A stretch of 42,843 nucleotides of DNA from an uncultured Erysipelotrichaceae bacterium (GTDB taxonomy: Bacteria > Bacillota_I > Bacilli_A > RFN20 > CAG-826): contig CADCLZ010000001.1 of NCBI GenBank assembly GCA_902802365.1, positions 75,393-118,235 on the forward strand, given 5' to 3'. The notes under the pieces are model-generated. The model was not told where the DNA came from and searched no databases. It saw nothing but the letters and a program-made list of their open reading frames with translations. Made by a program: the position numbers and the translations under genes. Every line of letters starts with the position of its first letter. The stretch's first letter is position 1. This document shows positions 1 through 42,843 of this stretch, piece by piece.

Positions 1-650
1 ATCAAATCGTTGCCGGAGAAACGTTCGATTATCGTATCATCGCCTGTTTCGAGGCCTTCGATCACTTTTTCGGTATCGATCCGATACTTCTGGTAGGAAT
101 CTGAGGCTTTATAGACCTCCGCGGTCGATAAAGAACCTAGCGGTTTCACCAATAAGCAAAGGTATTTCTTCTTAAGTTTGATCGGGGTGATTTCTTCGCC
201 GATACCAAAGACCCGCGCGGGTTTGGGATCAAGGAAATAGGGCACATCCGCGCCTAAAGAGAGGCCGATTCTGGCCAGATCTTCCTTCTTCGCGTTCAGA
301 TGAAGCATCTTATTGAGGGCGAGAAGGACGGAGGCCGCGTTGCTGGAGCCGCCGCCCAGGCCGGCGCCAGAGGGGATTTCCTTATGGATATGGATATTGA
401 AGTTGTCCTTGAAGCCATAGGCTTTCCGCATTTCGTTGAGCGCTTTGGTGCCGAGGTTTTCCTGGAGTTCGCTGAGGCTTGGATCGTCCATCGTCACATG
501 GGAATCCATATAATTCGGGAGTTTGGTGATCTCGATCGTGTCATAAAAATCGATCGGAAGATTGACCATCTCTAAGAGATGGTAACCATCTTCGCGCCGC
601 CCAGTGATTTTCAGCGACAGATTGATTTTGGCGTAAGACTTAATCAGCAT
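1..650 (-). CDS. ispE: 4-diphosphocytidyl-2-C-methyl-D-erythritol kinase, 3' end missing
   Basis: This GHMP-family kinase phosphorylates CDP-ME in the MEP (non-mevalonate) isoprenoid pathway in the cytosol. Translating the minus strand from the ATG at 650-648 gives a start MLIKSYAKINLSL, typical of IspE, a GYHLLEMV segment, and near residue 95 the glycine-rich ATP loop IPSGAGLGGGSSNAA, which is diagnostic of the family. About 216 codons are present and the reading frame stays open to base 1, so the C-terminus lies outside the window. It is the last visible member of a minus-strand run downstream of rsmA, with a gap of about 20 bases. The order tatD-rnmV-rsmA with ispE nearby is conserved in Firmicutes. 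The product is confident; only its 3' extent is unknown. Confidence 0.93.
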   Translation of the reverse strand, partial: MLIKSYAKINLSLKITGRREDGYHLLEMVNLPIDFYDTIEITKLPNYMDSHVTMDDPSLSELQENLGTKALNEMRKAYGFKDNFNIHIHKEIPSGAGLGGGSSNAASVLLALNKMLHLNAKKEDLARIGLSLGADVPYFLDPKPARVFGIGEEITPIKLKKKYLCLLVKPLGSLSTAEVYKASDSYQKYRIDTEKVIEGLETGDDTIIERFSGNDL

Positions 651-670
651 AGCGCACCTATTCTACTCTT

Positions 671-1471
671 TTATAACGCGTTTAAGAGGGCGAGATACTC
701 TTTGGCGGAAAGCTCTTCGGGGCGCGCGGTCATCGAAATTCCCGCGGCTTCTAATGCCTTTTTGGCTTTTTCTTCGTTGTGGATGAGGTTCCGCAGGTTG
801 TTATAGACGGTTTTCCTGCGGTTTAGGAAAAGCTTTTCGGCCAAGCGATACATCTTAACCGCTTCTTCATTATGTTTTTCTTGATCGATCGCGAATAAAA
901 GGACTGCCGAATCGACGTTCGGGGTCGGCAAAAAGGCGGTTCTTGGGACATTGAAGACGCGTTTTGCTTTGCTCACATATTGTAGATAGACCCCTAAGGC
1001 GGAGTAGTCTTTGCTTCTAGGTTTCGCCAAAAGGCGTTCCGCGGCCTCTTTTTGGACCATAACGACCACACGGGTCGCCTCTTTTGCCCCTAAAAGGATG
1101 TTTTCGATGATTCCCGTGGTGATGTAATAAGGAAGATTCCCGACCACTTTATCATAGGGAGAATAATCGAACTTCATCGCGTTCCCTTGATGGATATTCA
1201 AGAACTCGTTTCCTTCGAAATCGTTTTGGAGTTTGGCAAGCAGGCCTTCATCGATATCGATCGCCTCGGTTTTCGCCGGTCCTTTGGATAGGAAATACGT
1301 CAAGGAGCCGGCCCCGGAACCGATTTCGAGGATCTTCTCCCCTTCTTTGGCTTCCAAAAGGCCGACGATCCGTTCGGCGACCTTTGGGTCGATCAAAAAA
1401 TTCTGCCCGACTTCTTTTTTGGCGAGGAGCTTATAGGATTTCACCCCATCGAAATAGGTTTCTTCGTTCAT
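671..1471 (-). CDS. rsmA: 16S rRNA (adenine1518/1519-N6)-dimethyltransferase
   Basis: RsmA/KsgA dimethylates two adjacent adenosines in helix 45 of 16S rRNA during 30S maturation. The 266-aa protein has the family N-terminal QNFL motif (residues 23-26), a SAM-binding GSGAG loop at 51-55, and the adenine-binding catalytic motif NLPYYI at 112-117. Its length is normal for the family. The start ATG overlaps the stop of rnmV by 4 bases (ATGA), so the two are probably translationally coupled, and ispE follows about 20 bases after the stop. Nothing is unusual about it. Confidence 0.96.
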   Translation of the reverse strand: MNEETYFDGVKSYKLLAKKEVGQNFLIDPKVAERIVGLLEAKEGEKILEIGSGAGSLTYFLSKGPAKTEAIDIDEGLLAKLQNDFEGNEFLNIHQGNAMKFDYSPYDKVVGNLPYYITTGIIENILLGAKEATRVVVMVQKEAAERLLAKPRSKDYSALGVYLQYVSKAKRVFNVPRTAFLPTPNVDSAVLLFAIDQEKHNEEAVKMYRLAEKLFLNRRKTVYNNLRNLIHNEEKAKKALEAAGISMTARPEELSAKEYLALLNAL

Positions 1472-2001
1472 GATAATGCCTCCTCCAGCTCTTTTTTATT
1501 TAACCCGAGCGCGTTCGCGCGTTGAAGGATCGTTTTCGCGTTCCCAAACCCAAGATGGAACTTTTTGGCGATGATTTCGCGCTTCTTGGAAGATGTTGGT
1601 CCGCCCATCAAGCCAAGATCGAGGAAGTCCGCCATCGTGAGGGTGCCTGTTTTTGTGGTTTTAGAAGGCGTTAAGTGGCTTAAAGCCTCCAAAACCGCTT
1701 GCTGGGTGGACTCCGCCACCCCAACCTTATGATTCTTGATCGAGACTTCTTTCGGCACGAAGGCGTGGAGCAAACCAGGGATATTCTGATCCAAGACGTC
1801 GCGGATCCTTTTGCCGGGGCTATCGGGGTCCGTCAAAACCACCACATCCCGCGTTCTGTTGGTTTCTTTGATGTATTCTATCGTTTCACGTGAAACTTCG
1901 GAACCATTGGTTATCACGATCTCCGCCTCCAAGAAAGAGAGCAGAAACGCTTTGTCCGTCGCACCTTCTACGACAATGAGGAAAGGGAATGATGGTTTCA
2001 T
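1468..2001 (-). CDS. rnmV: Ribonuclease M5, 5S rRNA maturation
   Basis: RNase M5 trims precursor 5S rRNA using a TOPRIM catalytic fold. The 177-aa product has the TOPRIM glutamate in VVEGATDK (E12), a glycine turn, and the acidic pair DPD at 58-60 followed by SPGKRIR, as in RnmV. A C-terminal part of about 75 residues corresponds to the family's second domain. It overlaps tatD by 4 bases upstream and rsmA by 4 bases downstream, the same tatD-rnmV-rsmA order as in Bacillus. The assignment rests on motif, size and context together. Confidence 0.93.
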   Translation of the reverse strand: MKPSFPFLIVVEGATDKAFLLSFLEAEIVITNGSEVSRETIEYIKETNRTRDVVVLTDPDSPGKRIRDVLDQNIPGLLHAFVPKEVSIKNHKVGVAESTQQAVLEALSHLTPSKTTKTGTLTMADFLDLGLMGGPTSSKKREIIAKKFHLGFGNAKTILQRANALGLNKKELEEALS

Positions 2002-2777
2002 TTTGGTTTCACGAAGAACAATTTTTCGAAGTTCTTCTCCACTTGTTCAGCCATCGCAATTTCCTCAACTTCCTTTAAGGAAGCCATTTGGGCGAGGATA
2101 AACGGAATATAGCTGGGTTCATTACGCTTCCCGCGGTTAGGAACCGGGGTGAGGTATGGCGAGTCGGTTTCGGTGAGGATCTTATCGATCGGGCAGGCCT
2201 TCACGGATTCCTTTGGTTCCACCGCGTTTTTATAGGTGATCGGCCCGTCAAAGCCGAAATAGAAGCCGAGTTTGGCGAATTCTTTTAACGATTCCGGGGA
2301 CCCTGAATAGCAATGGAGGACGCCGGAGCGATTCACACGATGGGCTTTGAGAAGTTCCAAAAGATCGCCAATCGCGTCTCTGGCGTGGATGGAGATCGGC
2401 AAATCGAGTTTATTGGCCAACTCGATCTGCTTGATGAACCAAACTTTCTGATTTTCGTGGTCTTTGGGGTCCTTGAACCAATGGTAGTCGAGTCCGATTT
2501 CGCCAATCGCGAGAACCTTTTCGTCATGCGCGAGTTCTTCAATCTCTTTTAGAGATTGTTCATCTACGCCTTCGAGGTTTTCCGGATGGATGCCGACCGC
2601 GGCATAGACATCTTCGAATTCGTGGGCGATTTCCACCGCCTTTTTCGAGCTTTCAACATCCCAGCCAATCACGAGTATGTAGCCGATGCCCGCTTCGCGG
2701 GCACGCTCAAGAAGCTCTTCCCGATATGGATAGAGTTCGTCGTCATTAATATGGCAATGGGAATCGAGGTATCTCAT
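1998..2777 (-). CDS. TatD family metal-dependent hydrolase
   Basis: TatD proteins are TIM-barrel metal-dependent nucleases/hydrolases, and the Bacillus homologue is YabD. The 259-aa protein shows the expected ligands in order: DSHCH (H7, H9), GEIGLDYHW (E93), ISIHARDA (H131), HCYSG (H155) and ETDSPYL (D205). Length is typical. The start overlaps the stop of mnmE by 4 bases and the end overlaps rnmV by 4 bases, so it lies inside a tightly packed minus-strand operon. The physiological substrate is uncertain; DNA repair and 3'-5' exonuclease roles are known for relatives. Confidence 0.94.
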   Translation of the reverse strand: MRYLDSHCHINDDELYPYREELLERAREAGIGYILVIGWDVESSKKAVEIAHEFEDVYAAVGIHPENLEGVDEQSLKEIEELAHDEKVLAIGEIGLDYHWFKDPKDHENQKVWFIKQIELANKLDLPISIHARDAIGDLLELLKAHRVNRSGVLHCYSGSPESLKEFAKLGFYFGFDGPITYKNAVEPKESVKACPIDKILTETDSPYLTPVPNRGKRNEPSYIPFILAQMASLKEVEEIAMAEQVEKNFEKLFFVKPK

Positions 2778-4108
2778 TTTCCGACGCAGAAACGCGAGAA
2801 GATCTCATCGCCGATGTCGGCGGTCTCTCCTTCGCCTAATAAATCCTTCGCCGCGCGATAGGCGGCTTCCAAACTGACGGAGATCAAATCGATCGGGAGA
2901 TGATTCTCCGCATCTTGTCCGGCCTGGATGAGATTTTCTTTGATCGCAAGCAAAAGGCCCATCTGTCTGGGGTTCGACAAACTCGGCTTGGTGAAGGCGT
3001 CTTCCGAAAGCGACAAGGCTTTGAAGATCGCTTCTTTCAACGGCTCGATATTCCCCCTAAGCGCGGAGACATAGAGTTTGCCGTCTTCTTTCTTCTTGGC
3101 GAGATCTTCTTTGTTGTAGCAGATGATCAAAGGTTTCCCATCCACTTTGTGGATGATCTCTTCTTCTTGGGGGCTGAGCCTTTCTTCGCGGCCATCGACC
3201 ACCAAAATCACGACATCGGCTTTCTCGATGCTCTTCTGGCTGCGTTTGACCCCCGCTTCCTCGATGAGGTCGCCGGTTTCATGGATCCCCGCGGTATCGA
3301 GGAGGTGGAGGGCGATGCCGTGGACATTCAAATCGCCTTCCACGACATCTCTGGTCGTGCCGGGGATCGCGGATACGATCGCTTTTTCTTCTTGGAGCAA
3401 GGCGTTTAACAAAGAGGATTTCCCGACATTGGGTTCCCCGACTAAAGCGATGTTGACGCCTTCTTTGACGATCTTGCCTTCCCTTCCGCCTTGGATTAAC
3501 TCCTCAACGTCTTTGACGATTTCTTTCGTTGAGGCGGCGATCTTGGCCTCCGAGGCTTCTTCGATGTCCGTATATTCGGGAAAATCGACCCCGACTTCGA
3601 TTAAGGCATATAGTTCGGCGATTTTTTCTTGAATCGGCCGGAACAGCTTACTGGCTTCGCCCATCAAGGATTTAAAGGCCAGGTCTTTGGCTTCTACGGT
3701 GGTTGCATTGATGAGATCGTTGACCGCTTCGGCCTCAATAAGGTCCATCTTGCCATGGTAAAACGCCCGGGAGCTAAATTCCCCACGGGAGGCATAAGAG
3801 GCGCCTTTCCCAAGGAAGGCTTCGACGATTTCGTTCACGATCAGCATCGAGCCGTGGGGGATGATCTCCACCACGTCTTCCCCGGTCATCGTCTTCGGGC
3901 CGGGATAGGCCAAAAGGACGACCGTATCGATCGGTTTTCCCTCGAGGTTTTTGACGGTTCCGTAGAAAATCGTCTTTTCTTTGATGTCGCTTATTCTTTT
4001 TGAGAACAAACCGTCGGTCATCTCAAAAACCCCATCCCCGGACAAGCGGATGATGGCGAGCGCCCCTTTCAGCGGCGGCGTAGCTAATGCGATGATGACG
4101 TTGGACAT
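2774..4108 (-). CDS. mnmE: tRNA modification GTPase MnmE (TrmE)
   Basis: MnmE acts with MnmG to install the (carboxymethyl)aminomethyl group on wobble U34 of certain tRNAs. The 444-aa protein has the N-terminal formyl-THF-binding domain (residues 1 to about 117), a helical domain, and an inserted Ras-like G domain with P-loop GEPNVGKS at 224-231, DTAGI at 271-275 and NKED near 334. It ends in FCVGK, where the family usually has a C-(I/L/V)-GK terminus carrying the essential Cys. It is the first gene of the mnmE-tatD-rnmV-rsmA-ispE unit. No Shine-Dalgarno is visible; a TATAAT lies 9 nt before the ATG. Confidence 0.97.
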   Translation of the reverse strand: MSNVIIALATPPLKGALAIIRLSGDGVFEMTDGLFSKRISDIKEKTIFYGTVKNLEGKPIDTVVLLAYPGPKTMTGEDVVEIIPHGSMLIVNEIVEAFLGKGASYASRGEFSSRAFYHGKMDLIEAEAVNDLINATTVEAKDLAFKSLMGEASKLFRPIQEKIAELYALIEVGVDFPEYTDIEEASEAKIAASTKEIVKDVEELIQGGREGKIVKEGVNIALVGEPNVGKSSLLNALLQEEKAIVSAIPGTTRDVVEGDLNVHGIALHLLDTAGIHETGDLIEEAGVKRSQKSIEKADVVILVVDGREERLSPQEEEIIHKVDGKPLIICYNKEDLAKKKEDGKLYVSALRGNIEPLKEAIFKALSLSEDAFTKPSLSNPRQMGLLLAIKENLIQAGQDAENHLPIDLISVSLEAAYRAAKDLLGEGETADIGDEIFSRFCVGK

Positions 4109-4117
4109 AACTTAATC

Positions 4118-4146
4118 ATTATACGAAGAAAAAGAAAACGGGTGAA
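4118..4146 (-). promoter_or_regulatory. Promoter of mnmE, probably leaderless
   Basis: On the minus strand a perfect -10 TATAAT (4123-4118) is preceded, after 17 nt, by TTCACC (4146-4141), a 4/6 match to the -35 consensus that overlaps the khpB terminator hairpin. Only 9 nt separate the -10 from the mnmE ATG, so transcription should start at or within a few bases of the start codon. Confidence 0.6.
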
Positions 4147-4157
4147 TATCACCCGTT
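4125..4157 (-). terminator. Rho-independent terminator after khpB
   Basis: A 9-bp perfect stem (AACGGGTGA with TCACCCGTT, 3-nt loop, 4137-4157) is followed on the minus strand by TTTCTTTTTC. It lies just beyond the khpB stop and ends the rpmH-rnpA-yidC-khpB transcript before mnmE. Confidence 0.85.
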
Positions 4158-4166
4158 GTTCTTCGT

Positions 4167-4766
4167 TTAGTCGATGAATTTGATCGTGACGGCGCGTTCT
4201 TTGCCTTCGCCGCTGGATTCGGTCTTGATGTGCTCCCAGCCAGAGAGGGCGTTGTGGACGACTCTCCTCTCATCCGGGGTCATCGGGTCGAGCTGCGCAT
4301 CGACGCGGGAACGCTGCACCTCTTTGGCCGCCCTACGGGCGATATGGGTGATGCGGTCGTACTTGTCTTCCTTATAGCCATTGACGTCAAGGAGGATCCG
4401 ATAACGATGACGGAACTTGTTGCTGACCGCGAGTTTCACGAGCTCGTTGAGGGCTTGGAGGGTGCGGCCGCCTTTGCCGATAAGGACCGGGTTACGTTCG
4501 GAATCGATCGTCATCTTGATGATGTCGTCCTCGGTGATGGAGGAGATGCTCACCTCAATGCCGAGGGCGCCGAGCGCCTTCTTGAGGTAGTCTTCGCCAT
4601 AGGTCGCGGCGTCTTCTTTCTCGTAGACGCAGATCGTGGCGGTCTTCTTGAAGAGACCCTTCTTTTCTTCTTTGACTTCAAAGACGAGCTCTTTGGGTTG
4701 GATGCCGAGTTCTTCGGCGGCGCTGGCGATCGCTTCGTCAACGGTTTTTCCGCTGTATTCTTTCAT
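4167..4766 (-). CDS. khpB: RNA-binding protein KhpB (Jag/EloR family)
   Basis: Jag/KhpB is an RNA-binding regulator linked to cell elongation and division in Firmicutes. It usually acts with KhpA and is encoded next to yidC. The 199-aa product has the N-terminal Jag_N segment (about 1-50, starting MKEYSGKTVDEAI and rich in KKGLFKK), a KH-type segment with GKGGRTLQALNELV near the middle, and a C-terminal R3H-like region around TPDERRVVHNAL. It starts 3 bases after the yidC stop, in the conserved rpmH-rnpA-yidC-jag order. Shorter linkers than in pneumococcal Jag are the only notable difference. Confidence 0.93.
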   Translation of the reverse strand: MKEYSGKTVDEAIASAAEELGIQPKELVFEVKEEKKGLFKKTATICVYEKEDAATYGEDYLKKALGALGIEVSISSITEDDIIKMTIDSERNPVLIGKGGRTLQALNELVKLAVSNKFRHRYRILLDVNGYKEDKYDRITHIARRAAKEVQRSRVDAQLDPMTPDERRVVHNALSGWEHIKTESSGEGKERAVTIKFID

Positions 4767-4769
4767 TGT

Positions 4770-6449
4770 TTATTTTCCTTTCCGTTTCTTGGCTTGTTTG
4801 GCCAAAACCGCCTGGGTGATCAGGGTCTGAGCCATGCTGATGATCGCGCCGATGAACCAATAGACGCCCATGGCGGAGGGGAGGAAGAAGCCCATGATCG
4901 CGGTGAAGATAACCATGCCGTACATCATGTATTTGCCGGTTTTGGCTTGCTGGTCTTCGTTGGGGTTACGCCCCATCTTCGCCACGTTCTTCTGCGCGCG
5001 TTTTTGGATCAAACGCGGGGTGAGGACGGACATAAACTGCGAGCCGGCCATCAAGATATAGAGGACCAAAGCCGTCCACCAGCCGTGGGCGTTGGTCCAC
5101 CAAGCTCCGCTCACATTGAACAAAGCGGACTGGATGGTATCCGACAAAGATAGACCTAAGAATGCGCCGGTCGATAAGGAGGAGGCGCCATTCATCGCGT
5201 CCCAGACGCAGATGAAGACCGGGAATTGGACGATCAAAAGCAAGAAGGGAGCGAACATCGAAACGCCATTCCGCTTATATAAGCTCTGGGTTTCTTGGCT
5301 GAGCCGCATCTTTTCGGCTTGGTTGGTGTTCGCGTTCGGATATTTGGCCTGGATCTTGGCGATCTGCGGCTGCAAGGCTTGCATCTTCTGCTGAGAGATC
5401 GTGCCTTTCAAGCCGACGAGGGCCAGGATGAGACGGACGATGACCGCGACGATGATGATCGCGACGATCTGCGCGCCGCCGGAAAGTCCGGGGTCGATGC
5501 CAAAGCTGATCTTATCGAGCAGCCAGGCGATCGGATAGACGAGCAAGCCTTCGAAGAGGCCCTTGCTCCAGGCATAAGCCCAATCCTTGGTTTCGATGGC
5601 GACTTCCCAGTTGGCGGAGGCGCCATAATGGCCGAAGACGCCTTGCTGGGTGGCGATGCAGCTCTTCTTGTTCGCGACGTTATTGAGCACATTGGTGCGG
5701 TATAAAGTCACGAAGTCATCGTTCGGACAGCCATCGATTCCTAAGCCCGCTTCGCTAGAAGCGCGGAATTCTTTGACCCAGCCGATGAGGGTGGAGTCTT
5801 CCAAATAAGAGGTTTGATCGAAGTTCAGGAACTTCTTGCCGCCGTAATAACGGAGCAACGAGTTTCCGGCCCCTTCGGAAAGATCGAGGGGGATTTCGGT
5901 CGCGTTCACGCCATCGGTGTCGCTTTCCTGGAACGGATTGACGCACCAGACGCCGTTAGAGACGGTGTTGAGGGTAATGGCCGAAGCCGCGATGCCTTTG
6001 TCCGCGACCGCGCTTTCAATGGCGAGGTCCAAAACCTTCTGGTCGATCCCCGCCCAATATTGGACGCTGGGGAGGTAATAACCGCTGGTGAAAGCGGAGG
6101 ATAAGACCGAATTGACCTGCGCCGCTTTCTTGGCGCGGTATTCGATCAAGCCGCTTTCTTGGCGGACAAACGGGACGTAGCGATAGACATTGGTGTTTCC
6201 GGCGATTGCTGGTCCGGAAAGGGAGTCAAAGACCGCTTTGTCGGCAACCGAAAGCGTGGTATATGCCTCGGTGGCTTTATAAGCATTCAATTCCTCTAAG
6301 CTGCCATAGACCGTGACGCCCTGTTCGTAGGGATAAAGCATCTCCGCTTTGTCCGCGGGGGAACAGAAGTTCTGGGTGCAGCCTGAAAGAAGTAGAACGC
6401 CTAGGCCGATAGCGGCGGCTCCGACGAGTTTCTTCTTAGTGTTTTTCAA
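4770..6449 (-). CDS. yidC: Membrane protein insertase YidC/Oxa1, large lipoprotein form
   Basis: YidC inserts membrane proteins alone or with SecYEG. At 559 aa it is about twice the roughly 260-aa Bacillus SpoIIIJ. It has a lipoprotein signal ending LLSGC (Cys24), then about 270 extracytoplasmic residues of unrecognised fold with several cysteines (29, 169, 241, 264). The Oxa1 core follows: hydrophobic segments at roughly 298-318, 326-349, 400-418, 454-476, 508-526 and 528-549, with the conserved groove arginine at R339 in the core's first conserved segment. The basic tail KQAKKRKGK fits ribosome contact. It overlaps rnpA by 4 bases. The core assignment is firm; the role of the added ectodomain is unknown. 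Confidence 0.94.
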   Translation of the reverse strand: MKNTKKKLVGAAAIGLGVLLLSGCTQNFCSPADKAEMLYPYEQGVTVYGSLEELNAYKATEAYTTLSVADKAVFDSLSGPAIAGNTNVYRYVPFVRQESGLIEYRAKKAAQVNSVLSSAFTSGYYLPSVQYWAGIDQKVLDLAIESAVADKGIAASAITLNTVSNGVWCVNPFQESDTDGVNATEIPLDLSEGAGNSLLRYYGGKKFLNFDQTSYLEDSTLIGWVKEFRASSEAGLGIDGCPNDDFVTLYRTNVLNNVANKKSCIATQQGVFGHYGASANWEVAIETKDWAYAWSKGLFEGLLVYPIAWLLDKISFGIDPGLSGGAQIVAIIIVAVIVRLILALVGLKGTISQQKMQALQPQIAKIQAKYPNANTNQAEKMRLSQETQSLYKRNGVSMFAPFLLLIVQFPVFICVWDAMNGASSLSTGAFLGLSLSDTIQSALFNVSGAWWTNAHGWWTALVLYILMAGSQFMSVLTPRLIQKRAQKNVAKMGRNPNEDQQAKTGKYMMYGMVIFTAIMGFFLPSAMGVYWFIGAIISMAQTLITQAVLAKQAKKRKGK

Positions 6450-6784
6450 TGCTGGCTTTCCTTTATTGTTTCGAGAAGCCCAATTAGCTCCTCCTTGCTC
6501 GCGGCGAATTCCGAACGATCATAGCTCGGGCGCACGACGATGACGAGGTTCAAGGGCAACCCGTAATCCTTCCAGCTTTCGGCGATGATGGCGCGGATCT
6601 GGCGCTTGGTCTTGACTCTGGCAACCGCTCCGCCGTTTCGTTTCCCGACGGCGATGCCAATGTGGGTCTCCTCCACGTCGGTCCTCTCGTAATAAAGCGA
6701 GAACCGGCGACCTTTGACGGCAACTCCTTTTTGGATGATCCGGTCAAAATCCGAATGTTTCTTGACGCGGTTTTCCCTTTTCAT
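6446..6784 (-). CDS. rnpA: Ribonuclease P protein component
   Basis: RnpA is the protein cofactor of RNase P, which matures tRNA 5' ends. The 112-aa basic protein begins MKRENRVKKHSDFDRII, a classic RnpA N-terminus. It carries the RNR-type region as GGAVARVKTKRQIR, slightly divergent from the usual GNAVxRNRxKRxxR, so the central Arg-Asn-Arg is not strictly kept. It sits between rpmH and yidC and overlaps yidC by 4 bases, the universal bacterial order. Confidence 0.95.
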   Translation of the reverse strand: MKRENRVKKHSDFDRIIQKGVAVKGRRFSLYYERTDVEETHIGIAVGKRNGGAVARVKTKRQIRAIIAESWKDYGLPLNLVIVVRPSYDRSEFAASKEELIGLLETIKESQH

Positions 6785-6797
6785 GCAAGAAAAAGCC

Positions 6798-6938
6798 TCA
6801 GGCGGTGAGGGTCTTGCGGCCGTGCTTCCGGCGGGCGGCCAAAACCTTGCGGCCGTTGTGGGTTTTCATTCTCGCACGGAAACCAGCGCGGCGCTGGTGC
6901 TGTAATTTCGAGGGTTGATAAGTCTTTTTGCTTGCCAT
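6798..6938 (-). CDS. rpmH: 50S ribosomal protein L34
   Basis: This 46-codon gene was read by hand on the minus strand. It starts at ATG 6938-6936 and ends at TGA 6800-6798. The product has the L34 signature: a KKTYQPSK start, the [12 protein letters not shown] middle and a basic [13 protein letters not shown] tail. A clear Shine-Dalgarno TAGGAG precedes the start. It lies 13 bases upstream of rnpA, and its promoter faces away from the origin. L34 is a small exit-tunnel-region protein of the large subunit. Confidence 0.97.
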
Positions 6939-6972
6939 ACGTGTTTCTCCTAGCTGCTTGTTAGCGAGGCTC

Positions 6973-7001
6973 ATTATAGAGTTCAGCCTCGTGCAAGTCT
7001 A
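6973..7001 (-). promoter_or_regulatory. Promoter of the rpmH-rnpA-yidC-khpB operon
   Basis: Minus-strand -35 TAGACT (7001-6996), a 17-nt spacer and a perfect -10 TATAAT (6978-6973). This leaves a leader of roughly 30 nt that includes the rpmH Shine-Dalgarno TAGGAG, so this promoter is not leaderless, unlike several others in the window. Confidence 0.6.
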
Positions 7002-7371
7002 ACAAAATCGCGCGTATGGGGGCCTGTATGTGCGATTTTTTACCTTAAATTAAGGGTGGTTTTGTCTCTTTTGAAGACCTTTGGAATGGCGTATGTCCAC
7101 TTTTGCGGATTCCGAATGTGGATTTTGCGGGAAAAGGGCTTACAAATCCGCATTCATCGAAAGAAAACGCCTGTTGAGAAAAAGCGGGCTCATCGAAGGT
7201 ATTCTTCTTTTTCCACATCGAGCAATCCACAGGGTTTTTATCCACAAGTTTTCCACAATCGGAAAGTTGTGAACGGGGGCAAAAGTACCCTGTTTTCGCT
7301 ATTTTCGGCCCCTTTCGTTGTGGATAAATCAATTTTAGCTAAAAAACGCTGGTGAATAACTCTGATTCGTG

Positions 7372-7380
7372 TGCTTAAAT
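7372..7380 (+). promoter_or_regulatory. Putative extended -10 promoter of dnaA
   Basis: TGC followed by TTAAAT (7375-7380) resembles an extended -10 element, placed 9 nt before the ATG at 7390. No good -35 and no Shine-Dalgarno are visible. The same -10-to-ATG distance recurs for mnmE, the S66 peptidase and the second glycosyltransferase. Confidence 0.4.
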
Positions 7381-7389
7381 TATGCCGTT

Positions 7390-8754
7390 ATGGAACGTGT
7401 CGGAACCGTGTCGGAAATCGCTTCCCTCTGGGCCAGGGTCCTGGAAAAAGCGAAACTCATGCTGAACGATCAGAATGTCTATGAGGCCTTCTTCGCCAGC
7501 AGCTATATCGATCATTTCGAGGGCGGAACCGCCTTCGTCGTCGTCAATTCGGGGTTGGCCGCCAATCTTTTGGACGCCAAATACAAGAATCTCCTCGAAC
7601 AGGCGATGCTCGAAGCCAGCGGCACCAACTTCGAACTCAGATTCATCACCGAAGATGAGGTCAAAGAAGAGCCTGCCCCGCAGGAAAAGAAGGCGGTTTT
7701 CTTCAAAGACGCGGTTTTGAACCCGAATTTCAATTTCCAGAACTTCGTCGTCGGCCCCTCAAACCGCGAGGCATATCAAGCATCCCTGATGGTCGCGCGC
7801 TCGCCAGGCAAACTTTATAACCCATTATTGATCTATGGGGGCTCTGGTTTGGGCAAAACCCATCTTCTTCAGGCGATCGGAAACTCCTTAAGGGGATCCT
7901 TCTCGAACTTGCGGGTCCTCTATATCACCGCGGCGGACTTCGTGGATGAATACGTCAACTATGTCCGCGGCCAAAAAGACGGGGAATCCCTTTCCTCCTT
8001 CTTCAAAAACTCGATCGATGTCTTCTTGGTGGACGACATTCAGTTCTTGGTCGGCAAATCCGGGACGATGGAGATGTTCTTCGTCATCTTCTCGGCTTTA
8101 TACGCCCAAGGAAAGCAGATCGTCATCACCTCCGATCAGCATCCGAATCAGCTCGATGGCTTAGATGAACGTCTGAAGACCAGGTTCATCGCCGGCTTGA
8201 CTCTAGACGTCAAGGCCCCGGACCTTTTGACCAGCGAGGAGATCTTAAGAAGCCGGATCGCCGCGGATGGCTTGGATGTGAATGATTTCGAACCGGAAGT
8301 CATCACTTTCTTAGCCAAACGCTTCTCCAGTTCGATCCGTGAGCTAGAGGAAGCCTTAAACCGTTTGCTCTTCTACACGATCAACATCAAGCCGAGCAAA
8401 CACATCGATCTGGCGTTGGCCTCCGAAGCGATCCAAGGCCTGATCCAGGTCCAGGAGGATGAATCGAAGCTATCGGATAGCAAGATCATCTCCACCGTGG
8501 CCGATTACTATAGCCTCACCCCGTCGCAGATCACCGGGAAGATCAGAACCTCGCAAATCGCGATGGCTAGGCATATCGCCATGTATTTGATGCGGTCGTT
8601 GCTGGACGATCCGTTCCAGAAAATCGGCAAGGCGCTTGGCGGCAAAGACCACGCGACGGTCATGAATGGTGTGCAAAAAGTGGAGAAAGCGTTGAAAAGC
8701 GATCCAGAAATGCAGGCCGCGATCCGTGAGTTGACCGCGAAGCTGAAGAAGTGA
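7390..8754 (+). CDS. dnaA: Chromosomal replication initiator DnaA
   Basis: DnaA is the AAA+ initiator that binds DnaA boxes and melts the origin. Counting from the ATG at 7390 (454 aa), it has an N-terminal interaction domain (about 1-85), Walker A GGSGLGKTH at 150-158, Walker B VDDI at 214-217, and the C-terminal box-binding domain with the signature region GGKDHATVMN. An in-frame GTG at 7369 would add 7 residues. I prefer ATG 7390 because the protein then starts in a family-like way and a -10-like TTAAAT lies just upstream, though neither start has a Shine-Dalgarno. It is first in the dnaA-dnaN-yaaA-recF-gyrB-gyrA order. Confidence 0.96.
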   Translation: MERVGTVSEIASLWARVLEKAKLMLNDQNVYEAFFASSYIDHFEGGTAFVVVNSGLAANLLDAKYKNLLEQAMLEASGTNFELRFITEDEVKEEPAPQEKKAVFFKDAVLNPNFNFQNFVVGPSNREAYQASLMVARSPGKLYNPLLIYGGSGLGKTHLLQAIGNSLRGSFSNLRVLYITAADFVDEYVNYVRGQKDGESLSSFFKNSIDVFLVDDIQFLVGKSGTMEMFFVIFSALYAQGKQIVITSDQHPNQLDGLDERLKTRFIAGLTLDVKAPDLLTSEEILRSRIAADGLDVNDFEPEVITFLAKRFSSSIRELEEALNRLLFYTINIKPSKHIDLALASEAIQGLIQVQEDESKLSDSKIISTVADYYSLTPSQITGKIRTSQIAMARHIAMYLMRSLLDDPFQKIGKALGGKDHATVMNGVQKVEKALKSDPEMQAAIRELTAKLKK

Positions 8755-8774
8755 GGTTTATTTATTAAATAAAA

Positions 8775-8793
8775 AGGTGTTAAGAAAACACCT
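8775..8793 (-). terminator. Hairpin after dnaA whose T-run is on the minus strand
   Basis: AGGTGTT (8775-8781) pairs with AACACCT (8787-8793). The T-rich tail TTTTTATTTAAT follows only on the minus strand, so as an intrinsic terminator it would stop antisense transcription entering dnaA rather than end dnaA itself. It lies in the dnaA-dnaN gap, which also holds the TTATCCACC box at 8829-8837. Confidence 0.35.
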
Positions 8794-8908
8794 CTATGGT
8801 AAACTAAACCTTAGCAAAGAAAGTCGAGTTATCCACCGAATTCACAACCCTTATTGTCGTTAATAAATAATTCTTAAGAAAAAACTAAAAATTAAGGAGA
8901 GCGTACCC

Positions 8909-10030
8909 ATGCGATTCACCATTGATAAAGAGCAGTTCCAAAAAGGCCTTGCCGCCGCGGCAAGAGCGGTCCCGTCCAAATCGACGCTTCCGATCCTCGC
9001 CAATTTAATGCTGGACCTCAACGAAAAAGGACTGGAGGTCACCGGATCCAATTCCGAAATTACCATCCGCTGCACCGTTCCTTATCGCAAAGACGACAAA
9101 GAGATCATCCGCAACGTCGGCTTGGGTTCCACTTTGGTCAACGCCAAAAAGCTCGTCGACATCATCCGGGCGATGGAAGGCGAAGAAGTCTCCATCGAAG
9201 TCATCGACGACGCGATCATGAAGATCGACGACGACCGTTCCTCCTTCCGCCTCAACTGCATCAAAGCAGAAGAATACCCCGATATCGACCTCGAACCCTC
9301 GGGCACTCTCCTTGATATCTCCTGCGCCACGCTCACCGGTTTGGTCGAGCAAAGCGCCTTCGCCGCTTCTCTCCGTGAGCAGCGTCAGATCCTCACCGCC
9401 CTCCACTTAGAGGCGGAAAACGGCAAACTGATCGCCACCGCGACCGACTCCGCCCGCTTGGCCCGCAAAGAAGTCGCCATCGATAGCGAGGTCCGTTTCA
9501 CCGCGAATATCCCTGCCAGGCTCATCTCCGATATCGTCAAGATGTTCGATAACGCCCAAACCGTCACTCTTTCGGTCTCCGACCGCAAGATGCTCTTCGA
9601 CTTCGACCGCACGGTCGTGAGTTCCCGCTTGATCCCTGGCGACTATCCATTGACCCGCTCGATCATCCCCCAGAACTTCAACGACACCCTCGAAGCCAAC
9701 GCCGGCGAGCTCCTCTCGGCGATGAACCGCGTGCGGATCGTTTCCAATGAATCGGAAGCCGTCGTCACCCTTTCGATGCGCGAAGAGGAAGTCGAAGTCT
9801 CGGCCAAAAGCGATGCCTCCGGCTCCGCTTTGGAGAAGATCTCGACCTTCCAATACACCGGCGACCGCCTCGAAGTCAGCTTCAATTCCCAGTTCGTCAT
9901 CGATGCGATCCGCGCCTTAAGAAGCGAGGATGTCGTGATCTGCTTCTTAGGCGAAATGAAGCCCTTCGTCGTCAAGAACCCCAAAGATGACTCTGTGGTC
10001 GAACTAATCACGCCAATGCGCACCTTCTAA
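8909..10030 (+). CDS. dnaN: DNA polymerase III beta sliding clamp
   Basis: DnaN forms the ring-shaped dimer that tethers the replicative polymerase to DNA. The 373-aa length and the sequence pattern match the family: MRFTIDKEQFQKGLAAAARAVPSK-type start, TLPILANLML, three repeated clamp domains, and the C-terminal LITPMRTF ending, close to the canonical L-(M/L)-PMR. The start is fixed by AAGGAG about 9 bases upstream. It lies about 150 bases after dnaA and is followed by a strong terminator. Confidence 0.97.
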   Translation: MRFTIDKEQFQKGLAAAARAVPSKSTLPILANLMLDLNEKGLEVTGSNSEITIRCTVPYRKDDKEIIRNVGLGSTLVNAKKLVDIIRAMEGEEVSIEVIDDAIMKIDDDRSSFRLNCIKAEEYPDIDLEPSGTLLDISCATLTGLVEQSAFAASLREQRQILTALHLEAENGKLIATATDSARLARKEVAIDSEVRFTANIPARLISDIVKMFDNAQTVTLSVSDRKMLFDFDRTVVSSRLIPGDYPLTRSIIPQNFNDTLEANAGELLSAMNRVRIVSNESEAVVTLSMREEEVEVSAKSDASGSALEKISTFQYTGDRLEVSFNSQFVIDAIRALRSEDVVICFLGEMKPFVVKNPKDDSVVELITPMRTF

Positions 10031-10064
10031 GCGAAATAAAGGCATTCTGAAAATTGATCGAGAA

Positions 10065-10091
10065 AGTGGTAGAAAACCTCTACCACTTTTT
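10065..10091 (+). terminator. Rho-independent terminator after dnaN
   Basis: Perfect 8-bp stem AGTGGTAG / CTACCACT with a 7-nt loop (10065-10087), followed by a T-run. It separates dnaN from the yaaA-recF transcript. Confidence 0.88.
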
Positions 10092-10102
10092 ACTACGTAG
10101 TA
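10091..10102. promoter_or_regulatory. 12-bp palindrome before the S4 gene, possible operator
   Basis: TACTACGTAGTA is a perfect palindrome touching the end of the dnaN terminator and just upstream of TAAACT (10104-10109), a possible -10 for the yaaA-recF unit. It could be an operator or may be chance; no second copy was seen. Confidence 0.3.
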
Positions 10103-10142
10103 GTAAACTATGTTTGTGGGAAATTTGCCCGATTTTCTTGAT

Positions 10143-10361
10143 ATGGAAAACTGCGAAATCGTCAAAATCTCGACCCCCTACATCACGTTGGGCCAGCTTT
10201 TGAAGTTCAAGAAGATCGTCGGCCAAGGCGGCGAGGAGAAAGCCTATCTCGCCACCCACAAAGTCCTCGTGAACGACGAAGAGGAAAACCGCAGAGGCAA
10301 AAAGCTCTATCCCGGCGACCGCATCGTCCTCGATGAGGGAAAGTTCGAGATCGGGCGATGA
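10143..10361 (+). CDS. yaaA: S4-domain RNA-binding protein, YaaA family
   Basis: This small protein with one S4 RNA-binding fold is conserved between dnaN and recF in Firmicutes and is thought to act in ribosome-related RNA binding. The core YITLGQLLKF, the HKVLVNDEEENRRGKKLYPGD stretch and the short beta end match YaaA. I start it at ATG 10143 (72 aa), which best fits family length. In-frame ATG 10110 or GTG 10116 would add 11 or 9 residues, and none of the three has a Shine-Dalgarno. Its stop overlaps the recF start (ATGA). Confidence 0.88.
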   Translation: MENCEIVKISTPYITLGQLLKFKKIVGQGGEEKAYLATHKVLVNDEEENRRGKKLYPGDRIVLDEGKFEIGR

Positions 10362-11428
10362 TCCTCACCCATTTAGAACTGAGGAACTTCCGGAACCACG
10401 AATTCCTCTCGCTTGATTTTGCGAAAGGCTTGACGTTGCTCCTAGGTCCCAACGGGGTTGGCAAATCCAACCTCGCCGAAGCGATCTACTATCTCTCCTT
10501 GGCCAGGAGCTGGCGGACCAACGAAGACCGCCTGCTCATCCAGGAAGGGAAAGAAGAAGCCTCGATCCTCGCCAAGATCGAAGAAGGGTCGCTTCGAAGA
10601 ACGATCGCGATCACGATCGGCAAATCCGACAAGAAGATCGAGATCAACGGCAAGAAGGTTCGAAAGCTCTCGGAGCTCTCCGCCCTCGTCAACGTCACGA
10701 GCTTCTCGCCCTCCGATGTCCCCCTCTTCATGGGGAGCCCCGGAGAACGGCGCGGATTCCTCGATATGACGATCGCTAAGCAAAGCCAGGAATACCTCGC
10801 CTTGCTCAATCGGTATGGGAAACTCCTGAAGGAACGGAACGCCGCCCTGAAGGAGGATTACCCAAACATCGAGCTCATCGACGTCTTGGCCCATCAGAGG
10901 GCCGCCCTCGTCGAGCCGATCCTCAACTACCGCCTCCAGGCGATCGCCTCCCTCAACCGCGTCTTGCCCGGAATCCTCCAGGATCTCCGCGGCGAAGACA
11001 GCCACGCCAAGCTCGTCTATCGCCCCTGCATCGCGATCGGCGGGAATTATGAAGAGGAAGCCCACGCCCTCTTCGAAAACGCGAAGGAGAACGATTTAAG
11101 AAGAAAATCGACCTCCGTCGGGCCGCACCGCGAAGACTTCTCGTTCCTCTTGGACGATAAAGATCTCGCGAACTATGGCTCTCAAGGCGAAAACCGCATG
11201 GCGGTCCTCGCCCTGAAATTGGCCCCTTGCCTCTTGATCGAGGAGCCCGACAAAAAACCAATCCTCGTCCTCGATGACGTGGCGAGCGAATTGGACCAGA
11301 ACCGGACCGAGCGCCTGCTGACCCTTATAAAGGCCCTCCCGCAGACGTTCGTGACCGCCACTGAATTAAATACTGCCGGCGCGGACATCATCGATGTACG
11401 CCCCGGAATAGCCACTAGGAGGAGTTAA
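10358..11428 (+). CDS. recF: DNA replication and repair protein RecF
   Basis: RecF is an SMC-like ATPase that helps RecO/RecR load RecA at gaps. The 356-aa protein has Walker A GPNGVGKS at residues 30-37, the ABC-type signature region around SVGPHREDF and a Walker B-like [11 protein letters not shown] toward the C-terminus. The start overlaps the yaaA stop by 4 bases, and gyrB begins 2 bases after its end. Length is marginally short but normal. Confidence 0.96.
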
Positions 11429-11429
11429 C

Positions 11430-13361
11430 ATGGCTGAAGAAGATACCAACGTTTACGTCAAAGAAGACATCTCCAATGAGCGCGAGCTGGAAATTGCCGA
11501 CGCCCATTACGATGCTTCGAACCTGCAGGTCCTTGAAGGCCTTCAGGCGGTCAGGAAGCGCCCGGGCATGTACATCGCGACCACCGCGAGCCCCGGTCTT
11601 CACCACCTCGTCTGGGAAATCGTCGACAACTCGATCGACGAAGCCCTTGCGGGTTATTGCAAGAACATCGAAGTGACCATCAATCCGGGCAACTCGATCA
11701 CCGTCGTCGATGACGGCCGTGGTGTTCCGGTCGATATCGTCGCCAAAAGCGGCCTTTCCGGCGTCGAGACGGTTTATACCATCCTCCATGCTGGCGGCAA
11801 ATTCGGCGAAGGCGGCGGCTATAAGGTTTCCGGCGGCTTACACGGCGTCGGCGCCTCGGTCGTCAACGCCCTTTCGACCTGGATGGAAGTCACCGTCTGG
11901 CGCGATGGCGGGGAATATTTCATCCGCTTCGAAAACGGCGGACACCCCGTGGACCGCTTGAAGAGAGTGGGCGATAGCAGCAAGCGCGGCACCAAGGTCA
12001 CCTTCCAACCGGACCCGACGATTTTCACCGAAACCATCGAGTACGATTACGACGTGATCAAAAACCACATGCGGCAGATGGCGTTTTTGAACAAAGGCAT
12101 CCGCATCACGTTGAAAGACAACCGTTTGGACGTCCCGATGACCGACACTTTCTACTATGAAGGCGGCATCAAGGAATACGTCAAATACATCAATCAGAAC
12201 AAGCTTCCGGTCAATGAAGACGTCATGTACTTCGAGGGCGCGGAAGACGTCACCTTCGGCGACGGCAAGAGCATCCGCATCTACGCCGAGATCGCTTTGC
12301 AGTGGACCGATTCCTACTCCTCGGATGGTGTCTATTCCTTCTGCAACAACATCTCGACCAAAGAAGGCGGCACCCACGTCGAGGGCCTTAACCTCGCGCT
12401 CAACCGCGTCATCAACGCTTACGCCCGCTTCAAGAAACTCCTCAAAGAGGGCGAAGACAACTACTCCACCGACGACTGCCGCGAAGGGTTGACCGCTGTT
12501 GTTTCGGTCAAGCATCCCGACCCGCAGTATGAAGGACAGACCAAGACCAAACTCGGCAACTCCGAAGTCCGTAAGATCGTCTCCTCGATCGTCGGCGATG
12601 GCCTCCGTCAATATCTCGACGAGAATCCTGGCGTCGCCAGCACGATCGTCGACAAGATCGCGCTGGCCAGAAAAGCGCGCGATGCGGCGAAAATCGCCCG
12701 TGAGAAAATCCGGAAAAGTTCCCTTGAAATCACGACTTTGCCGGGAAAACTCGCCGACTGCTCCAGCCGCGATCCCAAGATCTGCGAACTCTATATCGTC
12801 GAGGGTAATTCCGCAGGCGGATCCGCTAAGCAGGGTAGAGAGCGTAAAAAGCTATCTGGACGTGCCGGAGGATACTGACTGGATTGATGTGCTGAGCTTC
12901 CGCTTTCAGCAGGACGAATCCGGCTTGCGCTTCCGGGGCAAAGCGGCCAACAGCCCGGTGGAGCTTTACCGGCAGGGAGATACGCTCTGCCTCTTTGACG
13001 GGCTTCGCATTTATTCTCTGCCTCTGGAAGGGGCCTCGCTGCATGTGCTGAAGCTGGGCGTGCCGGTGGACGAGGCTCTCCTTACTACGCCTATAACGAC
13101 GCCCAGCTCGAGGTTTTGAAGAAACAGCTCAACCTCAAAGAAGGCTATCCGTTCCAGCGTTATAAAGGCTTGGGCGAAATGGATGCCCAGCAGCTTTGGG
13201 AGACCACCATGGACCCGAAAGTCCGCAAGATGATCCGCATCACCGTGGAAGACGCCGCGGAAGCTGAACAACTCTTCACTCAGCTGATGGGTGACGAGGT
13301 CGCTCCGCGCCGTGAGTTCATTCAGAAAAACGCCCAGTTCGTCAAGAACCTTGATATCTGA
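11430..13361 (+). pseudogene. gyrB: DNA gyrase subunit B, interrupted by a foreign segment
   Basis: GyrB is the ATPase/TOPRIM subunit of gyrase. Bases 11430-12839 encode about 470 residues with good GHKL motifs ([32 protein letters not shown]) through the first TOPRIM motif [13 protein letters not shown]. At 12840 the sequence stops resembling GyrB and a stop is met at 12878. GyrB resumes in the same frame at 13083 (YYAYNDAQLEVL, then RYKGLGEMDAQQLWETTMDP) to the normal end VKNLDI. By comparison with a roughly 640-aa GyrB, about 110-120 residues are missing, including the DxD metal site. A functional gyrB is essential, so an assembly join is likelier than a true null allele. The gyrA start follows after AGGAGG. 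Confidence 0.9.
12840..13082 (+). other. Foreign coding-like fragment inside gyrB
   Basis: This 243-base piece replaces the gyrB TOPRIM core. In a different frame from gyrB it stays open and reads as a coherent polypeptide (for example [17 protein letters not shown], then ELYRQGDTLCLFDGLRIYS) with no start or stop of its own. It uses CTG for leucine repeatedly, a codon the neighbouring genes use much less than CTC or TTG. I do not recognise the protein. It looks like an internal slice of a gene from another, perhaps clostridial, genome. Confidence 0.75.
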
Positions 13362-13375
13362 TAGGAGGCAAGAAT

Positions 13376-16084
13376 ATGTCCGAAGAAGAAAAGAAAGTCA
13401 TTGACGGCGAAGAAGTCGCCGAAGACGAAGAAGAACAAAAAGAACCCTCCAAGAAGACGATCATCGCCTCGAATGAGGGCCATCAATCCGCCGACGCGAT
13501 GTTCGGCGAGGAAGCCGCGATCAGCGGCATCATCCCCGGTCTCACCGACCGCGATGTCGCCAGCGAAGTCCGCACCGCCTTCCTCGATTACTCGATGTCG
13601 GTCATCGTGAGCCGCGCCATCCCCGATGTGCGCGACGGCTTCAAGCCGGTTCAGCGCCGCATCATCTACGGCATGGACGAAGAGGGCATGCTCCCGAACA
13701 AGCCCTATAAGAAGTGCGCGCGTATCGTCGGTGACGTCATGGGTAAATATCACCCGCATGGCGACGCCGCCCTCTATGGCACTTTGGTCCGCTTGGCCCA
13801 GCCCTTCTCCCTCCGTTACCCGTTGGTCGATGGCCACGGCAACTTCGGCTCGATCGATGGCGACGAACCCGCCGCCTACCGTTATACCGAAGCGAGGATG
13901 AACCGCCTTTCCCTCGAAATGGTCCGCGATCTTGATTGCGATACCGTCGATTTCGTCGGGAACTATGACGGCACCGAACTCGAACCTTCCGTCTTGCCCT
14001 GCCGCTTCCCGAACCTTTTGGTCAACGGCTCCCAGGGCATCGCCGTCGGTATGGCCACCAACATGCCGCCGCATAACCTCTGCGAAGCGATCGACGCCTG
14101 CGTCGCCGTCGCCAAGAACCCCGACCTCACCCCGGAAGAGATCATGCAGCAATATCTCTCCGGCCCCGATTTCCCGTCCGGCGGCACCATTTTGGGCCGT
14201 CAAGGCATCTTGGATGCCTACCGGACCGGCCAAGGCTCGATCACCATCCGTTCGAAATATCACATCGAAGAGATGGAAAACGGCAAATCGCGCATCATCG
14301 TCGACGAGATCCCCTACCAGGTCAACAAGTCCGCGATGATCGAAAACATCGCCAACCTCGTTCGCGAGAAGGTGATCGACGGCATCTCCGATGTCCGCGA
14401 TGAGTCGAACAAAGAAGGCATCCGCGTCGTCATCGAGATCAAGAAAGATTCAATCCCCGAAGTCGTCGCGAACAACCTCTTGAAGCACACCCAGCTCCAG
14501 ACCAGCTTTGGCATCATCAACCTCTGCTTGGTCGAAGGCGCGCCGAAAGTGCTCCCGATCAACGAGATCATCCGCAACTACGACGAATTCCAGATCCAAG
14601 TCATCACCCGGAGGACTAAATACCTCCTTAAGAAGGACACCGATCGCCTCCACATCGTCCAAGGCTTGATCCTTGCCCACGATAACATCGACGAAGTCAT
14701 CCACATCATCCGCGATTCGAAGAATGACGAAGAATCCACCCAGCGTTTGTTCGATTCCTTCGGGCTCAGCAAGCCGCAGTGCGAAGCGATCCTCGCGATG
14801 ACCCTCCGTAGATTGCAAGGCATGGAGCAAGATAAGCTCAACGCCGAACGCGAGGGCTTAGAAGCTAATATCGCGGAATATAACCGTTTGCTTTCCTCGC
14901 GCGACAACATCGTCGAACTCTTCGTCGAAGAGCTCCTCGAAATCAAAAAGCGCTTCGGCGACAAACGGTTGACCGAAATCACCGACGAAGCCAGCGATAT
15001 CGATAACGAAGACCTCATCCCGCAGAAGAACATCTTGGTTCTTTTGACCAATAACGGTTATCTGAAGCGCATGGATGACGATACCTTCTCCGCCCAGCAT
15101 CGCGGCGGACGCGGGATCATCGGCATCAAGACCACTTCCGGCGACGCGGTCAAGCTCATGAAGCACATGAAGACCCACACCGACATCCTCTTCTTCACCT
15201 CGATCGGCAAAGTCTACAGGATGCGTGGCTATCAGATCCCCGATTCCGGGAGAACCGGCAAGGGTCTCCCCGTCGTCAATTTCCTGAATCTCGATAAAGA
15301 CGAGAAAGTCGTCTCAATCCTCGCTTGCGATGATTATCCCGAAGGAGATTACCTCTTCTTCGTCAGCAAGAAGGGCATCGTGAAACGTACCCACCTCACC
15401 GAATTCGCTTCCATCCACACCAACGGCAAAATCGCCGCTGGTTTGAAGGAAGACGACGAACTCTTAGACGTCAAACGCACCAACGGCGAAGCCTTCATCT
15501 CCTTGGCTTCCAGCGAAGGCAAAGTCTGCGACTTCAAAGAAGAAGAAGTCCGCGCGATGGGTCGCACCGCCGCCGGCGTCAAGGGCATCGAACTCGAAGA
15601 AGGCGCCGAAGTCGTCGGCGTCACCACCTCGATGGAGGGCGAATTGATCTTGGTCCTCACCTCGAAGGGCTTCGGCAAGATGAGCTATGCCATCGACAAG
15701 GACATCCTCCAAGAGGATGGCACCACCCGTCATTATGATGGCTACCGCCTCACCCACCGCGGCACCAAAGGCGTCATGACCCTCAAGGTCACCCCGAAAA
15801 ACGGCAAATTGGTCGCCCTCCGCGCCGTGAACGGCGACGAAGACCTAATGGTCATCACCTCCGCCGGCATCGTGATCCGCACCCCGCTTTCCGAAGTCAA
15901 GATCGCGGGCCGCAACACCCAAGGCGTGAAGATCATCAACCTCGAAGAACGGCAGAAGGTCGCTTCGATCTCGATCGTCCCGCACGAAGATCCTTCCGAA
16001 GAAGGCGAAGAATTCGTCGAGGAGGAAGAAGCCCAGGAAGAGGCGCCCGTCGAAGCGCCGGTCAATCCTGACGACGTCATCTGA
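13376..16084 (+). CDS. gyrA: DNA gyrase subunit A
   Basis: GyrA cuts and rejoins DNA in the gyrase A2B2 complex. The 902-aa protein has an acidic N-terminal extension of about 50 residues, the winged-helix core with catalytic Tyr170 in YRYTEAR, a coiled-coil tower region, a GyrA-box-like QHRGGRG (canonical QRRGGKG) opening the C-terminal beta-pinwheel, and a long acidic tail (EEGEEFVEEEEAQEEAP). In the quinolone-determining helix, HPHGDAALYGT has Ala131 and Gly135 at the positions of E. coli Ser83 and Asp87. The start follows a strong AGGAGG. The glycosyltransferase gene follows after 5 bases. Confidence 0.96.
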   Translation: MSEEEKKVIDGEEVAEDEEEQKEPSKKTIIASNEGHQSADAMFGEEAAISGIIPGLTDRDVASEVRTAFLDYSMSVIVSRAIPDVRDGFKPVQRRIIYGMDEEGMLPNKPYKKCARIVGDVMGKYHPHGDAALYGTLVRLAQPFSLRYPLVDGHGNFGSIDGDEPAAYRYTEARMNRLSLEMVRDLDCDTVDFVGNYDGTELEPSVLPCRFPNLLVNGSQGIAVGMATNMPPHNLCEAIDACVAVAKNPDLTPEEIMQQYLSGPDFPSGGTILGRQGILDAYRTGQGSITIRSKYHIEEMENGKSRIIVDEIPYQVNKSAMIENIANLVREKVIDGISDVRDESNKEGIRVVIEIKKDSIPEVVANNLLKHTQLQTSFGIINLCLVEGAPKVLPINEIIRNYDEFQIQVITRRTKYLLKKDTDRLHIVQGLILAHDNIDEVIHIIRDSKNDEESTQRLFDSFGLSKPQCEAILAMTLRRLQGMEQDKLNAEREGLEANIAEYNRLLSSRDNIVELFVEELLEIKKRFGDKRLTEITDEASDIDNEDLIPQKNILVLLTNNGYLKRMDDDTFSAQHRGGRGIIGIKTTSGDAVKLMKHMKTHTDILFFTSIGKVYRMRGYQIPDSGRTGKGLPVVNFLNLDKDEKVVSILACDDYPEGDYLFFVSKKGIVKRTHLTEFASIHTNGKIAAGLKEDDELLDVKRTNGEAFISLASSEGKVCDFKEEEVRAMGRTAAGVKGIELEEGAEVVGVTTSMEGELILVLTSKGFGKMSYAIDKDILQEDGTTRHYDGYRLTHRGTKGVMTLKVTPKNGKLVALRAVNGDEDLMVITSAGIVIRTPLSEVKIAGRNTQGVKIINLEERQKVASISIVPHEDPSEEGEEFVEEEEAQEEAPVEAPVNPDDVI

Positions 16085-16089
16085 TCTCT

Positions 16090-17115
16090 ATGAAAGTCCT
16101 CGTCCATTTCGAACCCCCCAAGAGTGATTTTGGCTTTGAGGGGACGAGGTTAAGGAAAACGCTCAAGGGTGCCTGCGAAGCCGCAGACATCACTTGGGTG
16201 GACACCTTATTGGCCCGTCCTGACATCGCTCATTTTCTCTCGGCCGAGGACTTGCCGCTTTTGGAAAAAGCCAAGAAGGAAGGGGTTAAAACCATCCTCT
16301 CCGCCGGCTATACCGAAACCGACCCCAAAGCGAGCTTCTACACCTATAGAAGAGGACGGAAACCGGTGTTGAAGGCGAAAGCCAAAAAGATGATCGGCAA
16401 AGCCGATCTCGTCTTGGTTCCAGATGAAAACACCAAGAAACGCTTCTTGGAAAACGGCGCGGTCGGGAACTTCCTCATCACCCCCGCCGCCGTCCACTTG
16501 GCGCGCTTCGAGGCCGCTTCCCCGATCGAGAAGAACATCTTCCGGCATTATGCCCGGGTGAAGAACGAGGACCGTTACGTCTTATCCACCGTCCATTTCG
16601 ACGATAAGGGGATGATCGATATCTATAAGAAGATCGCCGCCCTGCGTCCGGAATACAAATTCTTCGTCTTGATCGGAAAACCCCGGAGCTTCTTGGGGTG
16701 GATGGCGGTCCGCCGCTACCAAAGGAAGGCGACGAAGAACCTCATCTTCAGCCCACTGATCGAAGACGATGTCTTCCGCAGCGCCCTGATGAACGCTTCC
16801 TGCTTCCTGAAGATCGGAAGCTATTACTCTGGGGACATCCAGATTTTGGAGGCCTTCGCCGCCAAAACCCCGGTCATCGCCTATGGCGAGCAGGAAAATA
16901 GCCCCCTTCTCCAAGACGGGGTCAACTGCGACTTCGCCACCACCCCGAAAGAAGCCGCGGACAGCCTGATCGAGATTTGGAAAGAACCCGACAAAGACAT
17001 GCTCGCCGAAGCCTATCGCATCGCCAAGGCGAACTCGCTTCCCAATTTCGGGAAACGCCTAAAGCAAATTTACGAAGATCTATTGAATCCTAAGGAGGAA
17101 AATCAACATGCTTGA
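16090..17115 (+). CDS. Glycosyltransferase family 4-like protein
   Basis: A 341-aa GT-B-fold glycosyltransferase by overall pattern: an N-terminal half beginning MKVLVHFEPPKS, a central VLSTVHFDDKGM strand opening the nucleotide-sugar half, and near the C-terminus GDIQILEAFAAKTPVIAYG, which matches the end of the GT4 EX7E region. The first Glu of EX7E is not obvious (Gly-Asp instead). It resembles the gene at 30494 in size and layout. In Bacilli and Mollicutes, paired enzymes of this size often make mono- and diglucosyl-diacylglycerol, but the acceptor here is inferred only. It lies between gyrA and serS and overlaps the serS start. Confidence 0.75.
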   Translation: MKVLVHFEPPKSDFGFEGTRLRKTLKGACEAADITWVDTLLARPDIAHFLSAEDLPLLEKAKKEGVKTILSAGYTETDPKASFYTYRRGRKPVLKAKAKKMIGKADLVLVPDENTKKRFLENGAVGNFLITPAAVHLARFEAASPIEKNIFRHYARVKNEDRYVLSTVHFDDKGMIDIYKKIAALRPEYKFFVLIGKPRSFLGWMAVRRYQRKATKNLIFSPLIEDDVFRSALMNASCFLKIGSYYSGDIQILEAFAAKTPVIAYGEQENSPLLQDGVNCDFATTPKEAADSLIEIWKEPDKDMLAEAYRIAKANSLPNFGKRLKQIYEDLLNPKEENQHA

Positions 17116-18388
17116 TGTGAAATTGATCGTCGAAAAACCAGAGTACGTCAAAAAGGCTTTGGCCAAAAAGGGCTGGGACTTCGATCCCCAGCCGGTCATC
17201 GACCTCTTTAACCAAAGGTTAGCCCTTTTAAAGGACGTCGAGGCCATCAAAGCGGAGCAGAACAAGCTCTCCGCCTCGGTCCCTCAGGTGAAGAAAGAAG
17301 GCGGCGACGTCGCCCCCATCTTCAAGAAGGTCAAAGAGCTCGGCGCGGCCAACAAAGAAAACGAAGCCAAGCTCGCCGAAGTCCAGAAGGCGTTAAAAGA
17401 AGCGATCGAAGTGCTTCCGAATATGCCCGATGATGATCTGGCGGCCGGTTACAAAGAGCACAACACCCCGATCTATCATTTCGGGGAGGAAAAGGATTTC
17501 GGCTTCAAGCCGAAAAACCACGTCGATCTCGCGGAATCGCTCGGTCTTATCGACTATAAGCGCGCGGCGAAGATCTCCGGCACCGGCACCTGGATTTATA
17601 CCAATCTCGGCGCGCGTCTAGAGTGGGCGCTTCTTAACTACTTCATCGAAACCCATCTCGCAGACGGCTATGAGATGATCCTCCCGCCCCACATCCTGAA
17701 CTATGAATCCGGTTATACCGCTGGCCAGTTCCCGAAGTTCAAAGAAGACGTCTTCTGGCTCGAAGGCATTGAACCCAAAAAGTTCATCCTCCCGACCGCG
17801 GAGACCGCTTTGGTCAACCTCCACCGCGACGAGATCCTCTCCGCCAACGAGCTCCCGAAGAAGTACTTCGCCTATACTCCTTGCTATCGCAAGGAAGCGG
17901 GCAGCTACCGCACGGAAGAACGCGGCATGATCCGTGGCTATCAATTCAACAAAGTCGAAATGGTCCAATACACCACCGAAGAAGGCAGCGATGCCGCCTT
18001 CGAGGAAATGGTGAAGAAAGCCCAGAAGCTTTTGGAAGGGCTCGGCCTTGTCTATCAGCTCGATAAGTTGGCGGCCGGCGATTGCTCGCACTCGATGGCC
18101 AGAACCTATGACATCGAAGTCTGGATCCCCTCGATGGGTATCTATAAGGAAGTCTCCTCGGTTTCCAACGCCAGAGACTATCAGGCGCGCCGCGGCATGA
18201 TCCGTTATAAGGGCGAAGATGGCAAAACCCATTATTGCCACACCTTAAACGGCTCGGGTTTGGCCACTTCCCGCGTCTTCCCTGCTCTTCTAGAGCAGAA
18301 TCAGCAGGCCGATGGCTCTGTCGTCATCCCGGAAGTCCTCCGGAAATGGATGGGCGGCTTGGAAGTCTTAAAGCCAATCAAAAAATAA
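17108..18388 (+). CDS. serS: Seryl-tRNA synthetase
   Basis: A class II aminoacyl-tRNA synthetase charging tRNA-Ser. The 426-aa protein has the N-terminal tRNA-binding coiled coil (about residues 30-100), motif 2 in CYRKEAGSYRTEERGMIRG, and motif 3 around NGSGLATSRVFPALLE. The start is fixed by AAGGAGG just upstream and overlaps the end of the glycosyltransferase. No T-box leader is visible because it is internal to the operon. It ends at a strong terminator. Confidence 0.97.
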   Translation: MLDVKLIVEKPEYVKKALAKKGWDFDPQPVIDLFNQRLALLKDVEAIKAEQNKLSASVPQVKKEGGDVAPIFKKVKELGAANKENEAKLAEVQKALKEAIEVLPNMPDDDLAAGYKEHNTPIYHFGEEKDFGFKPKNHVDLAESLGLIDYKRAAKISGTGTWIYTNLGARLEWALLNYFIETHLADGYEMILPPHILNYESGYTAGQFPKFKEDVFWLEGIEPKKFILPTAETALVNLHRDEILSANELPKKYFAYTPCYRKEAGSYRTEERGMIRGYQFNKVEMVQYTTEEGSDAAFEEMVKKAQKLLEGLGLVYQLDKLAAGDCSHSMARTYDIEVWIPSMGIYKEVSSVSNARDYQARRGMIRYKGEDGKTHYCHTLNGSGLATSRVFPALLEQNQQADGSVVIPEVLRKWMGGLEVLKPIKK

Positions 18389-18401
18389 GTAAGCCAACAG
18401 A

Positions 18402-18429
18402 AAGCGGCTCCTTCGCGGGCCGCTTTTTA
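18402..18429 (+). terminator. Rho-independent terminator after serS
   Basis: The stem AAGCGGC / GCCGCTT with a small loop, followed by TTTTTATTTG, ends the gyrase-serS operon. The S66 gene converges from the other side. Confidence 0.85.
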
Positions 18430-18443
18430 TTTGATTTGCGAAG

Positions 18444-19472
18444 TCAGTCTTTATAGTCGATGAAGAGATTTCCTTCTTTAAAGGAAACGACGGCCTTCGC
18501 CCCGTTCTTCATCGGCATCGATGGCGAATAATGTCCAAGATCGACATCGAATAGCAGCGGCACATTCAAATCGGAAAGCATATCGGCGACCGCGTTGAAG
18601 CGGTTGACCCCCATTTCGTCCCTCTCCCAGCAAAGCGGGCGGCCAATCAAGAAGCCTTTCGCGGTTTTGAAATACCCGGCTTCCTTCAATTGGAATAAGG
18701 CTCTTCTAATCTGAAGCGGGCCGAGGTCACAAGATTCCAAATACCAAACAATTCCCTCAGGATGATCCAAAAGGAAGGGACCCATTGCATCGTATTTGGT
18801 TCCGCAGAGGAGGATTAAGATATCGAGGCAACCGCCCAAAAGCGTGCCTTCCATCGGCTTTTTGTAGCCAATCGGGGTGATGATTTTCGGCGTGCGGTAC
18901 AAAAAACGGTTCAAAGGCTTGATCGGCTTTGGGACAAGCGGCCTTTTCTTCCGGAAGTTGGGCTTGTTCCACTTTGGATAACCTGCAAAGCTTTTCTTCC
19001 CCTCCAACATCTCAATCGTGTCCAGTTGGTTCAGCCTCAAGGGCTTTTCAAAGAAGGCCGGGGCATTCGATCCATAAATGGTCATCACGCCGCATAACGT
19101 GGTGAGGGTGAAGGTCAGATTCGTGTTATCGGAAAAACCGACAAACCATTTTGGCGGAAGATTTTTGATTTCTTTGAAATCAATATAAGGGAGGATTTCA
19201 TCCATCAGCGCTCCGCCGCCGACCGAGATGATGGCCTTGGCTTCGGAGCGATAAGCGTCCATGAATTCTTTTGCCCTCTCTTCGGGGGAAGCGGAAGCGA
19301 CAACTCCTTCGGCTTTCCGCACGCAGGCGCCTTCCAAAATCCGATATCCGCGCCTCTTCAGATTCTTGATCGAAGCCTCATAACGGGTTAAATACGGCTC
19401 GGTGGTCACCCCGAAAGAGGGAGCGATGGTGGCGATTATATCGCCGGGACGCAAAAATTCTGGCTGTTTCAT
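18444..19472 (-). CDS. S66 family peptidase (LD-carboxypeptidase / MccF-like)
   Basis: S66 serine peptidases cleave L,D bonds in recycled muropeptides (LdcA) or peptide-nucleotide antibiotics (MccF). The 342-aa protein has the expected layout: GDIIATIAPSFG start, VGGGALMDEILPYID, nucleophile Ser in VGFSDNT, the Glu of the triad likely in YLESCDLGP, and His in DLGHYSPSMPMKNGA near the C-terminus. The GFSDNT and DLGH contexts fit MccF-type members. It is monocistronic, facing serS. A TATAAT lies 9 nt before the ATG with no Shine-Dalgarno. Which substrate it uses cannot be decided. Confidence 0.88.
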   Translation of the reverse strand: MKQPEFLRPGDIIATIAPSFGVTTEPYLTRYEASIKNLKRRGYRILEGACVRKAEGVVASASPEERAKEFMDAYRSEAKAIISVGGGALMDEILPYIDFKEIKNLPPKWFVGFSDNTNLTFTLTTLCGVMTIYGSNAPAFFEKPLRLNQLDTIEMLEGKKSFAGYPKWNKPNFRKKRPLVPKPIKPLNRFLYRTPKIITPIGYKKPMEGTLLGGCLDILILLCGTKYDAMGPFLLDHPEGIVWYLESCDLGPLQIRRALFQLKEAGYFKTAKGFLIGRPLCWERDEMGVNRFNAVADMLSDLNVPLLFDVDLGHYSPSMPMKNGAKAVVSFKEGNLFIDYKD

Positions 19473-19481
19473 GATGAGATT

Positions 19482-19487
19482 ATTATA
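19482..19487 (-). promoter_or_regulatory. -10 element of the S66 peptidase gene, probably leaderless
   Basis: Perfect TATAAT on the minus strand, 9 nt upstream of the ATG at 19472. No convincing -35 was found and no Shine-Dalgarno fits in between. It is divergent from the SRP RNA promoter about 30 nt away. Confidence 0.5.
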
Positions 19488-19518
19488 CGGGCGGATGGCT
19501 TTTTAATCCTTCTTTTCT

Positions 19519-19524
19519 TATAAT
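19519..19524 (+). promoter_or_regulatory. -10 element of the SRP RNA gene
   Basis: Perfect TATAAT seven bases before the first paired base of the SRP RNA. The -35 region 17 nt upstream (TGGCTT) is weak. Confidence 0.55.
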
Positions 19525-19530
19525 GTTCCC

Positions 19531-19615
19531 GCCACCGCGAGGGAAGGCTTACGAACCAGGTCAGGTGGGGAACCAAGCAGCCTTAAGTTTGAATTCCTTG
19601 CGCGATGGTTTTATT
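19531..19615 (+). ncRNA. ffs: Signal recognition particle RNA, small bacterial type
   Basis: The 4.5S-like SRP RNA pairs with Ffh to target nascent membrane proteins. The apical domain is clear: GGTCAGG, a short TGG stem, a GGAA tetraloop, CCA, then AGCAGCC, the hallmark asymmetric loop of helix 8. The ends pair too: CCACCGCG (about 19532-19539) with CGCGATGG (about 19601-19608), and GGGAA with TTCCTT. It ends in a T-rich run (TTTTATTTTTT). The position just before tadA matches Bacillus, where scr lies beside tadA. Confidence 0.92.
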
Positions 19616-19624
19616 TTTTAAGCA

Positions 19625-20083
19625 ATGGAAGATCTTGATCTCAAATTCATGGAGGAGGCCCTCCTGGAAGCCGCGGAGGCTTTTCGTGAAGGCGAAGTCC
19701 CGGTCGGCGCGGTCATCGTGAAAGGCGGGAAAATCATCGGTCGCGGCCATAATCAGAAAGAGAAGAAGCACGATGTCAGCAGTCATGCCGAGGTCGAAGC
19801 GATCCGAAACGCGGAAAAAGAATTAGGTGACTGGGATCTTTCCGGCGCGACTCTTTATGTAACCCTTGAGCCTTGCCTGATGTGCGCAGGCGCGATTATT
19901 CAAAGCCGGATTTCCCGCCTGGTTTATGGCGCGGAAGACGCAGAACGCGGGGCGATCGTCCATACCGTCCAGGCTTTCGAACTTTATAAGAAGGATAGCG
20001 ACCCTTTGGTGTCCCGCGGCATCCTCCAAAAAGAATGCGAAACCCTTCTAAAACGCTTCTTTGCCGAACAAAGAAAAGCCTGA
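19625..20083 (+). CDS. tadA: tRNA-specific adenosine deaminase
   Basis: TadA converts A34 to inosine in the wobble position of tRNA-Arg(ACG). The 152-aa protein has the zinc cytidine-deaminase motifs HAE at 54-56 and PCLMC at 83-87, with the usual TadA lead-in EVPVGAVIV. The ATG lies about 10 bases after the SRP RNA with no Shine-Dalgarno, so translation initiation is unclear. A terminator follows. Confidence 0.95.
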   Translation: MEDLDLKFMEEALLEAAEAFREGEVPVGAVIVKGGKIIGRGHNQKEKKHDVSSHAEVEAIRNAEKELGDWDLSGATLYVTLEPCLMCAGAIIQSRISRLVYGAEDAERGAIVHTVQAFELYKKDSDPLVSRGILQKECETLLKRFFAEQRKA

Positions 20084-20111
20084 AAAGAAAGAAAATTTTT
20101 TCAGTGAAATT

Positions 20112-20141
20112 GAATAGTTTCGATGGGGACTATTCTTTTTT
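20112..20141 (+). terminator. Rho-independent terminator after tadA
   Basis: GAATAGT (20112-20118) pairs with ACTATTC (20129-20135) and is followed directly by six Ts. Confidence 0.85.
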
Positions 20142-20191
20142 GTCGCTGTATAAATTTGATTAAAATCATTCGATACAGACTAATGTTTGTG

Positions 20192-20200
20192 TGATATATT
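20192..20200 (+). promoter_or_regulatory. Extended -10 promoter of the ABC exporter, probably leaderless
   Basis: TGA followed by TATATT (20195-20200) is an extended -10 element. A weak -35 GATACA (20172-20177) lies 17 nt upstream. Only 8 nt separate it from the ATG at 20209, and no Shine-Dalgarno is present. Confidence 0.5.
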
Positions 20201-20208
20201 ATTGTCCC

Positions 20209-23130
20209 ATGTTAGAGCTTCGTCACATTAAAAAAACCTATCCGGTCGATAAGACTGAATTCCTTGCCATCAAAAACCTGTCCTTGGTGTTCCCGGACAA
20301 AGGGTTTGTTGCCATTTTAGGGCCTTCTGGCTGCGGCAAAACCACCCTTTTGAATATCATCGGCGGCTTAGACCACTATACCAGCGGCGATCTTTTGATC
20401 GACGGCAAATCCACGAAGCGCTTCGAAGACAAAGACTGGGACGCTTACCGCAACAACCACTGCGGCTTCGTTTTCCAAAGCTATAACCTGATTCCCCACG
20501 AAACCGTTCTTTCCAACGTCGAAACCGGCCTTCGCTTAAGCGGCAAAGGAATGAGCGAGCGGAGAGAGAAAGCCCTCGCCGTTTTGAAGAGGGTTGGCCT
20601 CGAAGACGTCGCCAAGAAACGCCCGAGTCAGCTTTCCGGCGGCCAGATGCAGCGTGTTGCTATTGCCCGCGCCTTCGCAAACGACCCGAATATCATCCTC
20701 GCCGACGAACCGACCGGCGCTTTGGATTCCACGACATCCGTGCAGGTTTTGGATTTAATCAAAGAAGTCGGCAAAGACCGTTTGGTGATCATGGTCACCC
20801 ATAACGAAGAGCTTGCCGTGCAGTACGCGGACCGCATCATCCGGATGAAAGACGGCGAAATCGTCTCCGATTCCGCGGAAATCTCCAGCGAGAATGCGCC
20901 GAAACCCGCCGGGAACCTCACAAATAAGAAGAGTTCGATGTCGTTCTTAACCGCTTTGAAGAGTTCCTTCTCCAATGTTCGGACGAAAAAAGGCCGGACC
21001 GCGCTCACCGCGATCGCCTGCTCCATCGGCATCATCGGCGTTGCCCTCGTTTTGGCCACCAACAACGGCTTTACCAACTATATCGATAACGTCCAAGTCG
21101 CGATGGCTTCCGCGGTTCCGATCACGATCACCCCGACGGTTTATGACTATCTATCCGTTATCAAAGAGCTTCCGGAAGAATTCCCGGACGACGATGTTGT
21201 CCACGTCCAGGACGATTCGACGATGCAATATGTCTCTCACCGTAATGAATTCACCCCTGAACTGATTAGTTACTTGGATGAATTAGAGACCAACCCCAAA
21301 CTAAGCGGTCTTGCCCGCTCGGTCATGTATAACCACGATAACCTCGACTTCCATTTCATCACCGACTCCGGGATGAATGGCGACGGGACGATCGATGAGA
21401 CCTATTTCAAAGTCAATCAATATGGCAGTGCAGGCGGTATTTCAAGCGGCATCGAAAGCGTCACCGGCCTTCCCGCCACGAGGATGCACGAGCTTTATGG
21501 CACCCAAAAACAACTCGAAGGTCTTTATGAAGTCATCCATGGCCGCTTCCCGAAAGAGACCAATGACCCGAACCGCGCCGAGATGGTTTTGATCGTCGAC
21601 CGCTATAACCAGATTTCCCTCTCAACCCTGCAAAACCTCGGTATTTTGTCGGATTCCAATAAGAAAACCACGGAAATCAAGTTCTCCGACATCGTCTATG
21701 ACGGCCCAAGCGACACCGCTTATAAGCACTATAGATGCTACCTCAATAGCGATTTCTATCAGATCGGGACCGAGCGTGAGGATATCCGCGAAATCGGCCC
21801 CTACCAGCGTTATACCAAATTGAGGGTCGATCCGACCGTCATTCAGGTCCGTAACGAAGAAGGCGACCTCGTCGATCAGCAAAGCATCGAGATCCGCGGG
21901 ACCGAATGGGAAGACTTCAAACCGAAGTATTATGCCCAACCTGATGGATATAACTGGGAAAAGATTTATAACAACGTCGAAGGGCATTATCACCCAATTG
22001 AATGTGACATCGTCGGCGTCATCCGCCCGACCGAGAACTCCTTTATCTCCTTAATGCCGACTTCCATCGGTTATTTGACCTCGCTCAAAGACCAGATGGT
22101 CGCCGATACCGAAGGACCGGCAAAGGATTTGGCCGATCTGCAAACCGAGAACTGGATGATGGAACGGAAAGACCCCTCCGATTCGAACTATGCGGCGGTT
22201 GACGGTGTGTATCTGCTTAACCAAGGCATCCAAACCTTACTCAACGGCGCGGGCGTGAATGCCGCGAACGTCTCTTCGTCGCAGCTTTCCGGCATCTTCT
22301 TGAATGTCTTCCGTTATTTCAATGCCGGCGGAGGCAACGTTTCCTCCAGCTACAATACCTTGTTTGGCTGGGGCCGCGCCTATGGCTCGGTGTTCGATAA
22401 GCCGCGCTACACCGACCTAAGTCAATTCGGCGATATTTCGGGTGGCGCAGAAGCCATTCGCGCGATGACGAACTTCCTCAGCGATTTCGTCGCGCATGGC
22501 GTGAACTATCTCACCTACTATCTGGCCTATAACCCGATCTCTTCGATTTTGGTTTTCCCGGAGAACATGGAAACCAAAGCCGATTTGAAGGCATACCTTG
22601 ATAACTTTAATTACATCGATCACGATGCGAACAAAGGCGAAAAACCCGAAGCCGAGAAGATCATCTTCACCGATATCGCCGATACGATCACCGGTTCCAT
22701 CGGGACGATGATCAATGTCATCAGCATCGTCTTGATCGTCTTCGCGGCCATCTCCTTGGTGGTCAGCAGCGTCATGACCACGATCATCACTTATGTCTCG
22801 GTTGTGGAAAGAACGAAAGAAATCGGCGTCCTGCGTGCCTGCGGCGCTAGGAAGCGCGATGTTGGCCGCCTCTTTGAGGCGGAAAGCGTCATCGTCGGCG
22901 GGTTTGCCGGGGCGATCGGCATCCTTGTGAGCATTTTGCTCTGCATCCCGATCAACCTCATTTTGGATCATCAGTTCCCGGGCAATGGCCTTGACCATAT
23001 CGCCCAGCTCAATCCCTGGCACGCCTTGCTTTTATTTGGGGTCTCCGTCCTCCTCGCTTTCGTGAGCGGCTTCATCCCCTCGCGAATTGCCGCGCGCAAA
23101 GACCCTGTTGAATGTCTCCGGAGCGAATAA
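20209..23130 (+). CDS. ABC transporter, fused ATPase and FtsX-type permease (MacB-like)
   Basis: A 973-aa exporter or mechanotransmission-type half-transporter with the ATPase N-terminal. The ATPase has Walker A GPSGCGKTT at 38-46, signature LSGGQMQR and Walker B IILADEPTGALDS, the LolD/MacB type. A first transmembrane helix follows (TALTAIACSIGIIGVALVLA, near 260-285), then a very large extracytoplasmic domain of about 500 residues, then three C-terminal helices and the DPVECLRSE tail. This single-chain layout is common in Firmicutes for antimicrobial-peptide or lipoprotein-related export; the substrate is unknown. I start at ATG 20209 rather than the upstream GTG 20191, because the family begins LELRHIKKTY. 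A TetR gene follows after 4 bases, suggesting local control. Confidence 0.9.
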   Translation: MLELRHIKKTYPVDKTEFLAIKNLSLVFPDKGFVAILGPSGCGKTTLLNIIGGLDHYTSGDLLIDGKSTKRFEDKDWDAYRNNHCGFVFQSYNLIPHETVLSNVETGLRLSGKGMSERREKALAVLKRVGLEDVAKKRPSQLSGGQMQRVAIARAFANDPNIILADEPTGALDSTTSVQVLDLIKEVGKDRLVIMVTHNEELAVQYADRIIRMKDGEIVSDSAEISSENAPKPAGNLTNKKSSMSFLTALKSSFSNVRTKKGRTALTAIACSIGIIGVALVLATNNGFTNYIDNVQVAMASAVPITITPTVYDYLSVIKELPEEFPDDDVVHVQDDSTMQYVSHRNEFTPELISYLDELETNPKLSGLARSVMYNHDNLDFHFITDSGMNGDGTIDETYFKVNQYGSAGGISSGIESVTGLPATRMHELYGTQKQLEGLYEVIHGRFPKETNDPNRAEMVLIVDRYNQISLSTLQNLGILSDSNKKTTEIKFSDIVYDGPSDTAYKHYRCYLNSDFYQIGTEREDIREIGPYQRYTKLRVDPTVIQVRNEEGDLVDQQSIEIRGTEWEDFKPKYYAQPDGYNWEKIYNNVEGHYHPIECDIVGVIRPTENSFISLMPTSIGYLTSLKDQMVADTEGPAKDLADLQTENWMMERKDPSDSNYAAVDGVYLLNQGIQTLLNGAGVNAANVSSSQLSGIFLNVFRYFNAGGGNVSSSYNTLFGWGRAYGSVFDKPRYTDLSQFGDISGGAEAIRAMTNFLSDFVAHGVNYLTYYLAYNPISSILVFPENMETKADLKAYLDNFNYIDHDANKGEKPEAEKIIFTDIADTITGSIGTMINVISIVLIVFAAISLVVSSVMTTIITYVSVVERTKEIGVLRACGARKRDVGRLFEAESVIVGGFAGAIGILVSILLCIPINLILDHQFPGNGLDHIAQLNPWHALLLFGVSVLLAFVSGFIPSRIAARKDPVECLRSE

Positions 23131-23134
23131 GACT

Positions 23135-23695
23135 ATGACCACCGAAGCAAAATTCAAATACGCCATCAAAGATTTGATGAAAACCCTTTCGATCGACGAG
23201 ATTTCGGTCACGGTTTTGTGCAAGAAGTGCAACTGCCACCGCCAGACCTTCTATTACCACTCTCAAGACATCTACGATTTGATCGCCGACATCCTTTTGA
23301 GCGAGAACCTTGAGGCTTTTGACCGTGCCAAGACCATCGAAGAAGCCTGCAACCAGTTCCTCCTCTATCTCAAAGAAAACTTCGACTTCTATCGGGCGAC
23401 CTATCTTTCCTCGGCGAAAGATCTTCCCGATGACTTCATCCATGACAAACTCCGCGCCAAATTCCTCGCGATTCTTTCTAAAGAAAGAAAGAAGTACGAG
23501 TTGAAGAAGCTCGACGAATGCCGCACCGCCGCGCGCCGCTTCTCCCGCGTCGTAAGCGATGAGTTCGGCGATCGGCTAAAGGAAAACGGGACAAACGCCG
23601 AGAAGTTCCAAAAGAAAATGAAAATCTATCTCGGTCGGGCGGAAACGATTTTGCTGCCCGCCGTTCTCACGATGTCCAGGGAGGAAGGAAAATGA
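23135..23695 (+). CDS. TetR/AcrR family transcriptional regulator
   Basis: A 186-aa protein with a TetR-type N-terminal helix-turn-helix: MTTEAKFKYAIKDLMKTL, then SVTVLCKKCNCHRQTFYYH, whose TFYYHS/F turn resembles the DhaS-like subgroup. The remaining 130 residues are a helical ligand or dimer domain. I choose ATG 23135, 4 bases after the ABC stop, over the longer frame overlapping the transporter. Its stop overlaps the start of the alcohol dehydrogenase by 4 bases, so transporter, regulator and dehydrogenase probably share a transcript. Target and ligand are unknown. Confidence 0.82.
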   Translation: MTTEAKFKYAIKDLMKTLSIDEISVTVLCKKCNCHRQTFYYHSQDIYDLIADILLSENLEAFDRAKTIEEACNQFLLYLKENFDFYRATYLSSAKDLPDDFIHDKLRAKFLAILSKERKKYELKKLDECRTAARRFSRVVSDEFGDRLKENGTNAEKFQKKMKIYLGRAETILLPAVLTMSREEGK

Positions 23696-24870
23696 TCGAC
23701 TTCACCTTTCAAAGCCCGACCAAAATCGTATTCGGCCGCCACGCGGAAGACCAATTAGCCCAAACCTTGAAGGATTTCGGCTTCGGCAGAGTTCTTTTGA
23801 TCTATGGCAGCGGCTCGATCAAACGCAGCGGCCTTTATCAGAGGATCCTCAATCAGCTCGATGGGGGAAGCATCAGTTACCAAGAACTCTCCGGCATCCG
23901 CGCCAATCCGGCCGTCGAAGGAGTTTATGAAGGCCTCAAAATGGCGAGAGCCTTCAAACCCGACGCCCTTCTTGCCGTTGGCGGAGGTTCGGTTATCGAT
24001 ACCGCCAAATCAATCGCGGTCGGTTATTACTACGAGGGCGATCCTTTCGATTTCAACCTCCATAAGCTCGCCCCGAAGAAGGCGCTTCCGATCGGCGTCG
24101 TTTTAACGATTTCCTCCGCCGGCAGCGAACTTTCCGATTCCTGCGTGATCTCCAACGACGCGTTAAAGGTGAAGCAAGGCTTCAATAACGACGTGGTTCG
24201 CCCGGTCTTCGCGATCGAAAACCCCGAACTCACTTATTCGGTTCCGAGCTATCAAAAAGCCGCGGGCATCTCCGATATCATGATGCACTCTTTGGAACGT
24301 TATCATTCCGCCTCGGGCGAATATGAGCTTTCCGACGATTTTGCTTTGGCGGTGATCAAACGCACGATGGAAGCCGGTTTGGCCACGCTAAAAGATTCCA
24401 CCGACTATAACGCCCACGCGGCGATCATGCTCAACAGCTCCTTAAGCCATAACGGCATCACCAACATCGGCAAACCGAAAGCGATGGTCGTCCATGCCTT
24501 GGAACACGTCATCAGCGCGTATAACCCCGACATCACCCACGGTGCCGGCGTTGCCCTCATTTATCCGGCCTGGGCGGAGCACGTCTACAAAGAAGACGTG
24601 GGCAAATTCGCCCGCCTCGGCCGCGCGCTTTTTGAAATTAAGAGTGATAACGACGAAGAAGCGGCTATAATAGGCATACGGTCGATGAAAGAGTTCTTTC
24701 GTTCGATCGGGATGCCGACTTCGTTTGCCGAAGTTGGAATCCACAAAGAGGATCTGCCTAACTTAATCGCTCTAGCTACGGGGAACGGAACACGTACGGT
24801 TGGCCTATACCCCCGACCGCTTGAAACGAAGGATGTGGAGGAAATCTACGCATCGCTTCTCGATGATTAA
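23692..24870 (+). CDS. Iron-containing alcohol dehydrogenase
   Basis: A group III (Fe-ADH, BdhA/YqhD-like) NAD(P)H-dependent alcohol or aldehyde reductase of 392 aa. It has the Rossmann-type GGGSVIDTAKSIA motif near 102-114 and metal ligands typical of the family: the DIMMHSLERYHS region, HALEHVISAY and, about 15 residues later, DITHGAGVALIYPAW. The start FTFQSPTKIVFG is family-like. Sharing a transcript with a TetR regulator suggests induction by a small molecule, possibly an aldehyde; that is inference. Confidence 0.93.
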   Translation: MIDFTFQSPTKIVFGRHAEDQLAQTLKDFGFGRVLLIYGSGSIKRSGLYQRILNQLDGGSISYQELSGIRANPAVEGVYEGLKMARAFKPDALLAVGGGSVIDTAKSIAVGYYYEGDPFDFNLHKLAPKKALPIGVVLTISSAGSELSDSCVISNDALKVKQGFNNDVVRPVFAIENPELTYSVPSYQKAAGISDIMMHSLERYHSASGEYELSDDFALAVIKRTMEAGLATLKDSTDYNAHAAIMLNSSLSHNGITNIGKPKAMVVHALEHVISAYNPDITHGAGVALIYPAWAEHVYKEDVGKFARLGRALFEIKSDNDEEAAIIGIRSMKEFFRSIGMPTSFAEVGIHKEDLPNLIALATGNGTRTVGLYPRPLETKDVEEIYASLLDD

Positions 24871-24881
24871 GAGGCTTTTTT

Positions 24882-26063
24882 ATGAAAAGAAACGAATTCG
24901 CAACGATCTTGGCATATGTCGGGATGCTGGCCATCGCCTTGTTGGTCGGCTTTCTCGTCATTCGACCGATCCTGATCGATTGGAGCTCCTCCAATAAAAT
25001 CCTTTCGGTGATCATCTCCCTGGTCGTTGGCATTTTGATCAACGCGCTCTTCATCGAACTTGGGCATCTTTTGGGCGCCAAAGTCGGCCGCTACGAGGTT
25101 TATTCCTTCTGCGTGCTCGGCCTTTGCTTCAAAAAGGGCAAAGAAGGCAAATGGAAATTTGCTTTGAGCAACTTCGATGGCCTGACCGGCGAGACCAAGA
25201 TCTCTCCCAAAGACGTCAAAAAGGCGACTTCTTCCGGCATTATCGCCTTCCCGCTGTTCTTTTATCTCCTCGAAGTCATCATCGGCGTCATCTTGATGGC
25301 GGTTTCCTCGCGCCTTGTCACCGGCGCGGGTGGAACGACCGCCGACCCAGACGCAGTCTGGCTCCGCGTCGCCTCCGTCATCGTCCTCGCCGTAGGCGGC
25401 ATTATCTATCTCTATGATTATTTCCCCGCCCACCTCGACTCGGAAACCGACGGCTACCGCATGGTCCTTCTTTCTAAGAAGATGAATAAGGAAGCCTATA
25501 ACCAATTGCTCCTCAACCGTTATAACGCGGCGATGGGTTTGCCTTTGGTCGCTTATCCAATTTATGAAGCGGTCACCGATTACACCGCCCAGGTCAACAT
25601 GGACCGCGTTTATAGCGAGCTCGCCCAAAACAATTTCGGCCCGGCGATCCTGATCATCCAGAAAACCCTGGATACCGAAGAAAGAATCTCCGCCTCCACC
25701 AGAAGCGAAGCGATGGCTTTGAAACTCTCCTTGGTATTGCTCACCACCAAGCGCGATGCCGGCTTAGAGTACTACGAAAACATCGAGAACGAAGATCGGC
25801 GTTACCTCGCCGAATTCTTCAACGCGCCCTCTTTGAGGGCGTACCTGCTTGTCTCCGGCGTTTTGGAAGGCAGTGAAACCGAAACCAACTATGCGCTTGA
25901 TAAAGCGGCGAAGGTTTTGAAGAGAGTCCCCGAAGGCCGCAAGGAAGTCGAAGAACGTTTGATGGAGTTGACCGTCAAGCGCATCCAAACCCTGCATCCG
26001 TCTTGGAAGCTCAATCCCTGGAAGGACGAGCCGAAACAGCCGCAGGAAAAAGAAGAGAAATAA
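24882..26063 (+). CDS. M50-like membrane protein lacking one HExxH histidine
   Basis: A 393-aa protein with an N-terminal membrane half and a cytosolic helical tail. Helices lie near 8-30, 40-58, 118-145 and 160-185. At 58-62 it reads IELGH, followed by LLGAKVG, which matches the site-2-protease HELGH-xxAK helix except that the first His is Ile (codon ATC). Near 185-198 the sequence PAHLDSETDGYRM resembles the second M50 motif (LDG/SDG). It may be a pseudoprotease or may use another ligand. The soluble region from about 215 to 393 has no domain I recognise. It starts 11 bases after the dehydrogenase with a weak AAGAGG and ends at a terminator. Confidence 0.6.
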   Translation: MKRNEFATILAYVGMLAIALLVGFLVIRPILIDWSSSNKILSVIISLVVGILINALFIELGHLLGAKVGRYEVYSFCVLGLCFKKGKEGKWKFALSNFDGLTGETKISPKDVKKATSSGIIAFPLFFYLLEVIIGVILMAVSSRLVTGAGGTTADPDAVWLRVASVIVLAVGGIIYLYDYFPAHLDSETDGYRMVLLSKKMNKEAYNQLLLNRYNAAMGLPLVAYPIYEAVTDYTAQVNMDRVYSELAQNNFGPAILIIQKTLDTEERISASTRSEAMALKLSLVLLTTKRDAGLEYYENIENEDRRYLAEFFNAPSLRAYLLVSGVLEGSETETNYALDKAAKVLKRVPEGRKEVEERLMELTVKRIQTLHPSWKLNPWKDEPKQPQEKEEK

Positions 26064-26067
26064 AAGC

Positions 26068-26096
26068 AAAGCCCCCGGAAATCCGAGGGCTTTTTC
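26068..26096. terminator. Terminator between convergent genes
   Basis: An 11-12 bp stem with one mismatch (AAAGCCCCCGGA with TCCGAGGGCTTT), followed on plus by TTTTTCTT. The minus side has a weaker T tract (GCTTTTATT), so it may also serve pmbA. Confidence 0.85.
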
Positions 26097-26118
26097 TTAA
26101 AAGAGGAGGGACGTTGGC

Positions 26119-27441
26119 TTATTTTCCGCCGATCGACATCGATTTGATATAGGCGTCGGCGATCGAGACGGAGCTGGTTTTTAACTCAACCCGAGAGTCG
26201 AAGCCCTTCAAATCTTTGAGCATCTTCAGCAAGTTGCCGCTTAAGGTGATGAGATTTAAGGGTTCGGCGACTTTGCCATCGCGGATCATGAAGCCTTCAG
26301 CTTGGCAGGAGAAGTCGCCCGACTGCGAGTTCATGCCGGTGCCAAGCCCGGCAACATCGGTGATGTAAACGCCTTCTTTGATCGGGGAGATCATCTCTTC
26401 GAAGCTTTCTTTGCCTGGCTTCACGAAGATATTGCCGAAGCCGATTCCGATCTTGCTGCCCGCCCAAGAGCCGTTGCCAGTAGAGGAAACGCCGTCTTTC
26501 TTCGCGGTTTCAAGGTTGTAGAAATAGGTTTTGAGGACGCCGTTTTTGACGATCTGCTTATTTTGGGTGGCCACGCCTTCGTCGTCGAAATAAGAGAAGA
26601 AGACGTTTTTCTCCAAAGGCCGTTCCTCGATGGTCAATTTGCTTGAAGCAATCTTTTGCCCGAGCTTGCCGATTAAGAAGGAAGATTGACGTTGGACTTC
26701 ATCGCTAGAAGCCGATTCGAGGAAGTATTCAAGAAGATCGGCCATGACATCGCCATGGATGACGGTCGGGTATTTGCCCGAGACGCAGGGGGCGCCGCCG
26801 AACTTCGCCAAGGCGATATCGACCGCTTTTTTGACCAACTCTTCGGGGTTGATCTTCGAGAAATCGCTCTCGAGGAAGACGTTATAACCGGTTTTGACTT
26901 CGCCATTTTGCTCAGCCTTCACGCCGAGGACGATGAAGAAGTAATTGGATTTCTGCTTCAGCTTCAAACCGAACGAGTTATAGAACTCGGATTCGGAGGA
27001 AGATTCCGAATAACGGACCGTGGGAACATCGGTGATCCTCGGATCCGCGGCATAGGCAAGATCTTCGATCTTATGCATTAACGCGATCTTCTCTTCCGCG
27101 CTGACTTTCGCCAGCGCAGGATTGAAGACGTTCCTCTTATGGTATTTCGGGCTGCCGGGGAAGATTTCCTTTTGGCCTTCTTCTTCGACGAAGGAGGCGG
27201 AGGTGACGATTTGATCGGCCAAGAAATCGAAGGTGTCTTTGCCTAGCTTTTCGGTCCTTCCGCTGCCGAACTTGCCGTTATAGATGCCACAGCCGACGAC
27301 CAATTGGCTATGGGAGACTTTGTAATTCTCGATTTCCCGATGGAAAAGCGAGAACGAGAAAGAAGAAGACTTCCCGATTTGGATTTGGCTTTGCGCAACG
27401 CCTTTGGATTTGGCGATTTCAAAGAATTTGCCGACGTTCAT
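26119..27441 (-). CDS. pmbA: TldE/PmbA family metallopeptidase subunit
   Basis: PmbA/TldE is the non-metal-binding partner of TldD. The TldD/E heterodimer degrades unfolded peptides and in E. coli matures microcin B17 and degrades CcdA. The 440-aa protein has the family layout: N-terminal alpha/beta region, GKYPTVIHGDVMADLLEYFLE in the centre, PLEKNVFFSYFDDEGVATQ, and GVYITDVAGLGTGMNSQSGDFSCQAEGF towards the C-terminus. It overlaps tldD by 4 bases and is the distal gene of that operon. With tldD broken as sequenced, its partner may be missing. Confidence 0.9.
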   Translation of the reverse strand: MNVGKFFEIAKSKGVAQSQIQIGKSSSFSFSLFHREIENYKVSHSQLVVGCGIYNGKFGSGRTEKLGKDTFDFLADQIVTSASFVEEEGQKEIFPGSPKYHKRNVFNPALAKVSAEEKIALMHKIEDLAYAADPRITDVPTVRYSESSSESEFYNSFGLKLKQKSNYFFIVLGVKAEQNGEVKTGYNVFLESDFSKINPEELVKKAVDIALAKFGGAPCVSGKYPTVIHGDVMADLLEYFLESASSDEVQRQSSFLIGKLGQKIASSKLTIEERPLEKNVFFSYFDDEGVATQNKQIVKNGVLKTYFYNLETAKKDGVSSTGNGSWAGSKIGIGFGNIFVKPGKESFEEMISPIKEGVYITDVAGLGTGMNSQSGDFSCQAEGFMIRDGKVAEPLNLITLSGNLLKMLKDLKGFDSRVELKTSSVSIADAYIKSMSIGGK

Positions 27442-28797
27442 TCTAGTTTTCCTCCTCTGCCACCAACGGTGATGCTGCTAAGACGGATCGTAGGCTGGCC
27501 AACGCAGACGGGGACCATGCCGCTGGCCGCGCCGCACATGCCAACGCCGAGGTCGAGGTCGTTGCCGACGCGGTCGATATTCATAAGAACATCCCGACCG
27601 TTTCCGATCAAGGTGCAGCCTTTGAGCATCTCGGCGATCTTTCCATCGCGGATGACATAAGCCTCCGAAGCCGAGAAGTTGAAGTCGCCGGTCGCCGGTT
27701 CGACGGAACCGCCGCCGAAGTTGGCGACATAGATGCCAAGCTTCGTGTCTTTGATGATCTGCTCGGGATCATCCTTGCCGGCGGCGATGTAGGTGTTGCT
27801 CATACGCGAGGTCGGCTCGAACTTATAGCTTTGCCTTCTCGAGGTGCCGTTTTCCGGCATCCCAAGCCGTCTGCCATTCAGCTTATCGACGAGGTAATTG
27901 ACGCAGATGCCGTTTTTGATGAGTTGGGTCTTATGGGTCGGGACTCCTTCGGAGTCGAGGTTGTTGGAACCCCAGGCATTTGGGATGGTGCCGTCATCAT
28001 ATCGAAAGCTTCTTCGAGGTGGAGCTGGCTTCTAGAGGATGCCCGCAGGCTTCGTGGAAGAGGACGCCGCCCCAACCGTTGGTGATGACGACCGGATATT
28101 GCCCGGACGGGCATTCCTTCGCCGAAAGGGCGGCAATCGCCTTCTCGCCGACTTCGCGCGCCGCCTTCTTATAATCGAGGACATCGGTGAAGTAGGAGAA
28201 ATCGACGAATTTGCCCGGTGCGCTATAAGCGGTTTCGATCTGGCCTTCTTGGCCCATCGCGACCGCGGCCATCGTCATCCTGCCGCGTTCTTCGGAGTTG
28301 ACGAAGTGGTTGCCGATCGTTCCTTCGGCGTTATAGATCTCGATTTGCTTGTAGTTGTCCGCAAACCCGGTGATGATGCGGACGATCCGCGGGTCCACCG
28401 CCTTAATCGCCGCATGGCATTCTTTGAGGAAATCGATCTTCTTTTCGACCGGGATCTCCGAATAATGGGTTTTGATCGGGTTGATGACCTTCACCCTTTG
28501 CTTACGGATATCCGCGACTTGCACGACGCGGTCTCCTTCAAAACGCCTCGCTAACGTAGAGGCCAACTCCAGCAAACTCTTTTGGCTGAGGTCGCTGGTA
28601 TAACCATAAACCGAATTCAATCCTTTGAGGACGCGGATGCCGCAGCCATAACTTTGCCCGGACCCGCAAGCATCGACCTTGCCGTTTTCCAGCGAGATCG
28701 ATTCGGAATCGTTCTGCTCCAGATAGATTTCGGCATAGTCCCCGCCGGTTTCTAAAGCCGCGTTAAGGACTTTGATTGCCAAAGCTTTTCCAATCAT
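27438..28797 (-). pseudogene. tldD: TldD family metallopeptidase, internal deletion and frameshift
   Basis: TldD carries the zinc site of the TldD/E peptidase. From ATG 28797 (Shine-Dalgarno AAAGGAG) the frame runs normally through the HExxxH motif in FHEACGHPLEA, then hits a stop at about 27997-27999. In another frame, GyrB-independent and clearly TldD, the sequence continues: DDGTIPNAWGSNNLD, KNGICVNYLVDKLNGRR, SRRQSYKFEPTSRMSNT and a normal C-terminus near 27438. Compared with the family, roughly 15-20 residues (the FAGKxGxxIA segment) and the frame are lost near 28000. The rest is well preserved, so the lesion is recent or is an assembly error. An alternative upstream start would add 13 residues. 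Confidence 0.85.
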
Positions 28798-28826
28798 GGG
28801 ATTCGCTCCTTTCACAACATTCCCGC

Positions 28827-28854
28827 ATATTAACATGCAACCTTTTTTCTACAA
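28827..28854 (-). promoter_or_regulatory. Promoter of tldD-pmbA
   Basis: Minus-strand -35 TTGTAG (28854-28849), 16-nt spacer, extended -10 TGT-TAATAT (-10 at 28832-28827), leaving a leader of about 25 nt with the AAAGGAG site. Confidence 0.45.
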
Positions 28855-28881
28855 GGAAATTCAATCAAAACCGCTTTTGGT

Positions 28882-28887
28882 TATACT
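28882..28887 (+). promoter_or_regulatory. -10 element of the hypothetical gene at 28894
   Basis: TATACT lies 6 nt before the GTG start, so transcription would begin at the start codon itself. The AAAGG immediately before the GTG is too close to act as a ribosome binding site. Confidence 0.4.
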
Positions 28888-28893
28888 TAAAGG

Positions 28894-29496
28894 GTGAATT
28901 TCGTAGAAAACCTCGAGAAAATCAACGCTTCCTACCAAAAGAGAAAGCCCTTTTTCACAAAGGAAGAAATCAGGCGGATTGCCGGGAAAGACACCCCGGA
29001 AGGACGGATGGTAGATCTCTTCTCCTTCAAATACGCCAAACGGACTTCCTTGATCCAGGCGGCGGAGATTTTATATGGCTATGTGGCGAAAAGCTATGGG
29101 GAAGAAGGAAATGAAGCCCAAAGCCATTATCCGACTTGGGTATTCTTCTCCCCGGCCAAAAACGTGAATGAGAACCCTTTGCTTCTAAAAGAAGCGGCCA
29201 AATCTTTCGCTTCCTTTGCCCAAGGCGAGCCAAAAGACGCCAAGGAGCGGAAAATTCAACGGTTTTGGAAGGAAAACTGGACCGAGCTAGATTACTTCGA
29301 ACTACCGAAAACGCATACACGGGGCACCTTAATTTATCTTTCGGTGGCCTATTTCAAGACCTCCGCCATTGAGAATTTCCATCTCGGCCTTAATCTGATC
29401 CTGGCCAATCGCGGGGTATCGAAGGAAATCCTTTACCTCCCCGAAGAGTATTGGAGCAAGGATTGGGCGGAATATTATAAGAACCCAGAGTTTTAG
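28894..29496 (+). CDS. Hypothetical protein, 200 aa
   Basis: I do not recognise this family. It is a soluble-looking, charged 200-aa protein rich in Lys/Glu and aromatic residues with no signal peptide, membrane segment or metal motif. It has native codon use and starts with GTG directly after a -10-like TATACT. The C-terminal part (LNLILANRGVSKEILYLPEEYW) looks folded. It is divergent from tldD and is followed 10 bases later by the metallo-beta-lactamase gene, with GGAGG overlapping its stop, so the two likely share a transcript. No function is proposed. Confidence 0.7.
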   Translation: MNFVENLEKINASYQKRKPFFTKEEIRRIAGKDTPEGRMVDLFSFKYAKRTSLIQAAEILYGYVAKSYGEEGNEAQSHYPTWVFFSPAKNVNENPLLLKEAAKSFASFAQGEPKDAKERKIQRFWKENWTELDYFELPKTHTRGTLIYLSVAYFKTSAIENFHLGLNLILANRGVSKEILYLPEEYWSKDWAEYYKNPEF

Positions 29497-29506
29497 GAGG
29501 GCGGTT

Positions 29507-30080
29507 ATGGCAAGGCTTCTTTATCAAGGACACGGTTCCTTGCGGTTTGTCTCCAACGAGGGCAAAGTTCTCTATCTCGACCCGTTCGCCGGCGGAGGAT
29601 ATGACCTCCCTGCGGATCTGGTTTTGATCACCCATGAGCATTATGACCACAACCAGATCAATCTGGTCCCTATGAAGCCGAGGACGATCATCATCCGCAG
29701 CAAAGACGCGTTGATCAACGGGGTGTATCACCACTTCGATTACTGCGGCTTTCATATCCAAGCGGTTCCGGCCTATAACGCGAACCACCCGCGCAACGAA
29801 TGCGTTGGCTACCTCTTAGAGGTACTGCGCACGCGACACCTCCACCACCGATTACATGCCGACTTTGGGCAAGATGGATATCGATTATGCCTTCCTGCCG
29901 ATTGATGGGATTTATAACATGGGCCCGAAGGAAGCAAGCGACTGCGCGCGTCTTATCAACCCTAAGCACCTGATCCCGATCCATTCGAAGCCCGGCATGC
30001 TCTTCGACATGCAGCAGACGATGAAAGTCGATTATGAGAAGGCGATGTTGGTTCGGCCGGGCGACATCGTCGAACTTTGA
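29507..30080 (+). pseudogene. Metallo-beta-lactamase fold hydrolase (UlaG-like), frameshifted
   Basis: MBL-fold proteins of the UlaG/UPF0173 type are metal-dependent hydrolases of small substrates. The first frame from ATG 29507 (Shine-Dalgarno GGAGG) has GHGSLRFVS, the metal motif THEHYDHNQ (HxHxDH) and NHPRNECVGYLLEV, then derails near 29822 and stops at 29905. A second frame continues the same protein (DTSTTDYMPTLGKMDIDYA, DGIYNMGPKEA, IPIHSKPG) to 30080. Roughly 5 residues before the usual GDT motif are missing along with the frame, which fits a small deletion of about 14-17 bases. Everything else looks intact. Confidence 0.85.
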
Positions 30081-30120
30081 GGAAGAAAAGCCAGAAAAAG
30101 ACGATTTCCGCGATTTTTCC

Positions 30121-30182
30121 TTGCAACCCTAAAGGGTTTTCGGTATCGTACTAGGCGTACTCTCTGTGCTTACCAAAAGCAC
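30121..30182 (+). promoter_or_regulatory. rpmE promoter and leader hairpin
   Basis: -35 TTGCAA (30121-30126), 17-nt spacer, -10 TATCGT (30144-30149). The leader contains the hairpin GTGCTT / AAGCAC (30166-30182, 5-nt loop) ending 6 bases before the Shine-Dalgarno AAAGGAG. L31 leaders that bind L31 are known in Firmicutes; whether this is one is inference. Confidence 0.45.
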
Positions 30183-30201
30183 GGCGAAAGGAGCTAAAGG
30201 A

Positions 30202-30423
30202 ATGAAAAAAGGAATCCACCCTGCTTACCATCACTGCGTGGTCACTTGCACCAGCTGCGGAAGCACCTTCGAGACCGGTTCCACTTTGAAGGAAATCAAA
30301 GTCGACACCTGCTCGAACTGCCACCCCTTCTACACCGGCAAGCAGCGTACGGTCAGAGCCGACGGCAGGATCGACCGCTTCAACAGGAAGTTGGCCAAAG
30401 TCCAAGAAAACCAAGGCAAATAA
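30202..30423 (+). CDS. rpmE: 50S ribosomal protein L31, zinc-binding form
   Basis: L31 sits at the central protuberance of the large subunit and bridges to the small subunit. From ATG 30202 the product is 73 aa: [11 protein letters not shown] start, CTSCG and [11 protein letters not shown], so the cysteines of the zinc (C+) form are present. The downstream ATG is chosen over the longer frame from 30166 because it has AAAGGAG about 9 bases before it and matches family length; the earlier codons fall in the leader hairpin. Confidence 0.96.
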
Positions 30424-30437
30424 ACCAAACGAAGAAG

Positions 30438-30462
30438 ACCGCCGAATATCGGCGGTTTTTTC
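30438..30462 (+). terminator. Rho-independent terminator after rpmE
   Basis: Perfect 8-bp stem ACCGCCGA / TCGGCGGT with a 3-nt loop, followed by six Ts and CTTT. Confidence 0.9.
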
Positions 30463-30478
30463 TTTCCCCGCTTTGCAC

Positions 30479-30484
30479 TAAACT
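30479..30484 (+). promoter_or_regulatory. -10 element of the second glycosyltransferase gene
   Basis: TAAACT lies exactly 9 nt before the ATG at 30494 with no Shine-Dalgarno. The same hexamer is the proposed -10 of the giant RNA at 41442. Confidence 0.4.
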
Positions 30485-30493
30485 TTACTTGAT

Positions 30494-31510
30494 ATGAAAA
30501 CCCTGATTTATTTCCAAGACGTCGACACCATCAAGAAAAGCGGGATCGGAAGGGCGATGAAGCATCAGCTTCAAGCCTGTGAAGATGCCGGGGTGGAGAC
30601 GACGATCGATAAAAAAGACACCTACGATTTGGCCCACATCAACACTTATTGGGGGAAATCGCAAAGGCTGCTGAAAAAACTTAAGAAACAAGGTGTGCCT
30701 GTGATCGCCCACGGCCACACCACCGTCGAAGATTTCCGCCGATCTTTCAAGATCTGGCAACTGATCGCACCGTTTGTGAAAAAAGGCATCTATTACATGT
30801 ACGGCCATGCAGACATGGTCATCACCCCCACCCCATATTCCAAGAGCCTGATCGAGGCCTATGGGGTTGCGAAGAAAGTCGTCGCCATCTCCAACGGCAT
30901 CGACATTCCGCTTTATGCCTCTGACCCCCAAGCGGTGAAAGATTTCCGCGAGAAATTTGGGCTTAAAGAAGACGAGAAATTCGTCATGTCGGTCGGCTTC
31001 CCCTTCGAAAAGAAAGGGCTGCTCGACTTCATAGAAGTCGCGAGGAAATTCCCAGATGTGAAATTCTTCTGGTTCGGCCAATTGGCGAGGATCCTCGAGA
31101 CCGAAAAGGTCGCTAGAGCAAAGCGGCGCGCCCCGAAGAACGTCATCTTCCCGGGCTATGTCGAAGGAAGATTGATCCGCGGCGCCTATCAAAGCGCGGT
31201 CTGCCTCTTCTTCGCCTCCTATGAGGAGAACGAGGGCATCGTGGTCTTGGAGGCTTTAGCCTCCCATTGCCCGTTGCTCCTGCGCGACATTGGGACCTAT
31301 CACCCGTGGTTGGAGGATGGCGTGAATGCCCACCTTAAGAAAAACAACGAAGAATTCGCCGAAGAGATCAAGAAACTGATCGAGAACGGCGAAGACGCGA
31401 AGATCCTCGAAGCCGGCTATCAAGTCGCCAAAGAACGCGACCTGCCGTTAGTCGGTCAGCAGCTAAAAGAAGCCTATGAAGGCTTATTGAAGGAAAAAGG
31501 ACGACTTTGA
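30494..31510 (+). CDS. Glycosyltransferase family 4, possible glycolipid synthase
   Basis: A 338-aa GT-B retaining glycosyltransferase. It has a short N-terminal domain starting MKTLIYFQDVDTIKKSGIGRAM, an AHGHTTVEDFRRS segment, a central VMSVGFPFEKKGLLDFIEVA, and the GT4 EX7E element in SYEENEGIVVLEALA, with both glutamates present. Size and the SGIGRAM start resemble Bacilli/Mollicutes enzymes that add glucose to mono- or diglucosyl-diacylglycerol for membrane glycolipids or LTA anchors. The acceptor is inferred. Together with the gene at 16090 it may form a two-step pathway. The stop codon lies inside its own terminator hairpin. Confidence 0.82.
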   Translation: MKTLIYFQDVDTIKKSGIGRAMKHQLQACEDAGVETTIDKKDTYDLAHINTYWGKSQRLLKKLKKQGVPVIAHGHTTVEDFRRSFKIWQLIAPFVKKGIYYMYGHADMVITPTPYSKSLIEAYGVAKKVVAISNGIDIPLYASDPQAVKDFREKFGLKEDEKFVMSVGFPFEKKGLLDFIEVARKFPDVKFFWFGQLARILETEKVARAKRRAPKNVIFPGYVEGRLIRGAYQSAVCLFFASYEENEGIVVLEALASHCPLLLRDIGTYHPWLEDGVNAHLKKNNEEFAEEIKKLIENGEDAKILEAGYQVAKERDLPLVGQQLKEAYEGLLKEKGRL

Positions 31511-31526
31511 TTCGTCCTTTTCTTTT
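31496..31526 (+). terminator. Terminator overlapping the glycosyltransferase stop codon
   Basis: AAAGGACGA (31496-31504) pairs with TCGTCCTTT (31512-31520), followed by TCTTTT. The TGA stop (31508-31510) lies in the loop, so a translating ribosome reaching the stop would cover the hairpin. Confidence 0.75.
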
Positions 31527-31602
31527 AAAAAAAGAAAGCAAGGACTACAATGACGAAGCAAAAAATACGCGGCAACGTGCCCATTTGCAGGAGGCCCCAC
31601 GG

Positions 31603-33219
31603 ATGAATCAAAACAAAAAGAAATTTTATATCAGCACGCCGATCTATTACCCGAGCGCCCAGCCACACCTTGGCCACGCCTATTGCACGACGTTAACCGA
31701 CGTCATCGCCAGAGGCAAAAGGCTCCGGGGATACGACGTGTTTTTCGTCACTGGTTTGGACGAGCACGGCGAGAAGATCCAGAAGAACGCCGAAGCCAAA
31801 GGCGAGACCCCGCAGGAATTCGTCGACCATGTCGCCGACACCTTCCTTTCCCTCTGGGATGCGATGAAGATCTCGAATGACGGCTGGATCCGGACCACCC
31901 AACAACGGCACTGGAAGACCGTGCAGAAGATCTTCTCCAGGATGCTGGAGCAAGACGACATCTATCTCTCTTCTTATGAAGGCTGGTACTGCGTCCACGA
32001 AGAAAGCTTCTGGACCGAGACCCAGGTCGGCCCCGAGCATCTTTGCCCCGAATGCGGCCGTCCGGTCGAAAAAGCCGAAGAACCTGCTTATTTCTATCGC
32101 TGCGGGAAGCATGTCGACTCGCTGCTTAAGTATTACGAAGAGCACCCCGATTTCATCACCCCGGTCTCCCGGAAGAACGAGATGGTCAATAACTTCATTA
32201 AACCCGGCCTCCAGGATCTCTGCGTCTCCCGCACCTCCTTCTCCTGGGGAATCCCGGTCGTCGAAGACCCAAAGCACGTCGTCTATGTTTGGCTTGATGC
32301 CTTGACCAACTACATCACCTGCCTTGGCTATCTCCAGGAAGACGATTCCAAGTTCCAGTATTTCTGGGATGACCCGAACACCGAAATCGTCCATGTCATC
32401 GGCGCGGATATCACCAGGTTCCACACCATCTATTGGCCGATGTTCCTTGAGTCCTTAGGACTCAGAGAACCCGACCGGGTGTTCGTCCACGGCCTTTTGA
32501 TGATGAAAGGCGGCAAGATGAGCAAATCCAGGGGCAACGCGATCTCCGCTTACCCCTTGATCGAACGTTACGGGGTCGACGCGGTCCGTTATTACCTCGT
32601 GAGCGAGGTGACCTTCGGGCAGAACGGCACCTTCACCCCCGAGCAGTTCGTCGAAAGAATCAATCAAGATCTCGCCAATAACTTCGGCAACCTTTTGAAT
32701 CGTTCGATCTCGATGATCGACAAATACTATCAAGGCGAGATCCCCGCTTATGAAGGCGAGGTCACCCCGCTGGATGAAGACCTCCATAAGGAGATGGAGA
32801 AGACTCTGGTTTCTTATGAAGCCCTCAATGACGATATGAAGGTCACCGAGGCTTATGAAGAAGTCATGAATCTCGTCTCCGCGGCCAACAAATACATCCA
32901 GGATTCCGCTCCGTGGGTGCTGGCAAAAGATCCGAGCAAGAGCAAAGAACTCGCTTCCTGCATGGCCCATTTGGCCCACGTGATCTATGAAGCCGGCATG
33001 CTTTTGTCCCCGATCATGGTCGAAAAGACCCCCGAGCTTTTGAAGCAGCTCGGCGTTCCGGAGGAACTTAGGACCTATGAGAACATCAAGAACTTCGGTT
33101 TCTTGAATGGCCTTAAGGTCGCGAAGGGCTCTCCGCTTTTCCCGCGCCTTGAAGAGGCCAAGGAAATCGAATACATCGCCTCTTTGATGGCGGCCCCGAA
33201 AGAAAAGGCGGCGGCCTGA
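31603..33219 (+). CDS. metG: Methionyl-tRNA synthetase, short form
   Basis: MetRS charges initiator and elongator tRNA-Met. From ATG 31603 (Shine-Dalgarno GGAGG 8 bases upstream) the product is 538 aa. It has the HIGH-type motif PHLGHAY, the zinc knuckle with CPECG near 145, WLDALTNYI and the KMSKS motif as GGKMSKSRGN. It lacks the C-terminal tRNA-binding domain of about 110 residues found in Bacillus MetG, a difference seen in other compact genomes. The in-frame region before 31603 overlaps the preceding terminator, so it is not taken as coding. It overlaps rlmD by one base (TGATG). Confidence 0.95.
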   Translation: MNQNKKKFYISTPIYYPSAQPHLGHAYCTTLTDVIARGKRLRGYDVFFVTGLDEHGEKIQKNAEAKGETPQEFVDHVADTFLSLWDAMKISNDGWIRTTQQRHWKTVQKIFSRMLEQDDIYLSSYEGWYCVHEESFWTETQVGPEHLCPECGRPVEKAEEPAYFYRCGKHVDSLLKYYEEHPDFITPVSRKNEMVNNFIKPGLQDLCVSRTSFSWGIPVVEDPKHVVYVWLDALTNYITCLGYLQEDDSKFQYFWDDPNTEIVHVIGADITRFHTIYWPMFLESLGLREPDRVFVHGLLMMKGGKMSKSRGNAISAYPLIERYGVDAVRYYLVSEVTFGQNGTFTPEQFVERINQDLANNFGNLLNRSISMIDKYYQGEIPAYEGEVTPLDEDLHKEMEKTLVSYEALNDDMKVTEAYEEVMNLVSAANKYIQDSAPWVLAKDPSKSKELASCMAHLAHVIYEAGMLLSPIMVEKTPELLKQLGVPEELRTYENIKNFGFLNGLKVAKGSPLFPRLEEAKEIEYIASLMAAPKEKAAA

Positions 33220-34601
33220 TGGCTAAATTCGCCTCTTTCCCCAAAGAACCCGTGCACGGCGTATGCCGCGACCTTACCTATGAAGGAAGAGGCGTGGTTG
33301 CTTTTGGCGAGGAGGTCATCTTCGTCCAAGGGATGTTCCCTGGCGAAGAAGGCGACGTCCAAATCCAGTACCGGAGAAACAGCAACCTGTTCGGGAAAGT
33401 CAAAAAACTCGATCAGGTTTCCCCGGACCGCGTCGAGCCTCGGTGCAAGATCTGCTCCAGTTGCGGCGGCTGCCAATTTCAGCAATATGCCTACCCTGCG
33501 CAGCTGCTTTTTAAGTCGAACAAAGTCAAAGAGCAATTCCGGAAGATCGGCCATATGGACGTTGATGTGCTGCCGACGATCGGGATGGACGATCCCTATT
33601 ACTATCGGAACAAGATCCAAATGCCGTTTGGCCGCGACATCAAGGGTCAGATCTACTGCGGCTTCTACAAAGAGAACTCGCACATCATCGTCCCGGTGAA
33701 CGAATGCTTTATCGAAGATAAACGCGCGGTCCATATCCTCGATGTCTTGAAGAAGCTCTTAAAAAGTTTTCGGATCGCCCCTTATGATGAGGACCGTCAT
33801 GAAGGCGTCCTCCGTCATGCGCTTATCCGCACTTCCTATTACGAAAAGCAGATCATGCTGGTTTTGGTGACCGCGGTCGATGTCTTCCCCTCGCGCGGCA
33901 ACTTCGTGAAAGCGTTATTGAAGGAATGCCCGGAGATCACCACGATTGTCCAAAATATCAATCCTCGGTCAACCAACGTCATTCTCGGACAGAAGCAATA
34001 TGTTCTCTTCGGCAAAGGCTATATTGAAGACTCCTTATGCGGGGTGAAGTTCCAGATCTCCGCGAAAAGCTTCTATCAGACGAACCCCGTGACGACCGAA
34101 AAGCTATACACGTATGCGATGGAATGCGCGAAGCTTAGCAAAGAAGACGTCGTTTTGGATGCCTATTCCGGCATCGGAACGATCGGATTGGTCGCCGCCA
34201 AATACTGCAAAGAAGTCCTTTCGGTCGAAATCGTCGAAGAGGCGGTGCGGGACGCGGAACGGAACGCGCGCCGAAACCATATCGAGAACTTCAAAGAAGT
34301 CGCCGACGACGCCTCGGCCTTCATGGTCCGGATGGCAAAGCAGAATATCCCCTTGGACGTTTTGTTCATGGACCCTCCGCGAAAGGGCTCAGATCAAAAG
34401 TTCTTGGACGCCGTCTTGAAACTGAAGCCGAAACGGATCGTCTATATTTCCTGCGACCCTTCCAGCCTAGCCAGGGACTGCAGCTACATCAATAAATCCT
34501 ATCAAATCGAATCGATTCAGCCTTTCGATATGTTCCCGCATACCACACACGTTGAAACAATTTGTTGCTTATCCTTAGCAAATAAAAAGGCTCAAAAATA
34601 G
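33219..34601 (+). CDS. rlmD: 23S rRNA (uracil-C5)-methyltransferase, RumA/RlmCD type
   Basis: This family makes m5U in 23S rRNA; in Gram-positives one enzyme can modify both U747 and U1939. The 460-aa protein has an N-terminal TRAM region, the iron-sulfur cysteines in CKICSSCGGCQFQ near 72-84, the SAM-binding DAYSGIGTIGL, the catalytic-region DPPRKGSD and ISCDPSSLARD with the nucleophilic Cys. Its start is coupled to the metG stop. It is the last gene of native composition before the AT-rich block. Confidence 0.93.
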   Translation: MAKFASFPKEPVHGVCRDLTYEGRGVVAFGEEVIFVQGMFPGEEGDVQIQYRRNSNLFGKVKKLDQVSPDRVEPRCKICSSCGGCQFQQYAYPAQLLFKSNKVKEQFRKIGHMDVDVLPTIGMDDPYYYRNKIQMPFGRDIKGQIYCGFYKENSHIIVPVNECFIEDKRAVHILDVLKKLLKSFRIAPYDEDRHEGVLRHALIRTSYYEKQIMLVLVTAVDVFPSRGNFVKALLKECPEITTIVQNINPRSTNVILGQKQYVLFGKGYIEDSLCGVKFQISAKSFYQTNPVTTEKLYTYAMECAKLSKEDVVLDAYSGIGTIGLVAAKYCKEVLSVEIVEEAVRDAERNARRNHIENFKEVADDASAFMVRMAKQNIPLDVLFMDPPRKGSDQKFLDAVLKLKPKRIVYISCDPSSLARDCSYINKSYQIESIQPFDMFPHTTHVETICCLSLANKKAQK

Positions 34602-34646
34602 TGAAAAAATAGTGAAATTTTTGTGAAACTTATCAAAGGAATATCT

Positions 34647-34684
34647 CGCCAGAATTAGCTAATAAGTCAACCGGCGTTTTTTTT
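34647..34684 (+). terminator. Weak terminator after rlmD
   Basis: CGCC and GGCG (4 bp) enclose about 22 nt containing the palindrome ATTAGCTAAT, followed by eight Ts. The stem is short, so the call rests mainly on the T-run and position. Confidence 0.35.
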
Positions 34685-34739
34685 CTATAAATAAAATAAA
34701 AGTATGATTGCGCGTAAACATATGCGATAGTCATAAACT

Positions 34740-34824
34740 TATTTACTTCGTAAATAGGCTGATAACTCGCTTTTTGCGCGAATCAACTCGTGAACTTGGT
34801 TATTTAAAAATTCGCCGATAAAGT
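34740..34824 (+). promoter_or_regulatory. Inverted repeat and promoter before the XRE regulator
   Basis: TATTTAC / GTAAATA (34740-34756, 3-nt loop) is a perfect 7-bp inverted repeat. A promoter TTGGTT (34796-34801), 17 nt, TAAAGT (34819-34824) follows, then AAGGAG before the ATG. The repeat could be an operator for the XRE protein. Confidence 0.4.
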
Positions 34825-34854
34825 GAATATTGTTAGGGAAGGAGATGTCCGTAT

Positions 34855-35766
34855 ATGACACTTGGTCAAAAAATTAAAAAGTTAAGAACCGAAAAAAGTT
34901 TAACTCAAAAAGATCTCGCGGATCAATTACACGTCACTTTCCAAACTGTCAGTAAATGGGAAAGTGGTACTAACGAACCTGACATAGCGACATTAAAGGA
35001 ATTATCTAAATTCTTTGGTTGTTCTTTTGATTATCTTTTAAATGATGATGAAGAAACACCAAAAGAAGAAGAAAAACCAGAACCAGAAGTTGTGGTAAAA
35101 GAAGTTCCTGTCATTAAAGAAACTATTATTGTCCATCAAAACGAGGCACACGTGTGTGCTAAATGTGGATTAGATATCCCCGAAGATGAATTAGTTTCTG
35201 AAGACGTTACTAAAAAAGAAAGACATGGACGACACACAAGAACCGTTTCTATTGGCCAAACCTATTATCACAAACATTGTTTAGAAGAAGTTAAGAAAGA
35301 AAGAGCGGAAGCTGCACGTAGAGCCAAGATTGCTAGAGCATCATCTAGTAAAAAGAAATGTTTTGGCTGGGGAATTGCTGCAGGTGTTACAGGTTTAGGC
35401 ATCGCTTTAGCAATATTTCTCACTCATACTGATGCTGTTAACCCAGCTCTGGGCGTCCTATTTAGTGTTTTAATTGCTTATGGAATGTTTGCAATGCTTT
35501 ATTGTATTCTTTCTGGCTCATATATCGGCGATGTATTTGTATGGTGTGCGGGCTTATCCATTAAATTCCCTGGACTCATATTTTCATGGGATTTAGAGGG
35601 TTTTGCGTGGTTAATTGCTATGAAAATATTATTTGCAATACTCGGATTCTTAATTGGTGTATTTGCATTATTATTCGCAATAGCGTTCTCTGCGGCTTTA
35701 GGGATGGTCTCGTTCCCATTTGTATTAATTCACAACGTTCGTACTGATTACGTAGATGCTTTTTAG
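34855..35766 (+). CDS. Membrane-anchored XRE regulator with zinc-ribbon-like segment
   Basis: A 303-aa protein with unusual architecture. Residues 1-66 are a clear XRE/Cro helix-turn-helix (IKKLRTEKSLTQKDLADQL, then SKWESGTNEPD). An acidic Glu/Pro linker follows (about 67-95). Residues 100-145 hold CAKCG and, further on, YYHKHC, a CxxC...HxxC set that could bind zinc. A basic Ala/Arg stretch leads into hydrophobic segments near 170-190, 200-225 and 245-295, ending in the cytosol or membrane. It would tie DNA binding to a membrane signal. The lipoprotein gene follows after 13 bases with AGGAGG, so the two form an operon. The ligand is unknown. Confidence 0.85.
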   Translation: MTLGQKIKKLRTEKSLTQKDLADQLHVTFQTVSKWESGTNEPDIATLKELSKFFGCSFDYLLNDDEETPKEEEKPEPEVVVKEVPVIKETIIVHQNEAHVCAKCGLDIPEDELVSEDVTKKERHGRHTRTVSIGQTYYHKHCLEEVKKERAEAARRAKIARASSSKKKCFGWGIAAGVTGLGIALAIFLTHTDAVNPALGVLFSVLIAYGMFAMLYCILSGSYIGDVFVWCAGLSIKFPGLIFSWDLEGFAWLIAMKILFAILGFLIGVFALLFAIAFSAALGMVSFPFVLIHNVRTDYVDAF

Positions 35767-35779
35767 GAGGGCGTGATAA

Positions 35780-38224
35780 ATGAAAAAGAAATTGTTATTC
35801 TTGGTTCCTGCATTATTAGGAATGTTCTTATCAGCTTGTAATACTGGAGGTGGCTCAACCACTCCACCAAGTGTTGATCCAGGTGGTGGAATTGAACCAG
35901 AAGGAGATCCAACAAAGACTGATTTTACTGGTGTTACTTTTGAAAGTGCTACATATACATATGATGGCCAACCCCACATTCTTGCTGAAGTGAATGGTGC
36001 ACCAGAAGACACTAACATTACTTACACCGGTAGAAATGAATATGTTGATGCCGGCACATATGAAGCAACCGCTAAATTGGTCAAAGATGGATATAACGAT
36101 AAAACATTAAATGCTACATTAACCATTAATAAAGCCACATTCACCGGTTATACCTACGAAAGCAAATCGGTTAAATATGATGGCGCTGAGCACATTAATG
36201 ACATTCAATTAGTTGGTATCCTTCCTCAAGGGACAACCACGAATGAAGTTGTAAAAGACTCTAATGGTGAAATTGTCACTAGTGCAATTGAAGTAGGAAC
36301 ATATGATTACACATGCACAATCACCAACAGCAATTTCGACACATTAACATTAACTGCTCAATTAACAATTAAGGCCGAAAAGAAAGACATGCCTGTATTT
36401 GTTGGCAGCGATGGAACCGTTTATTTTGCTAATGGATTACACAATGCATATTTATATTCTTTGACTGGCTCCGAACTAAATTTAATCGATTATTCTTCCC
36501 CAAAAGAATTCAATAAGTACAATTCTTCTTCAGCTTTATTTATTGCTGGTTCTACCTTATTAAATTCCGTTAAAGAAGTTAAAAGTGGAACATCAAGTGT
36601 TTTATATACCGATAGCAATATCGATGATTTTGTAAAACAAAGCGACACTGTTTATTACTATTCTTGCAACGCTTTAAAAGCTGCTAAATCTGGCATTTAT
36701 AAAGTTGATGCCACCGATTCTAATAATGAACCAGTAGTAACCAAAGTTTTTGAAGGCAAAACAGATAACCTAGCCATTTATGGTGGAAATCTCTACTTCA
36801 CAAACGGCAATGATCATAATTATTTATACAAAATGAATCTTTCTACCAATGCTACATCATTAGTGATGGAAGAAAAGGTTCATGAATTTACAATTAATAG
36901 CAATAAATTATATTGCACAGTTAACGGCTTAATTAATGATTATATTGGTTATTTAGATTTATCTAGTTCTTCGACAACGCCAACCAAATTAACAAATGCC
37001 GCTGGCGAATTCTTAACTGTAAAGAGCGGCTATTTATATTACAACTACACTGATTTATTCTCCGCTATTGATTCTTCAGTTAAAGGTATCTGGAGAATTA
37101 GCACAAGCGGTGGACAACCAGAACAATTATTAGCCAATGAAGGTGTTAATGGCTTTGATGTTGAATCATCTACATCATTAGTTTATGTTGATGCCACTAA
37201 TTTACATTTATATCGCTATAACACTTCAACAAAAGCAAGTACTGACCTATTAGATGGCTTTGTTGCTCCTGAATCCACTCCACTTAATACTGGTGGTCAA
37301 ACTATCTCTTTAGGCACAAAAACATACACTTTAAATATGTATGCTGGAAAAACTTTATATGTCTATGATGAATCCAGTAAGAGAAGTTCACAATTTACAA
37401 CTAATAAGGTTGAAGATTTCTACATTTACAATGGAATCATGTATTTCAACCAAGTCACAATGTTAACTAATAACGATTTATATGCAGTTAATTTAACAAT
37501 GGGTGGAGAAGCTGAAAAACTTAATTCCAACGATGTGAGAAATATGACAAGTGATGGCACATATTTATATGCTACTCATTACAATTGGGCTGGCACGGCT
37601 GGTGGTATGTCTAGAATGAGACTTGATGGCAGTGAATATGTTAAGTTCTCAGAAGTTAATGGTGCTAAGAATTTAACCGTCAAAGATAACAAACTTTATT
37701 ACATCAACTGTGGAACTGGTCAAGATAATGGATATATCGAATATGTTTCTACCAGTGACATCACAGCAACCACAGAAGATTTAGCTGGTACAAAATTGTC
37801 TAACAATATTAAGGAAGTTAAACAATTTGCTTTTGATGGAGATAATATCTTCTACATATATAACGGTATAACTGAAAACTCTGTTAGAAGAACCGATTTT
37901 GCTTCTTTAAGCGAAGGAACTAAATTAGCTTCTTCAAAAACTAATCCAAATGAGATTTTACTTAATGGAAATTATGTTTATTACTATTCTTATGCTGTGA
38001 CCGCTGCAAGTAGTGCCGGTTTCTATAGAGTAAGAAAAGACGCTACTGCTGATGGCGCTCAAGAATTATTGGTTGGATATGATTCCAAATATTACGGATC
38101 CAATTTATCAATTTCTGATTCAGGAAATCTTTACTTCTTGAATTACATTCCCAAATTAGTTTTAGGTGATGCCCATTTCTATCAAATCAATCTTTCTAAT
38201 AAGGCAGTAACTAAAATTAACTAA
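35780..38224 (+). CDS. Large lipoprotein with Ig-like (MBG-type) and propeller-like repeats
   Basis: An 814-aa predicted surface lipoprotein. The signal ends LSAC (Cys20), followed by a Gly/Ser/Thr/Pro linker. Two MBG-type Ig-like modules follow, about 45-120 and 121-205, each with the YDGxxH...GxYxxT pattern (YTYDGQPH, VKYDGAEH) and ending in LTI(N/K)KA-like strands. From about 206 to the end, repeats of the form GxLYFxN...LYKxNL/S resemble DUF5050-type beta-propeller blades. It is likely an extracellular binding protein anchored to the membrane. It is co-transcribed with the XRE membrane regulator, which could sense its state. Codon use is strongly AT-rich. Confidence 0.85.
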   Translation: MKKKLLFLVPALLGMFLSACNTGGGSTTPPSVDPGGGIEPEGDPTKTDFTGVTFESATYTYDGQPHILAEVNGAPEDTNITYTGRNEYVDAGTYEATAKLVKDGYNDKTLNATLTINKATFTGYTYESKSVKYDGAEHINDIQLVGILPQGTTTNEVVKDSNGEIVTSAIEVGTYDYTCTITNSNFDTLTLTAQLTIKAEKKDMPVFVGSDGTVYFANGLHNAYLYSLTGSELNLIDYSSPKEFNKYNSSSALFIAGSTLLNSVKEVKSGTSSVLYTDSNIDDFVKQSDTVYYYSCNALKAAKSGIYKVDATDSNNEPVVTKVFEGKTDNLAIYGGNLYFTNGNDHNYLYKMNLSTNATSLVMEEKVHEFTINSNKLYCTVNGLINDYIGYLDLSSSSTTPTKLTNAAGEFLTVKSGYLYYNYTDLFSAIDSSVKGIWRISTSGGQPEQLLANEGVNGFDVESSTSLVYVDATNLHLYRYNTSTKASTDLLDGFVAPESTPLNTGGQTISLGTKTYTLNMYAGKTLYVYDESSKRSSQFTTNKVEDFYIYNGIMYFNQVTMLTNNDLYAVNLTMGGEAEKLNSNDVRNMTSDGTYLYATHYNWAGTAGGMSRMRLDGSEYVKFSEVNGAKNLTVKDNKLYYINCGTGQDNGYIEYVSTSDITATTEDLAGTKLSNNIKEVKQFAFDGDNIFYIYNGITENSVRRTDFASLSEGTKLASSKTNPNEILLNGNYVYYYSYAVTAASSAGFYRVRKDATADGAQELLVGYDSKYYGSNLSISDSGNLYFLNYIPKLVLGDAHFYQINLSNKAVTKIN

Positions 38225-38250
38225 TTAGAAATATTCGCAAAAGAAAATAA

Positions 38251-38290
38251 GCCACATCTCCTCAAAATAACGAGGATTTGTGGCCTTTTT
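38251..38290. terminator. Terminator after the lipoprotein gene
   Basis: GCCACA ... TGTGGC with an inner CCTC/GAGG-type extension forms a long stem (38251-38284), followed by CTTTTTCTT on plus. On the minus strand TTATTTTCTTTT follows, so it could also end a converging transcript. Confidence 0.85.
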
Positions 38291-38291
38291 C

Positions 38292-38450
38292 TTAATAAGT
38301 GACAACTTTGTAATGCAGTTTTTCTGGTCTATAAGTTCTATCGTAAGTGACCAAGCCTTCTAATAAAGGAGCCTTATCAATTGCGTATGACCGTAAAGCA
38401 ATGAACGATATGACGATGACTATGAGGTAAATACAGAAATAGTAGATCAT
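38292..38450 (-). CDS. Possible 52-aa membrane peptide
   Basis: Read by hand on the minus strand: ATG at 38450-38448 and TAA at 38294-38292. The first 19 residues are hydrophobic (MIYYFCIYLIVIVISFIAL), followed by a polar, basic tail, so the product could span the membrane once. It ends against the terminator at 38251-38290. There is no Shine-Dalgarno, and upstream elements are weak. It may be a true small protein, a remnant or chance in AT-rich DNA. The rest of the 38225-38593 gap holds only this, the terminator and the fic promoter. Confidence 0.35.
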   Translation of the reverse strand: MIYYFCIYLIVIVISFIALRSYAIDKAPLLEGLVTYDRTYRPEKLHYKVVTY

Positions 38451-38532
38451 AGTGATTAAATTCAAAATCTTACGAAGAAAATAGCTACTTTAGACGGCCA
38501 AATTGGAAGCACTGTAACGGCAAAAGTGATAT

Positions 38533-38581
38533 TTGGATTTAGGGAACAAAATCTTTATAATGAAAGCGAAATGTTCCCTAA
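38533..38581 (+). promoter_or_regulatory. fic promoter with perfect 10-bp inverted-repeat operator
   Basis: -35 TTGGAT (38533-38538), 17-nt spacer, -10 TATAAT (38556-38561). TTAGGGAACA (38539-38548) and its exact reverse complement TGTTCCCTAA (38572-38581) flank the -10, one arm in the spacer and one just past the expected transcription start. A dimeric repressor could bind here; as RNA only the second arm and at most the loop would be transcribed, so a DNA operator is favoured. The Shine-Dalgarno AAGGA follows. Confidence 0.7.
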
Positions 38582-38593
38582 GAAGGATATCAA

Positions 38594-39535
38594 ATGGAAA
38601 ACACAGTTATTCAAATTCAAGAACTATTAAATAGACGCGCTGAACTACAAGCCCGTTTAAACCTTTTGCCGTATGATGGCACTCCTGAAATTAAAACGAT
38701 TTCTAACAAGAAATATTTGTATATCCGCAAAAGAGAATTAGATAAAGTTAAATCCACCTATGTTGGTGAATATAGTGATGAACTCCATAACACCTTATTA
38801 AGAAATAATGTTGAAGCCAAAACCCTTCGCAAAGAAATTAGACAAATTGAAAAACAATTAGCGGTATTAGGCTATAAAGAAGAAGACTTATCGGAAAGAG
38901 TCGTTCTCAATCTAGATTTTGCTCGTTCTAATATGAAGAAGATCATTTATGATCAAGCCGTACTAGAAGGAGTGAGCACTACTTTTCCTGACACCGAGGC
39001 AATTATTGATAATGGCATTGTTAAAAATGTTAAAGCAGAAGACGTTCAAAAAATCATTAATCTAAAGCATGCCTGGCAGTTCATCTTGGACAAAGATGTT
39101 ATTCAAGCACCAAGCGATTATTATTTAGCCTCTTATATTGCTAGATTAGTTAACGAGGGATTATTAGCCATTCCTGATGGAGGAAGGATAAGAGGTGTAC
39201 CAGTGACTATTGGAGGTTCGTCATATATCCCTCCAATCCCTTTTGAAGATAAAGTTAAACAAGATATTAAAGACCTATTAGATTCTAATTTAGATGATAT
39301 TAATAAAGCCGTTGAACTCTGCCTGTATGTCATGAAGAGACAAATATATAACGACGGAAATAAAAGAACCGCAGTGGTGTACGCGAATCATTATCTTATT
39401 TCTAAAGGGCAGGGGTTATTAGTTATTGACTACAGTAAAGTTGATGATTTTAAAAAGCATTTAGTTAATTATTATGAAGATAAGGATTTAATTTCCATCA
39501 AGTCTTTCTTAAAAGATTGTTGGATGAAATTTTGA
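38594..39535 (+). CDS. Fic domain protein with Gln replacing the catalytic His
   Basis: Fic proteins transfer AMP or related groups to target hydroxyls. The 313-aa protein has an N-terminal charged helical region (1-100), a class II-like inhibitory helix with Glu125-Gly126 in LEGVSTTFPDTEAII, and the Fic loop QIYNDGNKRTA at 250-260. The canonical motif is HxFx(D/E)GN(G/K)R, so Gln250 stands where the His base should be while Asp254, Asn256, Lys257 and Arg258 are kept. The C-terminal SKGQGLLVIDYSKVDDF fits Fic-fold helices. It may be inactive as an AMPylase, use another chemistry, or act as a regulator. It is alone under a promoter with a perfect inverted repeat. Confidence 0.85.
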   Translation: MENTVIQIQELLNRRAELQARLNLLPYDGTPEIKTISNKKYLYIRKRELDKVKSTYVGEYSDELHNTLLRNNVEAKTLRKEIRQIEKQLAVLGYKEEDLSERVVLNLDFARSNMKKIIYDQAVLEGVSTTFPDTEAIIDNGIVKNVKAEDVQKIINLKHAWQFILDKDVIQAPSDYYLASYIARLVNEGLLAIPDGGRIRGVPVTIGGSSYIPPIPFEDKVKQDIKDLLDSNLDDINKAVELCLYVMKRQIYNDGNKRTAVVYANHYLISKGQGLLVIDYSKVDDFKKHLVNYYEDKDLISIKSFLKDCWMKF

Positions 39536-39567
39536 TATATTGTCATCGCGGAGAAGCCTTATGATAA

Positions 39568-39831
39568 ATGTCAAAATCGACAACGATATTTAGGCTTCAT
39601 AATCAATATCGAAAAAACAAAGAATCATTAAATTTGGTTGATGAGATTTCTTTGGTGGTCGCCCCTTACATCCAAAGGACTTCGAATTACAAGAACTTCG
39701 TCGATGTCGAGCGCCTTTTGACCATAAATACCGCTTCTTGGAAGCAAAGCCTTTGGGCGATGACGGGTCTGGCTACTTTTCAAAAGAAACAAAGGCTAAA
39801 AAGCGAGTTTCTACTTGTTAGGCGTCTTTAA
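39568..39831 (+). CDS. Hypothetical 87-aa ORF spanning the composition boundary
   Basis: An open frame from ATG 39568 to the stop at 39831. The first 25 or so codons are AT-rich like the block to the left; from about 39640 codons become native in style (TTC GTC GAT GTC GAG). No family is recognised and no Shine-Dalgarno is present. It may be the 3' remnant of a native gene fused to the end of the acquired block. The 39536-39872 gap otherwise holds only the leader of the next gene. Confidence 0.3.
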   Translation: MSKSTTIFRLHNQYRKNKESLNLVDEISLVVAPYIQRTSNYKNFVDVERLLTINTASWKQSLWAMTGLATFQKKQRLKSEFLLVRRL

Positions 39832-39872
39832 CATTTTGGGAGAAATAAGTATAGTTTTCATGGAGAAAAACC

Positions 39873-40508
39873 ATGAGCAAGAAATATGGCCCAAAGAAGA
39901 TGATGAACTCCTCAAGGTTCGTGGATCTTTTGGATGGCATGAGCCAAGAAGACCTTGATAAAGTCGCGGATAAAATCGGGGTTTATGTCAAAGAAAACCC
40001 CGAATATTGCGACAAAGGGAACTATCGGCACCTCTCTAACATTTTCACCTGCATGGCTATTTATCGGACTTTGATTGAAAAAGGGAAAAGTCCTCAGGAA
40101 GCCGAAGAAATCACCTTCAATGCGATGTATCAATATATGCAAAAGCAGCGGAAAACCTTCCAAAGGCTTTCCAAGAAAGGCTGGTTCTGGGGGCTTATCA
40201 AGAAGATCGTCCCGCTTGGCTTTAAAAAAGGAAGCGGCTATGGCTGGGAATACGCCTGGCATAAAGACGACCCGAAGAACCAGTTCAATTTCGAATGCAG
40301 GAGATGCATTTATCAGCAGCTTTTCAAGAAATATGACTTAGTCCGTTTTGGGCCGAAATTCTGCTATAACGACATCGTCGTTTATGGCGAATTGGATCGA
40401 ACCGATTTCAAGAGGACCAAAACCCTATGCCGCGGCGACGAGGAATGCGACTTCAAATTCGTGCGTTACAAAAAAGACGAGAAATTTGAAAGAAGCCAGA
40501 GCGTTTAA
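39873..40508 (+). CDS. ATC hydrolase-like protein (L-2-amino-thiazoline-4-carboxylate hydrolase family)
   Basis: A 211-aa soluble protein. The C-terminal half resembles the ATC_hydrolase family of Firmicutes: FNFECRRCIYQQLFKKYDL, GPKFCYNDIVVYGEL, then FKRTKTLCRGDEECDFKF, where the paired cysteines and the final CDFxF are typical. Most members have no demonstrated ATC hydrolase activity, so the name denotes the fold family. The N-terminal half is helical and charged. A Shine-Dalgarno GGAGA precedes the ATG, with TATAGT (39852-39857) as a likely -10. Codon use is native. Confidence 0.75.
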   Translation: MSKKYGPKKMMNSSRFVDLLDGMSQEDLDKVADKIGVYVKENPEYCDKGNYRHLSNIFTCMAIYRTLIEKGKSPQEAEEITFNAMYQYMQKQRKTFQRLSKKGWFWGLIKKIVPLGFKKGSGYGWEYAWHKDDPKNQFNFECRRCIYQQLFKKYDLVRFGPKFCYNDIVVYGELDRTDFKRTKTLCRGDEECDFKFVRYKKDEKFERSQSV

Positions 40509-40554
40509 ATCCGAAGAAACTTTTCATAACTTTTTATCGCACGCCAAAGAAAAA

Positions 40555-40570
40555 CATCCTTTTAAGGATG
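40555..40570. terminator. Terminator between convergent genes
   Basis: CATCC / GGATG with an AT-rich centre (CATCCTTTTAAGGATG). On the minus strand TTTTTCTTTGG follows, serving the gene at 40604; on plus CTTGTCTTTTTAT follows, serving the gene at 39873. Confidence 0.7.
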
Positions 40571-40603
40571 CTTGTCTTTTTATAAAAGATTGATGGGCGA
40601 GGT

Positions 40604-41122
40604 TTAATCGCCGCTGGAGAAGGAAACGCTCGATCCTTCTTGGTTCCTGCGGTCCAAAATGCAATCAATCGCGATCACGAGGGCGCAGAAGAAGGCCTGG
40701 TCTTCGCTATCATCGATCGTCAAGACGAAGGAGTCGCGGAGCGAGACCCTGCGGGCGACGTGCCCAACATCGGCGCCGTTTTTCGTGACGCGGAAGTTGA
40801 AATCGAGGATGTTGCCGTCGAGGACGATCTCTTCGGGATAGCGATCCACGGTGAATTTGCTGCGAAGGGAGAGGAATTTCTTGGAGATGCGGCAGATGAT
40901 CTGCTTGTTCTCCGGATTGATGATGAAGGCGCGGCGGGTGAAGAGCCTCCAGAACTTGTTGCGGATGATGAAAAGCAGCTTGCCGTTTTTATCGTAGAAC
41001 CGCTTCTTGTGGGTGAAGGTGAAGATGTTGCCCTTCACTTCATAGATGTGGTTGTCCGCCATATCGGTGATGTAGGAGGATCCGCCGAGGGTGATCCATT
41101 TGTTTCTGATTTTGTATTCCAT
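40604..41122 (-). CDS. LURP-one-related / YxjI family protein
   Basis: A 172-aa protein with the tubby-like LOR fold pattern: short beta-strands such as MYEVKGNIFTFTHKKRF-type repeats (IYEVKGN, KLLFIIRNKF, FTVDR, ILDFNFRV) and a hydrophobic C-terminal helix region (AFFCALVIAIDCIL). The Bacillus homologue YxjI has no established function; scramblase-like folds are related. It is transcribed toward the ATC-hydrolase-like gene. TATAGA lies 8 nt upstream of the ATG with AGAGG overlapping it, so both leaderless and Shine-Dalgarno starts are possible. Confidence 0.8.
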   Translation of the reverse strand: MEYKIRNKWITLGGSSYITDMADNHIYEVKGNIFTFTHKKRFYDKNGKLLFIIRNKFWRLFTRRAFIINPENKQIICRISKKFLSLRSKFTVDRYPEEIVLDGNILDFNFRVTKNGADVGHVARRVSLRDSFVLTIDDSEDQAFFCALVIAIDCILDRRNQEGSSVSFSSGD

Positions 41123-41396
41123 AAAGAACCTCTATAAGATTTTGCCACAGCCCCTTTTTCTAAAAAAAGAGTTTTTTATCATACACGTACGCCCGCGTAC
41201 ATATTTTCTTTTCTTATATATGCGATCGCCCGCAGATGTTCATTTCCAAGGCGTTTTAGAAAAGAAAATGAGGGAAAACAATATTTTCGGAGGGAGAAAA
41301 AACCAGAGAAAAGAAGAAATTTTCAAGAAAATAAATATATTTTAAAAAATCTTTTGAAGAAATTACTCCGATCACAAGCCACTTTTTAGGTTTTTC
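41123..41396. other. AT-rich gap before the structured RNA
   Basis: No credible gene. It holds the putative promoter of the minus-strand YxjI-like gene near 41131 and a small inverted repeat GTACG / CGTAC (41187-41200). The rest is A-rich sequence leading into the promoter of the downstream RNA. Confidence 0.6.
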
Positions 41397-41447
41397 GAAA
41401 AAAATTTTAAAAAAATGTATTGACACACTCATATATAGGTGTAAACT
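41397..41447 (+). promoter_or_regulatory. Strong promoter of the giant structured RNA
   Basis: A perfect -35 TTGACA (41420-41425), 16-nt spacer and -10 TAAACT (41442-41447). An A/T-tract region (41397-41419, runs of A and T) lies directly upstream like an UP element of stable-RNA promoters. Predicted start about 41453-41455, right where the hairpin-rich sequence begins. Confidence 0.75.
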
Positions 41448-41453
41448 AATCGA

Positions 41454-42843
41454 ACCCGCAAGGGAAACGGGGATGCGAATCTCCGACACTGCGGGAAGGA
41501 TCCAAGAGCTTGCTCTTGGATGCTAAAAGGAAAGCTGGACGCCCACGGTTCACTAAGAACCGGAAAGGCCCAACTCCTTCGAAAGAAGGGACCCAACGCC
41601 GCTTGAACGACGTTGGAGCAGGAATCTCCGCCCGCGGTAAACCGCAAAAGAGAGAGGCCTCCGGAAACCGGCGCAAGCCGGGAGGAAGGAAGGTCAAGGG
41701 CCCTGGCATTGAGCCAGGAAGCCACCGCCGAAATGACCCTGGCGGTCCGTGATCGGAAAAGAAAGGGAATTCCGAAAAGCCTTGGAAAAGGAACATTCGG
41801 AAGCAGGGAACAAGCGACTTCACGCTTCAGACCCTCGCGGGAACGGAAACGCCCGCCCAGTGCACTGGAAAAACGTTGCGTGCCGACAAAACCTCTCTCC
41901 CTGAGGCACAATGCGGCAAAGGGTAATACCCGCTAGGAATCCTCCCCAGCCTGGTAAACCAGAAAAACGAAGGAAGACGGGAAGAAACGGCCCCAAAACC
42001 GTGAAACCGCCAAATCGAGGAAGGCAACTTCCTCCAAAGGCATAGCCACCCATCAGGTAGACCTGAGAATCTGGCAGAAAGGAATGACCCCTCCGCAAGG
42101 GAGGCCATCCTGGAGAAGGGCTGCATCGAAAGATGATGTCCGCAACGGAATTCCTACCGTTGCCTAGTAGAACTAGGAATTCAAATCTGGAATGTGGAGC
42201 GATCCACAAAGGAGCTCAAAACTCCAAGCCCCGAAGAAAGGCTCAGGTAAACCGAAAAATCTCTTCTCCCTCCATCTCCTCCCATCGTGAAATCCCTTGG
42301 TGAGATGTCTGGGTAGCCACCTTAACTGGTGCGGCGGGAGCCTCTCCGCCAAGTGAAACTTGAAGATGAGGTTGCGAATCACAATCTGGCTTCGGCCTCG
42401 GGGTGATCCGTGAACGCCTGGAAATTCATAACCAGGTCGGTGCCAATAGAGGCTCGGCGCGCGGTAAACCGCTGGAAAAGCCTCGACCCTAGGCTACGGT
42501 CTAGGCGAGATCGAAGACGCAAGTCCTCGAAGGAAGTCGTTCCACCCTGCAATTCGTGAAGTCGGAACGTGGCAAAGATACTTAGGCGAACGAAGACGTA
42601 CCCTAAGATCGATGTCGAGACCTGCTAGAAGCAATTCAATACAGGCCTAGGAAGATAAGAGATCTTCTCGCCGGTAAACCGGAGAAACAAAAACTTGATC
42701 CTGAATGCGATTCCCTTTCAAGAAGGAACCGAGGTAAGGACCGATTCCCTCGGGAAGTGGCTGGTTGGAATCTCCCACACGGTAAACCGTAAACATGAAA
42801 TCCCCCGTCAACTTCGGAGTCTTGAAGACGTTAACTCGAAAGA
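41454..42843 (+). ncRNA. Giant ornate structured non-coding RNA, 3' end outside window
   Basis: About 1.4 kb without a credible protein gene on either strand, following a strong promoter. It is built from closely packed hairpins separated by A-rich joints. Clear examples: 41500-41521 (9 bp, CUUG loop), 41546-41562 (6 bp), 41576-41589 (GAAA loop), 41593-41616 (6 bp), 42017-42034 (7 bp, GCAA loop), CATC-GAAA-GATG near 42125, GCAACGG/CCGTTGC near 42143, CCTAGT/ACTAGG near 42162, and TGTGGA-GCGA-TCCACA near 42194. GNRA loops recur, which are typical tertiary contact points. A GGUAAACC hairpin occurs six times. I see no group II domain V, group I core, rRNA or tmRNA. It could be a new class or a very large relative of ornate RNAs such as OLE, GOLLD or ROOL. 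Confidence 0.8.
41634..42790 (+). repeat. Six GGUAAACC hairpin modules within the RNA
   Basis: GGTAAACC occurs at 41636-41643, 41953-41960, 42246-42253, 42463-42470, 42673-42680 and 42781-42788. In five copies the two bases outside each side also pair (GC/GC, CT/AG, GC/GC, CC/GG, AC/GT), giving a 4-bp stem with a UAAA loop; the copy at 42246 has only the two core pairs. Differing but paired flanks argue for conserved structure. Most copies are followed by an A-rich joint (AAAAG, GAAAAA, GAAAAAT, GAGAAAC). Confidence 0.75.

Follow-up and report, generated by a model that had tools for sequence, protein, structure and literature searches.

ROOL, GOLLD and OLE, three large RNAs whose function is unknown, assemble into multimers without protein, ROOL being an octamer and GOLLD a 14-mer (PMC12286853). 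Their long-range contacts were first seen by covariation and were later shown to form between chains, and the raiA motif, a large RNA as well, is a monomer (PMC12286853). GOLLD has a length of over 800 nt (PMC12286853), and about 600 nt is the size given for OLE in PMC9723947. The RNA gene described here comes from a stretch of DNA of 42,843 nucleotides (hereafter the window), taken from an uncultured Erysipelotrichaceae bacterium with a genome of 1.16 Mb in 140 contigs. Contig C1 ends with this window, whose RNA region spans positions 41454–42843; the features of the RNA lie on the plus strand.

This region is gene-free, no convincing gene being revealed by open frames and Pfam. A putative sigma-70-type promoter was recognised from its sequence at 41420–41447 (−35 box TTGACA at 41420–41425, −10 box TAAACT at 41442–41447) and is preceded by A-tracts. 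The same pair of elements with its A-tracts is present upstream of nearly all aligned RNA copies, and this recurrence bears out the initial annotation, which had noticed a gene-free stretch with a promoter and a start near 41454. The suggestion that the RNA continues past the window edge was also right: contig C1 ends there, and the homologues run ~60 nt further. An intrinsic terminator of the type GACACCACGCAGCGATGCGTGGCGTTTTCTTT, common to nearly all copies, lies downstream of the RNA, and comparison with homologues indicates that the ~60 nt leading up to it are absent from the window copy. The length of the RNA is 1382–1467 nt in 26 aligned copies (1392 nt in the window copy, which is cut by the contig end), with a mean pairwise identity of 65% (range 54–99%). 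Four copies from a second genus have the same layout and measure 1424–1511 nt. Full copies were found inside long contigs, among them G181:C7 (570 kb), G028:C3 (130 kb) and G004:C16 (122 kb). Many copies (e.g. L048, L049 and L099) have a palindrome such as AGATACC..GGTATCT immediately before the promoter, which is spelled differently in other lineages (CTATACAGTGTATA in L033) and is possibly an operator.

The region was tested for translation. No open frame of conserved length or frame was detected among the copies, and the three ORFs tested gave no Pfam match, so the non-coding reading stands; a 160-aa open frame is present on the minus strand of the RNA region. The description of a densely hairpinned RNA was confirmed. 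Folding was stronger than that of dinucleotide shuffles in the window copy (MFE z = −5.2) and in four other copies (z = −3.0 to −7.3), and raw counts gave 3–13 GNRA hairpins with stems of at least 4 bp per RNA. One CUUG loop is visible, at 41509–41512.

Covarying helices, which the initial annotation had named as a check in homologues, are very strong along the whole length of the RNA. In the first alignment, made like the others with ordinary MAFFT, 19 of the 20 top covarying column pairs could form Watson-Crick or GU pairs in at least 85% of the sequences, as against 8% for all pairs. A scan for 4-bp helices yielded 66 antiparallel helices reaching a covariation score of 30, and none of the parallel controls reached it. 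The structure model comprises 228 pairs in 51 helices; 161 of these pairs have changes on both sides, compared with 90 in shuffles, and none of 500 shuffles reached the structure. Within the model, 94.4% of the cells were paired, versus 80.4% in shuffles and 37–48% when the structure was slid. Since the 228-pair structure was derived from the same alignment, the comparison of antiparallel with parallel helices is the fairer test. Evolutionary support for the fold is overwhelming, and we regard it as virtually certain that the locus is a stand-alone non-coding RNA gene with a conserved fold. The best conserved part of the alignment is columns 1100–1300.

The RNA is a chain in which one pseudoknot module is repeated about seven or eight times. 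Each module consists, in this order, of a hairpin formed by helix a, a directly adjoining GU..AC hairpin, an A-rich linker and a strand complementary to the helix a loop, with which it pairs. Hairpins of the type NNN-GUAVAC-NNN occur 4–8 times per RNA (mean 5.5) versus 0.03 in shuffles, and modules, counted with the score threshold set at 9, number 5.5 per RNA, versus 1.05 when the flanks are shuffled. The middle bases of the G(UNNA)C loop vary (UAAA, UACA, UAGA and UGCA). In five modules both pairings are backed by changes on both sides in the alignment. These are module 2 (41725–41767; helix a 41725–41729/41741–41745, loop 41737–41740 with 41764–41767), module 3 (41933–41974; loop 41940–41943 with 41971–41974 across CUGGUAAACCAG), module 4 (42143–42192; loop 42151–42154 with 42189–42192 across CCUAGUAGAACUAGG), module 5 (42227–42266; loop 42233–42237 with 42262–42266 across CAGGUAAACCG) and module 6 (42333–42371; loop 42341–42344 with 42368–42371 across CAAGUGAAACUUG). 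Module 1 (41626–41655) is partial, with pairing of loop and downstream strand around the CGGUAAACCG hairpin (columns 212–215 with 239–243, and 221–232, with changes on both sides), and is poorly kept in the window copy itself. Module 7 (42440–42484) is the most conserved part of the family. Its helix a (GUGCC/GGCGC) is nearly invariant, and the pairing of its loop GAGGC with GCCUC across GCGGUAAACCGC includes two pairs with changes on both sides; it forms the core of the covariance models R1 and R2 described below. In module 8 (42650–42697), helix a (GGAAGA/UCUUCU) covaries, and the pairing of loop UAAG with CUUG across CCGGUAAACCGG is invariant and possible in all 26 copies.

The chain is tied together by a long-range CUUCG/CGAAG loop-loop contact between columns 430–434 and 1296–1301, spanning ~870 columns. 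Changes on both sides are seen in four of the five pairs, and the contact scored 39.6, whereas no long-range parallel control of equal length exceeded 14.9. In the window copy the 5' side (41818–41822) reads CUUCA and the 3' side (42591–42595) CGAAG; the resulting A-C mismatch is confined to the window copy and is absent from every other copy. A second long-range helix, between columns 185–188 and 1432–1435, was dropped because its score of 18 was near those of the parallel controls.

One important question is whether this RNA belongs to a known family. No Rfam family gave a match at gathering score over the RNA, and in a permissive search the best sub-threshold hits had E = 2.4 for the region and E = 0.11 for a second copy. 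The sole Rfam match in the window was the housekeeping bacterial small SRP RNA (RF00169) at 19529–19614. The ROOL model (RF03087) gave no match in the RNA at E ≤ 5 or in other copies at E ≤ 0.5, the GOLLD and OLE models did not match the RNA, and group I and II introns, known ribozymes and retron families gave no match at permissive E-values. Neither ARAGORN nor Rfam detected a tmRNA in the RNA (locus L114 carries a separate tmRNA gene), and no tRNA was found in the window. These searches agree with the earlier remark that no core of known ornate RNAs or of self-splicing introns could be recognised and, with the strong covariation and the lack of a conserved frame, they support the proposal of a new large RNA class. 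The open-access papers searched do not describe an RNA of this kind, and by that measure a modular pseudoknot-repeat RNA is previously undescribed.

Comparison with the described systems showed both likenesses and differences. Like ROOL, the giant RNA is large, ornate and rumen-linked and has multiple pseudoknots, but it is about 2.5 times longer and differs in module architecture. Like GOLLD, it is large and ornate, with a better conserved 3' region, a variable 5' region and a long-range kissing contact found by covariation, but it is nearly twice as long. Whereas ROOL and GOLLD are phage-linked, the giant RNA is chromosomal: none was found in the phages or prophages searched, and the location typical of ROOL, in phages or prophages and often near tRNA islands, was not observed. 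OLE is likewise a large structured RNA of Bacillota with a conserved fold of its own, but the giant RNA lacks a fixed gene neighbourhood. Pseudoknots are strung together in tmRNA, and the preQ1-II riboswitch is a pseudoknot with an inserted hairpin. The likeness to these two is one of topology only, with no model match, and the absence of a fixed downstream gene argues against a riboswitch.

A nucleotide search gave matches in 19 of the 31 genomes of the genus. Covariance models A1 and R1, which represent the conserved 3' core, detected the RNA in two genera only, with 23 carriers among the 224 genomes searched for the family and 23 among the 279 for the order; model R2, which also takes in divergent copies, recovered the same 23 carriers and found 36 copies in them, one to three in each. 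No match and no additional genera were obtained when R2 was run against 394 further genomes sampled from the class. The carriers are two genera of rumen or foregut Bacilli. In an exact-pattern scan of 84,980 species, each represented by one genome, 33 stretches matched, all but one of them from uncultured MAGs labelled Bacilli, Bacillales, Erysipelotrichaceae or Firmicutes; several of these MAGs are labelled as coming from the rumen, omasum or abomasum of goat, roe deer or water deer. A match in Pseudomonas (L109) was taken as chance. The viral contigs, phages and plasmids searched contained no copies, and an origin from such elements was rejected on this basis. Twelve of the 31 genomes of the genus are without the RNA, and since four of these have no more than 10 contigs and a completeness of 94–100%, the RNA is accessory.

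Three divergent copies constitute subfamily B (L058:13573–15153, L059:6166–7726 and L060:8432–10029; 1561–1598 nt). ROOL itself exists as a separate gene in two of the 31 genomes of the genus, G009 and G020 (L133:1501–2065 and L134:1501–2046), and both genomes also carry the giant RNA. The hairpin GGGUAGCUCCC is present in all three subfamily B RNAs and in the two ROOL genes of the genus and is absent from the main subfamily A; within about 1 Mb of loci it occurs only in subfamily B and ROOL RNAs, a restriction that was noticed post hoc. A hairpin with the loop U(C/A)GCU closed by GG/CC, as conserved in ROOL, is found in all three subfamily B RNAs and in no subfamily A RNA. GGGUAGCUCCC appears to correspond to the self-pairing loop L18 of ROOL. 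A conserved palindromic loop, GAAUUCAUAA, was considered as a dimer contact; this candidate was weakened by the presence of GAAUCCAUAA in subfamily B.

The surroundings of the RNA are ordinary. Across about 30 copies no neighbouring gene is conserved, and the flanking genes are chromosomal ones, for example those encoding NAD synthase, seryl-tRNA synthetase, M18 and M3 peptidases, a RecN/SMC-like protein and ZIP and TrkH transporters. The M18 aminopeptidase family occurs near 8 copies and was not accepted as a partner because its side and distance are inconsistent among them. In the window, the RNA is preceded by genes for an L-2-amino-thiazoline-4-carboxylic acid hydrolase family protein (39873–40508, plus strand) and a LURP-one-related protein (40604–41122, minus strand). 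The lack of a conserved neighbour, together with these ordinary surroundings, argues against cis-regulation and in favour of a trans-acting RNA, and we infer that the RNA acts in trans.

With these data, the following working model may be proposed. The sigma-70-type promoter would drive a transcript of ~1.45 kb ending at the intrinsic terminator, and this transcript would fold into the chain of about seven or eight pseudoknot modules tied by the long-range loop-loop contact. A-rich linkers, GNRA loops and kissing loops might pack the array into a large, mostly RNA-only architecture, probably homo-oligomeric as in GOLLD and ROOL, although the RNA is a member of neither family. This architecture could serve as a structural scaffold or container, close to the scaffold or cage that the initial annotation had put forward. 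The scaffold or oligomer reading draws on the protein-free multimers of ROOL, GOLLD and OLE and on the GGGUAGCUCCC hairpin that subfamily B has in common with ROOL. Against this reading stand the monomeric state of raiA, the absence of the hairpin from subfamily A, the lack of a link to phages and the covariation data, since the alignment offered no convincing case of adjacent-column covariation of the kind expected for symmetric kissing loops. Taken as a whole, the reading as a non-coding RNA gene that stands on its own, acts in trans and functions as a scaffold is in our judgement modestly probable, and an RNA-only scaffold or assembly would have an even chance of being the mode of action. 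More tentative, and somewhat short of an even chance, is the proposal of a giant RNA class of 1.4–1.6 kb in which a tandem pseudoknot array forms an RNA-only multimer larger than those of ROOL and GOLLD, with subfamily B sharing the self-kissing hairpin of ROOL. The giant RNA would rank with the longest structured RNAs of bacteria, those of the ribosome aside, at nearly twice the size of GOLLD, and it would allow two questions to be tested: whether assembly without protein is general among giant ornate RNAs, and whether one self-kissing hairpin is shared by RNA families that are unrelated. Its accessory and multi-copy occurrence in rumen bacteria would make its role searchable by comparing carriers with non-carriers.

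The abundance of G(UNNA)C hairpins, at 4–8 per RNA against 0.03 in shuffles, could also mean that they are binding sites for a protein, which would be titrated by the RNA acting as a sponge or would form a large RNP with it. Repeated sites are typical of sponges, as in CsrB, which titrates CsrA. However, the middle bases of these loops vary, the hairpins are fixed inside the pseudoknot, which points to a structural role, the remainder of the 1.45 kb is structurally as conserved, and no neighbouring gene is conserved; we consider a protein-binding function unlikely. A ribozyme, or part of a selfish element moving between sites, would be in keeping with the large ornate fold, the varied contexts, the mosaic copies and the accessory distribution, but it is quite improbable given that no intron, ribozyme or retron family matched, that no linked mobility gene was present among the flanking genes tested, that orthologous copies retain their neighbours in G017 and G028 and that the viral and plasmid sequences searched contained no copies. 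A decayed protein-coding stretch or an assembly artefact, which the 160-aa minus-strand frame and the chimeric look of the last 726 bases of the window might suggest, has a negligible probability and is ruled out for the family by covariation, with compensatory changes over the whole length, frames that are not conserved and have no Pfam match, and full promoter-to-terminator copies inside long contigs (such as G181:C7 and G004:C16).

The window copy itself is a mosaic. Its 5' part (41452–42117) is native to this genome, the nearest copies being L040, L097 and L056, and is ~58% identical to the G017 copy; identity changes sharply at 42118, and from there to the window end only one mismatch was found in 725 compared bases, whereas protein-coding DNA is 67–70% identical to that of other genomes of the genus. 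The 3' part as assembled (42118–42843) is thus G017-like and lacks the terminator-proximal ~60 nt. Contig C2 of the same genome has a 3' fragment of the RNA at its end (L065:18800–19514), with the same three nearest copies as the 5' part of the window copy. Judging from these identities, and from the A-C mismatch peculiar to this copy, the true 3' half is probably on C2, a single gene having been split where C1 and C2 end. The final 726 bases of C1 would then be a foreign extension from the assembly, which probably makes the window copy a contig-end chimera; alternatively, the mosaic may be due to a very recent recombination. The family does not depend on this copy, since full copies lie inside long contigs. 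Local identity of 98–99% was also observed between L040:7830–9290 and window positions 41863–41974, and between the first 100 columns of the two L041 copies, the copies being otherwise 50–70% identical; such stretches probably reflect recombination or gene conversion between copies. In G013, two contigs (with copies L049:4930–6378 and L051:13763–15214) have identical terminator sequence at their ends, as expected if near-identical 3' ends break the assembly. Finally, the copy at L046:8505–8666 is missing 9 nt from the most conserved module (GGCTCGAAACCGC), and is either defective or the product of an assembly error.
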